Made by a program: the position numbers and the translations under genes. Positions 1-64,000 of a stretch of 64,000 nt of DNA are shown one piece after another. This DNA comes from Roseovarius confluentis (lineage in GTDB: Bacteria > Pseudomonadota > Alphaproteobacteria > Rhodobacterales > Rhodobacteraceae): the NCBI RefSeq assembly GCF_002917925.1, contig NZ_PPFE01000007.1, forward strand, positions 124,001 through 188,000. The letters are read 5' to 3'. Positions within the stretch are counted from its first letter, which is position 1; each line of letters opens with the position of its first letter. Below the pieces are notes generated by a model. It was given only the letters and a program-made list of their open reading frames with translations. It did no database searches and was not told where the DNA came from.

Positions 1-160
1 CCTCGCGATAGACCAACCCGCCCTGCCCGGGATTAAGCCGCGCCTCACCCTCGAACCGCGCGGGCGGCGCGCCCTCGTGCACCACGTCGCGCTCCAGCCG
101 CCACGTTCCCTCGAATTCTGCCAGTTCCGGTACCAATCGCCACGCCCGTCTTGCCGCCAC
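1..160 (-). CDS. DUF6314-like protein, N-terminal part (cut by window edge)
   Basis: Only the first 53 codons are in the window; the gene runs off the left edge. The reading frame is closed upstream by an in-frame TAG, and a GTG start lies five bases after GGAGG, which fixes the start. The visible protein contains EFEGTWRLER, then ARFEGEARL and GQGGLVYRE. This spacing of FxGxW, FxGxA and GGLxYxE resembles the beginning of the small DUF6314 family found in Rhodobacterales. Function is unknown. It is divergent from purB, with a 55 bp gap. The family call rests on recall of the motif pattern and the protein is incomplete. Confidence 0.55.
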   Translation of the reverse strand, partial: MAARRAWRLVPELAEFEGTWRLERDVVHEGAPPARFEGEARLNPGQGGLVYRE

Positions 161-215
161 CCGTTCCTCCGTCTAAACCGCGCCCGACAGCCATTCAATC
201 CAAAGGTCCGTTCGC

Positions 216-1523
216 ATGATCCCTCGCTATTCCCGCCCCGACATGGTCGCCATCTGGGAACCCGCCACCAAATTCCGCATCTGGTACGAGATCGAGGCCC
301 ATGCCTGCGACGCGATGGCCGACCTTGGCGTGATCCCGCGCGAAAATGCCGAGGCCGTCTGGAAAGCCAAGGATGTCGAATTCGACGTCGCCCGGATCGA
401 CGAGATCGAGGCCGTGACCAAGCATGATGTCATCGCCTTCCTCACCCACCTGGCCGAGCATGTGGGCTCCGAGGAAGCGCGTTTCGTCCACCAGGGCATG
501 ACCTCCTCGGACGTGCTGGATACCTGCCTCAACGTGCAGCTCGTCCGCGCCGCCGACCTGCTGATCGCAGACATGGAAGACCTTCTCGCCGCCCTCAAGC
601 GCCGCGCGTTCGAGCACAAGATGACCCTGCGCGTTGGTCGCTCCCACGGCATCCACGCCGAACCCACCACCATGGGCCTCACCTTCGCGCGCTTCTATGC
701 CGAGATGGACCGCAACCTTACCCGCCTGCGCACCGCCCGCGCCGAGGTCGCCACCGGCGCCATTTCCGGCGCCGTCGGCACCTTCGCCAATATCGACCCC
801 CGCGTCGAAGAACATGTCTGCAAGCAACTGGGCCTCGAACCCGAGCCCATCAGCACGCAAGTCATCCCCCGCGACCGCCACGCCGCCTTCTTCGCAACGC
901 TTGGCGTTATTGCCTCGTCCATCGAGAACGTCGCGATCGAAATCCGCCACATGCAGCGCACCGAGGTTCTGGAAGGCGCCGAGTTCTTCTCGATGGGCCA
1001 GAAGGGCTCCAGTGCCATGCCGCACAAGAAAAACCCGGTCCTGACCGAGAACCTCACCGGCCTCGCGCGCCTCGTGCGCATGTCGGTGATCCCGGCGATG
1101 GAAAACGTGGCCCTCTGGCACGAACGCGACATCTCGCACAGCTCGGTCGAGCGGATGATCGGCCCCGACGCCACCGTGACGCTCGATTTCGCCCTCGCCC
1201 GCCTGACCGGCGTGGTCGACAAGATGATAATCTTCCCCGAGAACATGCTGGAAAACATGAACAAGTTCCCGGGCCTCGTGATGTCCCAACGCGTCCTTCT
1301 GGCCCTGACGCAAGCGGGCGTCAGCCGCGAGGACGCCTACGCCATGGTCCAGCGCAACGCGCTCAAAGTCTGGGAACAGCGCACGGATTTCAAAGAGGAA
1401 TTGCTGGCCGATGCCGATGTCGTCGCCGCCCTCGGCACGGATCAGATCGAAGAGAAATTCGACATGGATTACCACACCAAGCATGTCGACACGATCTTCA
1501 CCCGCGTCTTCGGGGAAAGCTGA
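216..1523 (+). CDS. purB: Adenylosuccinate lyase
   Basis: A 435-residue protein of the fumarase/aspartase superfamily. It cleaves SAICAR to AICAR and adenylosuccinate to AMP, both releasing fumarate, so it acts twice in purine synthesis in the cytosol. The superfamily signature GSSAMPHKKNP lies near residues 262-272, on the flexible loop that carries the catalytic Ser. TSSDVLDT near residue 94 and GRSHGIHAEPTTMG near residues 139-152 are the other conserved substrate-binding segments, the latter with the general-acid His. Length matches the short bacterial PurB class. The ATG follows a weakly purine-rich stretch. Confidence 0.97.
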   Translation: MIPRYSRPDMVAIWEPATKFRIWYEIEAHACDAMADLGVIPRENAEAVWKAKDVEFDVARIDEIEAVTKHDVIAFLTHLAEHVGSEEARFVHQGMTSSDVLDTCLNVQLVRAADLLIADMEDLLAALKRRAFEHKMTLRVGRSHGIHAEPTTMGLTFARFYAEMDRNLTRLRTARAEVATGAISGAVGTFANIDPRVEEHVCKQLGLEPEPISTQVIPRDRHAAFFATLGVIASSIENVAIEIRHMQRTEVLEGAEFFSMGQKGSSAMPHKKNPVLTENLTGLARLVRMSVIPAMENVALWHERDISHSSVERMIGPDATVTLDFALARLTGVVDKMIIFPENMLENMNKFPGLVMSQRVLLALTQAGVSREDAYAMVQRNALKVWEQRTDFKEELLADADVVAALGTDQIEEKFDMDYHTKHVDTIFTRVFGES

Positions 1524-1629
1524 ATTTCCGGGCAGATCGGGCCACGAGCCGCGCAAGTTCGGGCTGAAACACTGGTCAGAGACCAATTTCGTGTTACCAT
1601 CGGGGTCTTAGTGCAAAGGAGTTCAATCC

Positions 1630-1797
1630 ATGAAGTCCAAGACCAAGACCATTCTGACGTCGTTCGCCCTCGTTCTGGGCACCACCGTTTCGGCCGCCGC
1701 GATGTGCCCCGGCAAATCGCAACAGGCCGCTTCCTGCGCCGAAGGCATGGTGTGGGACAAGAATACCGGCACCTGCGTCGAACAGACCATGAGCTGA
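1630..1797 (+). CDS. Small secreted cysteine-containing protein
   Basis: A 55-residue protein with an ideal ribosome site (AAGGAG eight bases before the ATG). Residues 1-24 form a signal peptide: KSKTK basic start, a hydrophobic core and an Ala-rich end. The mature part of about 30 residues has Cys in CPGKS, SCAEGMVWD and TGTCVE. The pattern C-x9-C-x(12)-C with GMVWD resembles a reduced chitin-binding (CBM14/peritrophin-like) module, but three Cys is fewer than the family's six, so the function is open. It is followed directly by a strong terminator, giving a single-gene unit. Confidence 0.7.
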   Translation: MKSKTKTILTSFALVLGTTVSAAAMCPGKSQQAASCAEGMVWDKNTGTCVEQTMS

Positions 1798-1823
1798 CCG
1801 GCGGGCCATATCCCGAAAAGAAG

Positions 1824-1854
1824 CGGCGCTCCCGGGTCCGGGCAGCGCCGTTTT
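1824..1854 (+). terminator. Rho-independent terminator after the small secreted protein
   Basis: A 7-bp stem CGGCGCT/AGCGCCG (1824-1830 with 1844-1850) encloses a loop that can itself pair (CCCGGG...CCGGG), and TTTT follows at 1851-1854. Confidence 0.8.
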
Positions 1855-1855
1855 C

Positions 1856-1970
1856 AAAGCGTTTCGTCTTTTACCTGAGCCATCAGCGAAAGGCGAAACG
1901 CGTGCAACGATTGTATGTTTTGCTGCGTTTCGCGGGTAAGCGGTGAGTCAGGTTTATCGCGAAACGCTTT
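1856..1970. promoter_or_regulatory. Nested inverted repeats of GCGTTTCGC upstream of fliG
   Basis: The gap before fliG holds four copies of one core. AAAGCGTTTCG (1856-1866) is exactly inverted as CGAAACGCTTT (1960-1970). Inside it GCGAAACGC (1893-1901) is exactly inverted as GCGTTTCGC (1925-1933). The local base composition is more AT-rich than its surroundings. This looks like a set of binding sites for a dimeric regulator, or a looped cruciform. No known regulator motif is recognised. Confidence 0.55.
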
Positions 1971-2038
1971 AATCTTACCTTTAGCGGTTTCTTCACCACT
2001 CCCGCCCTAGTTTGCCGGAACGTCATCCGGGGACTGGA

Positions 2039-3112
2039 ATGAGCAGCAGCAATTTTGGGCAACTGGCGCTTTCAGGGCCGTCCGCAAACGCGGCGGCCCA
2101 GCTGACTCGCCGGCAAAAGGCCGCGATCATCGTCCGTTTTCTCATCAACGAAGGCGCGGATGTTCCCTTGCAGGACCTGCCCGACGAATTGCAGCGCCGC
2201 CTGACCCAGCAAATGGGTACGATGCGCTATGTCGACCGCGCGACCCTGGCCGATGTCGTGGCCGAATTCGCCTCCGAGGTCGAGGCGATGGGCCTGACCT
2301 TCCCGCGCGGCGTCGCCGGCGCGCTCACCGCGCTCGACGGGCGCATCAGCCCGCAAACCGCCTCGCGCCTGCGCAAGGAGGCCGGCGTGCGCCAGTTCGG
2401 CGAACCGTGGGAACAGGTGCATACCGCCCAAACCGACGACCTGCTCGATATCCTGCAATCCGAAAGCACCGAGGTCGCGGCTGTCCTGCTGTCCAAGCTC
2501 GACGTGACCCGCGCCGCCGAACTCTTGGGAAAAATGCCGGGCGACGCCGCGCGACGCATCGCCGTCGCCATGTCCCAGACCGGCGCGGTCACCCCCGATG
2601 CCGTCGACCGGATTGGCCTGTCGCTTGCCGCACAACTGCACAGCGTGCCCGAAACGGCCTTTGCCGATGGCCCGGTCGAACGTGTCGGCGCCATCCTCAA
2701 CTATTCCCCCGCCGCCACCCGCGACGACGTTCTCATGGGCCTCGACGAAAGCGACCAAGGCTTTGCGGCCAAAGTCCGCAAGGCCATCTTCACCTTCGTC
2801 AACATTTCCGAACGCCTCAATCCCATCGATGTGCCCAAGATCACCCGCGATGTCGAACAGGCCGCTCTGGTGCAGGCGCTGGCCCATGCCCAAACCAGCG
2901 AAGACACCAAGGAATCCGCCGATTTCATATTGGAAAACATGTCGAAACGCATGTCCGACGCCCTGCGAGAGGAAGTCGAGGCATTGGGCAAGTTCAAACC
3001 CAAGGACGGCGAGGCTGCCATGACCGACGTGATCAATGTCATCCGCACGCTGGAGGCCAGCGGCGAATTGCAGCTTATCGTGCCGGACGACGATGAAGAG
3101 GAAAACGCCTGA
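2039..3112 (+). CDS. fliG: Flagellar motor switch protein FliG-type
   Basis: A 357-residue protein from the ATG at 2039, after GGGGACTGGA; an upstream TTG at 2012 lacks a ribosome site. FliG sits on the cytoplasmic face of the MS ring (with FliF), carries the rotor side of the torque interface and joins FliM. The N-terminal LTRRQKAAIIVRFL helix, the middle armadillo-like repeat region with VLLSKLD...AAELLGKMP near residues 145-170, and the C-terminal domain ending in an acidic tail fit the family, as does the length. It is not beside other flagellar genes, and it converges with the downstream ABC gene with only 3 bp between. A palindrome-rich region precedes it. Confidence 0.85.
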   Translation: MSSSNFGQLALSGPSANAAAQLTRRQKAAIIVRFLINEGADVPLQDLPDELQRRLTQQMGTMRYVDRATLADVVAEFASEVEAMGLTFPRGVAGALTALDGRISPQTASRLRKEAGVRQFGEPWEQVHTAQTDDLLDILQSESTEVAAVLLSKLDVTRAAELLGKMPGDAARRIAVAMSQTGAVTPDAVDRIGLSLAAQLHSVPETAFADGPVERVGAILNYSPAATRDDVLMGLDESDQGFAAKVRKAIFTFVNISERLNPIDVPKITRDVEQAALVQALAHAQTSEDTKESADFILENMSKRMSDALREEVEALGKFKPKDGEAAMTDVINVIRTLEASGELQLIVPDDDEEENA

Positions 3113-3115
3113 GGC

Positions 3116-4198
<1,083 letters not shown>

Positions 4199-4407
4199 GT
4201 CAGCCTCTTCGCTTTTCCGATCGAATATGTCGGGCTTGCCGTCGCAGATAGCAATCCCGCCCGCCCCGCGCAAGATGCCGCCGCTCGCATGGGAAACACG
4301 CAAATGTGCGCCGAGGTCAGAATTTTCCGACTATCGCGATGCGACGGTTGTGCCTATCTGAATCGTACGAACGAGCAGCAAAACCAAAAAAACGACGGAA
4401 CCTACCG

Positions 4408-4542
4408 ATGCGAAAATACCTGATCTCCATACAGGTCGCCCTGATCGCCCTTCTGGCCATCACCGGCGCCCTGGCAAGCCCCGACACACCCCCCGCATGC
4501 CCGCTGGGCGAGGCCGCCCAGGTCGAAACCTGCAAGAAATAA
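4408..4542 (+). CDS. Small exported protein
   Basis: A 44-residue frame beginning MRKYLIS with a typical signal peptide (basic start, hydrophobic LIALLAITGALA core, AxA-like cleavage before SPDTPP). Only about 20 residues would remain, with two Cys in ACPLGEAAQVETCKK. It is divergent from the ABC ATPase and converges on ccmG, ending 6 bp before its stop. The ribosome site is weak (ACGGAA), so the call depends on the signal-peptide pattern. Confidence 0.5.
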   Translation: MRKYLISIQVALIALLAITGALASPDTPPACPLGEAAQVETCKK

Positions 4543-4548
4543 CAGGTC

Positions 4549-5088
4549 TCAGCCGCCCCGCGCTTTCTCGATCGCGGGGCGGATCTGGCCTTCCAATACG
4601 CGCTCGGTGATCGGCCCCGGAAATCGCAGCACGACCCGCCCTTCGCCGTCGATGACATAGGTCTCCGGTACGCCGTAAAGCCCCCAGTCCAGCGCCATGC
4701 GCCCGTTCGGATCGGCCCCGATGGCCGTATAGGGATCACCCAGTTCCTCCAGGAAACCCAGCGCATTGCCCGGCTGATCCTTGTAATTCACGCCGTAGAT
4801 GGTGACGCCTTCCTCGGCCAGCGCCTCCAGGTGCGGATGCTCCACCCGGCACGGTGCGCACCAGCTGGCCCAGTAGTTCACCAGCTTCACGCCGCCACTG
4901 CGCAACTCCGCGTCGGTGAACGGCGTCTTGCCCTCCAGCGGAGTCAGCGCCACGGCGGGCGCCGGTTTGCCCTCGATGGCCGACGGCAACGCATCGGGGT
5001 CCTCGCGCTGCATCCCGATATAGAACACCGCGGCCAGTGCGGCGAAGATCAACGGCGGCAGCACCATGAGGAACGAGGTCTTAGGCAT
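4549..5088 (-). CDS. ccmG: Cytochrome c maturation thioredoxin-like protein CcmG/DsbE
   Basis: About 179 residues, read from the ATG at 5088 that overlaps the ccmD stop by 8 bp; a start 21 bases further upstream is also possible. An N-terminal membrane anchor (FLMVLPPLIFAALAAVFY) is followed by a periplasmic thioredoxin fold with WCAPC near residues 73-77 and the GVPETYVID segment with the cis-Pro typical of CcmG. It keeps apocytochrome c heme-site cysteines reduced for ligation. It is the last gene of the ccmABCDG run. Confidence 0.93.
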   Translation of the reverse strand: MPKTSFLMVLPPLIFAALAAVFYIGMQREDPDALPSAIEGKPAPAVALTPLEGKTPFTDAELRSGGVKLVNYWASWCAPCRVEHPHLEALAEEGVTIYGVNYKDQPGNALGFLEELGDPYTAIGADPNGRMALDWGLYGVPETYVIDGEGRVVLRFPGPITERVLEGQIRPAIEKARGG

Positions 5089-5236
5089 CCGATTTCCGCT
5101 TTCCTTCAATATCTTTCAGCGCGTTCTTCACGCGCACCGACCGCCGCCAGCTGAACAGGGCCAGCGCGATCAACAGCACCAGCGACACCGCATAGGACGA
5201 CAGCACCGCCTCGGCGTATTTTCCAAGCTCCGGCAT
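5081..5236 (-). CDS. ccmD: Heme exporter protein D (CcmD)
   Basis: A 51-residue single-membrane-span protein, MPELGKYAEAV then SYAVSLVLLIALALFSWRRS, ending in a basic cytoplasmic tail. This size, the single helix and the charged C-terminus are typical of CcmD, which releases holo-CcmE from the CcmABC complex. Its ATG shares one base with the ccmC stop (TGATG), and its 3' end overlaps ccmG, so the run is translationally coupled. Confidence 0.9.
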   Translation of the reverse strand: MPELGKYAEAVLSSYAVSLVLLIALALFSWRRSVRVKNALKDIEGKRKSDA

Positions 5237-5970
5237 CACGCCTCCATCCTGTCACGTGCCAGGAGCGCCCGCATGCGCCGCGCCCGGATCTCGGTTTGCG
5301 TGCGCAGGAAGACCAGCGCGATGAACAGGAACACGAATCCCGCGATACACACCAACAGCGGGAAATAGAACACGTCCGCCACGTTCTCCTCCTTGTCGAG
5401 GCTCAGCGACGCCCCCTGGTGCAGCCCCTGGTTCCAGAACAGCACCGCATATCGGCTCAGCAGGGCAAAGACCGATCCCACGATGCACAGGATCGAAGTG
5501 AGATCGGCCGCCGTGTCATCATTCTCGATGGCTTCCCATAGCGCGATGTAGCCGAGGTAGAACAGGAACAGGATCAGGAACGACGTCAGCCGCGGATCCC
5601 ACGCCCACCATGTCCCCCACATCGGCTGGCCCCAGATCGCCCCGGTCGCCAGCGCTATCACCGTCATCACCACGCCCACGGGTGCGGCCGCGCGGGCCGC
5701 CAGCGCGCTGACGTGGTGTCGCCGCACCACCCATATCAAGGACGCCAGCAGCATCATGATCCACGCGTTGATCGCCATCAGCGCGCTCGGCACGTGCAGA
5801 TATATGATCTTGACGGTCGAGCCTTGCCGGAAATCGTCCGGCGTGAAGAAAAAGCCCCAGATGAGCCCGGTCGCCAGGCAAAGCACGGCCAGCACCGACA
5901 CCCACGGCAGAACCTTGTCCGTCGTGTCGATGAACTTCTTCGGGTTGGCGTATTCCCACAATGATGCCAC
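5236..5970 (-). CDS. ccmC: Heme exporter protein C (CcmC)
   Basis: A 244-residue polytopic inner-membrane protein of the heme-handling family. The tryptophan-rich periplasmic motif WGTWWAWDPRLTS lies near residues 118-130, flanked by the conserved His residues in YLHVPSA and by further helices. CcmC binds heme and loads it onto CcmE. It lies 16 bp from ccmB. Confidence 0.95.
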   Translation of the reverse strand: MASLWEYANPKKFIDTTDKVLPWVSVLAVLCLATGLIWGFFFTPDDFRQGSTVKIIYLHVPSALMAINAWIMMLLASLIWVVRRHHVSALAARAAAPVGVVMTVIALATGAIWGQPMWGTWWAWDPRLTSFLILFLFYLGYIALWEAIENDDTAADLTSILCIVGSVFALLSRYAVLFWNQGLHQGASLSLDKEENVADVFYFPLLVCIAGFVFLFIALVFLRTQTEIRARRMRALLARDRMEA

Positions 5971-5986
5971 GCGTGTGACTCCTCCG

Positions 5987-6643
5987 TTAACGCAGGTTGA
6001 CCCTCAATACCGCAGCCGACGCGAAAGGCAAAAGCGCGATGGTGCCGCAGGTGATCCCCGCCAGCATCAGCATCGGCGTCGTGTAGTCCTGCCCGTCCAC
6101 GCCCCGCCGCGCCATCTCGGCGCCAAAGATCAATGTTGGCACGTAAAGTGGCAGCACAAGCAGGCTCAGCAGCAGCCCGCCCCGGCGCAGCCCCACTGTC
6201 AGCGCCGCCCCGAACGCCCCGATCATGCTTAAGCCAGGCGTGCCCAGGAGCAGCGACAGCACCAATGGCCCATAGCCCTGCGCCGGCAGGCTCAACAGCA
6301 CGCCCAGCACAGGGGCGGCCAGCACCAGCGGCAATCCCGTCGTGACCCAGTGCGCCAGCCCCTTGATGGCGGCCACCGCCTCCATCGGCAGCGGGGCCGT
6401 GGCCAGCAAATCAAGGCTGCCGTCTTCCCAGTCCAGCGCGAAGATCCGGTCGAGCGACACAAGACAGGCCAGCAGCGCGCCGATCCACAGGATCCCCGCC
6501 GCGATCCGCGACAACAGTTCTGATTGCGGCCCCACGCCGAACGGAACCAGCACCACGACGATCAGGAAGAACGCCAGCCCAAGGCCGAACCCACCCCCGG
6601 CCCGCACGGCCAGCCGTATGTCCCGCAGCAGAAGCGCCTTCAC
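5987..6643 (-). CDS. ccmB: Heme exporter protein B (CcmB)
   Basis: A 218-residue membrane protein with about six helices; it is the permease partner of CcmA in the ABC complex that frees holo-Ccm[20 protein letters not shown] near residues 68-86 is the conserved cytoplasmic loop of CcmB, and [21 protein letters not shown] is the later conserved segment. Its start overlaps the ccmA stop by 4 bp. Confidence 0.95.
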
Positions 6644-7257
6644 AGGAAGGCCTCGTCGAAATCATCCAGTTCCTGCCGCACCGCGCGAAAGGGCGCCACG
6701 TCCAGCACGGTCGCTTCGTCAAGGCCAAGGTCGATATGCGTGGCCAGCACCGCGATCCCACCTTCGGCCAGATGCGCCCGCACAACGGCGGCGAACATCG
6801 CAACCGCACGGGCGTCCAGCGACACGGTCGGCTCGTCCAGGATCCAGATCGCGCGGCCCGTCACCAACAGCCGCGCCAGCCCCAGCCGCCGCTTCTGCCC
6901 GGCAGACAGAAACCCTGCCGGCCGATCCGCCAAACTTTCCAGTTCATAAGCTGCCAAGGCGTGAGAAATCTCTTTGCGGCCAAAGACCTGCGCCCAGAAG
7001 CTCAGGTTCTCGACCACGCTCAGCGCGGGCTTGATCCCGTCCGCGTGTCCCGCGTAAACCACGCTGTCGGCGGGATAGTCCACCGTGCCCGAGACCGGCG
7101 GCTGCAACCCCGCCAACGTGCGCAAAAGGGTCGTCTTGCCCGCCCCGTTCGGCCCGCGCAGCACCAGCGCCTCGCCCGCCGCGACGGCGAAACTCAGACC
7201 GTCCAGCACCCGCACGCCGCCGCGTGCCACGCAAAGGTCCCGGACCGTCAGGCGCAT
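6640..7257 (-). CDS. ccmA: Heme exporter ATP-binding protein CcmA
   Basis: A 205-residue ABC ATPase. Walker [10 protein letters not shown] is near residues 35-43, the signature [15 protein letters not shown] near 117, and Walker [13 protein letters not shown] near 137. The short length and the SAGQKRR form are typical of CcmA. It powers release of holo-CcmE from CcmABCD. It is the first gene of the ccm run and follows the Mth938-like gene by 16 bp. Confidence 0.95.
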
Positions 7258-7273
7258 CGCCGGCCCACCGCTC

Positions 7274-7627
7274 TCAGACCGGCAACAGGGCCGCGGCCAC
7301 GCGCCGCCCTTCCGAGATCAGCACATTATAGGTCCGCGCCGCCGCCGGCGAATTCATCGCCTCCACCCCGATGCCCGCCTCCTCCAGCGCGGTGCGGAAA
7401 TCGCCCGGCACATGCGCGGTCTCGGCGCCCGTGCCGATAAACAGCACGTCAACCTTGTCCATCAGGTCCATCAGCGACGCGCTGTCCTCGTACCCGCCCC
7501 AGGCCTTTACCCCGTCCGGCCCCACGCAGACCGCGCCCTCGATCGCCTCTCCGCCGACGCGGAAAAATCCCGGCCCATAACCGTCGATCGGTTTCACATC
7601 GGAAAATGTTACCTCGTTCAGGCGCAT
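7274..7627 (-). CDS. Mth938-like domain protein
   Basis: A 117-residue protein of the DUF498/Mth938 fold, related to mitochondrial assembly factor NDUFAF3. Key segments are [12 protein letters not shown] and [11 protein letters not shown], the family's conserved FIGTG loop, and the C-terminal [19 protein letters not shown]. The molecular role in bacteria is not settled. It is in the minus-strand run between the TSUP permease and ccmA, with 10 and 16 bp gaps, in keeping with its frequent linkage to sec genes in alphaproteobacteria. Confidence 0.9.
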
Positions 7628-7637
7628 CGCGTCCTCC

Positions 7638-8390
7638 TCAGTCCCACAGCGGCAAGCCCGAAACGACCGCCAGCGCGATCACCCCGTAGGCGGCCCAGCG
7701 ATACAGCCGCTCGAGCGTGGGGTCAAACAGGGCCTGCCCGATCAGCGTGGTGATCAGGTAGGGCACCGACATCACGACGGCCAGCATGGCAAGCTCCGCC
7801 GTCACCGCCCCCTGCCACAGCAGGTTGGCGATCAGCACCACGTCGAGAGCAGCCAGGAACAGGATGGTATTGCCCCGCACCGACTGCACCGCCGCCTGCC
7901 CGGACAGGTAGAACAGGATCACCACCGGGCCTGTCAGGCCGGTCAGCCCGCCGACAACCCCCGCCGCCGCCCCGATGGCCAAGAGCCCCGGCCGGGTGAT
8001 GGTCTGTGTATAACGCCACCCGGCGATCAGCGCCGCCAGCATGGCCGCCGCAACGCCGGTGATGATCCAGCGCACCGTGTCGTTGTCTAGAAGGTCCAGC
8101 AGCATCAGGCCGACCGGCACCGTCACCAGGGCCGCCAGCACCAGGACACCGACCTCTTTCGGCTCCCCCTGCCGCCAGGCCCCGCGCAGGATCGCCGCGT
8201 TGCTGGCGATGCCCGTCAGCATGATCACCACGATCACTTCCTTGGGCGACAGGAAAATATTGGCCACCGGCACCACGATCAGCGCCGTGCCGAACCCGGT
8301 GAACCCGCGCACCAGGCCCGCGACCCCGATGGCGAAACACAGCCAGACCAGACCCGGGGTGGCCAGCACCCCGCTCAGGATATCAGGCAT
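7638..8390 (-). CDS. TSUP family (TauE/SafE) membrane transporter
   Basis: A 250-residue inner-membrane protein with about eight helices in two repeats: GFTGFGTALIVVP near residue 30 and its partner GGLTGLTGPVVILFYLSG near residue 147. These paired Gly-rich motifs define the TauE/SafE anion exporter family, whose members move sulfite, sulfoacetate and similar organosulfur anions. Substrate cannot be read from sequence. Its start overlaps the secDF stop by 8 bp. Confidence 0.9.
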   Translation of the reverse strand: MPDILSGVLATPGLVWLCFAIGVAGLVRGFTGFGTALIVVPVANIFLSPKEVIVVIMLTGIASNAAILRGAWRQGEPKEVGVLVLAALVTVPVGLMLLDLLDNDTVRWIITGVAAAMLAALIAGWRYTQTITRPGLLAIGAAAGVVGGLTGLTGPVVILFYLSGQAAVQSVRGNTILFLAALDVVLIANLLWQGAVTAELAMLAVVMSVPYLITTLIGQALFDPTLERLYRWAAYGVIALAVVSGLPLWD

Positions 8391-11016
8391 CTATGTTCGC
8401 GAATTGCGTCCCGGCATTGGCGTCAGGCTTGGTCCAGTCGCGCTTGACCCCCAGCCACAGCAGAACCGTGCTGGCCACGAAGACCGAGCTGTAGGTGCCC
8501 ACGATCACGCCCCAGATCATGGCAAAGACGAACCCGCGAATGACGTCGCCGCCCAGCACGAACAGCGCAAGCAGCGCCAAGAGCGTGGTGACAGAGGTCA
8601 TCATCGTCCGGCTCAGCGTCTCATTGATCGAAATGTTCAGAACTTCCTTCAGCGGCTTCTTCTTGTATTTCCGCAGGTTCTCGCGCACCCGGTCAAAGAC
8701 GACCACGGTATCGTTCAGCGAATAGCCCACGATGGTCAGAAGCGCCGCGATGATCGCAAGGTCGAACTGGATCTGCACTTCCGAGAATATGCCGATGGTC
8801 AGCACCACGTCATGCACCAATGCTATGACCGCGCCCAGTGCGAACTGCCACTCGAACCTCAGCCAGATGTATACAAGCACCGCTCCGATCGCCAAAAGCA
8901 CCGCGATCACGGCGGTCTGGATCAACTCGCCCGACACTTTCGGCCCCACGCTCTCGACCGAGGTAAAGGTCAGCTCTGGCACCACTTCCTGCAACGCCGC
9001 CTCGACCTCCGCGATGGTATCCTGCGACACGCTTTCCTGCCCATCCTGCGCCTGGATGCGGATCATGGTCACGTTCTCGTCCGGGCCGAAGGTCGGGTCA
9101 AAGACTTCGGTGATGCTCACGTCGCCCAACTCCAGCGGCGTGATGGCGTCACGGTACTGCCCCACGTCCACCGTCTGCGCGCTTTCCGTCCGGATCGTCG
9201 TGCCGCCGCGGAAGTCGATGCCGTAATTCAGCCCCTGCAACAGGAACGACCCCAGCGCGATCACGATCAGGAAGCCCGACAAGCCCAGCGACAGCTTCCA
9301 GCGCTTGAAGAAATCAAGGTTCGTAACCGACGGCACCAGCTTCAGCGACCGCCCTTGCAAGACCGCCTTCGGCCGCTTGCGCTCGAACCACATCACCACG
9401 ATCAGGCGGGTGACGAATATCGCCGTGAAGACCGACGTGATGATCCCCAGCCCCAGTGTGATGGCAAAGCCCCGCACCGGGCCCGAACCCATGGCATAAA
9501 GGATCAGCGCCGTGATGAAGGTGGTGATGTTGGCGTCCGTAATGGCGCTCAGCGCCTTCTCGTAGCCCAACTGGATCGCTCGCGACGCGCCCTTGGCCGT
9601 CTTCATCTCTTCGCGGATGCGCTCGAAGACCAGCACATTGGCGTCCACCGCCATACCGATCGTCAGCACGATCCCCGCGATCCCCGGCAATGTCAGCGTC
9701 GCCCCGATCATGCTCAGCAGTCCGAATATCAGACCGACGTTAATGATGAGGGCGATATTGGCAAACAGACCGAACACGCCGTAACTCGCCCACATGAAGG
9801 CCAGCACCAGCACGAAGGCCACGATACAGGCGATCTGCCCCGCCGCGATGCTGTCCGCGCCCAGTTCCGGCCCGATGGTACGCTCTTCGAGGAATTCAAG
9901 CTCGGCCGGCAGCGCGCCCGCCCGCAGCAATACGGCAAGATTCGTGCTGTCCTCGACAGTGAACTGCCCTGTGATGATTCCCGTGCCACCGGGGATATGC
10001 GCCTGGATCACCGGCGCGCTGATCACCTCGTTGTCCAGCACGATGGCAAAGGGATTCCCCACGTTCTCGGCCGTGTAATCCCCGAACTGCCTCGCCCCCG
10101 TCGGGTTGAACCGGAACGACACCGCCGGCTGCCCGTTCTGGTCGAAATCGGGCTGCGCATCCACCAGTTGCTCGCCCGTCACCACCGGCGCGCGCTCCAG
10201 GATGTAGAACACACCCTCTTCATCCACCGATGGCAGGATCTCGTTGCCGCCACCCGGAGTCTCGTTGCCGTTCGTCGTGCGACTCACCACGGGCTGAAAG
10301 GTCAGCTGCGCCGTGGTGCCGATGATGTCCTTCAGCTCCGCGGCACTGCCCACGCCCGGCACCTGGATCAGGATGCGGTCGGCCCCCTGCCGCTGGATCG
10401 TCGGCTCGCGCGTGCCCATTTCGTTGATCCGGCGCTCGATGATCTCTCGCGCGGTACGCACGGTCTGCTCGTCGCTGGCCTGCCGCTCCGCCTCGCTCAG
10501 CGTGACCACGACCTCGTCGCCATCCACAGTCACCGCGATATCGTTCTGTCCCGCTCCCGCGACACTGGCCACCGGCCGCGCCAGCCCGCGCACAAGGCTC
10601 GCCGCATATTCAGCCTCGCTGGCATTCTCGACCAGCCGCACGCGCAATTCCGGCGCGTCGGTGTCCTGCAACCGGATCGGCCCGACCCGTTCACGCTCTT
10701 CCCGCAAGAGGTCGCGGATCTCCGGCCACATCGCCTCGATCCGCGCGTCATAGACATCCTCGACCTGCACCTCTGCCAGCAGGTGCGCCCCGCCCCGCAG
10801 GTCGAGCCCAAGGTTCACCAAACCGGACGGCAGCCAATCGGGCCACATCTCGGCCTGTTCCTGCAACCCTTCGGCCTCTCCACCCATTTCCAGCGCCATG
10901 GTGGCGTCGTTATGGGTCTCGACGCGGGTGTAGAACCCGTTGGGCATCGCCAACAGCAGGCCCAAGGCCACACAGCCCCAAATCACCACGCGTTTCCAAA
11001 GGTCGATCTGAAGCAT
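8383..11016 (-). CDS. secDF: Protein translocase subunit SecDF (fused)
   Basis: An 877-residue fusion of SecD (about residues 1-550) and SecF (about 560-877). The SecD signature GLDLRGGAHLL is near residue 70 and the SecF counterpart NYGIDFRGGTTIRTE near residue 600. Two six-helix membrane halves and the large periplasmic P1 domain are visible. SecDF uses the proton gradient to pull secreted proteins out of SecYEG. The fused form occurs in many bacteria, including Rhodobacterales. It lies 57 bp downstream of yajC and is coupled to the TSUP gene. Confidence 0.97.
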   Translation of the reverse strand: MLQIDLWKRVVIWGCVALGLLLAMPNGFYTRVETHNDATMALEMGGEAEGLQEQAEMWPDWLPSGLVNLGLDLRGGAHLLAEVQVEDVYDARIEAMWPEIRDLLREERERVGPIRLQDTDAPELRVRLVENASEAEYAASLVRGLARPVASVAGAGQNDIAVTVDGDEVVVTLSEAERQASDEQTVRTAREIIERRINEMGTREPTIQRQGADRILIQVPGVGSAAELKDIIGTTAQLTFQPVVSRTTNGNETPGGGNEILPSVDEEGVFYILERAPVVTGEQLVDAQPDFDQNGQPAVSFRFNPTGARQFGDYTAENVGNPFAIVLDNEVISAPVIQAHIPGGTGIITGQFTVEDSTNLAVLLRAGALPAELEFLEERTIGPELGADSIAAGQIACIVAFVLVLAFMWASYGVFGLFANIALIINVGLIFGLLSMIGATLTLPGIAGIVLTIGMAVDANVLVFERIREEMKTAKGASRAIQLGYEKALSAITDANITTFITALILYAMGSGPVRGFAITLGLGIITSVFTAIFVTRLIVVMWFERKRPKAVLQGRSLKLVPSVTNLDFFKRWKLSLGLSGFLIVIALGSFLLQGLNYGIDFRGGTTIRTESAQTVDVGQYRDAITPLELGDVSITEVFDPTFGPDENVTMIRIQAQDGQESVSQDTIAEVEAALQEVVPELTFTSVESVGPKVSGELIQTAVIAVLLAIGAVLVYIWLRFEWQFALGAVIALVHDVVLTIGIFSEVQIQFDLAIIAALLTIVGYSLNDTVVVFDRVRENLRKYKKKPLKEVLNISINETLSRTMMTSVTTLLALLALFVLGGDVIRGFVFAMIWGVIVGTYSSVFVASTVLLWLGVKRDWTKPDANAGTQFANIDA

Positions 11017-11073
11017 TCGAAGTGCCTTTTATGTCTCTATTGATTTTATCGGAAGGGCATCGCGCCCCGGATA

Positions 11074-11352
11074 TCAGGCGGCGGGCTCGGTCTTCGACAG
11101 AACCTGCGCCACGGTGTTGCGCACGACGCGCACTTTAACACCCTCGGCGATTTCCACCTCGATCTCCTCGCCTTCCTTGACGCGGGTCACCTTGCCCACG
11201 ATGCCGCCCTGCGTGACGATCTGGTCACCCTTGCGCAGCGCCGCGACCATCGCCTGGTGCTCTTTCAGCTTCTTTTGCTGCGGACGAATGAGCAGGAACC
11301 ACATGATCACGAAGATCAGGATGAGCGGGATGAACTGGCCAATGGCTTCCAT
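11074..11352 (-). CDS. yajC: Preprotein translocase subunit YajC
   Basis: A 92-residue protein starting MEAIGQF at 11352. One N-terminal membrane span (FIPLILIFVIMWFLLI) is followed by RPQQKKLKEHQ and the small cytoplasmic domain with GDQIVTQGGIVGKV, both invariant in YajC. A longer frame reaches 11478 but the added part has no family match. YajC joins SecDF in the holo-translocon, and it precedes secDF here as in most bacteria. Confidence 0.95.
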   Translation of the reverse strand: MEAIGQFIPLILIFVIMWFLLIRPQQKKLKEHQAMVAALRKGDQIVTQGGIVGKVTRVKEGEEIEVEIAEGVKVRVVRNTVAQVLSKTEPAA

Positions 11353-11570
11353 GCGAATCTGTTTCCTTTTCGGGCTTTGCAGCCCCCGGGGCCGCGTTTG
11401 CGCGAACCTAAGTCCGGCTTTGGCGTTTTGCAAGGCGCGAACCGGACCGCCTGCGGCAATGTCGCAGGGGCGCGTCAAACGCCCCGATAAGGCATAAATC
11501 GGCTGTCATCCGTCGCAGGTTACTTGCTACAACCCACCCCACGACTCAACCTGACCCGAGGACCAAGACG

Positions 11571-12863
11571 ATGCACGACATCCGCGCCATCCGCGAAAAC
11601 CCTGCCCAGTTCGACGCTGCCATGGCCCGTCGCGGGGTGTCGAACGCGTCGTCCGAGATCCTCGCGCTGGACGAGGACCGCCGCGCCAAGATCCAGGCCG
11701 CCGAGACCGCGCAGGCCGATCAGAACAAGGCCTCCAAGGAGGTTGGTGCTGCCAAGGCCAAGGGCGACGAGGCCGAGTTCGGACGCCTGCGCGCACTCGT
11801 ATCCGAGAAGAAGGCCGAGGTCGCCGCCATGCAATCCGAGGCAAAGGCACTCGACCAGAAGCTGACCGACCTGCTGATGACCCTGCCCAACCTCGCGCTC
11901 GATGACGTGCCCGAGGGCGAGGACGAAGACGACAATGTCGAGTTGAAACGCTGGGGCACCCCCCGCGAATTCGATTTCACCCCGGTCGAGCATTACGACC
12001 TCGCCGGCGTCAAACCCGGCATGGATTTCGAACTGGCCGCGAAACTCTCTGGCTCCCGCTTCGTCGTGCTGTCGGGCGCAGTCGCCCGCATCCACCGGGC
12101 ACTGGCGCAGCTCATGATCGACACCCACGTCGAGGAAAACGGCCTGTCCGAGACCTGGACCCCCGTGCTGGTCCGCCCCGAGATGATGTACGGCACGGGA
12201 CAACTGCCCAAGTTCGGCGACGACAGCTATGAGACCACCAATGGCTGGTGGCTGGTGCCCACCGCCGAGGTGACGCTGACCAATATCGTCAATGGTCTCG
12301 TGGTGGACCAGGATTACCTGCCCCGCCGCTATGTCGCGCACACCCAGTGCTTCCGCTCCGAGGCGGGCAGCGCGGGCAAGGACACCGCCGGCATGCTGCG
12401 CCAGCACCAGTTCGAGAAGGTCGAGATGGTCTCTGTCACGCATCCCGAGAAATCCCTCGAAGAGCACGACCGCATGACCGGCTGCGCCGAAGGCATCCTC
12501 GAACGTCTCGGCCTGCCCTACCGCACCATCGTCCTTTGCACCGGCGACATGGGCTTCGGCGCGCGCAAGACCCATGACATCGAGGTCTGGCTGCCCGGTC
12601 AGAACACCTATCGCGAGATCAGCTCGGTCTCCGTCTGCGGCGATTTCCAGGCAAGACGCATGAATGGCCGCTTCAAGCCCGCCGATGGCGGCAAGCCGCA
12701 ATTCGTGCACACGCTCAACGGTTCGGGCCTCGCCGTCGGTCGCTGCCTCATCGCGGTGCTGGAAAACGGCCAGCAGGCCGACGGCTCGGTCGACCTGCCC
12801 GAGGCGCTGCACCCCTATCTGCGCGGCAAAACCCGGCTTCTGGCGGACGGCTCGCTGGGATAG
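11571..12863 (+). CDS. serS: Seryl-tRNA synthetase
   Basis: A 430-residue class II aminoacyl-tRNA synthetase. The N-terminal 110 residues form the antiparallel coiled-coil arm that reads the long variable loop of tRNA-Ser. Motif 2 is near residues 258-285 ([19 protein letters not shown] then [12 protein letters not shown]), and motif 3 is near residues 384-398 ([17 protein letters not shown]). It charges tRNA-Ser and tRNA-Sec. It is divergent from yajC. Confidence 0.97.
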
Positions 12864-12996
12864 GACACTTCGCGCGGAACCAAGGTGCGGCTCTGTCGCG
12901 CGATTGCCAGACCGCGGGATGGCGACCCACGGGCCTACTGTGTACTTTATTTCAGCAACATCCGCAAGACCTCGAATCGAAGTGCTAACCTCCCCC

Positions 12997-13054
12997 GATC
13001 GCCAGCCCGGGGGGGCGGTCTGGCGATCACGCGGCGGCGCGGCCCTGCCGCGCC
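12997..13054. other. Two strong hairpins in the 370-bp gap after serS
   Basis: The gap 12864-13235 has no convincing gene. It contains GATCGCCAG (12997-13005) inverted exactly as CTGGCGATC (13020-13028) around a G-rich loop, and GGCGCGGC (13036-13043) inverted as GCCGCGCC (13047-13054) around a 3-nt loop. No T-run follows either, so they are not standard terminators. They could be part of a small RNA or a factor-dependent terminator for serS. Confidence 0.45.
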
Positions 13055-13199
13055 TTGATTCCGCGCGATGCGATACAATACCGCCGTCCCGGGCTTGACC
13101 CGTGACCTCTTTGGCTACCCGCGCCCCCGGCATTGACCAATCCTTAATCATTGCGCGGCATCCTTACCGCCATGAAACATTTTTTGTATATACGCTGTA

Positions 13200-13227
13200 T
13201 TGACGCGGAATATACGCGCGTCATAAA
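13200..13227 (+). promoter_or_regulatory. Likely sigma-70-type promoter
   Basis: TTGACG at 13200-13205, a 16-bp AT-rich spacer, then CATAAA at 13222-13227. The start codon of the next gene (13236) is only 8 bp beyond the -10 element, which implies a very short or absent leader. Confidence 0.45.
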
Positions 13228-13235
13228 TTCGTTAC

Positions 13236-13640
13236 ATGAAAAATGAAAAGCACACCCTGGCGGCGGCGGCTTTTCTGATAACGAGCACGCTGGCCGCCCC
13301 TTTGAGCGCCCTCAGCCTTGCAGAGCAGGCAGAGGCCTTCGCCACCTGCGCCGGGCGCTACTCCGCCATGGCCACGCGTCAAAGCGCGACCCACAACCCC
13401 GAAAGCGACGCCACCCGCGCGATGCAGACCAGCTTCGAATCCCTTTTGGAAGCCACCTTGCCCCATGCCGCCGAGGCTGGCATCGACCCGCGCCGCGCCC
13501 GCAGCTGGCAGGCCTCGGGCTGGTCCGAAATGGCCCAGCTCATGCGCCTGCAACAGCGCAGCGCCGACGCCACCCATGCCGACCGCGCCACCCGCGACAT
13601 GCATCGCCGCCTCTCCACCTGCCGCCAACTCATCCTCTGA
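13236..13640 (+). CDS. Exported protein of unknown function
   Basis: A 134-residue protein with an N-terminal signal peptide (KNEK basic start, LAAAAFLITSTLAAPLSALS). The mature part begins LAEQAEAFATCAGRYSAM and is mainly helical, with two Cys (FATCAGRY near residue 38 and LSTCRQ near residue 129) that could form one disulfide. I do not recognise the family. The pattern of a Cys-containing AxCAGRY helix is common in periplasmic proteins of Rhodobacterales. It lies 92 bp before cobT on the same strand. Confidence 0.75.
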   Translation: MKNEKHTLAAAAFLITSTLAAPLSALSLAEQAEAFATCAGRYSAMATRQSATHNPESDATRAMQTSFESLLEATLPHAAEAGIDPRRARSWQASGWSEMAQLMRLQQRSADATHADRATRDMHRRLSTCRQLIL

Positions 13641-13732
13641 CGCGGCATTTTCCGCGCCGCGCCCACTGGTCATTCTGCGCTGGTCAGCCTAGGTTGCATC
13701 CCTGAAACCGCAGCGTGACAGGGCCCCGCAGA

Positions 13733-15610
13733 ATGGCGCAATCCGACAACCCCGCCGATCCCTTCAAAAAGGCGCTGGCCGAGGCCACCAAGGTGCTGGC
13801 CGACGACCCGGAGCTGAACGTCTCCTACTCGGTCGACCCCGCCGGGGTCTCGGGCGATTCCATGCGCCTGCCCCAGATCAGCCGCCGCATGACCAAGGAC
13901 GAGGTGCTGCAGGCCCGCGGCACCGCCGACGCGCTGGCCCTGCGTCACAAATATCACGACGCGGGCACACACAGCCGCTACTGCCCGCCCGGAGACATGG
14001 CCCGCGACCTGTACGAGGCGATGGAAACTGCCCGCTGCGAAGCGATGGGCGCGCGCCACATGCCCGGCACCGCCGGCAATATCGACGCCAAGATCGGCGC
14101 CGAGGCCCGCCGCCGCGGCTATGACCAGATCACCGACCCCGCCGAGGCGCCGCTGGCCAATGCCGCGGGCTACCTCATCCGCCACCTCGCCACCGGGCGC
14201 GAGTTGCCGGACGGCGCGCGCAATGTCATGGACCTGTGGAAAGGCTTCATCGAGGAACAGGCCGGCGGCACGCTCGAGGACCTTCAGGCCAAGCTCTCCG
14301 ACCAGTCCGAATTCGCCCGTTTCGCGCGCCAGATCATCGACGATCTGGGCTATGGCGACCAGCTTGGCGACGACCCCGACGCCCTCGACGACGACGAGCA
14401 GGAGCAGGAGGCCGAAACAGACCAGGAGGAAGAGGAACAGCCCGACAGCACCGGCGAGGATGACAGCGACGAGGCCGAGGCCGACGCCGATCCCGAGCAA
14501 TCCCAGGAACAACAGCAGGACGAGGCGCAGGCTCAGGTCAGCATGGACGACATGGCCGACCAGGAGCAGGGCGACGAGACCGAAATGCCCGAAGGCGAGG
14601 CGCCGCTCGATCCCCCCGCGCCGCAACCCATCTCGGACGCCGACCCGAACTATGCCGTCTACAATTCCGCCTTCGACGAGGAAATCCACGCCGAAGATCT
14701 CGCCGAGCCCATCGAGCTCGAACGCCTCCGCGCCTTCCTCGACCAACAGCTCGAACCGCTCAAGGGCGCGGTCAGCCGTCTTGCCAACAAGCTGCAGCGC
14801 CGCCTGCAGGCCCAACAGAACCGCTCGTGGGAATTCGACCGCGAAGAAGGCATTCTCGATGCCGGCCGCCTCGCCCGCGTCGTGGCCAACCCCACCACTC
14901 CGCTCAGCTTCAAGGTTGAAAAGGACACCGAGTTCCGCGACACCGTGGTGACGCTGCTGCTGGACAACTCCGGTTCCATGCGAGGGCGGCCTATTTCCAT
15001 CGCCGCCATCTGCGCAGACGTGCTGGCCCGCACGCTGGAACGCTGCAACGTCAAGGTCGAGATCCTCGGCTTCACCACCCGCGCCTGGAAAGGCGGCCAA
15101 AGCCGCGAGACCTGGCTGAACGAAGGCCGCCCGCAACTGCCCGGGCGGCTCAACGACCTGCGCCACATCGTCTACAAGTCCGCCGACGCCCCCATGCGCC
15201 GCACCCGCGCCAACCTGGGCCTGATGATGAAAGAAGGTCTCCTGAAGGAAAACATCGACGGCGAGGCGCTGGAATGGGCGCATCGCCGCCTCGCGGGCCG
15301 CCGAGAGGCGCGCAAGATCCTGATGGTCATCTCCGACGGAGCCCCGGTCGACGATTCCACCTTGTCGGTGAACCCGGCCAACTACCTCGAAAAGCACCTG
15401 CGCGACGTGATCGCCATGGTCGAGCGCCGCAAACAGGTGGAACTCCTGGCCATCGGCATCGGCCATGATGTGACACGCTACTACAACCGCGCCGTCACCA
15501 TCACCGACGCCGACCAGCTGGCCGGGGTGATGACCGAACAGCTGGCCGCCCTTTTCGACAGCGACCCGCGCGCCCGCGCCCGCGTCATGGGCATGAAGCG
15601 CGCCAGCTAA
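13733..15610 (+). CDS. cobT: Cobaltochelatase subunit CobT
   Basis: A 625-residue protein from the ATG at 13733. CobT is the MoxR-partner von Willebrand-type subunit of the aerobic ATP-dependent cobaltochelatase (CobNST), which inserts Co2+ into hydrogenobyrinic acid diamide. The N-terminal domain has [16 protein letters not shown] near residues 70-85. A very acidic linker covers about residues 215-300. The C-terminal integrin I/VWA domain has the MIDAS motif [11 protein letters not shown] near residues 407-417 and later [12 protein letters not shown]. CobS, its AAA+ partner, is usually the neighbouring gene but is not present beside it here. Confidence 0.95.
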
Positions 15611-15647
15611 GCACCTGAAACAGCTACGGCTTCCCTACGCCGCGCAG

Positions 15648-15715
15648 GCGGAATTTTGCAAAATTCCGCGCTGGAAAATTCCAATTTTCCAACCCGATTT
15701 CTTGCAAGAAATCGG
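15648..15715. repeat. Three tandem palindromes downstream of cobT
   Basis: Three hairpins in 68 bp. A perfect 22-nt palindrome (15648-15669) has core CGGAATTTTGCAAAATTCCG. TGGAAAATT/AATTTTCCA (15672-15680, 15683-15691) has a 2-nt loop. A perfect 22-nt palindrome (15694-15715) has arms CCGATTTCTTG/CAAGAAATCGG. The first core recurs exactly at 44422-44441. They lie between cobT and the aminopeptidase gene on the same strand. Likely roles are transcription termination or 3' RNA protection. Confidence 0.8.
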
Positions 15716-15770
15716 CCCCTGCCCGCGCCCACACTTGCACTTCGCCTCGCGCGGCCCTAGCACTTTGCCC

Positions 15771-17594
15771 ATGACAGATTTGCCCGACACCGTCTTCCAG
15801 TCCTTTTCCGAATCCGCCTCTCCCGAACAAGGCCCGCCGCGCCTGAAACTCCTGCGCGCGGAGCTGGAGCGTGACGGCGTCGATGGCTTCATGATCCCCC
15901 GCGCCGACGCGCACCAGGGCGAATACGTCGCCCCCGGCGACGAGCGGCTGGCCTGGCTCACCGGCTTCACCGGCTCTGCGGGCTTCTGCATCGTGCTGCG
16001 GGAGATCGCCGGCGTCTTCGTCGACGGCCGCTACCGCGGCCAGGTCCGCGCCCAGGTCGACACTGACCACTTCACCCCCGTCGACTGGCCAGCCACGCGC
16101 CCCGCAGGCTGGCTGAAAACCCACCTGCCTACGGGCGGCACCGTGGCCTATGACCCGTGGCTCTACACGCCCGAGCAGATCGCGGCGATCGAGGACGGCC
16201 TCAAGGACACGCGGATCACGCTGAAGGCCACCGACAACCTCGTCGACCGCACCTGGCCCGACCGTCCCGCCCCGCCCACGGGCGCCGTGCGCGTCTATCC
16301 CGACGATCTGGCGGGCAAATCCCACGCCGACAAGCGCCGCGAGCTTGCCGCAACCCTGCGCGAGGACGGCCATCGCGCCGCCATCCTCACCCTGCCCGAT
16401 TCCATCGCGTGGCTTCTGAACATCCGCGGCGGCGACATCCCCCGCAACCCGATCCCGCACGCGTTCGCCATCCTGCACGACGACGCGAAAGTCGACCTCT
16501 ACATCGACCCCGCCAAGCTCGATGACGCCGTGCGCACCCATCTGGGCGACGATGTCACCCTCGCAATGCCGCAGGATTTCACCCCGGCCATCAGCGCCCT
16601 TGCCGGGCCGGTCCGGCTCGACCGAGGCTCGGTGCCCCTGCGCATCGTGTCCCTGCTCGAAGAGGCCGGCACCGACATCGCCTATGCCGGCGACCCCTGC
16701 ATCCTGCCCAAGGCCTGCAAGACCGATGCCGAGATCGCCGCCAGCACCGAGGCGCATCTGCGCGATGCCGCCGCCATGTGCGCCTTCCTTGCGTGGTTCG
16801 ACGCCCAAGCCCCCGGCACGATCACCGAGATCGACGTGGTGAAAAAGCTAGAGGCCTGCCGCCGCGACACCGGCGCGCTGCTCGATATCTCCTTCGACAC
16901 CATCGCCGGGTCCGGCCCGCACGGCGCCCTGCCGCATTACCGCGTCTCGGACTCGACCAACCGCACGCTTCAGGACGGCGACTTGCTCGTCCTCGACAGC
17001 GGCGGACAGTACCAGGACGGCACCACCGACATCACCCGTACCCTGCCCGTGGGCCAACCGGGCGACACGGAACGCGCCGCCTTCACCCGGGTCCTGCAAG
17101 GCATGATCGCCATGAGCCGCGCCCGCTGGCCCAAGGGTCTTGCGGGGCGCGACCTCGACGCCATCGCGCGCATGCCCCTCTGGCGCGCCGGGCAGGATTA
17201 CGATCACGGCACCGGCCACGGCGTCGGCGTGCATCTGTGCGTCCACGAGGGCCCGCAGCGCCTGTCGCGCGCCTCGACCGAGCCTTTGCAACCCGGCATG
17301 ATCCTCTCGAACGAGCCGGGATACTACCGCGAGGGCGCCTTCGGTATCCGCATCGAGAACCTCGTGGTGGTCACCCCCGCCCCCGCCCTGCCCGACGGCG
17401 ACGACCGCAAAATGCTGCATTTCACGACACTCAATTACGTGCCCATCGACCGCCGCCTGATCGACGCGACCGCGCTCACCGGCGACGAACGCGACTGGCT
17501 GAACGACTACCACGCCACCTGCCGCGACCGGATCGGCCCGCGGCTCGACGATGCGACGCGCGACTGGCTGGACACGACGACCGCACCGCTCTGA
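15771..17594 (+). CDS. Xaa-Pro aminopeptidase family protein (M24B)
   Basis: A 607-residue peptidase of the long, APP1-like class. It removes the N-terminal residue preceding a Pro. Two creatinase-like N-terminal domains (GFMIPRADAHQGEYVAP at the start) precede the pita-bread catalytic domain. The dinuclear metal ligands are visible: Asp in LVLDSGGQYQDGTTDITRT (near residues 408-426), His in GTGHGVGVHLCVHEG (near 481), Glu in LSNEPGYYREG and Glu in IRIENLV. No signal peptide, so cytosolic. The start at 15771 is chosen because the upstream extension overlaps the palindromes. Confidence 0.93.
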   Translation: MTDLPDTVFQSFSESASPEQGPPRLKLLRAELERDGVDGFMIPRADAHQGEYVAPGDERLAWLTGFTGSAGFCIVLREIAGVFVDGRYRGQVRAQVDTDHFTPVDWPATRPAGWLKTHLPTGGTVAYDPWLYTPEQIAAIEDGLKDTRITLKATDNLVDRTWPDRPAPPTGAVRVYPDDLAGKSHADKRRELAATLREDGHRAAILTLPDSIAWLLNIRGGDIPRNPIPHAFAILHDDAKVDLYIDPAKLDDAVRTHLGDDVTLAMPQDFTPAISALAGPVRLDRGSVPLRIVSLLEEAGTDIAYAGDPCILPKACKTDAEIAASTEAHLRDAAAMCAFLAWFDAQAPGTITEIDVVKKLEACRRDTGALLDISFDTIAGSGPHGALPHYRVSDSTNRTLQDGDLLVLDSGGQYQDGTTDITRTLPVGQPGDTERAAFTRVLQGMIAMSRARWPKGLAGRDLDAIARMPLWRAGQDYDHGTGHGVGVHLCVHEGPQRLSRASTEPLQPGMILSNEPGYYREGAFGIRIENLVVVTPAPALPDGDDRKMLHFTTLNYVPIDRRLIDATALTGDERDWLNDYHATCRDRIGPRLDDATRDWLDTTTAPL

Positions 17595-17630
17595 CACGAT
17601 CCTGTCACACGGACGGGTCACAGAAGGGCA

Positions 17631-17672
17631 TGTCAACGGGTTGACACCGGGCGGCGTCCCGGTGCCTATGAC
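17631..17672 (+). promoter_or_regulatory. Promoter with overlapping operator-like inverted repeats
   Basis: TTGACA (17641-17646) and CCTATG/TATGAC (about 17665-17672) form a plausible promoter with an 18-20 bp spacer. TGTCAA (17631-17636) is the exact inversion of the -35 hexamer across CGGG. CACCGGG/CCCGGTG (17645-17651, 17658-17664) fills the spacer. Both inverted repeats overlap promoter elements, which suggests a repressor site. Confidence 0.5.
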
Positions 17673-17697
17673 ATTGCACGAGGGAAGGACAAGAAAA

Positions 17698-18039
17698 ATG
17701 GCAAAGATCACGATCCACAAGGCAGACGGCACATGGACGGTCCGCGCAGGCGGCGCGGTACTGGTCGAAAGCAGGAACGCGCTGGTTCTGGCCGAGGAAG
17801 GCCTGAACGACGTGATCTATTTCCCGCGCGAAGACATCGCCATGGCGTTCCTCGACGAAAGCGATCACCGCACCACCTGCCCGCACAAGGGCGAGGCCAG
17901 CTACTTCTCGATCGTCACCAAGAGCAAGACCCTGGAAAACGCGGCCTGGAGCTATGAAGACCCCAAGTCCGACGTGGCCCGCATCAAGGACCACCTCGCC
18001 TTCTATTCCTCCGACGACGTCACCGTCGAAAAGGTCTGA
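17698..18039 (+). CDS. DUF427 domain protein
   Basis: A 113-residue protein starting MAKITIHKADGTW after GGAAGGAC. It has the DUF427 pattern GGAVLVESRNALVLAEEG, VIYFPREDI and TCPHKGEASYFSI, with the conserved HRTTCPHKGE segment near residues 60-69, ending ENAAWSYEDP. The family is small, cytosolic, with a beta-barrel-like fold and no settled function. A strong palindrome pair follows its stop and separates it from the converging desaturase gene. Confidence 0.92.
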   Translation: MAKITIHKADGTWTVRAGGAVLVESRNALVLAEEGLNDVIYFPREDIAMAFLDESDHRTTCPHKGEASYFSIVTKSKTLENAAWSYEDPKSDVARIKDHLAFYSSDDVTVEKV

Positions 18040-18045
18040 CGCGCC

Positions 18046-18099
18046 AGATTATTCGTACGAATAATCTCACCTGAAATTCTTCGTAGGAAGAATTTCAGG
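18046..18099. terminator. Bidirectional palindromic terminators between convergent genes
   Basis: A perfect 22-nt palindrome with arms AGATTATTCGT/ACGAATAATCT (18046-18067) is followed by a 12-bp stem CCTGAAATTCTT/AAGAATTTCAGG (18070-18081, 18088-18099) with loop CGTAGG. They fill the 55-bp gap between the ends of the DUF427 gene and the desaturase gene, as expected for terminators working on both strands. Confidence 0.7.
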
Positions 18100-19141
18100 C
18101 CCCCGCCGCTGTACGACGCAGGCTGCGCCGGCGCGGAAACGGCACAAGCTTGCCGCTCTCTTCATCCCACAGCTTCAGCCGGAAACTGGCCAGCGCCTCG
18201 GGCCAGCGGATCTCGTCATGCACCCGCAACCCGTCGGGCAGGTTCTTCTGCGCCCGGCGCAGGTTATAGGACGGGATCTGCGGGTTGTAGTGATGCAGAT
18301 CGTGGTAGGCGATGTTGCCCGTCCCGATATCCCACCAATGCCCCAAATCCAGGCTCGACGAGCCTTCCAGCGTCGCCTTGCGGAAATCCAGGTCCGGCTT
18401 GCGGTCCCAGTAGGTGTCCTCGAAATTGTGCTGCAAATAGACCAGGAACACGCCGATCACACCCGCCAGCACCGCACTTGCGCCCAGCACCACCAATCCC
18501 GGCACGCCCAAAAGCGCCCAGACAATGGCGACATAGGCCGCGACGGCGAAGTTATGCGCCACCACGCCCCACGGACCGACCCGCCGCGTGTTCGCCGGCC
18601 AGCGATAGGCAATGAAATAAGCATAGATCCCGCCCAGGCTCAGCATCACGACCGGGTTGCGATAGATCCGGTACCAGGTCCGCGTCGCCCGTCCTGCCGC
18701 GTTCCACTCCTGCAAGGTCATGGTGTAAACCTCGGTGGTCTCGCGATGCTCCAGGTTGCCGAGATAGGCATGATGCTGGTTGTGATTGAACTGCATCACC
18801 CGGTAAGGCGTCAGCGAAAACACCGACAGGACATGCCCCGCCACGTCATTCCACCGCCGGGTGGCAAACAGCGAATAATGCCCGCAATCATGCTGCAGCA
18901 CGTAGAGCCGCACAGATGCGAAGGCGAGCACGACCACGCAAGGCAGCACCGCCCACCACGCGGGCCAGGCCCAGGCCCCCAGCCCAAGTGCCGCGAAGTA
19001 AACCGCGAATGTGGCGCCAAGGCTCAGCGCGCCCATGGCGTCGGACTTGCCGGTATAGTCTTTCAGATAATTGCGGATGGTCATGGTCCAGCGCCCCCAC
19101 AGGCCGAAAACATCTTGAACGAACGCACGCAATGCTACCAT
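18095..19141 (-). CDS. Acyl-lipid fatty acid desaturase
   Basis: A 348-residue integral membrane di-iron desaturase. The three His boxes are clear: HDCGH (about residues 89-93), HNQHH (about 119-123) and HDLHH (about 279-283), with four or more membrane helices between. It introduces a double bond into acyl chains of membrane lipids with oxygen and an electron donor. The YLQHNFEDTYW segment before the third box is typical of the omega-6/DesA branch. The start could be 57 bases further in, at MTIRNYLK. It is divergent from the TspO-like gene. Confidence 0.92.
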   Translation of the reverse strand: MVALRAFVQDVFGLWGRWTMTIRNYLKDYTGKSDAMGALSLGATFAVYFAALGLGAWAWPAWWAVLPCVVVLAFASVRLYVLQHDCGHYSLFATRRWNDVAGHVLSVFSLTPYRVMQFNHNQHHAYLGNLEHRETTEVYTMTLQEWNAAGRATRTWYRIYRNPVVMLSLGGIYAYFIAYRWPANTRRVGPWGVVAHNFAVAAYVAIVWALLGVPGLVVLGASAVLAGVIGVFLVYLQHNFEDTYWDRKPDLDFRKATLEGSSSLDLGHWWDIGTGNIAYHDLHHYNPQIPSYNLRRAQKNLPDGLRVHDEIRWPEALASFRLKLWDEESGKLVPFPRRRSLRRTAAGA

Positions 19142-19233
19142 TGACGTCTCTAATTTGGAACTATTTCAGTCGTTTGCAAGAACAACATGACAGCCGACAC
19201 ATCGTGTTCCCGAAATCGCCGAAAGGGCCCCTC

Positions 19234-19947
19234 ATGCACAAGGTCAAGGCCGTCTTCGCACTCGTTGCCGCCATCCTCTTCGCGCTGTCCCCGGTCTACA
19301 GTTCCGGCTTCAACGGGTTCAGCGCCGGGCAATTCCCGATCCCGCAGGACAATCCCCCGGTACAGCCGGCGGGCTTTGCGTTCTCGATCTGGGGACTGAT
19401 CTATATCTGGCTTCTGGCCGGAGCGCTGTTCGGGCTTCTCAACCGCTACGACGACCCAGCCTGGGACGCGATGCGCTGGCCCTATATCACCAGCCTCGTC
19501 ATAGGGGCCGCGTGGATTCCGGTGGCCAATATCAATCCCGCCTGGGCAACCGTTCTCATCTGGATCATGTGGGCCAGCGCCGCTCTGGCTTTCCTGCGCA
19601 TGGGGCGACGCGACCGGATCTGGCTGCGCACGCCGATCGCACTCTATACCGGCTGGCTGACGGCGGCGTCCTGCGTGGCGCTCGGCCTGCTGCTGGCAGG
19701 CTACGGCTATGTCTCGGAACAGACCGCGGCCATCGCCATGATCGTGCTGGCTCTCATCCTCGCGGCCGCCCTGCTGACGCTGCGCCCCGACACACCGGAA
19801 TACGCCGCCGCTGTCATCTGGGCACTGGTCGGCATCGCTTTCGCCAATGCCGATCCCGTCAACTCGCCGGTGCTGGTCCTCTGCGGCGCGGGGGTCGTGG
19901 CCCTCGCGATCCTCGCCCTGCGCAAGCGGCCCGACCGCCTCAGCTAG
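19234..19947 (+). CDS. TspO/MBR-related tryptophan-rich membrane protein
   Basis: A 237-residue polytopic membrane protein starting MHKVKAVF. The segment [17 protein letters not shown] near residues 47-63 and [20 protein letters not shown] match the tryptophan-rich TspO/MBR superfamily, in a longer form with about seven helices rather than five. TspO proteins bind porphyrins and regulate pigment genes in Rhodobacter; whether this longer class does so is not known. Its last 8 bp overlap the converging der gene. Confidence 0.75.
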
Positions 19948-21403
19948 ACCCGCGCCCCTTGATGTGCTTGCGCAGCTTCGACGGACCGGCTTTCTTCTTC
20001 GCCTTGTACGGGTTCTTGTCCGATTGCGAACGCAGGGTCAGGCGAATGGGCGTGCCCGGCATGTCGAAATCGTCCCGCAACCCGTTGACAAGATAACGCG
20101 AATAGCTCGCCGGCATCTTGTCGGGATGGCTGCACATCACCACGAAACCCGGCGGCCGCGTCTTTGCCTGCGTCATGTAGCGCAGCTTGATCCGCCGCCC
20201 GCCCGGCGCGGGGGGCGGATGCGCCTCCAGCACCCCTGTCAGCCAGCGGTTGAGCCGCGCGGTGCTGACCCGCCGGTTCCACACGTCATAGGCTTTCTCG
20301 ACGGCGCCGTGCAGCCGGTCCAGCCCCTTGCCCGTCTTGGCCGAAACCGTGACCAGCGGCGCGCCGCGCAGCTGCGGCAACAGCCGCTCGAACGCCTCGC
20401 GCAGGTCGCGCAGCTTGCCCTGCTTGTCGCCCTCGATGTCCCACTTGTTCACCGCGACCACAACCGCGCGCCCCTCGCGCTCGGCCAGGTCCGCGATGCG
20501 CAGGTCCTGCTGCTCGAACGGAATCGCCGCGTCCAGCAGCACCACCACGACCTCGGCAAACTTCACCGCCCGCAGGCCGTCGCTCACCGACAGTTTTTCC
20601 AGCTTCGCCTGCACCTTGGCCTTCTTGCGCATCCCCGCCGTGTCGAAGATCCGCACGGGCAGCCCGTCCCAGTCCATCTGGACCGAAATGGCATCGCGCG
20701 TGATCCCCGCCTCGGGTCCGGTCAACAGCCGGTCCTCGCCCAGGATCTTGTTGATCAGCGTGGACTTGCCCGCATTGGGCCGCCCCACCACGGCCACCTG
20801 CAGGGGCCGCGCCTTGGTGGGCTTGCGCACGCCCTCGGGGTCCGCCTCGCCGTCCTCGTCAACGGTCACGTCCACCTCCGGCGCCTCCGCCTCGGCCCGC
20901 TCGGCATAGCCGTCGGCCAGCGGCAACAGCGCCGTGTAAAGGTCGTGCATCCCCTCGCCATGTTCGGCCGACATGCGGATCGGCTCGCCGAGCCCCAGCG
21001 AATAGGCCTCCAGCACCCCGGCATCAGCAGCACTGCCCTCGGACTTGTTGGCGGCGACAAAGACGTGATCCGCCCGCTTGCGCAGGATCTCGGCGAACAT
21101 CTCGTCAAGCGCCGTCACCCCGGCCCGCGCATCGATCAGGAACAGGCACACATCGGCCATGTCCACTGCCCGCTCGGTCAGCTTGCGCATCCGGCCCTCG
21201 AGGCTGTCGTCGGTTGCATCCTCCAGCCCCGCGGTGTCGATCACCGTGAAGCGCAGGTCGGCCAGCCGCGCATCGCCTTCCCGCAGGTCGCGCGTCACGC
21301 CCGGCTGGTCGTCGACCAGCGCCAGCCGCTTGCCCACAAGCCGGTTGAACAGCGTGGATTTGCCCACGTTGGGGCGGCCCACGATTGCCAGTGTGAAACT
21401 CAT
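19940..21403 (-). CDS. der: Ribosome-associated GTPase Der (EngA)
   Basis: A 487-residue protein with two successive GTPase domains and a C-terminal KH-like domain. P-loops are [12 protein letters not shown] (residues 8-19) and [12 protein letters not shown] (near 205); the switch II motifs are DTAGLE and DTAGMRKK, and NKWD and NKSE are the G4 motifs. Der is essential for 50S subunit assembly. It sits downstream of the bamB and yfgM-like genes, the same order as yfgM-bamB-der in Escherichia coli. Confidence 0.97.
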
Positions 21404-21487
21404 CTTGTCAGGCTCCGGATCGGATGAACCGCGCGGACCCTGCGTATCAGGGCCGCCACGAAAGCGCCCTGTTACACCATGTCCGGC

Positions 21488-22819
21488 TTAACGGAAAGCC
21501 ATCAACTGGCCCTTGGACGACACGACATAAAGCGTGCCTCCGGCCACCACCGGGTTGGTCGTCGCCCCGCCCGGCATCTGCACCTGTCCCAGCGATGCGC
21601 CATTCGTGGGGTCATAGAACCGCATCAAACCGTCGCTTGACGCGATGATCAGGCGGCCCCCGGCAATGATCGGCCCGTAATGGGCAAAGATCCGCGCCTG
21701 TTTCCTAGGCTTCGACTTGGTGAAGAACGGCAACTTCACGTCCCACAGGCGGCGCCCGTCGGACTTGGCCAGCCGCAGCAGTTCGTTCCGATCAGACACC
21801 ATGAAGATGGAATCACCCGCGGGCCACACCCGGTTCAGCGGCCCGTCGGCGGCGGTCCACAGACGCTCGCCATTGCCAAGGTTCAGCGCCACGGTGCGCC
21901 CGGTGTGATTGCCCGCGAATATCGTGTTGCCGTCGATCACCGGCTCGCCGGTCGTGTCCGCGATCTGGCCACTGGAATAGCCCTGCCGCCTACCCGCGAT
22001 CTGGGTGGTCCAGCGCCGCAGCCCGCCTTTCAGGAACGCGCCCTGAACCTCGCCCGAACCAAAGCCGAAGACCACGTACTTGTCCGAGATCGCCGGCGAC
22101 GGCGCGCCCAGCACGTTCTGGATGTCGGGTCGCGCCTCCAACTGCCAAGCGATGCGCCCGTCGGTGCGGTCCAGCGCCCAGGCCAGTTCGTCGCCCGCCA
22201 CCACATAGACCAGGTCCCCCGCCACGGTGGGGCTGCCTGATCCGGTGGCGCGCAGGTTCTGTTGCCACTGCTCGGCGCCGGTCGAGGCGTCCAGCGCGGT
22301 CAGAAGGCCAAAGCCCGACGAGACGAAAAGCTGCCCGTTATCATAGGCCAGACCGCCGCCGCTGCCGTCGATGCTGTTGTCGTTCTCGGGCACCAGGTCA
22401 CGGGTCCAGACCTGCTGACCCGCCGTGGTAAAGGCCGACACCTGCGCTCGTGCATCCAGCGTGTAAACCATGCCGCCGCCCACGACCGGATCGGCGGTAA
22501 TGCGCGACTTGCGCCCGTCACCCTGGCCGATATTCGCCGTCCAGGCCAGCTGGGGCGTGCCGCGCAGGGCCGGGTGCGCCACGCGGGTGCGGGCGTTGGA
22601 AATGCTCTGGGTCCAGCTGGCGTTGCTGCGCGCCGCCGGAAGGGCAAGCCGCGGCACGCTGCCCGACACTGTCTGCGGGGCCAGGTCCGGTTCGCCCTGC
22701 TCGGTCTGCAGGATCTCGCTGACCTCCAGCCGTTCGCCGGTCAGGATGTTTTCCTTCTTGGCACAGGCCGCAACAAGGCACAGCGCACTCAGGCCAATCA
22801 CTCCCGCTAACGTCTTCAC
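21488..22819 (-). CDS. bamB: Outer membrane assembly lipoprotein BamB-like (PQQ repeat)
   Basis: About 443 residues from a GTG at 22819, giving a lipoprotein signal peptide with lipobox LVAAC. A frame extending to 22933 lacks a signal peptide. The mature part is a run of PQQ-like beta-propeller repeats, for example GGGMVYTLDARAQVSAFTTA, DGSGGGLAYDNGQLFVSSG and GDLVYVVAGDELAWALDRTD. BamB supports BamA in inserting outer-membrane barrels. The yfgM-like gene upstream and der downstream support the call. Confidence 0.9.
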   Translation of the reverse strand: MKTLAGVIGLSALCLVAACAKKENILTGERLEVSEILQTEQGEPDLAPQTVSGSVPRLALPAARSNASWTQSISNARTRVAHPALRGTPQLAWTANIGQGDGRKSRITADPVVGGGMVYTLDARAQVSAFTTAGQQVWTRDLVPENDNSIDGSGGGLAYDNGQLFVSSGFGLLTALDASTGAEQWQQNLRATGSGSPTVAGDLVYVVAGDELAWALDRTDGRIAWQLEARPDIQNVLGAPSPAISDKYVVFGFGSGEVQGAFLKGGLRRWTTQIAGRRQGYSSGQIADTTGEPVIDGNTIFAGNHTGRTVALNLGNGERLWTAADGPLNRVWPAGDSIFMVSDRNELLRLAKSDGRRLWDVKLPFFTKSKPRKQARIFAHYGPIIAGGRLIIASSDGLMRFYDPTNGASLGQVQMPGGATTNPVVAGGTLYVVSSKGQLMAFR

Positions 22820-22874
22820 CGCTGTCGCCCCCGTACTGTCCTCAGGCGTCGCCCCCTCAGGGGTGCCGCAAACC

Positions 22875-23552
22875 TTAGTTGCCGTCGGTCGTGCCGCCCG
22901 GCTCTTCTTCAATGTCACCGTCCAGCGCAACAATCAACTGCTCGGCGCGCCGACGCAAGCCCGCTGTGGCTTCCGCGCTTTCGTAAATACCCCGCAAACG
23001 CTCCAGCGCGGCGTCCCGGTCGCCCGTTTCCAGGTCGACCAGCGCCAGCTGCTCCTCGGCCAGCAAGCGCACGATTCCGCTGCTCGCGGCCATGCCCTCC
23101 AGCCGGCTGCGCTTATCCTCGGCGCTCAGGCCGGAGCCCGGCAGCGCCACCGCCTTCAGGGTCGCAATCTGGCGGTAAACCAGCGGGACCTCGGCGGAAT
23201 CGGCCAGGCTCAACAGCTGTTCGGCCGTCTCGGGCGCCATCTCCGCACCGCCCTCGCCCGCCGCCAGCAGGCCGACAATCGCCCGCGCGCCGCCGGTCTC
23301 TGTCTGGATCGCGTCAAGCGCCGCATTGCGGGCCGCACGCTCTTCCTCGCCCAGCGCGGCGATGATCGCATCGCCCAGCGCCTGCGCCTCGGCGCGCTCC
23401 TGCGCCTTGCGCCACTCGTTATAGGCCGCGCCCCCCACCAACAGCAGCACCGCCAGGATGCCGATCCAGCCATAGCGCCTGAAATTGCGGTACAGACGGT
23501 CGCGGCGGACTTCCTCGGTCACCTCGTCGATGAAACTGTCAGACTGGCTCAC
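22875..23552 (-). CDS. YfgM-like tetratricopeptide membrane protein
   Basis: A 225-residue protein. A cytoplasmic start (SDSFIDEVTEEVRRDRLYRNFRRYG) is followed by one membrane span (WIGILAVLLLVGGAAYNEW) and a helical periplasmic TPR-like domain. This is the YfgM/TPR_21 layout; in enterobacteria YfgM touches SecYEG and periplasmic chaperones. Gene order with bamB and der supports it. Confidence 0.85.
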   Translation of the reverse strand: MSQSDSFIDEVTEEVRRDRLYRNFRRYGWIGILAVLLLVGGAAYNEWRKAQERAEAQALGDAIIAALGEEERAARNAALDAIQTETGGARAIVGLLAAGEGGAEMAPETAEQLLSLADSAEVPLVYRQIATLKAVALPGSGLSAEDKRSRLEGMAASSGIVRLLAEEQLALVDLETGDRDAALERLRGIYESAEATAGLRRRAEQLIVALDGDIEEEPGGTTDGN

Positions 23553-23698
23553 TGCGCACTGCCCTTCTCCAAAAGTTCGCCCCTCTTACCGCGTCGTCCC
23601 GGCGCTGCCAAGGGGCGCGCGGATACATCCCCGCCACATCCCTCGGCCGTGCGCCACCCGGCGCATCACGGCGGGTTGAACAGTTCGCGCAAAAGGAC

Positions 23699-23727
23699 TA
23701 ATCTGAACCGGATAGTTCAGCGTATTA
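23699..23727. promoter_or_regulatory. Operator-like inverted repeat before the RND efflux operon
   Basis: CTGAAC (23703-23708) is inverted as GTTCAG (23715-23720) around CGGATA, with TAAT and ATTA continuing the symmetry outside. Size and place resemble operators of TetR-type efflux repressors. No regulator gene is next to it. Confidence 0.45.
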
Positions 23728-23800
23728 CACCACAAAGATGCATGGCCTCCCAGGTCACGTCCCTGTAAACTAAATTAGACAACGTCCGGAAAGCCTTTTC

Positions 23801-25138
23801 ATGCGACTTTTCCCCATCCTCGCCGCCATCCTCGTCAGCGCGGCAATCTATGCCCTCGTGATGGAGCGTGACCGCATGTCCGCCCTGCTCGCCCCGGTCG
23901 AGGACTCCCAGCCGGCTCCGGCGGTCGCGCAAGAGACCGAAGCGGGCGACCGTCTGACCGAAACCGGGCAAGAACGCGACGGCACCGTCGGCGTCGTGGC
24001 CCTGAAATCCACCGCCCGCACCATCGACAGCGCCGTCACAGTAAGGGGCCAGACCGAGGCCGACCGCCAGGTCGAGCTGCGCGCCGAAACCGCCGGACAG
24101 ATCGTCTCGGACCCGATCCGCAAGGGCGCCTTCGTCGAACAGGGCCAAACCCTCTGCCAATTGGACCCCGGCACGCGCGAGGCCAACCTGGCCGAGGCGC
24201 TGGCCCGCCTGGCCGAGGCCAAGTCACGGATCCCCGAGGCCGAGGCCGCCGTGCCCGAGGCCGAGGCCCGCATCCAGGAGAGCCGCGCCCGCCTGGTCGA
24301 GGCCCGCGCCGTGCTCAACGAGGCCGAGATCAATGCCAACGCCGCTGAAACACTCTCGACCGACGGCTTCGCCTCGCAGACCCGCGTCGCGCAAACCCGC
24401 GCCGCCGTCGAAGGCGCCAAGGCCCAGATCACCAGCGCCGAGGCCGCGCTCAAGGCCGCCCAATCGGGCGAGGAAACCGCCGCCGCGGGCATCGAGGCGG
24501 CACGCTCGGGCGTACAAAGCGCCGAGGCCGCCGTGGCCTCGGCCCGCAAGGATATCGACCGGCTGACCATCAAGGCGCCCTTCTCGGGCCTGCTGGAATC
24601 GGATACAGCCGAGCTTGGCAGCTTCCTTCAGGCCGGCACGCTCTGCGCCACGGTAATCCAGCTCGATCCGATCATGCTGGTGGGCTTCATCCCCGAAACC
24701 GAGATCGCCAAGGTCTCCCTCGGCGCGCCCGCCACCGCGCGGCTCGCCTCTGGCGGCACCGTCGAAGGCGAGGTCACCTTCATCTCCCGCGCCGCCGATC
24801 CCACCACCCGCACCTTCCGCGTCGACATCCGCGTCCCGAACGAGGATCTCGCCCTGCGCGACGGCCAGACCGCCGAGATCAACATCGACTCCGAAGGGCT
24901 GCAAGCGCATCTTCTGCCGCAATCCGCCCTCACGCTCGACGATGACGGCGCGCTCGGGGTCCGCATCGTGACCCCCGACAAGACGGCACAGTTCAAGCCC
25001 GTGACCCTGCTGCGCGACAGCCCCACGGGCGTTTTCGTCACCGGCCTCGCCGACACCGAGAACGTCATCATCATCGGTCAGGAATTCGTGGCCGACGGCG
25101 TGCCCGTCGAACCCACCTACAGGGAGACGATCCAATGA
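23801..25138 (+). CDS. RND efflux periplasmic adaptor subunit
   Basis: A 445-residue membrane fusion protein. One N-terminal membrane anchor is followed by a barrel-sandwich start (VTVRGQTEADRQVELRAETAGQI), a long Ala/Glu-rich coiled-coil hairpin (residues about 130-245, with repeated AEAxxxxxEAEA), and the returning lipoyl and beta-barrel domains (DRLTIKAPFSGLLE). It links the RND pump to an outer-membrane channel. Its stop overlaps the permease start (ATGA). No TolC-type gene is adjacent. Confidence 0.92.
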   Translation: MRLFPILAAILVSAAIYALVMERDRMSALLAPVEDSQPAPAVAQETEAGDRLTETGQERDGTVGVVALKSTARTIDSAVTVRGQTEADRQVELRAETAGQIVSDPIRKGAFVEQGQTLCQLDPGTREANLAEALARLAEAKSRIPEAEAAVPEAEARIQESRARLVEARAVLNEAEINANAAETLSTDGFASQTRVAQTRAAVEGAKAQITSAEAALKAAQSGEETAAAGIEAARSGVQSAEAAVASARKDIDRLTIKAPFSGLLESDTAELGSFLQAGTLCATVIQLDPIMLVGFIPETEIAKVSLGAPATARLASGGTVEGEVTFISRAADPTTRTFRVDIRVPNEDLALRDGQTAEINIDSEGLQAHLLPQSALTLDDDGALGVRIVTPDKTAQFKPVTLLRDSPTGVFVTGLADTENVIIIGQEFVADGVPVEPTYRETIQ

Positions 25139-28100
25139 CGGGCATCGTCGACTGGGCCTCGCAACGCGCCCGGATGGTGATCGCCTTCATCATCCTGTCG
25201 ATCGTCGCAGGCACCACCGCCTATATCTCCCTGCCCAAGGAAGGCGAGCCGGATATCGAGATCCCGGCGCTCTTCGTGTCGGTGAACTTCCCCGGCATCT
25301 CGGCCGAGGATTCCGAGAAACTGCTCGTCAAGCCCATGGAAACAGAGCTTTCCGATCTTGATGGCTTGAAGGAAATGACCGGCACGGCGGGCGAAAACTA
25401 TGCCGGCGTGGCGCTGGAGTTCGAGTTCGGCTGGGACAAGTCCCAGATCATGGCCGACGTGCGCGACGCCATGAACGCCGCCGAGGCCGACTTTCCCGAA
25501 GGCGCCGAGCAGTACACGATCAACGAGATCAACTTCTCCGAGTTTCCCATCATCATCGTGTCGCTTTCCGGCCCCGTGCCCGAACGCACTCTGGCCCGCA
25601 TCGCCAAGGACCTGCAGGACCGGCTCGAAGGGCTGGAACCCGTGCTCGAGGCCGGCATCGCCGGCAACCGCGACGAGATGGTCGAGGTGGTCATCGACCC
25701 TCTGCGGCTCGAGGCCTACAACGTCACCGCCAACGAGCTGCTGACCGTCGTCCAGAACAACAACCAGCTGATCGCGGCGGGCGAGGTCGACAGCGCGCAG
25801 GGCGCCTTCTCGGTCAAGATCCCCTCGTCCTTCGACGACACCGGCGACATCTACGACCTGCCGATCAAGACCAATGGGGACCGCGTGGTCACGCTGGGGG
25901 ATCTGGCCCGCATCAACCTCACCTTCGAGGACCGCGTCGGCACCGCGCGCTTCAACGGCGAGACGGCGATCGCCCTGCAGGTGGTCAAGCGCAAGGGCTT
26001 CAACATCATCGACACGGCCGCGCTGGTGCGCGAGGTCGTGGCCGAGGCCGAGAACAACTGGCCGTCCGAACTTCAGGTCGCGGTACAGGTCGACAGCTCC
26101 AACGACCAATCCCGCATCATCGCCTCGATGGTCTCGCAACTCGAAGGCTCGGTGCTGACCGCCATCGCGCTGGTGATGATCGTCACGCTGGCGGCCTTGG
26201 GCATCCGCCCCGCCCTGCTGGTGGGCTTCGCCATCCCCACCTCGTTCCTGCTGTGCTTCGCGCTCTTGGCCGTGATGGGCGTGCCGGTCTCGAACATCGT
26301 CATGTTCGGCCTGATCCTCGCCGTGGGGATGCTGGTGGACGGCGCCATCGTGGTGGTCGAATACGCCGACAAGCAGATCGCCGAGGGCGAAGGCCCGATG
26401 CACGCCTACGTGGCCGCCGCCAAGCGCATGTTCTGGCCGGTGGTCAGTTCCACCGCCACCACGCTCTGCGCCTTCCTGCCGATGCTCTTCTGGCCCGGCG
26501 TGCCGGGACAGTTCATGATGATGCTGCCCGTCACGCTCATCTTCGTGCTGTCGGCCTCGCTGCTGGTGGCGCTCGTCTACCTGCCCGTCATGGGCGGCGT
26601 CACGGGCCGCATCGAGCGCTGGTTCACCCAGCGGATCGAATCCATCGCCACCACCCGCTGGTACCTGCATATCGCACTGGCCGTGCTGGCGGTCGGCGGT
26701 CTGCTGCTGGCCGGGCAGGCCATACCGCCGCTGGCCGTCCAGGCCGGCGCGCGGTTTGCGGGCATGGACGGCGGCGATATCCTCGGCTCGGTCATCCCGT
26801 CGCTGCTCACCGCCTTCGGCCTCGGGCTCGGCATGGTCATCGCGGGCGGCGTGGCCCTCGCCGGCGCGCTGACCGCGCTTCTGTGCGTGCTGGCGCTCTT
26901 CCGCCGCCTGTCGCTCCTGTGGGACAGCCTCGACACCTGGCAGGCGCGCAAGCTGCCCTTCCCGGTGGCCCGTGGCCTGATCTTCGCGGCTGCGGCCATC
27001 GGCGTCGCATGGGGCTTGGGGCTGGACTGGGCCGCCGCCATCGTCCTCGCGCTCATCGTCTTCGCCGCCATCGCGATCCGGCAATACACCCGCCTGCACC
27101 GCGCCCAGCGGATCGACGCAGGCTATCGCCGCTCGCCCTTCGGGTGGATCATCCATTCCATCGCCGCCAACCCGATCATGCCGCTTGTGGCCTTCTGCGC
27201 CATCTTCGTCTTCGTCGGCTCGGTGCTGATGTATTACGTCAACAACAACAACGGCACCGAGTTCTTCGTGGAATCAGAGCCCGAGAACGCCATCGTCTAT
27301 GTCCGCGCCCGCGGCAACCTCTCGATCGGGCAGAAAGACGCCCTGGTCCGCGAGGCCGAAGAGGTCGTGTTGCAACATCCCAACGTGCTCAGCGCCTTCT
27401 CCTTTGCCGGCGATGGCGGGCTCAACAACAACACCGGTGGCGCGCAGCCCCCACTCGACACGATCGGCCAGGTCCAGTTCGAGCTGGTCAAGTGGGAGGA
27501 CCGCCCGACCACTTACGAGACGTGGTTCACCATCCCTTTCCTCGACTACGATGTGCAGCGCCGCGTCAACGACCCCACGGCCGGCGGCGAACGCACCATC
27601 GACCAGCTGACCGCGCAGCTGGAACAGATCCCCGGCATGAAGGTCGAGATCCTGTCGCTGGAACAGGGCCCCGCCTCGGCCAAGCCCGTGCACCTGCGCC
27701 TCAAGGGCGACAACTGGGAAGAGCTTCAGGCTTTCACCGCCCGTGCCCGCGAAAAATTCGAAGAGACCCGCGGGCTCGAACTGATCGAGGATACGCTCCC
27801 CCTGCCCGGCATCGACTGGCAGATCGACGTCGACGTGGAAAAGGCCGGCCGCTTCGGCGCGGACGTCGCCACCGTGGGCGCGATGGTCCAGCTGGTGACG
27901 CGCGGCATCCTGCTCGACACCATGCGCGTGCCCTCCTCGGACGAGGAAATCGACATCCGCGTCCGCCTGCCCGCCGAGGACCGCGTGCTGTCCACCCTCG
28001 ACACGCTCAAGGTCCGCACCAATGACGGTCTCGTGCCGCTGTCGAACTTCATCACCCGCCGGCCTGTGCCGAAACTGGCCCAGATCGACCGCGTCGACCA

Positions 28101-29025
28101 GACCCGCTATTTCGACGTCAAGGCCGCCGTGGTGGACGGCCTGACCGTGACGACGACCGGCGAGAACGGCGAGGAAACGCAAGTCCCCCTCACCGCCAAC
28201 GAGCGGATTGCAACCCTGACCGAATGGCTGGACTCATCGGACATTCCGCGCAGCATATCGTATGAATGGACTGGCGACGCCGAGGACCAGGAAGAATCCG
28301 GCGCCTTCCTGCAACAGGCCTTTCTCGGGGCGCTCGGGCTGATGTTCATCATCCTGCTGGCGCAGTTCAACTCGGTCTACAACGCCGTCCTCGTGCTGCT
28401 GGCGGTGATCCTGTCCACCACCGGCGTCCTCATCGGGATGCTGGTAATGAACCAGCCGTTTTCGATCATCATGACCGGCACCGGCATCGTGGCGCTCGCG
28501 GGCATCGTGGTGAACAACAACATCGTGCTGATCGACACCTACCAGGAATATTCCCGCTACATGCCGCGGATCGAGGCAATCACGCGCACGGCCGAGGCGC
28601 GCATCCGCCCCGTCCTGCTGACCACCATCACCACGATGGCGGGCCTTGCACCGATGATGTTCGGCCTCAGCCTCGATTTCTTCGGCGGCGGCTACACCTT
28701 CAACAGTCCCACCGCGCTGTGGTGGAAGCAACTCGCCACCGCGGTCGTCTTCGGCCTCGGCATCGCCACCGTTCTGACGCTCGTCTTTACGCCCTCCATG
28801 CTGGCGCTGCGCATCTGGGCCACGACCTATGTCCTCTGGGGGGCGCAGCTTCTGGCCAAGCTGTCCTTCGGCCGCACCAGCCGCGCCGCCCACGACTGGG
28901 CACTGTCGCGTCAGGCCGGCCGCGTCCGCGCGCCCGAGATCATCTGGACCGAAACCATCCCCGACAGCGCCCACGAGGATGACGACACCCCGCCCACAGA
29001 AAAATCCCTCCGCGCCGCCGAGTAG
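25135..29025 (+). CDS. RND efflux permease (HAE1-like) with enlarged membrane region
   Basis: A 1296-residue pump, about 250 residues longer than AcrB-type proteins. The N-terminal LPKEGEPDIEIP and FPGISAEDSEKLL motifs and the porter domains are normal. Between helix 6 (VYLPVMGG, near residue 480) and the next conserved helix (near residue 685) lies an extra segment of about 190 residues with several hydrophobic stretches, for example near residues 505, 560 and 620. The proton-relay motif in helix 4 reads VDGAIVVVE rather than VDDAIVVVE, and the helix-10 motif reads VVNNNIVLID. Substrates cannot be deduced. Confidence 0.93.
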   Translation: MTGIVDWASQRARMVIAFIILSIVAGTTAYISLPKEGEPDIEIPALFVSVNFPGISAEDSEKLLVKPMETELSDLDGLKEMTGTAGENYAGVALEFEFGWDKSQIMADVRDAMNAAEADFPEGAEQYTINEINFSEFPIIIVSLSGPVPERTLARIAKDLQDRLEGLEPVLEAGIAGNRDEMVEVVIDPLRLEAYNVTANELLTVVQNNNQLIAAGEVDSAQGAFSVKIPSSFDDTGDIYDLPIKTNGDRVVTLGDLARINLTFEDRVGTARFNGETAIALQVVKRKGFNIIDTAALVREVVAEAENNWPSELQVAVQVDSSNDQSRIIASMVSQLEGSVLTAIALVMIVTLAALGIRPALLVGFAIPTSFLLCFALLAVMGVPVSNIVMFGLILAVGMLVDGAIVVVEYADKQIAEGEGPMHAYVAAAKRMFWPVVSSTATTLCAFLPMLFWPGVPGQFMMMLPVTLIFVLSASLLVALVYLPVMGGVTGRIERWFTQRIESIATTRWYLHIALAVLAVGGLLLAGQAIPPLAVQAGARFAGMDGGDILGSVIPSLLTAFGLGLGMVIAGGVALAGALTALLCVLALFRRLSLLWDSLDTWQARKLPFPVARGLIFAAAAIGVAWGLGLDWAAAIVLALIVFAAIAIRQYTRLHRAQRIDAGYRRSPFGWIIHSIAANPIMPLVAFCAIFVFVGSVLMYYVNNNNGTEFFVESEPENAIVYVRARGNLSIGQKDALVREAEEVVLQHPNVLSAFSFAGDGGLNNNTGGAQPPLDTIGQVQFELVKWEDRPTTYETWFTIPFLDYDVQRRVNDPTAGGERTIDQLTAQLEQIPGMKVEILSLEQGPASAKPVHLRLKGDNWEELQAFTARAREKFEETRGLELIEDTLPLPGIDWQIDVDVEKAGRFGADVATVGAMVQLVTRGILLDTMRVPSSDEEIDIRVRLPAEDRVLSTLDTLKVRTNDGLVPLSNFITRRPVPKLAQIDRVDQTRYFDVKAAVVDGLTVTTTGENGEETQVPLTANERIATLTEWLDSSDIPRSISYEWTGDAEDQEESGAFLQQAFLGALGLMFIILLAQFNSVYNAVLVLLAVILSTTGVLIGMLVMNQPFSIIMTGTGIVALAGIVVNNNIVLIDTYQEYSRYMPRIEAITRTAEARIRPVLLTTITTMAGLAPMMFGLSLDFFGGGYTFNSPTALWWKQLATAVVFGLGIATVLTLVFTPSMLALRIWATTYVLWGAQLLAKLSFGRTSRAAHDWALSRQAGRVRAPEIIWTETIPDSAHEDDDTPPTEKSLRAAE

Positions 29026-29030
29026 GCCCG

Positions 29031-29060
29031 CGTAGGGTCGGTGATACCCCACGCGCCCCG
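29031..29060. repeat. Dispersed intergenic element (CGTAGGGT ... CCCCACGCGCCCCG), copy 1
   Basis: CGTAGGGT at 29031-29038 and ACCCCACGCGCCCCG at 29046-29060 form a partial hairpin just after the RND gene. The same two blocks are found at 35938-35992. Confidence 0.5.
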
Positions 29061-29079
29061 CGTCCCTCGTGCCCGGCGC

Positions 29080-29295
29080 TCACGCGTCGCCGTCCGGCGC
29101 CAGGTCGAGTGTCACGACCCATTGTCTGTCCCCGGTCTTGCCGTGAAAGACCACATTCGTGCCAACCTGCAGCCCCGGCCAAAGCTCGGGAAAATCGGCC
29201 TCACGCGCCCGGACCAGGGGATTGCCGGCCTTCGCGCACCAGATATGCGCGACACTTCCATCGTCTGAAAAATACAGAATTGTCCCGTGGTACAT
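29080..29295 (-). CDS. Small protein, possible degenerate cold-shock-like fold
   Basis: A 71-residue protein with a good ribosome site (AGAGG five bases before the ATG). Its pattern MYHGTILYFSDDGSVAHI ... GLQVGTNVVFHGKTGDRQ is like a cold-shock/OB fold (GTI-x-YF, later VxFHG), but RNA-binding aromatic motifs are missing, so this is a weak suggestion. It is the only gene between the RND pump and the exporter. Confidence 0.55.
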   Translation of the reverse strand: MYHGTILYFSDDGSVAHIWCAKAGNPLVRAREADFPELWPGLQVGTNVVFHGKTGDRQWVVTLDLAPDGDA

Positions 29296-29468
29296 GTCGC
29301 CTCTTGCTTTGCGCGTCGTTGGCGTCGGTCTTTCGCACCAAAACCAGAAGAAACTTGTAAACAGGAGCCAAGAAGCCTCGCTCTAACGCAGTCCCCCAAC
29401 CACGTGAAGAGCAAATTAGCCGCGTGAAGCGACGTATCAATAAGACAAAGTCAACGCTTTGAGAAAAA

Positions 29469-29520
29469 TGGAAAAATTTCCAAGATAGCGCAGGTGCGCC
29501 CCAAGGTTTTGAAACCTTGG
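29469..29520. repeat. Tandem short hairpins in the 330-bp gap 29296-29624
   Basis: This gap has no gene. It contains TGGAAA/TTTCCA (29469-29474, 29477-29482), GCGC/GCGC (29488-29491, 29496-29499) and CCAAGGTTT/AAACCTTGG (29501-29509, 29512-29520) with a 2-nt loop. They resemble the palindrome clusters elsewhere in the window and may terminate the minus-strand exporter gene. Confidence 0.55.
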
Positions 29521-29624
29521 ACCGGCCGTTTCAGCGTTAGCGCCGTGTCTCACCGGCCCGGTAGCAACGCCGGGCCAATCCCCCCGAACCATGGTTTATC
29601 AACTCCAAGGGGTCATAACCGGCC

Positions 29625-31442
29625 TCAGGCCGCCCGCTCCCGCTCGCTGGCCTGCCGCGCCCACAGGCCAGCATAGCGCCCCTCCCGCGCCAGCAGATCG
29701 GCATGGGTGCCTTCCTCGACGATCCGCCCGTCTTCAAGAACCACGATCCGGTCCGCATCGGCCACCGTCGACAAACGGTGCGCGATGGTGATCACCGTGC
29801 GGCCCTCGCCCGCCCGGCGCAGCGCATCCTGGATCTCGCGCTCGGTCTCGGTGTCCAGCGCAGACGTGGCCTCGTCCAGCAGCAGGATCGGCGGGTCCTT
29901 CAACAGCGTACGCGCGATACCCACGCGCTGCTTCTCGCCACCCGACAGTTTCAGCCCGCGCTCCCCCACCTGCGTGTCATACCCCTTGTGCAAGCCCTCG
30001 ATAAACTCGTGGATCTGCGCCGCCTTCGCCGCCGCCTCGATCTCGCCTTGAGTGGCTCCGTCGCGGCCATAGCCGATGTTGTACCCGATCGTGTCGTTGA
30101 AAAGCACCGTGTCCTGCGGCACCACGCCGATGGCCGCGTGCAGGCTCTCCTGCGTCACACCGCGCACGTCCTGCCCGTCGATTTCCAGCGCCCCGCCGCT
30201 CACGTCGTAGAACCGGAACAGCAGCCGCCCGATGGTGGACTTGCCCGACCCCGACGGGCCCACCAGCGCCACGGTCTCGCCCGCCGCCACGGTCAGCGAA
30301 ATACCGTGCAGGATCGGTCGCTCGGGGTCATACCCAAAGGAAACGTCCCGAAACCGCACCGACCCACCTTCAATTTCCAGACCTTTTGCATCCTTATCGT
30401 CGGTCACATCCGGGTTTTTCTCTAGCAAATCGAACATTTCCGCCATATCGACCAGGCTCTGGCGAATCTCGCGGTACACGGTGCCCAGAAAGTTCAGCGG
30501 CATGGTGATCTGTATCATGTAGGCGTTGACCATCACGAAATCGCCCACCGTCAACGCGCCGCTCTGCACGCCCATTGCTGCCATCACCATCACCGCCACC
30601 AGCCCGCCGGTGATCAAAAAGCTTTGCCCGACATTCAGAAAGGCCAGCGAATACGATGTCTGCAGCGCCGCCGTCTCGTAGCCTTCCATCGCCCGGTCAT
30701 ACCGCGCCGCCTCGCGCCCTTCGGCGCCGAAATATTTCACCGTCTCGAAATTCAGCAGGCTGTCGATCGCCTTCTGGTTGGCGTCGGTGTCCTGCTCGTT
30801 CATCCGGCGGCGCAGCTTCACCCGCCATTCCGTCACCTTGAACGTGAACACCGTGTAGGCCGCGATCACCCCCACCACCACGGCAAGGTACGAGAAATCG
30901 AACAGCGTCCACAGCACCACGCCGATCATCAGAAGTTCCAGGATCAGCGGCCCGACGGAAAAGAGCAGAAAGCGCAGCAGGAACTCCACGCTTTTCACGC
31001 CCCGCTCGATGATCCGACTCAGCCCCCCGGTCTTGCGCGTCATGTGAAAGCGCATCGACATGTGGTGAATGTGCTGAAACGTCTCCAGCGCCAGCCGTCG
31101 CAGACCCCGCTGCGCCACGGGCGCAAAGATCGCGTCGCGCAACTGCTGGAAGCCGACGTTCATCAGCCGCGCCATGCCATAGGCCACTGTCAGCCCGATC
31201 GCGCCCGCGCCCAGCATCCACGCCGCCTCCTGGCCTTCCCCGGCCAGCTGATCCACCGCCGCCTTGTAGAAAAACGGCGTCCCCACGGCCACGACCTTGG
31301 CCAGCACCAGCGCGATCATCGCCAGCACCACCTTGCGCTTGGCCCAGGTCTGTCCCTCCGGCCACAGGTATGGCGCCACCCGCCGGATCACTTGCAGGCC
31401 GTTTTCCGGCATTTCCGTCGCTGTCGTGGGTCTGCGCCGCAT
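29625..31442 (-). CDS. Atm1-type ABC exporter (ABCB7/HMT1 family)
   Basis: A 605-residue half-transporter (membrane domain then ATPase) starting at the ATG at 31442, which follows a perfect AAGGAGATCAG. FHMTRKTGGLSRIIERG near residues 130-146 and LNFETVKYFGAE near residues 225-236 are hallmark Atm1 motifs. Walker [10 protein letters not shown], signature LSGGEKQRVGIARTLL and Walker B ILLLDEATSALD follow. Homologs export glutathione-linked sulfur or metal compounds. Works as a homodimer in the inner membrane. Confidence 0.93.
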   Translation of the reverse strand: MRRRPTTATEMPENGLQVIRRVAPYLWPEGQTWAKRKVVLAMIALVLAKVVAVGTPFFYKAAVDQLAGEGQEAAWMLGAGAIGLTVAYGMARLMNVGFQQLRDAIFAPVAQRGLRRLALETFQHIHHMSMRFHMTRKTGGLSRIIERGVKSVEFLLRFLLFSVGPLILELLMIGVVLWTLFDFSYLAVVVGVIAAYTVFTFKVTEWRVKLRRRMNEQDTDANQKAIDSLLNFETVKYFGAEGREAARYDRAMEGYETAALQTSYSLAFLNVGQSFLITGGLVAVMVMAAMGVQSGALTVGDFVMVNAYMIQITMPLNFLGTVYREIRQSLVDMAEMFDLLEKNPDVTDDKDAKGLEIEGGSVRFRDVSFGYDPERPILHGISLTVAAGETVALVGPSGSGKSTIGRLLFRFYDVSGGALEIDGQDVRGVTQESLHAAIGVVPQDTVLFNDTIGYNIGYGRDGATQGEIEAAAKAAQIHEFIEGLHKGYDTQVGERGLKLSGGEKQRVGIARTLLKDPPILLLDEATSALDTETEREIQDALRRAGEGRTVITIAHRLSTVADADRIVVLEDGRIVEEGTHADLLAREGRYAGLWARQASERERAA

Positions 31443-31610
31443 CTGATCTCCTTCATCCCTCCGGTGACATAGGCCAAGCCCGCCGCCAAGGCCAGACGCA
31501 CCACCGCACAGTTGTGTCGCAGTTTTCCGGGTTTGCTTTGGAACCAATCCCGCCCTGCCAGAGTTACCCGCGTAAGAGCAGGCAACGGGCCTGACTAACA
31601 GGAGAAAGAC

Positions 31611-31736
31611 ATGCGTTTCATCGCAGCACTTACCGCCCTTTTCGCCCTCGCCGCATGCGAGACGACCGAAGGGTTCGGGCGCGACCTGTCCAACCTCGGT
31701 AACGATATCGAGGAAGAGGCCGAAGAAAACGATTGA
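31611..31736 (+). CDS. Entericidin-like small lipoprotein
   Basis: A 41-residue lipoprotein precursor after a strong AGGAG site. MRFIAALTALFALAACET has a lipobox LAAC; the mature 25 residues (TTEGFGRDLSNLGNDIEEE) match the EcnA/EcnB pattern of GxGxDxxxxGxxIE. Entericidins in enterobacteria are a small toxin-antidote pair; in alphaproteobacteria single copies of this type are common and their role is unclear. A terminator follows. Confidence 0.85.
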   Translation: MRFIAALTALFALAACETTEGFGRDLSNLGNDIEEEAEEND

Positions 31737-31809
31737 GCCCTCTTTCGAGCGGCGGCGTGATCCCCCGATCCAACATTGATCACGGCGCTTGCCAAGGAAA
31801 GTTACAAGG

Positions 31810-31836
31810 CCCCGGCGCATCCCGCGTCGGGGTTTT
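31810..31836 (+). terminator. Terminator after the entericidin-like gene
   Basis: CCCCGGCGC (31810-31818) pairs with GCGTCGGGG (31824-31832) with one G-T pair and a 5-nt loop, then TTTT at 31833-31836. The converging LysM gene ends 13 bp beyond. Confidence 0.7.
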
Positions 31837-31848
31837 CCTTTGCCCGGG

Positions 31849-33582
31849 CTATTCCGCCACCACCTGGTCGGGGATGGAAAACACCTGCCCCGGGTAAATC
31901 AGGTCGGGGTCGCGGATCCGGTCGCGATTGGCCTCGAAAATGCGCACATACTCGATCCCCTCGCCGTAATTGCGCCGCGAAATCCCCCACAGCGTATAGC
32001 CCGGCTGCACCGTCACCGCCTGCACCAGCTTGCCCGCCTGGGTGGCCTCGGCCAGCAGCGTCTCGTCCTCGCGCTTGAAGGGCGTCTCGACCCGGCTGGT
32101 GACATTGCCCTCCGCATCCACCTCGTCGATCCGCAGGGTATAGACGCCGGTATCCACCTCCGGCAGGTCCGTGCCCCAGCTTCCATCCGCCTCGATCCGC
32201 GAGGTCGTGACCGGCTTGTTGTCCAGGTAGACGCGCACGAACCCGTCGCTGGTGCCCCGGCCCGACAATTCCACTTTGCCGCTGTCCGAATAGCTGATCG
32301 CGTCCAGCGCCACGATAGACATCACCTCCGGGCTGGCGTCTCCCGGCGCGGGCTGGATCACCCGCACGCCGTCCGCGTCGGACATCAGCACCGCCGCCCC
32401 CGGGGCGGGATCGCGGCTTTCGTCCGCGTCAGTGCCGGCGCGGACAGGGCTGTTGACGGACTGCGCGCCGTTGGCGGTGTCGTCGCCCTGCCCGGTTCCG
32501 TCCTGCCCGGTCCCGGCCTCGCCCGCCGTCGCGGTCGTCGCCGTGTCATCGCCTTCGCTCCCGGTGGCCCCCGCTCGCTCAGCTCCAGTCTCGCCCGTCG
32601 TCGCCGTCTCATCGCCTTCGGTCGCGGTGGCAGACCTGGTTCCTGCCCCAGCTGCACTGTCCGCCGCCGTCTCGGGCACCGTCCCGGACTGCACCGCATC
32701 GGTGCCGTCCCCGGCCTCGCTCTCCGGTGCCGCCTCCGGCGTCCCACCGTCACCTTCGGGTGCTGCCGGATCCGACAACATCGCCGTCTCGAGTCCGGGC
32801 GCCGTCTCCTCCGACGCGGCCTCCGCCACTGTCGCTGCCGGCTGAACGGTCTCGTCCGACTCCGTTGCCTGCGTCGTCGCGGTATCGGTCGGACCGGCGG
32901 GCTGCCCCTCTTCGTCGAGGCTCACGTCTTCCGCACCACCCGACGCCGGCGCCTCCAGCGCCGCGACCGTGTCCCCCGACGTCGGCTCGGGCGCCGCCGC
33001 GTCCGGCTGCTTTGCCGCGCGCAGCGGTGCGATGATGATTTGCCCTTCGCTTTCAACGTCTTCGCCGGTCTCGGGCGAACGCATGCTCAGCGACAGAACA
33101 CGCGGCTCCTCGCTCGGATCAACCGTCACGAACTCCACGAACTCGCCGTTGCCCTCGGGCACGAAACTGCGCAGCACATCGCGGTCCAGCCGGATCGAGG
33201 TCTCCCAGCCCGGCTCGGCCCGCCCGGCCACCAGCATCTGGCCATCCGGGTCCAGCCGAAAGGTGTTGACCTTCGGCGGCCCCGGCATCTCGGGTGCGGG
33301 TTCAGTGGGTTGGGTCTCGGCCTTTTCCGTGACCGCTTCGCTTTCTGCGTCGCCAGCGTCGGTCGTCACCTGTTCCGCCTCAGTCTCCGGCGCGGCCTCT
33401 GCGGTCTCGCCGCTCTGGCCGTCGGGCTGCGCCTCGGGCGCGCTCAGGCCCGCCGGCTGCGGCGCATCCTCGTCCGGGCCGAACATCCCGGCCGCGATCA
33501 ACCCACCCACGACGACCGCCGCTCCGACCGCCCCGGCGATCCAGATCCCTTGCCCCCCTGTCATGCCAGACAGCTTGCTCAT
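31849..33582 (-). CDS. LysM domain protein with membrane anchor
   Basis: About 577 residues starting MSKLSGMTGG at 33582, eight bases after GGGGG. One N-terminal membrane span (IWIAGAVGAAVVVGGLIAAGMF) is followed by a long acidic, Ala/Thr/Glu-rich low-complexity region, two small Ig-like stretches (VNTFRLDPDGQMLVAGRAE and AISYSDSGKVELSGRGTSDG), and a C-terminal LysM module (VQPGYTLWGISRRNYGEG through YPGQVFSIP). It probably binds peptidoglycan from an inner-membrane tether. The low-complexity middle varies greatly between species in this kind of protein. Confidence 0.85.
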   Translation of the reverse strand: MSKLSGMTGGQGIWIAGAVGAAVVVGGLIAAGMFGPDEDAPQPAGLSAPEAQPDGQSGETAEAAPETEAEQVTTDAGDAESEAVTEKAETQPTEPAPEMPGPPKVNTFRLDPDGQMLVAGRAEPGWETSIRLDRDVLRSFVPEGNGEFVEFVTVDPSEEPRVLSLSMRSPETGEDVESEGQIIIAPLRAAKQPDAAAPEPTSGDTVAALEAPASGGAEDVSLDEEGQPAGPTDTATTQATESDETVQPAATVAEAASEETAPGLETAMLSDPAAPEGDGGTPEAAPESEAGDGTDAVQSGTVPETAADSAAGAGTRSATATEGDETATTGETGAERAGATGSEGDDTATTATAGEAGTGQDGTGQGDDTANGAQSVNSPVRAGTDADESRDPAPGAAVLMSDADGVRVIQPAPGDASPEVMSIVALDAISYSDSGKVELSGRGTSDGFVRVYLDNKPVTTSRIEADGSWGTDLPEVDTGVYTLRIDEVDAEGNVTSRVETPFKREDETLLAEATQAGKLVQAVTVQPGYTLWGISRRNYGEGIEYVRIFEANRDRIRDPDLIYPGQVFSIPDQVVAE

Positions 33583-33681
33583 GTACATTTCCCCCAACCG
33601 CGCGACAGCTCTGCGGTTGCGAGAGTTTAGCAACACGGGCTAGAACGGTCAAAACAAGCCCCTTCAGCCTTTGGTGATTTC

Positions 33682-34233
33682 ATGTCCAAGCGTTCCGTCT
33701 GTGTCTTTTGTGGCTCACGCAAGGGACGCAGCTCGGCCTACGAGGCCGCCGCCACGGACCTCGGCACCGCACTTGCGAACCATGATATGCGGCTGGTCTA
33801 CGGCGCGGGCGACGTGGGCCTGATGGGCGCCGTGGCGCGCGCGGCCCAGGCGGCGGGGGGCGAAACCTTCGGCGTCATCCCCGATCACTTGGTGAAATGG
33901 GAAGTCGGCAAGACCGACCTCACCCGCTATATCGTCACCGAGACCATGCACGAGCGCAAGAAAGTCATGTTCATGAACTGCGACGCGGTGGTGGTCCTGC
34001 CGGGCGGCGCAGGGTCATTGGACGAGTATTTCGAGGTTCTCACCTGGCGCCAGATCGGCCTGCATGAAAAGCCGGTTTTTCTACTGAATACAGAAAGCTA
34101 CTGGACAAAGCTCATCCAACTTATCGACCATGTCATCGACGAGGGTTTCGCCGACGCCTCCCTGCGCGACTACACGAACGTCGTCGACACGGTTCAGGAC
34201 CTGATGAACGGCCTCGGCGCGACGGGCCGGTAA
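33682..34233 (+). CDS. LOG family nucleotide phosphoribohydrolase (TIGR00730)
   Basis: A 183-residue Rossmann-fold protein. It has FCGSRKGRS near the start, YGAGDVGLMGAVARAA with the nucleotide-binding turn, and PGGAGSLDEYFEVLTW near residues 107-122, the family motif PGGxGTxxE with Ser in place of Thr. These enzymes release a base from nucleoside 5'-monophosphates, as in cytokinin activation. Its last 40 bp overlap the converging rarD gene. Confidence 0.93.
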   Translation: MSKRSVCVFCGSRKGRSSAYEAAATDLGTALANHDMRLVYGAGDVGLMGAVARAAQAAGGETFGVIPDHLVKWEVGKTDLTRYIVTETMHERKKVMFMNCDAVVVLPGGAGSLDEYFEVLTWRQIGLHEKPVFLLNTESYWTKLIQLIDHVIDEGFADASLRDYTNVVDTVQDLMNGLGATGR

Positions 34234-35090
34234 CGCCAGCGCGCCAGGCTGTAAAGCGCCAGTGCGGCCCAGATCATGGCAAAGGCAATCATGTGCCAGC
34301 CTGTGAAAGGCTCGGCGAATATCACGACCGCCACGGCGAATTGCAGGCTGGGATTGAGGTAGGACAGCACGCCCACGCTCGCCAGGTCGATGCGCCGCGC
34401 GCCATAGCTGAACAGGATCAGCGGCGTCGCCGTCATCGGCCCCGCCAGCATCAGTGTCAGCGCCAGCGGCAATGACCCGCCCATCACCGCCCCGCTCTGT
34501 GCTGCCGACCACGCCAGCCATGCCAGCGCCGGGGCCACCAGCAACAGCGACTCCGCCGTGACTGACACCACCGGCCCCATGTCCAGCCGCTTCTTCACCG
34601 CGCCATAGGCCCCGAAGCTCAGCGCGATGCCCAACGAGATCCACGGCGCCACGCCAAGCCCGGCCGTCAGCACGATCACCGCCAGCGCCGCCAGAAGCAC
34701 CGCCAGCGTCTCGCCCCGGCCCAGCCGTTCGCCAAAGAACATCAGCCCGAACAGCACCACGACCAGCGGGAAGATGTAATAACCCAGCGAGGCCTCCAGC
34801 GCCTGGTCCGATTTGATGGCCCAGACGAACAGCATCCAGTTGAACCCGATCAGCAGCGACGCCGCCGCCAGCACACGCAGAGTGCGCCCCGAACGCAACG
34901 CCCGAAACGGCACCGCCACCCGGCCCTGCGCGCTCAGGATCAACAAGAAGAAAACCGCGCCCCAGATCGTGCGATGCGCCAGCACGTCCAGCACCGGCAA
35001 CCCGGCCAGCAACTTGTAGAACAAGCCCGACAGCCCCCAGATCATGCAGGCCAGGATGATGGCGGCGACGCCCTTGGCGGTTTCGGTCAT
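34194..35090 (-). CDS. rarD: EamA-type transporter RarD
   Basis: A 298-residue protein with ten membrane helices in two EamA halves. The opening MTETAKGVAAIILACMIWG, FYKLLAGLPVLDVLAHR and FNWMLFVWAIKSDQALEASLGYYIFPL are the characteristic RarD segments (the last is NxxLFxWAVxxxxxxEASLGYFINPL in the family). Substrate not known. It is divergent in direction from the LOG gene and shares its 3' end. Confidence 0.93.
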   Translation of the reverse strand: MTETAKGVAAIILACMIWGLSGLFYKLLAGLPVLDVLAHRTIWGAVFFLLILSAQGRVAVPFRALRSGRTLRVLAAASLLIGFNWMLFVWAIKSDQALEASLGYYIFPLVVVLFGLMFFGERLGRGETLAVLLAALAVIVLTAGLGVAPWISLGIALSFGAYGAVKKRLDMGPVVSVTAESLLLVAPALAWLAWSAAQSGAVMGGSLPLALTLMLAGPMTATPLILFSYGARRIDLASVGVLSYLNPSLQFAVAVVIFAEPFTGWHMIAFAMIWAALALYSLARWRYRPVAPRPFIRS

Positions 35091-35109
35091 GCGGGATGGC
35101 TCCGACGAG

Positions 35110-35135
35110 AAAACCCCCGGCCGTCTGGCCGGGGG
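35110..35135 (-). terminator. Rho-independent terminator of sodB
   Basis: Stem CCCCCGGCC (35114-35122) with GGCCGGGGG (35127-35135) and loop GTCT. AAAA at 35110-35113 becomes a U-run when read on the minus strand, so it ends sodB transcripts before rarD. Confidence 0.85.
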
Positions 35136-35169
35136 CTAAAATCAGGATACTTCATTTGTCGCCCGCGCT

Positions 35170-35769
35170 TTACATGCGGCTTGCGACGTTTTCCCAATTG
35201 ACGAGGTTGTCGAGGAAGTTCGCCAGGTAATCGGGGCGCTTGTTGCGGAAGTCGATGTAGTAGGAATGCTCCCACACATCACAGCCCAGCAGCGCGGTCT
35301 GATTGAAGCACACGGGGTTCACGCCGTTCTCGGTCTTGGTGACCTTCAGGCTGCCGTCGGTGTCCTTGACCAGCCACGCCCAGCCCGAGCCGAACTGACC
35401 GCCACCGGCGGCCTTGAACTCGTCCTTGAACTTGTCGACCGAGCCAAAGCTGTCGTTGATCGCCTTCTCAAGCTCACCCGGCATCTTGCTGTCGTTCGGG
35501 GTCATCATTTCCCAGAACTGGTTGTGATTCCACAGCTGGCTGATGTTGTTGAAGATGCCCGACTGCGCCACGGCCTTGGGATCATAGGTGCCCTTGATGA
35601 TCTCTTCCATGGACTTGCCGTCCCACTCGGTTCCCTCGATCGCCTTGTTGCCGTTGTTGACATAGGCGTTGTGGTGAATGTCGTGGTGGTATTCCAGCGT
35701 CTCCTTCGACATGCCTTTGCCGGCAAGCGCGTCATGTGCGTAAGGAAGGTCGGGAAGTTCAAAAGCCAT
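35170..35769 (-). CDS. sodB: Superoxide dismutase, Fe-type
   Basis: A 199-residue Fe/Mn-family dismutase that converts superoxide to oxygen and hydrogen peroxide. Metal ligands are His28 (EYHHD), His82 (LWNHNQFW), Asp164 and His168 (DVWEHSYYIDF). Gln78, just before the second His, is the hydrogen-bonding Gln in the position used by Fe-type enzymes; Mn-type enzymes place it elsewhere. No signal peptide, so cytosolic. A strong terminator lies downstream and the gap upstream (35770-36013) carries a dispersed palindrome. Confidence 0.95.
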   Translation of the reverse strand: MAFELPDLPYAHDALAGKGMSKETLEYHHDIHHNAYVNNGNKAIEGTEWDGKSMEEIIKGTYDPKAVAQSGIFNNISQLWNHNQFWEMMTPNDSKMPGELEKAINDSFGSVDKFKDEFKAAGGGQFGSGWAWLVKDTDGSLKVTKTENGVNPVCFNQTALLGCDVWEHSYYIDFRNKRPDYLANFLDNLVNWENVASRM

Positions 35770-35937
35770 TTCGGGCCCCCTTTTCTTTGAGGTGATATTT
35801 CGCGACTACATGGTAGCGTTAGGGGATCAACGTCAAGGCTGTTGTTTTGTTCCTGCCCTGCGGATGGGCTGTGCGTCGGCGCAGAAATGCACACGCCGCG
35901 CACGTGCCAGACCGCAGAATGGCGAACGCGCAGTCTG

Positions 35938-35992
35938 CGTAGGGTGGGTTTTAAACCCACGAAACCGAACCTCGGAAACCCCACGCGCCCCG
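35938..35992. repeat. Dispersed intergenic element, copy 2, with palindrome
   Basis: CGTAGGGT (35938-35945) runs into GTGGGTTT/AAACCCAC (35944-35951, 35953-35960), then ACCCCACGCGCCCCG (35978-35992). Both outer blocks match 29031-29060. It lies between sodB and soxG. Confidence 0.55.
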
Positions 35993-36013
35993 TCACCCGG
36001 GACGCGTGACCGC

Positions 36014-36583
36014 TTACGCGAAAAGCCCCGTCTCGCCGCCCGGCTCCGCCGCATCCTTGAGCAGGTTGAACGCATACTCCGCCACCGACCGGAAGCAGAC
36101 CACCCGGATCGTATCGGCATCCTGCATCCAGAACGCCGCCGCGATCTGCGCCATGCGCGTCCGCCGGATCATACCCGGCTCGAACGCGCCGGGTGTCATG
36201 TCCACCGGGCACAGCTTGGCGATGATCTCGCGCGCCGCTTTGCCCTTCAGCTGGAACACGGCCCGCGCGTCCGACACGTTCACGGCCAGGAAGTGCTCGC
36301 CGCTCAGCGCCTTCTCGACTACCGCCAGCGCGTCCGCGACGCCCTCATAGGGCACCATCAGCAGCAACTCGTCCGGCGACATCCACGCCGCGCCCTTGTC
36401 GCCCGACACCGCGATCTCGCGCTGCCCCGGCAGGTCCACGCCGCAGGCCTCCTTGACGGCCTTCTTCATCTTGGCCGAGGACAGATCCCCGCGCAGCGTG
36501 ATCATGCCCACCAGGCCCATCTCGCGGACCTCGACGTAGCCTTGATAAACTGCGCCTTGCAAAGCACTGATAGCATTAGACAT
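36014..36583 (-). CDS. soxG: Sarcosine oxidase subunit gamma
   Basis: A 189-residue protein of the SoxG/GcvT-related fold. LRGDLSSAKMKKAVKEACGVDLPGQRE and AAWMSPDELLLMVPY are typical, as are VNVSDARAVFQLKG and ARLCPVD-like AKLCPVDMTPGAF. Gamma is the small folate-domain-like subunit of heterotetrameric sarcosine oxidase. Its start overlaps the soxA stop by 8 bp; it is the last gene of the operon. Confidence 0.93.
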   Translation of the reverse strand: MSNAISALQGAVYQGYVEVREMGLVGMITLRGDLSSAKMKKAVKEACGVDLPGQREIAVSGDKGAAWMSPDELLLMVPYEGVADALAVVEKALSGEHFLAVNVSDARAVFQLKGKAAREIIAKLCPVDMTPGAFEPGMIRRTRMAQIAAAFWMQDADTIRVVCFRSVAEYAFNLLKDAAEPGGETGLFA

Positions 36584-39500
36584 TCTGCTTCTCCCCTTCA
36601 GGGTCGTAAAAGACCGCGCTGACGATCCGGGTGGGCACCGTGGTGCCGTCGACCTTGGCGAACTCGATCACCTCGTCCATCCGCTCGGTCCCGTGTTTCA
36701 CCAGGCCCATGGCAATGCCACGATCCAGCGTCGGCGAATAATAGGTCGAGGTCACCCGCCCCTGCACGTTGCGCTGCCCGTTGGCGTTGTCGCCCTCGGC
36801 CACGCAATAGGCGCCATCGGGCAGGACCGATCCGTCCACCGTCTGCAAGCCCACCAACTGCCATCGCTCGGGGTCGGCCATATGACTGCGCTGTTGCGCC
36901 CGCTTGCCGATATAGTCGTCCTTCTTCTTCGAGATGGCCCACTGCATGCCAAGGTCCTGCGGAATCACCGTGCCATCCGTCTCGTCCCCGATCATGATGA
37001 ACCCCTTCTCGGCCCGCATCACGTGCAGCCCTTCGGTGCCATAAGGCATCACGCCGAACTCCTTGCCGGCCTCCAGCAGCTGATCCCAGAACGCCCGGCC
37101 CTGGCTGGCGGGCACGGCGATCTCGTAGGACAGCTCGCCCGAGAACGAGATGCGGAACACCCGCGCCTTCGCATCACCAAAGTCGACGTCCTGCCACGCC
37201 ATGAACGGCAGCGCCTCGGCGCTCAGGTCCACATCGGTCAGCTTCTCCAGCGTCTTGCGGGCTTTCGGGCCGACGACGCCGATCTGCGCATATTGCTCGG
37301 TCACGTTGGCGACATAGACTTTCCAGTCCCACCACTCGGTCTGCAACCACTCTTCCATATGCGCATGGATGCTGTCCGCGCCGCCCGTGGTGGTGTGGCA
37401 CAGGAACGTGTCCTCATCCAGCCGCGCGACCACGCCGTCATCCATCAGGAATCCGTTCTCGTTGCACATCAGGCCATAGCGGCAGCGCCCCGGCTTCAGC
37501 GTGCTCATCATGTTGGTATACAGCATATCGAGGAATTTCCCCGCATCCGGCCCCTTCACGATCAGCTTGCCCAGCGTGGACGCATCCAGCAGCCCAAGGC
37601 TCCCGCGCGTCTGGTTGATCTCGCGCTTCACCGCGGCACCGATCTCCTCGCCCGGGCTCTGGCGGAACGTGTAGGGACGCCGCCAATGGCCCACCGGCTC
37701 CCAATAGGCACCGTTCGCCTCGTGCCAGTCATGCATCGGCGTCTTGCGCAGCGGCTGGAATATCTCGCCCCGCGCCTCGCCCGCGATCGAGGCCATGGAA
37801 ATCGGCGTATAGGGCGGGCGGAACGTGGTCGTCCCGGTCTGCGGAATCGGCTGGTTCAAAGCATCCGACAGAATCGCCAGACCGTTGATATTGCTCAGCT
37901 TGCCCTGATCCGTCGCCATGCCCAGCGTGGTATAACGCTTGGCATGCTCGACGCTTTCATAGCCTTCGCGCGCCGCCAGTTGCACGTCGCTGACCTTCAC
38001 GTCGTTCTGGTAATCCAGCCACGACTTCATCCGCAGCTTTACGTTCGCGCCCTGCGGCATCATCCAGATCGGCTGAATGAGGTTTCTCTGCACGCCCTCC
38101 GCCTTCGGTTTCTCCGCCTTCTTCGGTGTCTTACCCACGGCCTTGGCCGCCGCGCGACCGGCCTCCTCGGCATCGGCCAGAACCGCGCCCAACTCCAGCT
38201 CGCCGCTGGCCGTCCCGGCGGTCGAGACATAGGCCTCGCCCGCCGCCCCTGTAGGGGCTTTGTCCGGGTCAGGCCGGAACATCGCCTGCTGCTCGTCCCA
38301 GATCAGCTTGCCACCGCAATGCGACCACAAATGCACCACCGGCGACCAGCCACCGGACATGGCAACCGCGTCGCACGCGATCTCTTCCAGGACCGAGCCT
38401 TCGCCGGCTTGTGCACAGATACCCACACCGGTCACGCGCTTGCCGCCCTTGACCTTTGCGATGCCCTTGCCGGTTTCCACGCGAATGCCCGCCGCCTTGG
38501 CCTTTTCGGCCAGCACACCCGCGCCCGCTGCCCGCGCATCGATGATCGCCGGCACGTCCAGACCGGCCGCCTTCATCGCCAGCGCGGTCAGGTAGGCGTC
38601 GTCGTTATTGGTCACGACAACCGTACGGTCCCCGACGGAAACCCCATAATTTACGACGTAATCGCGCACCGCCGAGGCCAGCATCACGCCGGGCACATCG
38701 TTCCCGGCAAAGCTCAGCGGGCGTTCGATCGCGCCTGTCGCGGTCACGATCTGGCCTGCGCGAATACGCCACAAACGGTGCCGCGGGCCTTGTGCCCCAG
38801 GGTTGTGATCGTTCACCCGCTCGTACCCCAGGATGTAGCCGTGATCGTAAACGCCCGCGCCCATCATACGCAGGCGCATCTCGACATTGGGCATATCGCC
38901 CAGCTCGGCGACCAATTCATCCACGAACTTATCCACAGGCCCGTCATTGACAGTCGCATTGTAAAGCGGACCATCCACAGGCGTCCGTCCGCCCCAGGCG
39001 GCGGTCTGCTCCATCAGCAGCACCTTGGCGCCCGCAGCGCCCGCCGCGCGGGCCGCCATCAGCCCGGCAACACCGCCGCCGATCACCACCACGTCATAGA
39101 ACGCGTAAAGATGCTCGTACTTGTCGCCGTCCTTGTCCTTGGGCGCCTTGCCCAGACCTGCCGACTGGCGGATGAACGGCTCATAGACGTGCTTCCACAA
39201 GGGGCGCGGATGGATGAACATCTTGTAGTAAAAGCCCGCCGGCAAAAACCGCGAGAACTTGGTGTTGATCGCGCCCACGTCGAACTCAAGGCTCGGCCAG
39301 TGGTTCTGGCTCGTCGCCTCCAGCCCGTCGAACAGCTCGGTCGTCGTGACCCGCTGGTTCGGCTCGAACGTCTCGCCCCGGCCCATGTTGACCAGGCCAT
39401 TGGGCTCTTCGCCGCCCGACGCCACGATCCCGCGTGGCCGGTGATACTTGAACGACCGGCCCACCAGCATCTGGTCATTGGCCAGCAGCGCCGACGCCAG

Positions 39501-39602
39501 CGTGTCGCCCTCGTACCCCTTCAACCGCTTGCCGTTGAAGGTGAATTCCATCGCGTTCGCCTTGTTAACAAGACGCCCGCCATTCGCCAGACGCGTGCTC
39601 AT
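36576..39602 (-). CDS. soxA: Sarcosine oxidase subunit alpha
   Basis: A 1008-residue subunit starting MSTRLANGGRL at 39602, overlapping the soxD stop (ATGA). It has an N-terminal ferredoxin-like region (NGKRLKGYEGDTLASALLAN), an NAD-binding fold (DVVVIGGGVAGLMAARAAG near residue 170) and a C-terminal GcvT-like folate domain from about residue 600. With beta, it oxidises sarcosine to glycine, passing the one-carbon unit to tetrahydrofolate and electrons to oxygen through FAD and FMN. Confidence 0.96.
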   Translation of the reverse strand: MSTRLANGGRLVNKANAMEFTFNGKRLKGYEGDTLASALLANDQMLVGRSFKYHRPRGIVASGGEEPNGLVNMGRGETFEPNQRVTTTELFDGLEATSQNHWPSLEFDVGAINTKFSRFLPAGFYYKMFIHPRPLWKHVYEPFIRQSAGLGKAPKDKDGDKYEHLYAFYDVVVIGGGVAGLMAARAAGAAGAKVLLMEQTAAWGGRTPVDGPLYNATVNDGPVDKFVDELVAELGDMPNVEMRLRMMGAGVYDHGYILGYERVNDHNPGAQGPRHRLWRIRAGQIVTATGAIERPLSFAGNDVPGVMLASAVRDYVVNYGVSVGDRTVVVTNNDDAYLTALAMKAAGLDVPAIIDARAAGAGVLAEKAKAAGIRVETGKGIAKVKGGKRVTGVGICAQAGEGSVLEEIACDAVAMSGGWSPVVHLWSHCGGKLIWDEQQAMFRPDPDKAPTGAAGEAYVSTAGTASGELELGAVLADAEEAGRAAAKAVGKTPKKAEKPKAEGVQRNLIQPIWMMPQGANVKLRMKSWLDYQNDVKVSDVQLAAREGYESVEHAKRYTTLGMATDQGKLSNINGLAILSDALNQPIPQTGTTTFRPPYTPISMASIAGEARGEIFQPLRKTPMHDWHEANGAYWEPVGHWRRPYTFRQSPGEEIGAAVKREINQTRGSLGLLDASTLGKLIVKGPDAGKFLDMLYTNMMSTLKPGRCRYGLMCNENGFLMDDGVVARLDEDTFLCHTTTGGADSIHAHMEEWLQTEWWDWKVYVANVTEQYAQIGVVGPKARKTLEKLTDVDLSAEALPFMAWQDVDFGDAKARVFRISFSGELSYEIAVPASQGRAFWDQLLEAGKEFGVMPYGTEGLHVMRAEKGFIMIGDETDGTVIPQDLGMQWAISKKKDDYIGKRAQQRSHMADPERWQLVGLQTVDGSVLPDGAYCVAEGDNANGQRNVQGRVTSTYYSPTLDRGIAMGLVKHGTERMDEVIEFAKVDGTTVPTRIVSAVFYDPEGEKQNV

Positions 39603-39928
39603 GAAAACTCTCTCCAGCTCCAGCCCGGCACCTTGGCCGAGATCTTGTCCTTGATGTCCTTCGGCGGCTCGGTGGTCTGCGCGGAATAGGTCCCGTACAC
39701 CTCCAGCGTCACCGTGTTGCGCGCGGCGTGAAACCACTTGCCGCAGCCGTTGGTGTGGCGCCAGCGCTCAAGGTGCACGCCCTTGGGGTTTTCGCGCTTG
39801 AAGAGGTACGCGTGAAAATCGTCATCGCTGGATTCCGGCCCAAACCGCTTCAAATGCGCTTCACCGCCCCCCGCGAACTCGGTTTCCTCGCCCTTCACCC
39901 CGCAATAGGGACATTCCAGGATCAGCAT
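39599..39928 (-). CDS. soxD: Sarcosine oxidase subunit delta
   Basis: A 109-residue zinc protein starting MLILECPYCG at 39928; a GTG nine bases upstream is possible. Zinc ligands are in CPYCG and in the HTNGCGKWFHAARN segment (two Cys, one Cys and a His). DDFHAYLFKRENPKGVHLERWRH is the family core. Delta holds structural zinc in the sarcosine oxidase tetramer. Start overlap with soxA shows coupling. Confidence 0.94.
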   Translation of the reverse strand: MLILECPYCGVKGEETEFAGGGEAHLKRFGPESSDDDFHAYLFKRENPKGVHLERWRHTNGCGKWFHAARNTVTLEVYGTYSAQTTEPPKDIKDKISAKVPGWSWREFS

Positions 39929-39948
39929 GCCATCCACCTTTCCATGTT

Positions 39949-40020
39949 GCGTGCATCCCGCACGACGTCGATTCCGCGTGCATCACGCACGACTTTGACT
40001 CCGCGTGCATCACGCACGAC
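39949..40020. repeat. 27-bp tandem repeat upstream of soxD, 2.7 copies
   Basis: Copies at 39949-39975, 39976-40002 and a partial copy at 40003-40020. Each carries GCGTGCATCACGCACGAC (the first has CCC for CAC), itself a small hairpin GCGTG-CAT-CACGC. Read on the minus strand they would code for a 9-residue repeat, but no ribosome site supports that. They sit just before the soxD start. Confidence 0.75.
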
Positions 40021-40084
40021 AAGGGCGGGCGCCGCGTGGCACCCGCCCATAAGGTTGCGATCACGTCCGCCTGCGCGGACCGCG

Positions 40085-40318
40085 TTATTCTGCGACAGCT
40101 GCCGTGCTTGCCACGTCGTCGGCCGGCTCGTCCGGCACGATGAAGCCTTGCGGCACATCGGACAGGTCCGGCACTGTGCCGTTGCCCAGCGAGCCGGCAA
40201 AGACCAGCGCGCCCAGCGCGACGACGACGACGAGAACCCAGAAGAGACCCGCGCTGCCCGCGTCATGGACGGGCATGCCGTAGCCGCGCCGTTGCTGCCA
40301 TCGTTCGTAGTCAGACAT
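40085..40318 (-). CDS. Small single-span membrane protein in the sox operon
   Basis: A 77-residue protein: a basic start MSDYERWQQRRGYGMP, one membrane helix (GLFWVLVVVVALGALVFAG) and an acidic tail ending PDEPADDVAS. No recognised family. It lies on the same strand between soxB and soxD with gaps of 220 and 156 bp, so it may be co-transcribed with them. Confidence 0.7.
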   Translation of the reverse strand: MSDYERWQQRRGYGMPVHDAGSAGLFWVLVVVVALGALVFAGSLGNGTVPDLSDVPQGFIVPDEPADDVASTAAVAE

Positions 40319-40377
40319 CTCTCGAACTCCTCATGGTAGGAGTTCAAGCATGCGCCCGTCCGAGCTTGCGCGGAAGG

Positions 40378-40490
40378 ACCGGCAAAACCCCGCGCAGGGT
40401 TTGGGCCGGTTCCCGCAACTTCTGCGCGATTGCATGGGCCGCTTTCCGCCACCTGCGGACGCAGCGACACAGGGGCGTCACACGCCCCTG
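40378..40490. other. Hairpins between the two small membrane protein genes
   Basis: A composite stem ACCGGC...GCCGGT with AAACCC/GGGTTT inside it covers 40378-40410. A perfect 9-bp stem CAGGGGCGT/ACGCCCCTG (40470-40478, 40482-40490) has loop CAC. They lie just downstream of the 112-residue protein gene on the minus strand. Without a U-run they may act as attenuators or RNA-stability stems. Confidence 0.5.
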
Positions 40491-40537
40491 CATCCAAACA
40501 GGTCGTAGACAGGCCGCCGGTTACGGCCCCGCGACCG

Positions 40538-40876
40538 TTATTGCTGGGTTTCGCCTTCGACGTTTTCGGCAGCGTCTTCCACGTCTTGGGCAGCGCCTTC
40601 GACGTCGTCCGCAGCGCCTTCGACAGCGTCAGCTGTGTCTTCCGCGGCGTCAGCGACATCATCGGCCGCCCCGTCCGAGGTCTCGACCGACACGTTGACG
40701 TCGGACGATTCTCCGCCCCCGACCGTGTCCCCGCCACCGCTGTCACCGAACATGACCCAAGCGATGAGACCCACGGCCACGACAAGACCGCCCACGATGA
40801 AAGCCATGGTTGCGCCGCCGCCTCCACCGCCCGATTGCTGCGGCGGCGGGGTATGGTTGTTGTTATGATCGGACAT
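40538..40876 (-). CDS. Membrane protein with acidic repeat tail, in the sox operon
   Basis: A 112-residue protein starting MSDHNNNHTPPPQQ. A Gly-rich stretch is followed by one membrane helix (TMAFIVGGLVVAVGLIAWVMF) and an acidic C-terminal tail made of short repeats of the type DxAxAAEDxADAVEG, probably a coiled-coil or extended helix. No recognised family. It follows soxB by 64 bp. Confidence 0.75.
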   Translation of the reverse strand: MSDHNNNHTPPPQQSGGGGGGATMAFIVGGLVVAVGLIAWVMFGDSGGGDTVGGGESSDVNVSVETSDGAADDVADAAEDTADAVEGAADDVEGAAQDVEDAAENVEGETQQ

Positions 40877-40940
40877 GTCGGTTCTCCGTTCCTTTTGGAT
40901 TCCGACACCCCAACGCCCGATATGCCAAGGCGGTTCCCCA

Positions 40941-42185
40941 TCAGTGCGCAACCCCGGCGGCGACGCTCTCGTCGATGAAGCGACCCTCGTAGAACCGGTC
41001 CAGCCCGAACTCGTCGGTCAGCGGCGAATATCCCTTCGCCATAAGCTCGGCAAAACCCCAGCCCGAGCCCGGGATTGCCTTGAACCCGCCGGTGCCCCAG
41101 CCGCAGTTGATGAACACGTTGTCCACCGGCGTCTTCGACAGGATGGGCGACCGATCCCCGGTCATGTCCACGATCCCGCCCCACTGCCGCAGCATCTTCA
41201 GCCGCGAAATCATCGGGAAAGTCTCGATCAGCGCGCGCACTGTTTCCTCGATATGGTGGAAACTGCCCCGCTGCGTGTAGTTGTTGTAATTGTCCGCGCC
41301 GCCGCCGATCACCATCTCGCCCTTGTCCGACTGGCTCATGTAGCCGTGCACCGTGTTGGCCATCACCACCACGTCCATGCAGGGCTTGATCGGCTCGCTG
41401 ACCAGCGCCTGCAGCGCCACGGATTCGATCGGCAGGCGGAACCCGGCCATGTCGGCCAGGTGCCCCGAATGCCCCGCCACCACGATGCCCAGCTTGTCGC
41501 AGGCGATGTCACCCTTGTTGGTGCTCACCCCCGTGACCTTGCCGCCCTCGGTGCGGATGCCGTTGACTTCGCATTTCTGGATCACATCCATGCCCATGGC
41601 CGAACACGCCCGCGCATAGCCCCAGGCCACCGCGTCGTGCCGCGCCGTGCCGCCGCGCGCCTGCCACAGCCCGCCCAGCACAGGGTACCGCGGGCCCTCC
41701 AGGTTGATGATCGGGCACAGCTCTTTCACGCGGCTGGGGCTGATGAACTCGGTCTTCACCCCCTGCAATGCGTTGGCGTGCGCCGTCCGCTCGTAGCCCC
41801 GCACCTCGTGCTGGGTCTGCGCCAGCATGATCACGCCGCGCGGGCTGAACATGATGTTGTAGTTCAAATCCTGGCTCAGCGTCTCATAGAGGCTGCGCGA
41901 TTTCTCGTACATCGCGGCCGACGCATCCTGCAGATAGTTCGAGCGGATGATCGTCGTGTTCCGGCCCGTGTTGCCCCCGCCCAGCCAGCCTTTCTCAAGG
42001 ATCGCCACGTTCCGGATCCCATGGTTCTTGCCCAGGTAATAGGCCGTCGCCAGGCCGTGCCCGCCCGCGCCGATGATGATCGCGTCGTATTTCTTCTTGG
42101 GCTCCGGCGAGGCCCAGGCCCGCTCCCATCCCATGTGATATTTCAGCGCTTCTTTCGCGACGGCAAAGGCGGAATAACGTTTCAT
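40941..42185 (-). CDS. soxB: Sarcosine oxidase subunit beta
   Basis: A 414-residue FAD protein starting MKRYSAFAVAKEALKYH at 42185. The dinucleotide-binding motif DAIIIGAGGHGLATAYYLG lies near residues 33-51, followed by EKGWLGGGNTGRNTTIIRSNYL, the family's FAD/FMN-contacting segment with the conserved His/Arg region. It is the catalytic flavoprotein subunit that dehydrogenates sarcosine. It leads the soxB-D-A-G order, with two extra small genes between it and soxD. Confidence 0.95.
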   Translation of the reverse strand: MKRYSAFAVAKEALKYHMGWERAWASPEPKKKYDAIIIGAGGHGLATAYYLGKNHGIRNVAILEKGWLGGGNTGRNTTIIRSNYLQDASAAMYEKSRSLYETLSQDLNYNIMFSPRGVIMLAQTQHEVRGYERTAHANALQGVKTEFISPSRVKELCPIINLEGPRYPVLGGLWQARGGTARHDAVAWGYARACSAMGMDVIQKCEVNGIRTEGGKVTGVSTNKGDIACDKLGIVVAGHSGHLADMAGFRLPIESVALQALVSEPIKPCMDVVVMANTVHGYMSQSDKGEMVIGGGADNYNNYTQRGSFHHIEETVRALIETFPMISRLKMLRQWGGIVDMTGDRSPILSKTPVDNVFINCGWGTGGFKAIPGSGWGFAELMAKGYSPLTDEFGLDRFYEGRFIDESVAAGVAH

Positions 42186-42421
42186 CAGGCGGGTCTCGCT
42201 CATGGCATGGATAGGGTCCGGCCCGGGGGATTCGCCCCCGCGCCGCGTCATTGCCCCGGTATGAAACAATGTGGCGTTGACGCCGACACCTCATGCGGCA
42301 CGAATGGCCTGATTTGCGACATGCCGCCGCCGATCCGCCCCTGCGACACCAAGGGCGACCACTTGCCCCTTTCGGTTTGCCCGCCCAATCGTTAAATCAC
42401 CTCCGAAGACAGGGAGATCAC

Positions 42422-43660
42422 ATGACATTCTGGGTGCTCGCCATCGCCTTGGGCCTGATCTGCGCCGCCATCCTGGGGCAGGTGCTGATGCGTGGCCGCG
42501 TGGGCGACGCGCCGCCCGCCGCCTATGACCTCCAAGTCTACCGCGACCAGTTGAAAGAGGTCGACCGCGACCTCGCCCGCGGCGTCATCACCCCCGAGGA
42601 CGCCGAGCGCACCCGCGCCGAGGTCTCCCGCCGCATCCTCGCCGCCGATGCCCAGCTTCAGGCCACCGGCCAGGCCGGCGCGCAACCTGCGCTTCCGGGT
42701 AAACTGTTCGCCTCGCTGGCCCTTCTCGGCCTCGTCGGCGGCGCCGGCTGGCTCTACGCGCAAATGGGCGCACCCGGTCAGACCGACCTGCCCCGCACGG
42801 CCCGCCTCGCCGCCTCGGAAGCGGCCCGCGCCAATCGCCTGCCCCAGGACGAGGCCGAGGCCCGTTTCGAGGCGTCCCAGCCCGTCACCCCCGACATGGG
42901 CGAGGTCGATCCGCAATATCTCGAACTCATGAACCGCCTGCGCGAGGCCGTCGAAAGCCGCCCGGACGAGATCCAGGGCTACATTCTTCTGGCCCGGAAC
43001 GAGGCCGCGCTCGGCAATCTCTCCGCCGCCGCCGAGGCCAAGACGCGCGTGATCGAGCTCAAGGGCGAAGCCGCCACCGCCGACGACTATGCCGAACTGG
43101 CCGACATGATGGTGTCCGCCGCCGGCGGCTACGTCTCGGCCCAGGCCGCCGAGGCCATTCGCGCGGCCCTTGCCCGCGATCCCAAGGAGCCGCGCGCGCG
43201 TTACTACATGGGCCTCTACATGATCCAGGTCGATCGCCCCGACATCGCCTTCCGCACCTGGGACAAGCTCTTGCGCGAAAGCACGCCGGACGCGCCCTGG
43301 ACCGCCCTGATCCGCCCCCGGATCGAGGAACTGGCTTGGCGCGCCGGGATCAACCGCTACGAGCCGCCCGCCGAAGGTGCCGCCCCCGGCCCCTCGCAGG
43401 GCGACATCGACGCTGCCGGCGACATGAGCGCGCAGGACCGCGCCGCCATGATCCGCGGCATGGTCGACCGCCTCGCCACCCGCATTGACGAGACCGGCGG
43501 CACCGCCGACGAATGGGTGCGCCTCTCGAACGCCTACGCCGTCTTGGGCGATTTCGATGCGGTGCGCGACCTCATCGCCCGCGCCCAGGACCGCTTCGAC
43601 GACCCCACTGTGATCGACACCATCACCAACGCCGCCAAGCAGGCCGGCTTCTCCGAATGA
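42422..43660 (+). CDS. ccmI: Cytochrome c biogenesis protein CcmI
   Basis: A 412-residue protein. Two N-terminal membrane spans (FWVLAIALGLICAAILGQVLM and LFASLALLGLVGGAGWLYAQ near residue 100) bracket VYRDQLKEVDRDLARGVI, the CcmI-1 signature. The rest is a TPR-rich periplasmic domain that binds apocytochrome c. It works with the CcmFH ligase. The other ccm genes of this window are 35 kb away. It follows AGGGAGATCAC. Confidence 0.93.
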   Translation: MTFWVLAIALGLICAAILGQVLMRGRVGDAPPAAYDLQVYRDQLKEVDRDLARGVITPEDAERTRAEVSRRILAADAQLQATGQAGAQPALPGKLFASLALLGLVGGAGWLYAQMGAPGQTDLPRTARLAASEAARANRLPQDEAEARFEASQPVTPDMGEVDPQYLELMNRLREAVESRPDEIQGYILLARNEAALGNLSAAAEAKTRVIELKGEAATADDYAELADMMVSAAGGYVSAQAAEAIRAALARDPKEPRARYYMGLYMIQVDRPDIAFRTWDKLLRESTPDAPWTALIRPRIEELAWRAGINRYEPPAEGAAPGPSQGDIDAAGDMSAQDRAAMIRGMVDRLATRIDETGGTADEWVRLSNAYAVLGDFDAVRDLIARAQDRFDDPTVIDTITNAAKQAGFSE

Positions 43661-44133
43661 TCGTCGAGGATTTCGCCGCCTTCGCCGCCGCCCTGCCCGG
43701 CTTTCGCGCCCTTCTCGGCCTCGACCTCGGCACAAAGACAATCGGCGTCGCCGCCTCCGACGCGCTCCTCTCATCCGCCAACCCGGTCGAGACCATCAAG
43801 CGCACCAAGTTCACCGCCGATGCCGACCGTTTGCTGGCCATCGCCACCGACCGCAACGCCGCCGGGGTAATCCTCGGCCTGCCCCGCAACATGGACGGCT
43901 CCGAGGGTCCGCGCTGCCAATCCACCCGCGCTTTCGCCCGAAACCTCGCGGCGCGCACCGATCTGCCCATCGGCTTCTGGGACGAGCGCCTGTCCACCGT
44001 TGCGGCAGAAAGAGCACTGATCGAGGCCGATTTGACCCGAAAGCGTCGCGCAGAGGTGATCGACGCCGTCGCCGCCGCGTATATCCTGCAAGGAGCGCTG
44101 GACCGAATCCGCCACCTGAAAGCCGAGACATGA
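43657..44133 (+). CDS. ruvX: Holliday junction resolvase-like RuvX/YqgF
   Basis: A 158-residue RNase H-fold nuclease. LLGLDLGTKTIGVAASD near residues 20-37 has the first catalytic Asp, GLPRNMDGSEG is the second conserved segment, and FWDERLSTVAAERAL carries the third acidic site. In Escherichia coli YqgF processes pre-16S rRNA. Its start overlaps the ccmI stop (ATGA). Confidence 0.93.
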   Translation: MIVEDFAAFAAALPGFRALLGLDLGTKTIGVAASDALLSSANPVETIKRTKFTADADRLLAIATDRNAAGVILGLPRNMDGSEGPRCQSTRAFARNLAARTDLPIGFWDERLSTVAAERALIEADLTRKRRAEVIDAVAAAYILQGALDRIRHLKAET

Positions 44134-44366
44134 ACGACAACCCCGTCTGGAACCGCAACGAGATCGAGAGCCCCTGCGTGCGCATCTGCGTCGTTCATCC
44201 CGAGGCGCGGATCTGCACGGGGTGTTATCGCACCATCGACGAGATCGGCCGCTGGTCCAAGATGACGCCCGACGAACGCCGCGAAGTCATGGCCGACCTG
44301 CCCGACCGCGCCGCCACCCTGACCAAGCGCCGTGGCGGCCGCGCCGCCCGGCTGAAGCGCGGCTGA
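44130..44366 (+). CDS. DUF1289 Cys-rich protein
   Basis: A 78-residue protein with SPCVRICVVHPEARICTGCYRTIDEI: four Cys as in the family's zinc-like CxxxC-x9-CxGC knuckle, then WSKMTPDERREVM. Function unknown; the fold resembles a small zinc finger. Coupled to ruvX by a 4-bp overlap. Confidence 0.92.
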   Translation: MNDNPVWNRNEIESPCVRICVVHPEARICTGCYRTIDEIGRWSKMTPDERREVMADLPDRAATLTKRRGGRAARLKRG

Positions 44367-44396
44367 AAGGGCCACACGGATGGTCCCCCTCAGCGC

Positions 44397-44441
44397 ACCG
44401 AAAAATTGCAATTTTTCGGTCCGGAATTTTGCAAAATTCCG
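44397..44441. repeat. Two tandem perfect palindromes after the DUF1289 gene
   Basis: A 24-nt perfect palindrome with arms ACCGAAAAATTG/CAATTTTTCGGT (44397-44420) is followed by the 20-mer CGGAATTTTGCAAAATTCCG (44422-44441), identical to the core at 15649-15668. They likely terminate the ccmI-ruvX-DUF1289 run and the opposing dioxygenase gene. The rest of the gap 44442-44637 shows nothing else. Confidence 0.8.
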
Positions 44442-44637
44442 CGCCCCGCTCCGGCGTCACACCCAAAGCAACCCGTCAGGATACCGCCGCAACGATTGCG
44501 CCCCGGCAAACGCACCGAACGCTCTGTTCATTTCACCTTTCGGCCCATGCCACCGTCGCGATACCACTGAGATACCGACGCGATACCGACACGCTTTTTG
44601 CAGTTTTCCCTGTGTTAACCTTCGAGTCGCCCAGTTC

Positions 44638-45420
44638 TCAGGGCGCGGTCAGCCACTGATCCCCCAGGATCGGCCATTCGGGCCTGAAATAGACGATCAT
44701 CCGCCCCTCGTCCGGTGCCTCGGCGCCATCCTCCCACGGTGCCACGCCATGCAAGGCCAGCCGGTGAACGACATAGGCCTCCCCCGGTTTCGCCGGCAGC
44801 AGAACCCTCTCGCAGGTGTCGAAAACCTCGCGACGCGCGGCCTTGTAGATATCCGTCAGGTCGACCCTGTCCCACGCCTCGGGCGGCACGCCTTGCAAGG
44901 CCTCGGCAAAGGCCGTGCGCATCACTTTATGACTGCCTTCCCAGACACTTAGAGGGCTGGCCCCGGCCCCGCATTCCGTCAACGGCAACCCCAGGATATA
45001 GGCGTGCCGCTCCTTCAGAAACCGCCGCCTGTCCGGCCCTTCCAAGAGCAACCCGTCCACATGCGCCGCGTCCCGCCGCAGCCTGTAGCCAAAGGCCGCG
45101 TCCCCCTCGCCGTCCTTTGGCCTGGGATAGCCCGGATACATGACCGACACCTGCCCCCGATGCAGCGGCAGGCGGCCATAAAGCTCCGATACAGCCTCCC
45201 ATGCGTCCCCCGTCAGCGGGCCGGCCTCGCCCACGGTCCCGTCGGGCGCGTTCGGCAGCGTATCGACCCCTACGAACCACGTGCCGTCGCAATACAACCA
45301 GCGCTGTTCCTCGGGCGCTTTAACCCTCTCTTTCGCAACGGAAAACGCCGCCTCGGCCCAGGCCGCCACGGAAGGATCAAACGCGTACCGCGCCCATCCT
45401 TTCTCAAGGAAATCCGTCAC
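44638..45420 (-). CDS. PhyH-like 2-oxoglutarate/Fe(II) dioxygenase
   Basis: A 260-residue protein from a GTG at 45420 that overlaps the dusA stop. It has the double-stranded beta-helix pattern of phytanoyl-CoA dioxygenases: HxD motif AAHVDGLLL near residue 116, then LSVWEGSHKVM, and a distal GEAYVVHRLALHGVAPW with His near residue 226, followed by an Arg in GRMIVYFRPEW. It would hydroxylate a small molecule using 2-oxoglutarate and oxygen; the substrate is unknown. Confidence 0.85.
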   Translation of the reverse strand: MTDFLEKGWARYAFDPSVAAWAEAAFSVAKERVKAPEEQRWLYCDGTWFVGVDTLPNAPDGTVGEAGPLTGDAWEAVSELYGRLPLHRGQVSVMYPGYPRPKDGEGDAAFGYRLRRDAAHVDGLLLEGPDRRRFLKERHAYILGLPLTECGAGASPLSVWEGSHKVMRTAFAEALQGVPPEAWDRVDLTDIYKAARREVFDTCERVLLPAKPGEAYVVHRLALHGVAPWEDGAEAPDEGRMIVYFRPEWPILGDQWLTAP

Positions 45421-46412
45421 GCCGCGATCCCCGTCACCTGCGCCAGCGCCTCCTCCACCAGCGCCGTTCCGGCCCCCGGTTTGGTGGCGTTTTCCGACAG
45501 CACCCGCCGCCACGCCCGCGCCCCCGGCTGACCGGCGAAGAGCCCGAGCATGTGCCGCGTGATCTGGTGCAGCTTACCCCCTGAAATTAAATGGTCTTCG
45601 ATGTAGGGCAGCATGGCATGCACCGCATCCTCCCCCGTTCGATCCGGGCCTTGGTCGCCAAAGACCCGCCGATCCGCCGCCCCCAAAACCTCCACGGGCC
45701 GGTGATACGCCGCGCGCCCCAGCATCACGCCGTCGAACCCGGCCTCTAGGTGGCCCACCGCTTCGTCCAGCGTCTCCACCCCGCCGTTGAGCGAGATGTG
45801 CAGGTCCGGAAATTGTTCTTTCATCCGCGCCACAAGCGGATAGTCCAAGGGCGGAATATCCCTGTTTTCCTTGGGGCTTAGCCCTTGCAACCAAGCCTTG
45901 CGCGCATGGATTGTAAAGCACCGCACCCCCGCTGCGCTGACCCGCGTCAGAAAGTCAGGCAAAACGGTCTCGGCCACCTGGTCATCCACGCCGATCCGGC
46001 ATTTTACCGTTACCTCGGTGTCCACCGCGCCGATCATCGCGGCGCAGCAATCGGCTACCAGGTCAGGCTGCTTCATCAGCACCGCACCGAAGGTCCCCGA
46101 CTGCACCCGGTCGCTGGGGCAGCCCACGTTGAGGTTTATTTCGTCATATCCCGCCACGGCCCCCAGCCGCGCCGCCTCGGCCAATTCGCCGGGCGCCGAT
46201 CCGCCCAACTGCAAAGCCACGGGATGTTCCTCGGGCGCATGGTCCAAAAGATGCAACGCCCCACCGCGCACCAATGCCGGCGCGGTCACCATCTCGGTAT
46301 AAAGCAGGGCGTTCCGCGACAGTTGCCGATGCAGGAACCGGCAGTGCCGATCGGTCCAGTCCATCATGGGTGCCACGGCAAGCCGGGATGCGTATTTTAC
46401 CTTTGATTTCAT
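45417..46412 (-). CDS. dusA: tRNA-dihydrouridine synthase A
   Basis: A 331-residue FMN TIM-barrel enzyme that reduces uridines in the tRNA D-loop. The DusA signature LAVAPMMDWTDRHCRFLHR is at residues 11-29, EINLNVGCPSDRVQSGTFGAVLM near residues 89-111 carries the catalytic Cys, and VKCRIGVDD follows. The 5' end of dusA is a documented insertion site for prophages and genomic islands, and accessory DNA starts immediately upstream of this gene. Confidence 0.94.
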   Translation of the reverse strand: MKSKVKYASRLAVAPMMDWTDRHCRFLHRQLSRNALLYTEMVTAPALVRGGALHLLDHAPEEHPVALQLGGSAPGELAEAARLGAVAGYDEINLNVGCPSDRVQSGTFGAVLMKQPDLVADCCAAMIGAVDTEVTVKCRIGVDDQVAETVLPDFLTRVSAAGVRCFTIHARKAWLQGLSPKENRDIPPLDYPLVARMKEQFPDLHISLNGGVETLDEAVGHLEAGFDGVMLGRAAYHRPVEVLGAADRRVFGDQGPDRTGEDAVHAMLPYIEDHLISGGKLHQITRHMLGLFAGQPGARAWRRVLSENATKPGAGTALVEEALAQVTGIAA

Positions 46413-46466
46413 ATCCTTGGCTAATACCTCAATTTGCAGCCACTCGCAGGGTTTTCAAGTGATTCC

Positions 46467-46523
46467 CGGAGGTTTTCCTCCGTTTCCCTGGATATTCCAA
46501 GATCGCTTGCTACCGCGTAGCAA
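46467..46523. other. Hairpins in the dusA-receptor gap
   Basis: CGGAGG/CCTCCG (46467-46472, 46477-46482) with loop TTTT, and TTGCTAC/GTAGCAA (46507-46513, 46517-46523) with loop CGC. They lie in a 590-bp gap (46413-47002) whose composition is more AT-rich than the genes to its left. I could not match this gap to a known riboswitch. Confidence 0.4.
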
Positions 46524-46677
46524 CATACGCCGCCCGCGTCACGTCCGAACCAGAGCCCCACCAGGTACGAACTGTCTGGCCGATTTCGGAACCGTCTCAA
46601 CTTACCCTACTCGGCCGGTTTCCGACCAGATCGGAACGACACCAGATCCTCGATGTTCAGCAAGAGAGGGGACAGTA

Positions 46678-46806
46678 ATGTCTCATACGACCCAAGTTAG
46701 CTCTACAAATTTGCTCAAGCAAATCTCGCGTGAACGCGCAGCCGGCTCTCCCTTTCCCGCACTCGCAGGAGTCAGCCGATGCTTCAGGAACCGTAGTGGC
46801 GAATAG
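46678..46806 (+). CDS. Possible 42-residue protein upstream of the receptor operon
   Basis: An ATG after GAGAGGGGACAG opens a 42-codon frame (MSHTTQVSSTNLLKQISRER...), no membrane segment, basic C-terminus. An inverted repeat ATTTGCT/AGCAAAT (46709-46715, 46718-46724) lies inside it. It could be a leader peptide, a truncated gene, or chance. No family recognised. Confidence 0.35.
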   Translation: MSHTTQVSSTNLLKQISRERAAGSPFPALAGVSRCFRNRSGE

Positions 46807-47002
46807 GATCTGAGCATTGAGACCGTCGGAAATGGGGGTCTCAGACGCAGCGGTTTCCAATTCAGCGCCTGACAACCTCGGTTCGGAACATCGATGCGCT
46901 GTTCACTTGCTCGACATTCATGCTGTTTTCTATCACAAGAGATTCGGAAATATTGCAGTTAAATGTAAAAATTGCAAAATCTCGGGACGGGGGAATGCGT
47001 AA

Positions 47003-49003
47003 ATGGGGAACGGGATCAGGAAAACATCAGCTTGGGTGATCTCACTGGCGGGCGCCGCTGTCGGGACATTTGCATCGGCCCAAGAGGAGCCGTTCGAGCT
47101 TCCCGAGATCGTTTTGCCACCTGCGGGTGGGGCCGGCCCGATCAGCGAGGCTGCATCGACGAAGCAGGTCATAACTTCCGAAGAGTTCGAGCGGCAGGGC
47201 GCACGTACGCTCGGCGAGGCGCTCGATCTTGCCAACGGCATCAACGTGCGGTTTGGCGGCGACGGGACGCGCCGCATCGATATTCGCGGTCTTCGCACCC
47301 GCCAGGTCCTGCTTCTCGTCGATGGTGTGCCGGTACGTTCCAGTATCGATGGGCAATTCGATCCTGACCGTTTCGCCCTCGGCGGCGTGGACAGGATCGA
47401 AATCACCCGCGGGGCATCGTCCGTGCTGTATGGTCCAGGCGCATCCGCAGGCGTCGTGAACCTGATCACCAAGGACGGTGGCAAAGGCCTTTCCGGCAGT
47501 TTCGGCGTCGCGACGGGCACCGGGGGCACAAACCAGGTTGAAGGCTCCATCGCTTACGGCTCGGATCGTGGCAACCTTCGCTTCAGCGGAACGTGGAGCG
47601 GGCGCGACGACTACCCGCTTTCGGACGATTTCACCGCGACACCGGTTCAACCGAATGGCGACCGGATCAACAGTGACCGAGAAGAGACCAAGCTTTTGGC
47701 AAGTGGCGTCTACCGGCTCAACAGTGACACATCAATCGGGTTCAGTGCGACCTATTCCGAAGGTGAATACGGCAAGCCGCCTTCGATCTATGACCGTGCG
47801 GTCGACGATTTCGCAAGTCGTACGCGGTTCGAGCGTGTCGAGAATTACTCGGTACGCGGCTTTCAGATCGTCGGAACGCACCAGGTCGGAACTCTCACCT
47901 TCACGCCGCGCCTCTATTATTCAGAAGAGCAGGAATTCACGAAGAGCTACGACGACGCCGGCTTCGACACGCAAACTGCCGCGGGGTCTTTCACCGAAGA
48001 CGCGACCAGCACGATCTGGGGAAGCCAGTTGCTCGTGACCTCCGACCTCAACGGCGCAGGTCAACTTTCGGGCATGCTTGGCTATGAGCATCAGGATTGG
48101 TCCGCCAGCGGGATTGAACGAGTCTCCGGCGGCGGCGGTGGAGGCGGCGGAGGCGGTGTAACGCAGCAGCCCATTAACACAAACGCTTCTGCCGAAATAC
48201 TGAGCGCCGGTATCGAATACGAATTTCGCCCCGTCGATCCGCTCGGCCTGGTTGTCGGGCTCGGCTATGCTCAGCAAACTAGGAACGGCCAAACAGATGG
48301 GGACACGTATTACCGCATCGCTGCGACCTACGATCTCGACAGCCAAACCACGCTTCGCGCCCAGCATGCCCGAGAAATCCGATTCCCGACTTTGCGGGAC
48401 CTTTTCGCCGCGGATCGCGGAAACCCGAACCTCGATCCGGAGCGGACACTGCATTACGAGGTCGGCATCGACCGAAGCTTCGCCTTTTGGAACGCGACAC
48501 TGTCCGCAAGCCTCTTTCAGACCGACGCCAAGGACTATATCGAGCGCGGCCCGAGCGGTCTGTCCGAGAACGTCGAGAAGCTACGGATGCGCGGGCTGGA
48601 AATCGACTATCGCGCCTCGCCGATTGAACCCCTGACGGTGGGTCTCGGCTACACATTTCTCGATGCCGAAAACCGCAGTGTTGCCGCGCCTTCCAGAGAT
48701 CTGCAGAACCGGCCGCGGCACAAGTTCGTGCTGTCGGGCAGCTATCGCTTCAACGGCGGGACCCGCATTGATGCACAATATCTCGCGGTTCTGGACAACC
48801 TGACGCTCAACCGCAATGGAACGCAATCTCGAAACGTGGGGGACTTCCATCTGGTCGACCTCGGAGTCACGCACGCGTTCGAAGGACAGAACGCCGAAAT
48901 CTATGGACGTGTCCGCAACCTCTTCGACGAGGATTACCAAGACAGCTACGGGTTCGTGCAGGCCGGGCGGACCTTTCAGGTCGGCGGGCGCATCCGCTTC
49001 TGA
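47003..49003 (+). CDS. TonB-dependent outer membrane receptor
   Basis: A 666-residue receptor. The signal peptide ends SA before QEEPFELPEIVLPP, where LPEIVL is a TonB-box-like stretch. The plug domain follows (TLGEALDLANGINVRFGGDG, VDRIEITRGASSVLYGPGASAGVVNLIT near residues 130-157), then a 22-strand barrel ending in Phe (GGRIRF). It resembles BtuB/CirA-class receptors. An extracellular loop near residue 375 has a run of ten Gly. It imports a ligand using TonB energy. It heads an operon with an ECF-type transporter 13 bp away. Confidence 0.92.
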   Translation: MGNGIRKTSAWVISLAGAAVGTFASAQEEPFELPEIVLPPAGGAGPISEAASTKQVITSEEFERQGARTLGEALDLANGINVRFGGDGTRRIDIRGLRTRQVLLLVDGVPVRSSIDGQFDPDRFALGGVDRIEITRGASSVLYGPGASAGVVNLITKDGGKGLSGSFGVATGTGGTNQVEGSIAYGSDRGNLRFSGTWSGRDDYPLSDDFTATPVQPNGDRINSDREETKLLASGVYRLNSDTSIGFSATYSEGEYGKPPSIYDRAVDDFASRTRFERVENYSVRGFQIVGTHQVGTLTFTPRLYYSEEQEFTKSYDDAGFDTQTAAGSFTEDATSTIWGSQLLVTSDLNGAGQLSGMLGYEHQDWSASGIERVSGGGGGGGGGGVTQQPINTNASAEILSAGIEYEFRPVDPLGLVVGLGYAQQTRNGQTDGDTYYRIAATYDLDSQTTLRAQHAREIRFPTLRDLFAADRGNPNLDPERTLHYEVGIDRSFAFWNATLSASLFQTDAKDYIERGPSGLSENVEKLRMRGLEIDYRASPIEPLTVGLGYTFLDAENRSVAAPSRDLQNRPRHKFVLSGSYRFNGGTRIDAQYLAVLDNLTLNRNGTQSRNVGDFHLVDLGVTHAFEGQNAEIYGRVRNLFDEDYQDSYGFVQAGRTFQVGGRIRF

Positions 49004-49016
49004 GAAAGTGACGGCC

Positions 49017-49568
49017 ATGACAGGGCATTCGGACAAGGGATACATCGGCGGCTTTCGACTGCGCGAGGCGATGTTCCTCACGCTATGTACGGTTTTGCTG
49101 GTAAGCACGAAGATCTTTTTCCGTCTGAAACTGGGCATTCCGGGACACAGCGCGATCTTTCTCGCGTTCTGCCTTGTCCTCGGACGCACGCTGGTGCCGC
49201 GCGGGCTTTCGGCGACGTTCGTGGGCGTTTTGGGTGGCCTGGCCATGATGGCACTCGGGCTGGGCAAGACCGGGCCGCTGGTCCTGCTTCAGACCGGCAT
49301 GGCAGGACTGATGGTCGACGCGCTGGCAGCCCTCGGGTTGACAAGGCAGTTCTGGGGCGCGGCCCTGCTTGGGCTTGCCGCCGGTCTGGGACGCGGACCT
49401 GCGCAACTGGCACAGAACCTTCTGATTGGCATGGATTGGAATCTGGCACTGACCACGGCGGGGCTGAAACTGATCCCCGCGGCAATGTTCGGTTTGCTTG
49501 GCGGGGTTCTGGCCTTTCTCGTGGCACGGCGGCTTGAACGTGGCGGACTATCACCGGGGGTATCATGA
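49017..49568 (+). CDS. ECF transporter S-component-like membrane protein
   Basis: A 183-residue membrane protein with five to six helices, starting MTGHSDKGYIGGF. The size, topology (FLTLCTVLLVSTKIFFRLKLG, then Gly/Ala-rich helices) and place beside ECF ATPase and T genes point to the substrate-binding S component, but it matches no S family I know well, so substrate is open. Its stop overlaps the next start (ATGA). Confidence 0.7.
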   Translation: MTGHSDKGYIGGFRLREAMFLTLCTVLLVSTKIFFRLKLGIPGHSAIFLAFCLVLGRTLVPRGLSATFVGVLGGLAMMALGLGKTGPLVLLQTGMAGLMVDALAALGLTRQFWGAALLGLAAGLGRGPAQLAQNLLIGMDWNLALTTAGLKLIPAAMFGLLGGVLAFLVARRLERGGLSPGVS

Positions 49569-50308
49569 AACACGTCTCACCTCTCGATCCGAGCCTTTTG
49601 CTGATCGGAGTCGAGGATACGGATGTCGAAGGGGCCGAACTTGGCACCGGCAAGATCACGCGGCGGCTGAAGGACGTCCTTCCGACCGGCGCCGAGATGG
49701 TCGGCGTGGTCCGGCATCAGTTCCTGATGGTTCCCGAGATTCCCTACACCTCCTGGAACAGCCCGGCCTGCGCCATCGTGCGCGTGTCCGATCCGTCACT
49801 CGTGCCCGAGGTCGCAAAGGCGACCCGCGACCATGTCCGCGCCCTGGCCTCCAACGGAAGCGATCCGGGCATCTGCCTTGGCCTCGTGCGGGACGTTGCA
49901 CCCCGGGTAATTGAACATGGCGTCGATTGCCGGCGCCGCGTGCTGACGCAGGCCGACGCGATCCGCACCGGCAAAGGCCTGATCCTCGAGGGCCTGGGCG
50001 GCGACAATGGTGGCATAATCGGTGCGCTTGGTGCGGTCGGGCTTACCGCGCACGGCTGGTGCGGACGCTTCATCGAGGTAACGGCGCTGGAAGAGCGGCC
50101 GCTCGACAACTCGGTCGCAGACCTTGCCGAGTGCGGCGTGCGACTGGCCGTGATGGAGCGCGATGCGCCGCCGCCGCTGGATGAAGACCGGGTGATCGTG
50201 CCGGATCAGTTCCGCCCCGTGCTGATCGGCGGCGTCCCGGTTCTGATGGTCCACGAGGCCGCGCCGGGACGATGGGAGACAAAGCCCTGGCCGAAGCGCA
50301 ACCATTGA
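49565..50308 (+). CDS. TiaS-like (tRNA-Ile2 agmatinylcytidine synthetase-like) protein
   Basis: A 247-residue protein resembling the N-terminal half of archaeal TiaS. LLIGVEDTDVEG (residues 12-23) parallels the TiaS GIDDTDxxxG motif; VPEIPYTSWNSPACAIVRV (57-75) parallels its IPYKTRGNGAV segment; GGIIGALGAVGLT (near 148-160) parallels GRGLIGALAAVG. The OB-fold and zinc ribbon of TiaS are absent. In TiaS this region is an ATP-dependent kinase that activates a cytidine for agmatine attachment. Here, inside an uptake operon, it may act on the imported compound instead. Function is inferred. Confidence 0.65.
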   Translation: MKHVSPLDPSLLLIGVEDTDVEGAELGTGKITRRLKDVLPTGAEMVGVVRHQFLMVPEIPYTSWNSPACAIVRVSDPSLVPEVAKATRDHVRALASNGSDPGICLGLVRDVAPRVIEHGVDCRRRVLTQADAIRTGKGLILEGLGGDNGGIIGALGAVGLTAHGWCGRFIEVTALEERPLDNSVADLAECGVRLAVMERDAPPPLDEDRVIVPDQFRPVLIGGVPVLMVHEAAPGRWETKPWPKRNH

Positions 50309-51555
50309 CGGCCGAACTGACGGTCCCGGGCGAGTTGACCTTGGTCGCGGGACCGACCGGGACCGGAAAGACGACGCTTCTTTCCAGAGCGTTGCGCGAC
50401 TGGCGCGCGGCGCACCCGGCACGCTGGCCCGGTGCTGTTCTGCTTGGGCAGAATCCCGCGACACAGCTCGTGGGCGAGACCGTAGAGGAAGAGGTCGCCT
50501 TCGCATTGGTCGCAGCCCAGATGCCGGATGCGGAAATCGCCCGTCGCACGGCCCGCGCTCTCGCGACTTTCGGGCTGGACGACCGCGCCAAAGCCCGAAC
50601 CGACGCTCTTTCTATGGGCTGGAAATGCCGGACACTTCTCGGCGCGCTGCACGCGCTGGAACCCGATGCGCTTTTTCTCGACGAGCCTTACGCACAGTTG
50701 GACGACACCGGGCGGAGGCGGCTCGACGCTGCGATCACCGAATGGCTGGGCCAAGGCCGTGCGGTCGTCGTCAGCGCGGCAGAGGCCCTGGAAACGGTGG
50801 GCGGGTTGCCTTCTGGCCGGACCCGCCTGCTCCATGCCGAGACAGGCCTTCGACCCGAGCCGGATCTTGTGGCCGGCTTTTGCGAAAAGTGGCCCGATCA
50901 CGCCCCCGACACCCCAACAGGGTCTGCAGTTGAGCTACTGTCCTTCACGGCAGGCTACGAAGATACGTCGGCGGTTTTGCGCGACATCGATCTTGTCTTG
51001 CCGCCGGGCTCGATATCCGTGGTCAGCGGTGCAAATGGCTGCGGCAAGTCCACACTTCTGCGCGCGGTCGCCGGCGACATGCCGGCACTCTCGGGCACGC
51101 GGCGCATCCTGGGGCACGACATGGCAGGCGCGGGCAATCTGCCCCGGGAAACCGCGCTTGTTCTGCAAGATCCTGAACTGCACCTGACCGGCCGCACCGT
51201 GCGCGGCGAGATCGAAGTGGCCAGCGCCATTCCGAAACCGGGCGCCGAGACGTGCCTTCGCATCTTCGGTCTCTCGCAGTTCGCCGAGCAGGCTGCCCTT
51301 AACCTGTCACACGGCCAGAAACAGGCGCTGGTTCTGGCCTGCGCGGTTGCATCGATGCCCCGCCTTCTTTTGCTGGACGAGGCCTTTTGCGGGCTGGATG
51401 CCAGCGCTATGGCATCAATACTCTCTGCTCTTCGACGGATCGTGCACCGTACAGGGTTGACGGTCATTGCGGTTACTCACGATCCGCAAGGTCCTGTTCC
51501 GGACTTTGCCGATCGACACCTTCGCATGTCGAACGGGAAACTCATCGATGTCTGA
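50272..51555 (+). CDS. ECF transporter double ATPase (A-A' fusion)
   Basis: A 427-residue protein with two ABC ATPase halves. Half one: Walker A GPTGTGKTT (residues 27-35), Walker B ALFLDEPYAQLD, but a degenerate signature LSMGWKCR. Half two: Walker A SGANGCGKST (near 251-260), signature LSHGQKQALVLACAV, Walker B LLLLDEAFCGLD and VTHD. Fused A-A' subunits occur in several ECF systems. The start overlaps the TiaS-like gene by 37 bp and the end overlaps the T gene by 8 bp. Confidence 0.9.
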   Translation: MGDKALAEAQPLTAELTVPGELTLVAGPTGTGKTTLLSRALRDWRAAHPARWPGAVLLGQNPATQLVGETVEEEVAFALVAAQMPDAEIARRTARALATFGLDDRAKARTDALSMGWKCRTLLGALHALEPDALFLDEPYAQLDDTGRRRLDAAITEWLGQGRAVVVSAAEALETVGGLPSGRTRLLHAETGLRPEPDLVAGFCEKWPDHAPDTPTGSAVELLSFTAGYEDTSAVLRDIDLVLPPGSISVVSGANGCGKSTLLRAVAGDMPALSGTRRILGHDMAGAGNLPRETALVLQDPELHLTGRTVRGEIEVASAIPKPGAETCLRIFGLSQFAEQAALNLSHGQKQALVLACAVASMPRLLLLDEAFCGLDASAMASILSALRRIVHRTGLTVIAVTHDPQGPVPDFADRHLRMSNGKLIDV

Positions 51556-52153
51556 TACGCGCGGGCCTGCCACTGTCTGGACTCGCACACTGTTTCTCTG
51601 GATGGTCGCGCTTGCCATCGCACTGTTCGGCGTTCTGGCACCGGCGACCTGGCTGCCCCTGCTGAGTTTGCTCGCAACCGGACTATTCATCGCAACCGCG
51701 GGGCCAAGGGCCACGCTTCGCGACGCGCGGCCGTTGGCGTGGCATGCGCCTGTTCTGCTGCTCGGCATGCTGATCGTGAACGGCAGGGTCGACTGGGCCT
51801 TGGCGCTGGAAATCTCGGTCCGGTTCATGCTGACGGCCATGCCGATCTTCTGGCTGCATCGGCTGACGGCCCCGACCCACCTCTTGACGCTGTTTGAGCG
51901 CGTACTGCCGTTCAGGCTTCGGCTCATCCTCCTTTTTGCCCTTCGGATTTGGCCACTGCTATTGCGTGACATGAGGGACATCCTCCTCGTCGCCCGGTTA
52001 AGCGGCACTTGGCCCGCCCGCCTGCGCGACGTCCGACCGCGCCACTTCGTTCATGCGCCCGGACGCATCATGATGCCCCTCGGGGTGAGAGCGATCCGTC
52101 TTTCCGACGATATGGCCCGCAGTCTCGAGGCGCGCGGCCTGGATCAATTGTGA
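51548..52153 (+). CDS. ECF transporter T component (CbiQ/EcfT-like)
   Basis: A 201-residue membrane protein with about five helices, starting MSDTRGPATVW. The C-terminal MARSLEARGLD is the EcfT coupling motif (two short Ala-Arg-Ser/Gly motifs that contact the ATPases), preceded by FALRIWPLLLRDM. It links S and A subunits. It is the last gene of the operon. Confidence 0.88.
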   Translation: MSDTRGPATVWTRTLFLWMVALAIALFGVLAPATWLPLLSLLATGLFIATAGPRATLRDARPLAWHAPVLLLGMLIVNGRVDWALALEISVRFMLTAMPIFWLHRLTAPTHLLTLFERVLPFRLRLILLFALRIWPLLLRDMRDILLVARLSGTWPARLRDVRPRHFVHAPGRIMMPLGVRAIRLSDDMARSLEARGLDQL

Positions 52154-52270
52154 AAGGGGAGAAACACAGCCGGTGCGAGCTTTGGCCAGCACCATGGATC
52201 AGCTGTCGTTTCCGGATAACAATGGTGATGCCTTACTGATCAGCCTCACTTGAGTGATCCAATTTGATTG

Positions 52271-52535
52271 TTAGTGCATGACTGGCCTTGGGTCCATCTG
52301 GACGATGGTTTCCGGGGCCGGTGGGCGTTAGCCCAGAGCACTGCGAGGGCGTTTTGTGTTGTAGTGTTTCCTCCATTCTTCGATCAGGATTTGGGCTTCT
52401 CGCAGGCTGTAGAAGACTTCACCATTCAAGAACTCATCGCGGACCCGGGCATCGATGACATTGCCTGAGTTCAGCTTCCTATCTATGCGGATGGCCAGAC
52501 ATTCTCGGCTGTATTCAACGATGATGTTGAGCGTG
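52271..52535 (-). pseudogene. Remnant IS3-family transposase (internal deletion and stop)
   Basis: The minus strand reads HTLNIIVEYSRECLAIRID, then RDEFLNGEVFYSLREAQIL, then EEWRKHYNTKRPRSALG and RPPAPETIVQMDPRPVMH. These are the middle and end of an IS3-type (IS407 group) DDE transposase. About 60 residues with the catalytic centre are missing in frame, and a TAA (52328-52330) replaces the expected Tyr codon. No complete ends seen. The flanks 52154-52270 and 52536-52645 hold nothing else I recognise. Confidence 0.75.
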
Positions 52536-52645
52536 TGAGACGACCAATATTGCGGCTACGAAGTACTCGATTGGTATTTGACGACAGCGCGGCCGCTCTT
52601 CGACTTCGCCAACCCGGAAATTTGCCGCGCTACTTCGAACGAGCC

Positions 52646-52659
52646 TTGATCAGGATCAA
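52646..52659. promoter_or_regulatory. Perfect FNR/FixK-type box upstream of the ABC exporter
   Basis: TTGATCAGGATCAA is an exact TTGAT-N4-ATCAA site, the FNR/FnrL/FixK consensus. Its centre is 82 bp before the ATPase start, leaving room for a class II promoter, although no clear -10 element is visible. Confidence 0.7.
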
Positions 52660-52734
52660 TGCATATCACTCGCCCTCGTCCATTTCATTGAGAACCCAAG
52701 TGCCCGTTTGGGAAGCGGCGCGGAAAGGATGGCG

Positions 52735-53439
52735 ATGGACAGCGTTTTTCGGACCGAAGGCCTGACGAAGGTCTACGACACTGGCACGCTGCAAGTGCGT
52801 GCCCTCGATGTTGTGGACCTCGAACTCTATCGCGGGCAGCTCGCCGTTCTGCTGGGGCCGTCGGGCAGTGGCAAATCAACGCTTCTGAACATCCTGGGCG
52901 GGCTTGACCACGCCACCGATGGCCGCGTCTGGTTCCGCGATACCGAGCTTACGGGCATGAACGACAAACAGCTCACGCTCTACCGGCGCGCCCATGTCGG
53001 ATTCGTTTTCCAGTTCTACAACCTCGTCGCCAGCCTGACCGCCTGCGAGAATGTCCAGCTTGTCACCGACGTCGCCCGCACGCCCATGCGCGCCGAAGAG
53101 GCGCTGGAGCGCGTCGGGCTCTCGCACCGCCTGCATCACTTCCCGGCCGAGATGTCAGGCGGCGAGCAACAGCGCGTCGCCATCGCCCGCGCCATCGCGA
53201 AGCGCCCCGAGGTGCTGCTTTGCGACGAACCCACCGGTGCACTGGACAGCCAGACCGGGGTGCAGGTGCTGGAGGCCCTGCGCGAAGTGAACGAGGATCT
53301 CGGCACCTCCACGGTGGTCATCACCCACAACGTGGGGATACGGAAAATGGCGCACCGGGTGATCTGGTTCCTCGATGGCCGCATCGACCGCGTCGAAGAA
53401 AACGCCACCCGCGTCGCGCCGGCAGAGATCTCGTGGTGA
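52735..53439 (+). CDS. ABC exporter ATPase (MacB/LolD type)
   Basis: A 234-residue ATPase starting MDSVFRTEG. Walker [10 protein letters not shown] near residues 42-50, [19 protein letters not shown] (the Q-loop typical of MacB/LolD), signature [15 protein letters not shown] near 140, Walker [13 protein letters not shown] and THN switch. It powers the FtsX-like permease encoded 8 bp downstream. An ATG six bases upstream is less well placed. Confidence 0.92.
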
Positions 53440-53446
53440 GGCCGGC

Positions 53447-55813
53447 ATGAACGCACTCGACCGCAAGCTCCTACGCGATTTCGTCCGGCTCTGGGAACAG
53501 GCGCTGGCGATCGCGCTGGTCCTGGCCTGCGGCGTGGCCATCCTCCTGGCAACCTTCGGCACCTATGGCGCACTGGACGAGACCCGCCGGGCCTATTACG
53601 AGCGCAACCGCTTTGCCGATGTCTTTGCGCATGCGGTGCGTGCGCCGCGGGCTCTGATGCAGGACATCCGGGCCATAGACGGCGTTCGTTCCGCCGAGGC
53701 ACGCGTGTCCAATTATGTCATACTCGACGTGCCGGGACGGCAGGAAACCGTATCCGCCTATCTTTTGTCATTGCCCCCCGACGGCACTCAGGCGCAGCTC
53801 AACATGCCGATCCTGCGCACGGGCCGTTTGCCCCGCCCCGAAAGGACGGACGAGGCCGCCGTCAACGCGCCTTTCGCGGCAGCCAACGGGCTGGAACCCG
53901 GCGACAGGTTTCATGCCAATCTGAACGGCCAGAAACGAGAAATCACCGTCACCGGCACATTGCTGTCACCCGAATTCATCTACACCATTGGCCCGGGCGC
54001 CCTGATGCCCGACAACGAGACTTTCGCGATCCTCTGGATGCCCGAGCGCACTGTCGCGGCGGCGTTCGACATGGACGGCGCCTTCAACGACGTCACTCTC
54101 AAGCTTGGTCCTGGCACGCCGGAGGCCCCTGTGATCGACCGGCTGGACGACCTGCTGGAGCCCTATGGCGGTCTGGGTGCTTACGGGCGCGACCGGCACC
54201 TCTCCAACAGCTTCATCGACAGCGAGCTTCAGCAACAGCGCGTCGCCGCGATGATCCTGCCGCCGATTTTCTACGCCATATCGGCCTTTCTCGTTGGTGC
54301 CGTCATCAGTCGGATCATCGCGCTGGAACGCAGCGAGATCGGTCTTCTCAAAGCCATTGGCTACTCGAACGTGCGCATCTGCCTGCATTACCTCATGCTG
54401 GCAGGGCTCATCGCCCTTGGCGGCACGCTGATCGGCTGGGGCGCGGGCACTTGGCTGGCGCGCGGCCTCGCGCGGCTCTATGCCGGGTTCTTCGACTTCC
54501 CCTTCCTGATCTACCACGTCAGTCTGGACGCTTATGCGTTGTCGGGCCTGCTCGCGATTGCAAGCGCGGCGCTCGGCGCCGCCCGCAGCGCCCTGCGCGC
54601 GGCACGCCTGCCACCGGCGGTCGCCATGGCGCCGCCCGCCCCGCCGCGCTTCAAACAGGGCCTGCTGGACCACGCCATTGCCGCGCTGCGCCTGTCGCAG
54701 CCCACGATGATGATCGCCCGCAGCCTGCTGCGCTGGCCTCTGCGCTCAGGCATCACGCTCTTGGGCATGTCCTGCGCGGTGGCCGTGCTGGTAGCCTCCG
54801 GTTTCTTTTCCGCCGCGCTCGACGCGTTGATGGACACCACGTTCGACCGCGCCAACCGGCAGAACGCCATGCTCCTGTTCGACCCGGACGTGCCCGAAAC
54901 CGCGCTGACCGCCGTGGTCCGGCTTCCCGGAGTGCTGCGCGCGGAGGGGCAGCACTACCAGTCGGTCGTCCTGCGCCACGGACATCTCGAAAAGGAAACC
55001 GCAATCGAATCCCGCCGCCCGGGAACCGATCTTGCCCGCATCATCGCCCAGGACGGCGGCGTGATCGAACCCCCGAGCCAGGGCCTCCTGCTGTCGGAGC
55101 GTCTGGCCCGGCAGTTGGAGGCCGCGCCCGGAGACGTGCTCGAGGCGGAATTCCTCGGTGGACGCAACGAGACCCACAAGATCCGCATCGCCGGGATCGT
55201 CACGCAGTATATCGGCCTCAACGCCTACATGGATCTCGGCGCGCTCAACACGCTTTTGCGGCAAGCGCCCCGTATCACCGCCGCCAACCTGCAACTGGAC
55301 ACGGCCGCACTGCCGGACCTGCACAAGGTACTCAAGGCAACGCCGGAACTCTCCGCGCTGGTCCTGCTCGACAAGGCGAAACGCGGCTTCGAGGCGACGA
55401 TCCGCGAAAACCTGATGATCATGACCACGATCTACATGACAGTCGCCGTGCTGATCACCGCAGGCGTCAGCTACAACTCGGCCCGCATCCAGCTTTCCGA
55501 ACGGGCCCGCGAACTCGCCAGCCTGCGCATTCTCGGCTTCAGCCGGGGCGAGGTCGCCTACATCCTGATCGGGGAAACCATGCTGATCGCCACGCTGGCG
55601 CAGCCGTTGGGCTGGCTCTTCGGGGCGGCGATTGCCGGTGCGCTGGCAAGGGGCTCCTCGAGCGATCTCTACGAAATCCCGCTGGTGCTGGAGACAGCAG
55701 GTTTTGCGCAGGCCAGCCTCGTGGTGCTGGCCGCGGCGCTGGCGGCCGCACTCGTCGTGCGCCGCCGCCTGGATACTCTCGACCTCGTGCAGGTCATGAA
55801 AACACGTGAATGA
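53447..55813 (+). CDS. FtsX-like ABC exporter permease
   Basis: A 788-residue membrane protein with a first helix (LWEQALAIALVLACGVAILLATFG), a large periplasmic MacB-PCD-like domain, a first FtsX cluster of helices near residues 285-385, a second extracytoplasmic domain, and a second FtsX cluster at the C-terminus (SLRILGFSRGEVAYILIGE). This two-cluster layout resembles AttFG/LolCE-type exporters and macrolide/lipid/peptide exporters. Substrate not clear. Confidence 0.9.
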   Translation: MNALDRKLLRDFVRLWEQALAIALVLACGVAILLATFGTYGALDETRRAYYERNRFADVFAHAVRAPRALMQDIRAIDGVRSAEARVSNYVILDVPGRQETVSAYLLSLPPDGTQAQLNMPILRTGRLPRPERTDEAAVNAPFAAANGLEPGDRFHANLNGQKREITVTGTLLSPEFIYTIGPGALMPDNETFAILWMPERTVAAAFDMDGAFNDVTLKLGPGTPEAPVIDRLDDLLEPYGGLGAYGRDRHLSNSFIDSELQQQRVAAMILPPIFYAISAFLVGAVISRIIALERSEIGLLKAIGYSNVRICLHYLMLAGLIALGGTLIGWGAGTWLARGLARLYAGFFDFPFLIYHVSLDAYALSGLLAIASAALGAARSALRAARLPPAVAMAPPAPPRFKQGLLDHAIAALRLSQPTMMIARSLLRWPLRSGITLLGMSCAVAVLVASGFFSAALDALMDTTFDRANRQNAMLLFDPDVPETALTAVVRLPGVLRAEGQHYQSVVLRHGHLEKETAIESRRPGTDLARIIAQDGGVIEPPSQGLLLSERLARQLEAAPGDVLEAEFLGGRNETHKIRIAGIVTQYIGLNAYMDLGALNTLLRQAPRITAANLQLDTAALPDLHKVLKATPELSALVLLDKAKRGFEATIRENLMIMTTIYMTVAVLITAGVSYNSARIQLSERARELASLRILGFSRGEVAYILIGETMLIATLAQPLGWLFGAAIAGALARGSSSDLYEIPLVLETAGFAQASLVVLAAALAAALVVRRRLDTLDLVQVMKTRE

Positions 55814-55821
55814 GGACAGCG

Positions 55822-57027
55822 ATGAAACCCAGTACCGCGATCGCAATTTCCGTCGGCACCCTGGCCCTTGGCGCCCTCGCCGTGCTGGCCTTCCGGACGG
55901 ACCCGGTACCGGTCGACTTGGCGGAGGTGCGGCGCGGCCCGATGCAGGTGACCGTGGATGTCGAAGGAGAAACCCGCATCGCCGAGCTTTACGAAGTTGC
56001 CGCGCCGATCCGCGGCAATGCGCGACGCGCGCCGGTGCGCGTGGGCGACCCGGTCATTGCAGGCCAAACCGTGGTTGCCATTCTCGACCCGGCCGCATCC
56101 GATCCGCTCGATGCCCGCAGTCGCGTCCAGGCCGAAGCTGCCACGCGCGAGGCAGAGGCCGGTCTGCACATGGCCCAAAGCACGCTGCGCCAGGCCGAGG
56201 AAGAGCTGCAGCTCGCCACCAGTGAACACAACCGCACGCGCGAACTGGTGGATCGTGGCGTCGCCTCGCTGGCCCGGCTGGAATCGGCCGAGCAAACCCT
56301 CGCCGCGCGTCAGGCCGCCCGGCGCGCAGCCGAGTCGAACCTCGAACGCGCACAAAGCGCGCTCGACCGCGCCCGCGCCGCCCTCATCGACGCAACCGCA
56401 GACGCCACCAGCGCCGAGACTTGCTGCATGAGCCTGACGGCACCCGTGGACGGACAGGTGCTGGAAATCGACACGATCAGCGCCCGCCCCGTCGCCGCCG
56501 GAACCCGCCTGCTGACTATCGGGCAGCCGCAAGATCTCGAAATCGTGGCCGACGTCTTGTCGACCGACGCCGTCCGGCTGAAGGTCGGCGACCGGGCCGA
56601 GGTTCTGCGCTGGGGCGGAGACAAGACGCTCGAGGCCACCATCTCCCGGATCGAGCCCTCCGCCTACACCAAGGTCTCCGCCCTCGGGATCGAGGAACAG
56701 CGCGTCGACGTGGTGTTCGATCTCGCAACCCCTGCAGAGGACCGCCAGGCGCTTGGCCACGGCTTTTCCGTCTACCTGCGCGTTGTGGAATGGGAAGGTC
56801 AGGATATCCTGCAAGTCCCACTCAGCGCACTCTTCCGGCGCGGCGCGGACTGGGCGGTATTCGTGGCCGTGAATGACGCGGCCAGCCTGCGGATGATCGA
56901 AACCGGAAAGATGAACCCGGACCAGGCACAAGTCCTCTCCGGGCTCCAGGCGGGCGACACCGTGATCCTGCACCCCAACGACAGCATCCGCGACGGCGTC
57001 TCGATCATCCCGCGGCAGGCCGAATGA
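55822..57027 (+). CDS. HlyD-family periplasmic adaptor
   Basis: A 401-residue membrane fusion protein starting MKPSTAIAIS, after GAGGACAGCG; an ATG at 55810 overlapping the permease stop is possible. An N-terminal anchor, VEGETRIAELYEVAAPIRGNARRAPVRVGD lipoyl start (shortened here), a coiled-coil hairpin of Ala/Glu/Arg (residues 100-200), a CCMSLTAPVDGQVLEI return, and a beta-barrel domain. Together with the two upstream genes it forms a tripartite MacAB-like pump; an outer-membrane channel is not seen nearby. Confidence 0.9.
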   Translation: MKPSTAIAISVGTLALGALAVLAFRTDPVPVDLAEVRRGPMQVTVDVEGETRIAELYEVAAPIRGNARRAPVRVGDPVIAGQTVVAILDPAASDPLDARSRVQAEAATREAEAGLHMAQSTLRQAEEELQLATSEHNRTRELVDRGVASLARLESAEQTLAARQAARRAAESNLERAQSALDRARAALIDATADATSAETCCMSLTAPVDGQVLEIDTISARPVAAGTRLLTIGQPQDLEIVADVLSTDAVRLKVGDRAEVLRWGGDKTLEATISRIEPSAYTKVSALGIEEQRVDVVFDLATPAEDRQALGHGFSVYLRVVEWEGQDILQVPLSALFRRGADWAVFVAVNDAASLRMIETGKMNPDQAQVLSGLQAGDTVILHPNDSIRDGVSIIPRQAE

Positions 57028-57069
57028 CACAAAGCGCTCCAACCGCTCGCCGCGAAGGCGTACCGCCAA

Positions 57070-57111
57070 TTGATGCGTGTCAATCACAAGGCCCGACAGG
57101 CAGCATAGAAT
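57070..57111 (+). promoter_or_regulatory. Predicted class II FNR-type promoter of the thioredoxin gene
   Basis: TTGATGCGTGTCAA (57070-57083; TTGAT-N4-GTCAA, one base from consensus) is centred at 57076.5. TAGAAT lies at 57106-57111, exactly where a -10 hexamer belongs if the box is at -41.5. The transcript would begin near 57118, 19 bp before the GTG. Confidence 0.65.
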
Positions 57112-57136
57112 CGGTCAAAACGAAAGGAGTGGCACA

Positions 57137-57583
57137 GTGGCTGTGAAACTGGCCTGTCTCGCCTGCGGGCAAACCAACCGCGTTCCCGAAGACCGGCTTT
57201 CCGCCGGACCGAAATGCGGCACCTGCGGCGCAAGGCTGATCGACAAGGCACCGAAAGACATTTCTTTCGAAGTGCTGCGCAAAGCCGCCCGCGTGGATGA
57301 ACTGCCGTTGATCGTCGATTTCTGGGCGGCGTGGTGCAGCCCGTGCCGATCCATGGCGCCAGAATTTGCCAGCGCCGCCGCCACGCTTTCCGGGCAGGCC
57401 CGTTTCGCCAAGCTGGACACCGAGGCCAACCCGCAAGCGAGCGGCACCTACGGCATACGCGGCATCCCCCTGCTGATCGCCTTTCGCGCCGGTGGCGAGG
57501 CTGGACGCCAGGCCGGCGCAATGCCCGCCGGGAAGATAACGGAATGGGTCAAGCGCATCGCCGGGAAAAGCAACGTGGGATGA
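57137..57583 (+). CDS. trxC: Thioredoxin 2 (TrxC-like) with zinc finger
   Basis: A 148-residue protein from a GTG with AAGGAG eight bases before it. Two CxxC pairs (Cys7/Cys10, Cys27/Cys30) form the N-terminal zinc finger of the TrxC class. The thioredoxin fold has DFWAAWCSPCRS with active-site Cys67 and Cys70, and the later cis-Pro in GIRGIPLLIAF. The active site is WCSPC where TrxC usually has WCGPC, which may alter redox potential. Cytosolic disulfide reductase. First gene of the chaperone run. Confidence 0.9.
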   Translation: MAVKLACLACGQTNRVPEDRLSAGPKCGTCGARLIDKAPKDISFEVLRKAARVDELPLIVDFWAAWCSPCRSMAPEFASAAATLSGQARFAKLDTEANPQASGTYGIRGIPLLIAFRAGGEAGRQAGAMPAGKITEWVKRIAGKSNVG

Positions 57584-57613
57584 ACTGGATTAGCATGAGT
57601 GTGAAACCGCAAA

Positions 57614-58552
57614 ATGAGTGACGACCCCTATAAGGTTCTTGGCGTCGCCAAAAAGGCATCGCAGGACGAGATCAAGAAGGCCTATCGCAAGCTCGCGAAA
57701 AAGCTGCACCCGGACCTGCACCCGGGCGATGCCGACAAGAAGGCCGAATTCCAGGCCGTGTCGGCGGCCTACGAGATACTTGGCAACGCCGAGAAACGCA
57801 GCCGCTTCGACACCGGGGAGATCGACGCCAAGGGTCACGAGCGCCCCGAGCGCGACTTCTACCACCAATATGCCGGCCAACAGCGCGCTCGCCGCTACGA
57901 TCCCGGGGCGGGGACGGGTGGCGCCGAGGACTTTTCCGACCTGTTCTCGGATCTTTTCGGCCAAAGGGCGCGTGGCGGCCAAGGCGGCTTTCGGCAGGAA
58001 TTCCACGCCCGGGGGTCCGATGCGCACTATCACCTCGACGTGGATTTCCTTGACGCCGCCAAGGGCGCGGGGCGCCGCGTCACCATGCCCGACGGCAACC
58101 GGATGGAGGTGACCATCCCTGCGGGTATCCGCGACGGCCAAACGTTGCGCCTGCGCGGCAAGGGTGGGCCTGGCTTCGGAGACGGCCCGCCCGGCGACGC
58201 GCTGGTGACCGTCACCATCCTGCCCCATCCGCTGTTCACCCGCGCAGGCGACAACGTGGAAATCGAACTGCCGATCACGTTCGACGAGGCCGTGCTGGGC
58301 ACGAAGGTCGATGTGCCCACGATCTCTGGCACCGTCGCGATGACCGTGCCCAAAGGCACGTCGTCCGGTGACAGGCTACGGCTTAAAGGACGCGGCCTGC
58401 CGATCACAAAGGGCGGCAAGGGCGACCAGATCGTGCGCCTCAGGATCGTGCTGCCCGACAAGATCGACGCACGGATGGAAGATCTCGCGAAGGAGTGGCG
58501 CAAACACGTCAAGACCGACCCGCGCCAGAAACTACGTAGGACGACGACATGA
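57614..58552 (+). CDS. cbpA: DnaJ C-terminal-domain co-chaperone CbpA-like
   Basis: A 312-residue type II J-protein. J-domain with HPD at residues 32-34, a Gly/Phe-rich linker (DFSDLFSDLFGQRARGGQGG), and two C-terminal substrate-binding domains (LDVDFLDAAKGAGRRV and IELPITFDEAVLGTKVDVPT). No zinc domain, as in CbpA. It stimulates DnaK ATPase and binds misfolded proteins. Its stop overlaps the cbpM start by 4 bp. Confidence 0.94.
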   Translation: MSDDPYKVLGVAKKASQDEIKKAYRKLAKKLHPDLHPGDADKKAEFQAVSAAYEILGNAEKRSRFDTGEIDAKGHERPERDFYHQYAGQQRARRYDPGAGTGGAEDFSDLFSDLFGQRARGGQGGFRQEFHARGSDAHYHLDVDFLDAAKGAGRRVTMPDGNRMEVTIPAGIRDGQTLRLRGKGGPGFGDGPPGDALVTVTILPHPLFTRAGDNVEIELPITFDEAVLGTKVDVPTISGTVAMTVPKGTSSGDRLRLKGRGLPITKGGKGDQIVRLRIVLPDKIDARMEDLAKEWRKHVKTDPRQKLRRTTT

Positions 58553-58887
58553 GCTACGACGAACGCACCGTTGTCACGCGTGTCGAGCGGCTGACGCTCC
58601 GGGACCTGCGCCTCTGGGTGCGCAAGGGCTGGGTCAAACCGATGGAAGGCATGGCAGGCCCACTCTTCGACGAGGTCGATGTCGCCCGCATCTGCCTTCT
58701 GCGTGATCTCAAGACCGACATGTCCATATCGGCCGACGCCCTGCCGCTGGTTTTGTCGCTGATCGACCGGCTGAACCAGACCCGCCGCGAGCTTCAATGC
58801 CTCCAGCGCGCCCTCGAAGGACAGCCGGACACCGTGCAGCAGCAGATCATTGCCCGCTACGCCGCACTTCACGAAGACCCGGAGTAG
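58549..58887 (+). CDS. cbpM: Chaperone modulator CbpM
   Basis: A 112-residue MerR-like small protein starting MSYDERTVVTRVERLT. LTLRDLRLWVRKGWVKP is the helix-turn-helix-like start, then LFDEVDVARICLLRDLKTDMSIS, a dimeric MerR-type helix set. CbpM inhibits CbpA by binding its J domain. Coupled to cbpA. Confidence 0.92.
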   Translation: MSYDERTVVTRVERLTLRDLRLWVRKGWVKPMEGMAGPLFDEVDVARICLLRDLKTDMSISADALPLVLSLIDRLNQTRRELQCLQRALEGQPDTVQQQIIARYAALHEDPE

Positions 58888-58936
58888 CGCCACGACCGAA
58901 CGGACAGGATACGAGCCAGGAAGAAAGGACGATCGC

Positions 58937-59245
58937 ATGGACAGGGATCTTGACCAGAGCCGCCGGCTCCTCGCCATGACCTACCGGCGCTACATCGAGG
59001 CCGACCTCGGCTGGGTCCGGGCACGCCGCGCCGCACGCGCATGGTTCCCCGAGGAAAGCCAGCCCTATCGCTGGACGATGGGCAGCCCGCAATCGCGCTT
59101 GCGCCAGATCTACGAACGGCGCCAACGCGCACTGGTGCAGCTCGCGGCCGCCCGGCAGAAATTCCTGCGCGCCAAGGAACGCATGGAAAAGCGCCGGCGG
59201 GTGATCCTGCTGCTGTCAGGGCCGCTCGACGGCCATGGCGTATGA
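58937..59245 (+). CDS. Helical protein of unknown function in the stress region
   Basis: A 102-residue basic, helical protein starting MDRDLDQSRRLLAMTYRRYIEADLGW. It contains ARAWFPEESQPYRWTMGSPQSRLRQIYERRQRAL and a basic coiled-coil end. No family recognised. It follows cbpM by 49 bp on the same strand. Confidence 0.7.
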   Translation: MDRDLDQSRRLLAMTYRRYIEADLGWVRARRAARAWFPEESQPYRWTMGSPQSRLRQIYERRQRALVQLAAARQKFLRAKERMEKRRRVILLLSGPLDGHGV

Positions 59246-59287
59246 AATGCCCGGCCAGCCCGGACCGCTTCAATCAAAGGAGTCATG

Positions 59288-59716
59288 ATGAAACACGTAA
59301 TGATCCCCATGGGGTTGCTCCTTGCGGGCTGCATGCCGGGACCCGAACCGGAAGTGTCCCGCGAGGACGGACAGGCGATTTTCGCCCGGAACTGCGCTGT
59401 CTGCCACGGAGTGGACGGCACCGGCACCGGGCCGATGGCCGCGCGTCTGTCAACGCGCCCGGCCGACCTCACGAAAATCGCCAGCCGCCGGGGCGGCGTG
59501 TGGCCAGTGCTTGAGGTGATGTCGATCATCGACGGCTATACCAAGCGAACAGAACCGCGCGAGGACATGCCGGTCATCGCGGAACTGACCGAGGGACCGA
59601 TGGTGGATTTCGACAGCGGCAACGGCCTCGTCAAACCCACGCCCGCCCGGCTCCTCGCCGTGGCCGAATATCTCGAACGCATACAGTCACCGCCGCCGTC
59701 CCGCTACGTGCCTTAA
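59288..59716 (+). CDS. Class I cytochrome c lipoprotein
   Basis: A 142-residue lipoprotein starting MKHVMIPMGLLLAGC with lipobox LLAGC (Cys15). Heme site CAVCH at residues 36-40, then GVDGTGTGPMAARLSTRPADLTKIA as in small monoheme c cytochromes. The ATG at 59288 is chosen over 59285 because GGAG lies five bases before it. It would sit in the periplasm attached to a membrane. Its partner is not known. Confidence 0.88.
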   Translation: MKHVMIPMGLLLAGCMPGPEPEVSREDGQAIFARNCAVCHGVDGTGTGPMAARLSTRPADLTKIASRRGGVWPVLEVMSIIDGYTKRTEPREDMPVIAELTEGPMVDFDSGNGLVKPTPARLLAVAEYLERIQSPPPSRYVP

Positions 59717-59793
59717 ACTGCAAATTCGCACATTCGGCTCTGTTCACTGTTCCTGGTCGGTCGTCTGTGCGCAATGGCCAGGCAAAGTCTTCG

Positions 59794-60069
59794 TCAACAT
59801 GGCATTGCCTTGCGCCCCAACACTTTCCGCAATCGAGTTATCCGACCTTCCGGAACACCGAAATACTGCGCGATCTCCGACGAACTCAAGCCGAGATCCG
59901 CAAAGACTTCCACCGAAGCCTTGGGGTCAGGTCCCAGCGGGTCAGGGGTATGCGCGGCATTGCTTTGCTGCAGGCTTCCTGGATCACAGAAGACGGTCGA
60001 CGGGATACTCTCGGGGGCCAGCACAAACTCATCACGATGCGAGTGTTCGATTTGGTGATCTGCCGGCAT
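59794..60069 (-). CDS. Small protein with possible HTH segment
   Basis: A 91-residue frame starting MPADHQIEHSHRDEFV after GGAGGGAG. The C-terminal part (ADLGLSSSEIAQYFGVPEGRITRLRKVLG) has the spacing of a helix-turn-helix: LSSSEIAQYFGVPEGRITRL. N-terminal half is unstructured-looking. It is opposite to its neighbours. An FNR-like palindrome lies 60 bp before its start. Could be a small regulator; moderate confidence that it is a gene. Confidence 0.5.
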   Translation of the reverse strand: MPADHQIEHSHRDEFVLAPESIPSTVFCDPGSLQQSNAAHTPDPLGPDPKASVEVFADLGLSSSEIAQYFGVPEGRITRLRKVLGRKAMPC

Positions 60070-60129
60070 GATTTGTTCTCCCTCCGTTGCAGCATTGCGG
60101 CAAGATGCTCGGACGCGGACGGTATTACA

Positions 60130-60143
60130 TTGACGGACGTCAA
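60130..60143. promoter_or_regulatory. FNR/Dnr-like palindrome in the divergent gap
   Basis: TTGACGGACGTCAA is a perfect TTGAC-N4-GTCAA palindrome, the Dnr/NnrR-like variant. It lies between the start of the small HTH gene (minus) and the EF-hand gene (plus). Confidence 0.55.
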
Positions 60144-60312
60144 TAGTGGGGAATGGCTGTCCTGGCCAAGCAAGACTCCGCCAATGTTCCCCCGCCTTGT
60201 CATGTCACGCACCAGCCATTGATCTTCGACAATGACCGTATGCCCGGCCCGTGTTTTCGTGGCGCCATCGACGCGCCCTGTTGGCGCGCCGACCTTTAGA
60301 TGGAGTTTTGAA

Positions 60313-60552
60313 ATGAAACACTTTGCCCCCGTGCTCGTCGCAAGCGTTTTTCTGTCCTCAACCGCCTTCGCACAAATGATGGAAGTCGATACGGACGAAG
60401 ACGGCATGGCAAGCTACGAAGAACTTACCGCAGTCTACACCGACGTGACCGAGGAACAGTTCACGGCCATGGACACCAATGCGGATGGCAGCCTGGACGA
60501 GGATGAAATGACCGTGGCTATGGATGCCGGAACGCTTGCAAAACCTGAATGA
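60313..60552 (+). CDS. Exported EF-hand calcium-binding protein
   Basis: A 79-residue protein starting MKHFAPVLVASVFLSSTAFAQ, a signal peptide with AFA cleavage. The mature part holds two EF-hand loops: DTDEDGMASYEE (near residues 26-37) and DTNADGSLDEDE (near 55-66), each with acidic residues at loop positions 1, 3, 5 and 12. It would bind Ca2+ in the periplasm. Gap 60553-60697 holds no gene. Confidence 0.85.
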   Translation: MKHFAPVLVASVFLSSTAFAQMMEVDTDEDGMASYEELTAVYTDVTEEQFTAMDTNADGSLDEDEMTVAMDAGTLAKPE

Positions 60553-60697
60553 GCCCTGCGCTCAAACGACGGCCCGTTCGGACTTCATGCCGCACGGACC
60601 GTCTTCGCCGTAGAAACCAGAATGCCGCGAAGCCGTACGGAGCGCCGAATTCGAATCTCCGGCGTCTGACCCTCTACCTGCCCTTGATAAAAAAACT

Positions 60698-61612
60698 TTA
60701 CGCCGATGCATCCGCTGCTGCACCCGCATTGGCGTAGTGGCTCATGCACTCATTCTCGCGTCCCCGCACCACGCGCTTGCCGTCCAGCGGCCCTCGTTTC
60801 TGGGTGACAATTGTGCACTGCGCTTCCGGCGCGTCCTTTTGGTGATAGAATGCTACGACCCAGTCCTTCGTCATACCAAGATCATGTGCCCGGGCGGTGT
60901 TGGAATATAGCAGCGTCAGGTGCCAGTCGCCTCGCCTCAGGTGCAGGATCGGCAGCCAGGCCTTGCCCTCTGGATTGAAACGGCGCGGAGCGATCTTGCG
61001 CAAACTGCCCGCAGCCGCCTGTTTTCGAAACAGCGCATCGGCGTCCAGCAGCAGCGATACCGACGGCGCATTGTCCTGCGCCTGCGTTCCGCGCCGCGCC
61101 AGGCGGATCGGGTCCAAACGGTCCGCCAGCGCCGCAAGGATGGCCCGGCGCCGCCGCCGGCCAAGCCCGGGCACGGACATTTTCGGATCGTGCAACAAGG
61201 CTTCCAGTTCTTCCAGCGTCTGCGCATCCAGATGCGTTGCAAACCTTTCGGCAAGGACCGGCCCGATGCCGGGAACAGTCTGAAACACCCGCTCCGGCGT
61301 GGTCTCTCCCCGCAGCCTTTCAAGCTGGGCCCACCGGCCCGTCGTCAGGATCTCCACGATCGCGGCCGCAATGCCATCCCCAATCGTCGGCAGGGCAACG
61401 AGCGCCTTGATGCCGCCGGAATTGTAGATTCCTCGCAACGCCAGGTTCATGTCCTCGATCCGGTCTGCCGCCGCATGATAGGCGCGCACGCGAAACCCGT
61501 CGTCGCCCTGTTTTTGCAATAGGTCCGCATAGCTCCGCAATCGTGCGGCGATCTGCGCGTTCTCGCGCAGGTGCGCGCGGGCGGGGGTACGGGTGCGCTC
61601 TGAATTTGCCAT
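60698..61612 (-). CDS. Helix-hairpin-helix protein related to the DNA polymerase X N-terminus
   Basis: A 304-residue protein starting MANSERTRTPARAH at 61612. Residues 20-100 resemble the Pol beta 8-kDa domain (NAQIAARLRSYADLLQKQG, FRVRAYHAAADRI, LPTIGDGIAAAIVEIL). Two further HhH motifs follow (FQTVPGIGPVLAERFA, VPGLGRRRRRAI). The palm with catalytic Asp residues and the PHP domain of PolX are missing; the C-terminal 120 residues (PEGKAWLPILHLRRGDWHLTLLYSNTARAH) form an unrecognised domain. It probably binds DNA structures, role unknown. Divergent from hsp20. Confidence 0.75.
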   Translation of the reverse strand: MANSERTRTPARAHLRENAQIAARLRSYADLLQKQGDDGFRVRAYHAAADRIEDMNLALRGIYNSGGIKALVALPTIGDGIAAAIVEILTTGRWAQLERLRGETTPERVFQTVPGIGPVLAERFATHLDAQTLEELEALLHDPKMSVPGLGRRRRRAILAALADRLDPIRLARRGTQAQDNAPSVSLLLDADALFRKQAAAGSLRKIAPRRFNPEGKAWLPILHLRRGDWHLTLLYSNTARAHDLGMTKDWVVAFYHQKDAPEAQCTIVTQKRGPLDGKRVVRGRENECMSHYANAGAAADASA

Positions 61613-61670
61613 GTCAGCGGCTCTGAAACGGTGTGCTGGAACCAGCATGACCTCATGGAACAAACGCGCA

Positions 61671-61684
61671 TTGCCCGCGGTCAA
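61671..61684. promoter_or_regulatory. Partial FNR/Dnr-like site between the HhH gene and hsp20
   Basis: TTGCCCGCGGTCAA: one base differs from TTGAC-N4-GTCAA. It is 62 bp before the hsp20 start, similar to the spacing at the thioredoxin gene. A weak candidate on its own. Confidence 0.4.
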
Positions 61685-61739
61685 TGCGCCCCCGCCCTAC
61701 ACATCGCATCGATGGATAGAACATTTCCGGAGGTTCCCG

Positions 61740-62147
61740 ATGCCATCCAACACCGCAGAAAACCTCATGTTGTCCCAGGCACTGCGCCTTCTGGCGCAGG
61801 TCGATGATCTCAGACGACTGAGCTTCGACATCGGCACGGCTGCCCAATGGGAACCGCCGCTCGACCTGATCGAGACGCGCACAGAGATCGTGGCCTATGT
61901 CGCACTGCCCGGGGTCGAGGCGGCCGATGTCACCGTCACCGCCCAGGACGACATGCTGATCCTGTGCGGCGAACGGCAACGGCCGCCGGAATGGCGCGAG
62001 GCTGGGCTGCTTCGCGTCGAACTGCCCTGGGGTCCGTTTCAGCGCCGGGTGCGCATCCCCGCCGGGTGCCAGCTGGTCAAGCGGCAGTCATTCCACGGAT
62101 ATCTCGTGATCCACCTCAAGAAACCCGCGTCGGAGGCCCAGGGATGA
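61740..62147 (+). CDS. Small heat-shock protein (Hsp20)
   Basis: A 135-residue protein starting MPSNTAENLM after GGAGG. The alpha-crystallin domain has PPLDLIETRTEIVAYVALPGVEAADVTVTAQDDMLILCGER and, near the end, FQRRVRIPAG; the C-terminal IxI/V anchor is not clear. It holds unfolding proteins for refolding by DnaK/DnaJ. Its stop overlaps the lon start (ATGA), so the two are made together. Confidence 0.9.
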   Translation: MPSNTAENLMLSQALRLLAQVDDLRRLSFDIGTAAQWEPPLDLIETRTEIVAYVALPGVEAADVTVTAQDDMLILCGERQRPPEWREAGLLRVELPWGPFQRRVRIPAGCQLVKRQSFHGYLVIHLKKPASEAQG

Positions 62148-64000
62148 CAAAGCAGAACACCATGCGGGCGCCCGAGCAGCCGCAAGACCTCGTACCCATT
62201 CCCGACGACGGGTTGATCCTCCTGCCGGTTCGCAACTTCGTGGGTTTCCCCGGCACCGTGTTTCCCCTTGCCGTCGGTCGACCCCGCTCCGTCATGGCTG
62301 TCGAACAGGCGGTCCGCGGCGAGCGCCCGATCGGCGTCATCCTGCAACGCGATCCCTCGCAGGACGAACCGGATGCCGAAGACCTGCACAAGATCGGGTG
62401 CACGGCCACCATTCTGCGCTACGTCTCGTCCCCCGACAGCGGCAACCACCTCATATGCCGGGGCACCGGGAGGTTCCGCGTGACCGAGTTGCTGAAAAAC
62501 ACGCCCTTCCCGATCGCACGTGTCACACAGTTGACCGATGCCCCCGACAAGCGGCCAGAAACCGAGGCCCGCTTTCTTTACCTACGCGAACTGGCGGTCG
62601 AACTCCTGGAAACCCTACCCGATGCGCCGGTCGGCCTTGCCGAATCCGTCGGTCAGATGACAGAGCCAGGCCTGCTTGCCGATCTCGCCACCGCCTATTC
62701 CGATTTTCCATTGCAGGATCGCCAGGAACTGCTGGAAACGCTGGATATCGGCGCCCGCATCGCCAAGGTGACAACCCTGCTGGCGCGCCGGCTCGAGGTG
62801 CTGCGCATCACCCGCGAAATCGGCGAACAGACCCGAGAGGCCTTCGATGAAAGGCACCGAAAGGCCGTGCTGCGCGAACAGCTGGAAACGATCCAACGCG
62901 AACTCGGCGAAGGCGCGGACAGCACCGCCGAGGAAGTGGCCGAGCTGACCAGGGCCATATCAGAGGCCGGAATGCCCGAAGAAACCAGGAAATACGTCCT
63001 GAAGGAACTGGGGCGTTACGCGCGCATGTCCGACAGCTCCGGTGAGGCGGGAATGTTGCGTACCTGGCTGGACTGGATGGTCGACCTACCCTGGCAACTC
63101 CCCGAGGAGGCCCCGATCGACCTCGCCGAAGCGCGCCGCGTGCTCGACGCCGATCACTATGGCCTGGACAAGATAAAGACCCGGATCATCGAGCATCTGG
63201 CTGTCCGTCAGCTTGCCCCCACCGGCAAGGCGCCGATCCTGTGTTTCGTTGGGCCACCCGGTGTTGGCAAGACCTCCCTCGGCCAGTCGATCGCCCGCGC
63301 CATGCAACGCAAGTTCGCACGGCTCAGCTTGGGCGGCGTGCATGACGAAGCGGAGATCCGCGGCCACCGCCGCACCTATATCGGCGCCATGCCCGGCACA
63401 GTGATCCAGTCCATTCGCCGCGCCGGCACCCGCAACTGCGTGCTCATGCTCGACGAGATCGACAAGTTGGGGCGCGGGATCGGCGGCGATCCGTCCTCGG
63501 CCCTGCTCGAGGTCCTCGATCCTGCGCAGAACACCGCCTTCCGCGATAACTACCTTGGCGTTGATTTCGATCTCGGCCACGTGGTGTTCCTGACCACGGC
63601 GAACGTGCTCGACACCATTCCGTTTCCGCTGCTCGACCGGATGGAGATCATCACCCTGCCCGGCTACGTCGAGGACGAAAAGCTGGAGATCGCCAAGCGC
63701 CACTTGGTGAAATCCCAGATGCAAGCGACGGGCCTCAAGCCGGAGCAGGTCAGTATCGACGACGACGCCCTGCATGCCATCATCCGCAACTACACCAGGG
63801 AGGCAGGCGTCCGAAGCCTCGAACGCAAGATCGGCGCGGTCCTGCGGCACGCAGCCGTGGATATCGTAGAGGGAAAGACGAAAACCTTCCAGGTCAAGGC
63901 AACCGACTTGTCCGAAATCCTCGGCCCGCCGCGCTACGAGAACGAGGTCGCCATGCGCACCAGCCTGCCCGGCGTGGCCACAGGCCTCGCCTGGACGGCG
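62144..64000 (+). CDS. lon: ATP-dependent protease Lon (3' end outside window)
   Basis: The first 619 codons are present. N-terminal LON substrate domain (LILLPVRNFVGFPGTVFPLAVG), helical middle region, then the AAA+ domain with Walker A GPPGVGKT (residues 370-377), Walker B VLMLDEIDK and sensor motifs (TTANVLDTIPFPLLDRME). The serine-lysine peptidase domain lies beyond the edge. It is somewhat divergent from housekeeping Lon, and its linkage to hsp20 suggests a second, stress-region copy. No complete copy elsewhere in the window. Confidence 0.93.
   Translation, partial: MTKQNTMRAPEQPQDLVPIPDDGLILLPVRNFVGFPGTVFPLAVGRPRSVMAVEQAVRGERPIGVILQRDPSQDEPDAEDLHKIGCTATILRYVSSPDSGNHLICRGTGRFRVTELLKNTPFPIARVTQLTDAPDKRPETEARFLYLRELAVELLETLPDAPVGLAESVGQMTEPGLLADLATAYSDFPLQDRQELLETLDIGARIAKVTTLLARRLEVLRITREIGEQTREAFDERHRKAVLREQLETIQRELGEGADSTAEEVAELTRAISEAGMPEETRKYVLKELGRYARMSDSSGEAGMLRTWLDWMVDLPWQLPEEAPIDLAEARRVLDADHYGLDKIKTRIIEHLAVRQLAPTGKAPILCFVGPPGVGKTSLGQSIARAMQRKFARLSLGGVHDEAEIRGHRRTYIGAMPGTVIQSIRRAGTRNCVLMLDEIDKLGRGIGGDPSSALLEVLDPAQNTAFRDNYLGVDFDLGHVVFLTTANVLDTIPFPLLDRMEIITLPGYVEDEKLEIAKRHLVKSQMQATGLKPEQVSIDDDALHAIIRNYTREAGVRSLERKIGAVLRHAAVDIVEGKTKTFQVKATDLSEILGPPRYENEVAMRTSLPGVATGLAWTA

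Follow-up and report, generated by a model that had tools for sequence, protein, structure and literature searches.

TiaS is the tRNA-Ile2 2-agmatinylcytidine synthetase, whose TCKD acts on cytidine and whose FLD, OB and Zn-ribbon parts bind the tRNA. In the CblT/CblS salvage of alpha-ribazole, an ECF S component has as its partner a kinase whose substrate is the compound taken up. The excerpt of PMC11938285 concerned with TCKD describes it as a kinase domain specific for RNA and protein and, according to an extract of PMC6072759, BtuM is an S-type B12 transporter that functions without an ECF module. Oxyanions are handled by ABC systems, namely TupABC and WtpABC (PMC13197769) or TupABC and ModABC (PMC13328260), none of which is given a TonB receptor in the excerpts of these sources.

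The window analysed here, a stretch of 64,000 nucleotides from Roseovarius confluentis, carries an operon that joins a TonB receptor, ECF transporter parts and a TiaS-like protein. A search of the open-access literature returned no described system matching a TonB-ECF operon with a TiaS-like protein.

The operon and its transport components

The preliminary description of this DNA had proposed five genes in an overlapping order, forming a transport operon that spans both membranes. Both proposals hold: a check of ORFs and translations gives five intact + strand ORFs at 47003-52153, and the TonB receptor and ECF parts are present (Table 1). The TonB and S genes are 13 bp apart, whereas the S/TiaS-like, TiaS-like/A-A' and A-A'/T pairs overlap by 4, 37 and 8 bp. 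The transposase remnant that follows the operon is presumably of IS3 type.

Table 1. Features of the operon region, in positions of the window
Feature	Position	Strand	Evidence
TonB-dependent outer-membrane receptor, BtuB-like, 666 aa	47003..49003	+	Pfam Plug and barrel; PDB BtuB
Putative ECF S component, 183 aa, LGIPGH motif	49017..49568	+	Context, size, predicted helices
TiaS-like protein, TCKD kinase-type domain, 247 aa	49565..50308	+	TiaS/Mmp11 homology
Fused A-A' ECF ATPase, 427 aa	50272..51555	+	Pfam ABC_tran, 2 stretches
T component (EcfT/CbiQ type), 201 aa, ATG start at 51548	51548..52153	+	PDB EcfT match
Transposase remnant, immediately 3' of operon	52328..52462	-	Translation

The receptor matches the Pfam Plug (8e-24) and barrel (5e-35) families, both above cut-off. 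The best PDB matches of its alignment (A5) are to BtuB, at 1.5e-39, the next family being at 6e-32, and it scores 143.7 bits with the curated BtuB model, whose cut-off is 599.7. Ten consecutive Gly residues occupy its aa 376-385. The best matches of A-A' are ECF ATPase models (4e-48, under the model cut-off). T alone matches no Pfam family, with just 0.09 for the CbiQ model, and none of the 9 members of its alignment (A8) has an NCBIfam match at 0.01; the 9-row alignment itself finds EcfT in the PDB (1.1e-6).

The protein named S owes this name to its context, its size and its predicted helices. Residues G43 and H44 are invariant in 12 aligned S proteins. A single-sequence model is helical (pLDDT 60), and Foldseek with this weak model returned nothing at E ≤ 0.001. 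PF09819 (ABC_cobalt) is matched by only one of the 12 relatives, at 7e-4, none of the 12 matches a PDB sequence, and family searches assign S to no known substrate family.

The TiaS-like protein and its genomic partners

It had also been proposed that the third gene encodes a TCKD domain lacking the tRNA-binding parts. This is borne out by the family alignment, which matches TiaS structures at 3e-9, and by the TiaS and Mmp11 models, which are matched by 15 of 15 relatives. The window protein alone gives weak matches (TiaS model 5e-3, with 15 bits for a cut-off of 600; Mmp11 model 2e-3) and is not among the 4 of 15 relatives that match Pfam TiaS_TCKD. Its TCKD domain covers about residues 12-165 and is followed by about 80 more residues; the match to the TiaS model stops at position 157 of 422. 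Pfam and model searches found no second domain, and the FLD, OB and Zn-ribbon parts are absent from these 247 aa. The Thr opposite TiaS Thr18, which is T28 in the window protein, is invariant in the 15 aligned proteins. An AlphaFold model of the protein alone had a pLDDT of 36, too low for use. Judging from sequence, the window protein is a true TCKD homologue without the remaining domains of TiaS.

Among 15 aligned loci, the partner of the TiaS-like gene is the window-type S in ten, an S-like protein in three and a FecCD/BtuC-type ABC importer in two. An S or S-like gene thus shares a cluster with it in 13 of 15 loci; in the two others, which are haloarchaeal, the TiaS-like gene is divergent from the importer. 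The S-like proteins match the S profile weakly (44 columns only and a probability of 33% for that of L005; 101 columns and 52% for that of L013/L032), which does not affect the case for a link with uptake since this rests on the other ten loci. The co-occurrence with S that the preliminary description had anticipated is therefore found in other genomes; an S of known substrate family, with the TiaS-like gene missing from its homologous loci, is not what these data show.

The gene order of the window has one strong match among 292 genomes and is weak in two more. Weak matches were left out of the counts (G055, E 3e-4 and 2 stops; G009, E 8e-4 and no match in the profile search), and the profile search scored no more than 6 candidates per genome where more existed, with misses possible. 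As the arrangement recurs far from the R. confluentis genome, it is not a chance neighbourhood. Furthermore, the TiaS-like/S pair recurs in several distant lineages with differing gene orders. In G588/G862, no A-A' or T gene adjoins S, and the A-A' search found no close A-A'. A scan of genome contigs with the lone TiaS-like protein gave one relative and viral contigs gave none. Plasmids searched with S gave none, and three TiaS-like queries each gave the same 3 plasmid records.

Tungsten and molybdenum genes near the operon in genus g257

In genus g257, possibly Shewanella, 49 of the 77 genomes examined carry the operon, usually 10-20 kb from tupABC-mobA-mobB/moeA-moaA (in L065, TupA, TupB, MobA, MobB-MoeA and MoaA were identified). 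The rare palindrome GGACAWWWTGTCC has 13 exact sites in 8 genomes versus 4 for the reversed control. With at most one mismatch, it is found upstream of the operon in 6 of 8 cases, between fdhD and DUF3305 in 7 of 7 g257 genomes, and, in 3 of 4, in the interval separating tupA from the gene of a sigma-54 response regulator; all 4 of these intervals contain a pair of sites spaced by 81-82 bp. In G518, it was seen at the operon site only. The operon of g257 is thus newly linked, by its location and by this palindrome, to tupABC and fdhD/DUF3305, and the palindrome is a putative operator. Upstream of the operon, four loci lack it: the best candidates in the window, L006, L013 and L032 have 3-4 mismatches.

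Some exact sites were not counted as functional: those of L043 and L045 (inside a coding gene of the formate dehydrogenase cluster), L044 and L042. The site of L044 lies beside another TonB-type gene and that of L042 beside a hydrogenase gene.

A regulator with HTH and PBP-like parts is present in all 49 carriers and absent from 18 of the 28 non-carriers (raw counts, kinship ignored). In G817, G727 and G771, its gene and the operon are divergently oriented. The regulator is similar to a domain that belongs to a molybdopterin biosynthesis protein. It was rejected as the protein binding the palindrome, given that the non-carrier G1055, in which it was not found, has sites at tupA; this makes the sigma-54 regulator beside tupABC a better candidate. 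TupA is also present in 49 of 49 carriers, and replacement of TupABC by the operon was rejected on this ground. Plain tungstate thus already has a route in these bacteria, which suggests that an organic form is a likelier cargo than tungstate.

Possible cargoes and comparison with known systems

The palindrome, the neighbourhood and the co-occurrence of the regulator in g257 indicate that the cargo most likely serves W/Mo cofactor supply for formate dehydrogenase and is not a free nucleoside. Our leading but tentative explanation, to which we give slightly less than an even chance, is a two-membrane importer of a scarce compound that supplies W or Mo to formate-dehydrogenase-type enzymes. The cargo could be a complex of the metal with an organic ligand, or else a fragment of the pterin cofactor. 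The BtuB-like receptor would carry it across the outer membrane, and S, T and A-A', or perhaps S alone where the other two do not adjoin it, would carry it across the inner membrane. In the cytoplasm, the TiaS-like protein would then spend ATP on phosphorylation of the cargo or of its ligand, a modification after entry that the preliminary description had also suggested. The cargo could thereby be trapped, release its metal or be readied for cofactor assembly. We infer the identity of the cargo, the direction of import and the phosphorylation; the operon of the window, whose link with tungsten is indirect, may do the same as those of g257. Several observations run against W/Mo supply: B12 transporters are the top-scoring matches of both the receptor and the haloarchaeal permease, the window and three other loci lack the upstream palindrome, every carrier keeps TupA, and exact palindromes occur near one hydrogenase gene and one other TonB-type gene.

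A corrinoid cargo remains the main rival, possible if unlikely. The operon would import B12 or a cobamide precursor, and the TCKD protein would serve in salvage, phosphorylating the corrinoid or the nucleoside of its lower ligand. This would fit the proximity of the receptor to BtuB and of the haloarchaeal permease to BtuC models, the ABC_cobalt match of one S relative, and S possibly acting without an ECF module in G588/G862, as in BtuM. However, the BtuB and BtuC scores are under the curated B12 cut-offs, an Rfam search of the window and 14 loci found no riboswitch, whether for cobalamin or otherwise, and the palindrome and neighbours in g257 belong to W/Mo and formate dehydrogenase genes.

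It is rather unlikely, in our estimate, that the system salvages the W/Mo pterin cofactor, a pterin piece or an organic metal complex from the environment, with phosphorylation by the TCKD protein (pterin, like cytosine, has a pyrimidinone ring), and that TiaS, Mmp11 and the TiaS-like family represent separate branches of a single ancient small-molecule/RNA carbonyl kinase fold. Such cofactor salvage would be a function not described before.

Import of Ni, Co or another metal chelate common to hydrogenase and formate dehydrogenase, the TCKD protein processing the chelator or being regulatory, appears quite improbable. The invariant G43-H44 of S, its ABC_cobalt match in 1 of 12 relatives and an exact palindrome near the NiFe hydrogenase small subunit gene in G843 are consistent with it, but this hydrogenase site is just one of the 13 exact sites, the genes conserved around the operon concern tungstate and the molybdenum cofactor, and the similarity of the PBP-like regulator is to a molybdopterin biosynthesis domain.

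The preliminary description had envisaged a nucleoside-like or cofactor-like cargo; the second part stands as possible, whereas the first is not supported. That the operon takes up a nucleoside-like compound, to which the TiaS-like enzyme adds a phosphate at a cytosine-like base, is very doubtful. It could be suggested by the action of TCKD on cytidine in TiaS, by the invariant Thr and, as the only hint from context, by a YhhQ-like gene (presumably for a queuosine-precursor transporter) that several g257 genomes carry near the operon, a few genes away. However, this gene occupies the same place in G834 and G1055, both without the full operon, nucleosides to our knowledge usually do not need TonB, and the shared palindrome points to another cargo. 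The stretch of a further non-carrier, G1038 (L068), does not extend to the operon site. Finally, that this is a common type of ECF operon in which an unrelated enzyme gene sits by chance, as the patchy spread might suggest, is extremely improbable, since the association of the TiaS-like gene with S is conserved across distant lineages with varying gene orders.

If W/Mo supply is correct, the TCKD kinase fold would gain a role outside tRNA, Mmp11 of methanogens would become more accessible to study, and an outer-membrane route would exist for providing W/Mo to formate dehydrogenases, which attract interest for the reduction of CO2. With its 49 carriers among 77 genomes, g257 makes the system directly testable.

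The TiaS-like family shares with TiaS homology over about 155 residues and the motifs D-T-D, Y-T..N, P-G and I-G-A; it differs in adjoining transporters, in being mostly bacterial and in having no FLD, OB or Zn parts. In the same way, Mmp11 (TIGR03280) has a TCKD-type domain in common with it, but the window protein leaves positions 1-134 of the Mmp11 model unmatched. A TCKD-type domain is also found in the 252-aa protein of PDB 3u02, presumably from Pyrococcus, which matches the family at 6.9e-8.

Among transporters, BtuM and BtuB resemble the operon in that a TonB receptor goes with an inner-membrane protein of S type, at some loci without an adjoining ECF module, whereas the PDB offers no sequence match for the S of the operon, the operon includes a kinase-type gene in addition and one genus shows a W/Mo neighbourhood. 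TupABC has the palindrome and neighbourhood in common with the operon in g257, but it is an ABC importer that relies on a periplasmic binding protein and has neither TonB nor kinase, and it coexists with the operon. CblT/CblS, which the corrinoid reading resembles in principle, also pairs an S component with a kinase; the kinase is of another family, the operon of the window adds a TonB receptor, and the cargo likely differs.

The operon and its distribution

The preliminary description placed five overlapping or nearly touching genes in the order TonB-dependent receptor, S component, TiaS-like protein, A-A' and T component. This arrangement holds: all five are intact and lie on one strand, with a 13-bp gap between the TonB and S genes and subsequent overlaps of 4, 37 and 8 bp. 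The transposase remnant lying directly 3' of the operon is presumably of IS3 type, and is a possible trace of the operon's arrival.

A survey of 292 sampled genomes of the window's order (cut-off E 0.001) gave TiaS-like matches in three, the window's own genome and two with weak matches that are not counted; among those listed, a further 10 genomes belong to the window's genus and gave none. A close copy of the operon is found in Alloyangia mangrovi (locus L006), whose TiaS-like protein is 88% identical to that of the window. These sparse matches and this close copy suggest that the operon is patchy in the window's lineage and was probably gained horizontally as a block.

Coordinates of the operon genes and of features at related loci (L, fetched loci; G, genomes)
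Feature	Source	Position	Strand	Remark
TonB receptor	window	47003-49003	+	intact ORF; Gly/Gly-Ser barrel run at aa 376-385, such a run also in L006, L012, L013, L026-L030, L032
S component (putative)	window	49017-49568	+	intact ORF
TiaS-like	window	49565-50308	+	intact ORF
A-A'	window	50272-51555	+	intact ORF
T component	window	51548-52153	+	intact ORF
Transposase remnant	window	about 52328-52462		directly 3' of operon
A-A' retained without TiaS-like gene	L066	5896-7296		1-mismatch palindrome upstream
A-A' retained without TiaS-like gene	L069	8716-10077		1-mismatch palindrome upstream
Sigma-54 type regulator	L060	530-2011		directly upstream of TonB gene
Sigma-54 type regulator	L061	4737-6185		directly upstream of TonB gene
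YhhQ-like gene	L014	13367-14026		near operon's place
YhhQ-like gene	L066	10217-10885		near operon's place
YhhQ-like gene	L067	10295-10975		near operon's place
TiaS-like gene in three pieces	G1080 (carrier)	C1:1725324-1726044		

The TiaS-like protein and its transport partners

The window's TiaS-like protein by itself matches TiaS and the methanogenesis marker protein Mmp11 weakly. With a profile of 8 relatives, the E-values are 3e-9 for TiaS structures and 1e-8 for 3u02, a protein of 252 aa; with a profile of 15 relatives they are 1e-6 and 7e-8. All 15 proteins score ≤0.01 against both the Mmp11 and the TiaS model (best 4e-11 and 6e-9, respectively), and four of them, the window's not included, match Pfam TiaS_TCKD, the kinase-type domain. 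The roughly 80 residues outside the TCKD match gave no family. The remaining TiaS domains are missing, in agreement with the earlier reading of a TiaS-like domain devoid of tRNA-binding parts. The residues invariant in the alignment of 15 loci include D18 T19 D20, G27 T28 G29, Y61 T62, N65, D100 P101 G102, G145 G146 and I152 G153 A154. In the profile alignment with TiaS, the window's T28 stands opposite Thr18, which is reportedly the autophosphorylated residue of TiaS.

Co-occurrence with an S component in other genomes, raised in the same description, was confirmed: the partner of the TiaS-like gene is S in 10 of the 15 loci, S-like in three and a class II type ABC importer in two. Complete five-gene sets occur in nine of them (window, L006, L012, L026-L031), as well as in L070, a locus seen later and outside the 15. 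L014 holds A-A', T, S and TiaS-like genes together with no adjoining TonB gene. L013 and L032 hold S-like, TonB and TiaS-like genes with no adjoining A-A' or T; elsewhere in their genomes, the best A-A' matches reach no better than 3e-19 and span one half. Aligned to the set of ten S proteins, their S-like proteins match over 101 columns (hhalign probability 52%, E 1.5e-4) and, on this sequence comparison, are likely but not certain relatives. In Pimelobacter (L005), an S-like gene is divergent from the TiaS-like one (44 columns against the S profile, probability 33%, E 5e-4). This locus is a 3.8-kb circular "plasmid" record, which may be an assembly fragment. In two haloarchaeal plasmids (Natribaculum), the TiaS-like gene is divergent from genes for a binding protein, a permease and an ATPase; the L004 permease scores best, though below cut-off, against models of FecCD types, BtuC (7.6e-69) among them.

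Link with tungsten, molybdenum and formate dehydrogenase genes

In genus g257, which we guess to be Shewanella, 49 of 77 genomes carry the TiaS-like gene, which is in pieces in one carrier (see table). The palindrome GGACAWWWTGTCC lies upstream of the operon with ≤1 mismatch in six of the eight operons scored (seven of g257 and L012 of genome G518), two in L028 and three in L027. It lies 131-141 bp from the called start in six operons, 78 bp from it in L031 and 111 bp in L027. L070 has a 1-mismatch site as well. The eight whole genomes contain only 13 exact palindromes, versus 4 for the reversed control pattern. Four of the 13 are upstream of the operon, five between fdhD and DUF3305, and two within a coding gene of the formate dehydrogenase (FDH) cluster; of the last two, one is close to a NiFe-hydrogenase small subunit and the other adjoins a further TonB-type gene. 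In two more genomes the fdhD-DUF3305 interval has a site with one mismatch, hence 7/7 of the fetched g257 genomes with the operon, G518's fdhD being left out (FdhD, DUF3305 and DUF3306 were assigned by Pfam in L035, by blastp in L057 and L058 and by eye elsewhere).

The interval from tupA to a sigma-54 response regulator gene also has the palindrome, the best site having one mismatch in three of four genomes and two in the fourth; all four have a second one 81-82 bp off (1-2 mismatches). Locus L065 reads tupABC-mobA-mobB/moeA-moaA, TupC being assigned by position. TupA is found in 49/49 carriers and 23/28 non-carriers. In 39 carriers it shares a contig with the TiaS-like gene, and in 36 of these the two are ≤20 kb apart.

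A PBP-like regulator (HTH_17 and PBP_like domains), which resembles, below cut-off, part of a molybdopterin biosynthesis protein model, is present in all 49 carriers (in two pieces in G1036) versus 10 of 28 non-carriers (Fisher 8e-11, uncorrected for phylogeny; G1060, with a fragment, and G1091, with a weak match, were scored as lacking it). Its gene comes after fdhD in four genomes: G843, G791, G852 and G567. In three more it diverges from the operon, directly in G817 and with a sigma-54 type regulator between in G727 and G771.

In two non-carriers with this regulator, G834 and G1086, A-A' is retained and has a 1-mismatch palindrome upstream; the 19 kb fetched gave no match to S, T, TonB or the TiaS-like protein. 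The sigma-54 type regulator of L060 is 26% identical overall to the tup-linked response regulator, and their C-terminal SRKTxDRK helices are almost identical. With or without the full operon, three loci have a YhhQ-like gene, which we take to be a queuosine-precursor transporter.

Upstream of the window's own operon no palindrome was found (best, 4 mismatches). Directly 3' of a TupA-type gene, its genome encodes a protein distantly related to the PBP-like regulator (27-30% identity); a molybdate-type binding protein is nearby, as is what looks by eye like a FecCD-type ABC system. The position of this relative would indirectly back the tungsten/molybdenum link for this genome. Two loci of the same genome, L062 and L063, have FecCD-type ABC importers beside TupA/ModA-type genes and PBP-like regulators (by eye), which are candidate tungsten/molybdenum importers of another type.

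Proposed cargo

The best PDB match of four aligned TonB receptors is BtuB (1.5e-39; next family, 6e-32), and the chief rival explanation is that the operon imports a corrinoid. Of the 11 TonB proteins examined, ten have a barrel stretch that is Gly-rich or Gly-Ser; the exception is that of L031. Among the titles and abstract openings listed from open PMC papers, none linked a TiaS-like protein with a transporter or reported TonB/ECF uptake of tungsten or molybdenum.

We favour supply of a tungsten or molybdenum cofactor: the TonB receptor and ECF parts would import a scarce compound serving this supply for formate dehydrogenase, because the palindrome and the neighbourhood are common to these genes. 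The TCKD protein would then act, at the expense of ATP, on this cargo or on its ligand. Since TupABC is kept in carriers, this cargo is more likely an organic form than tungstate.
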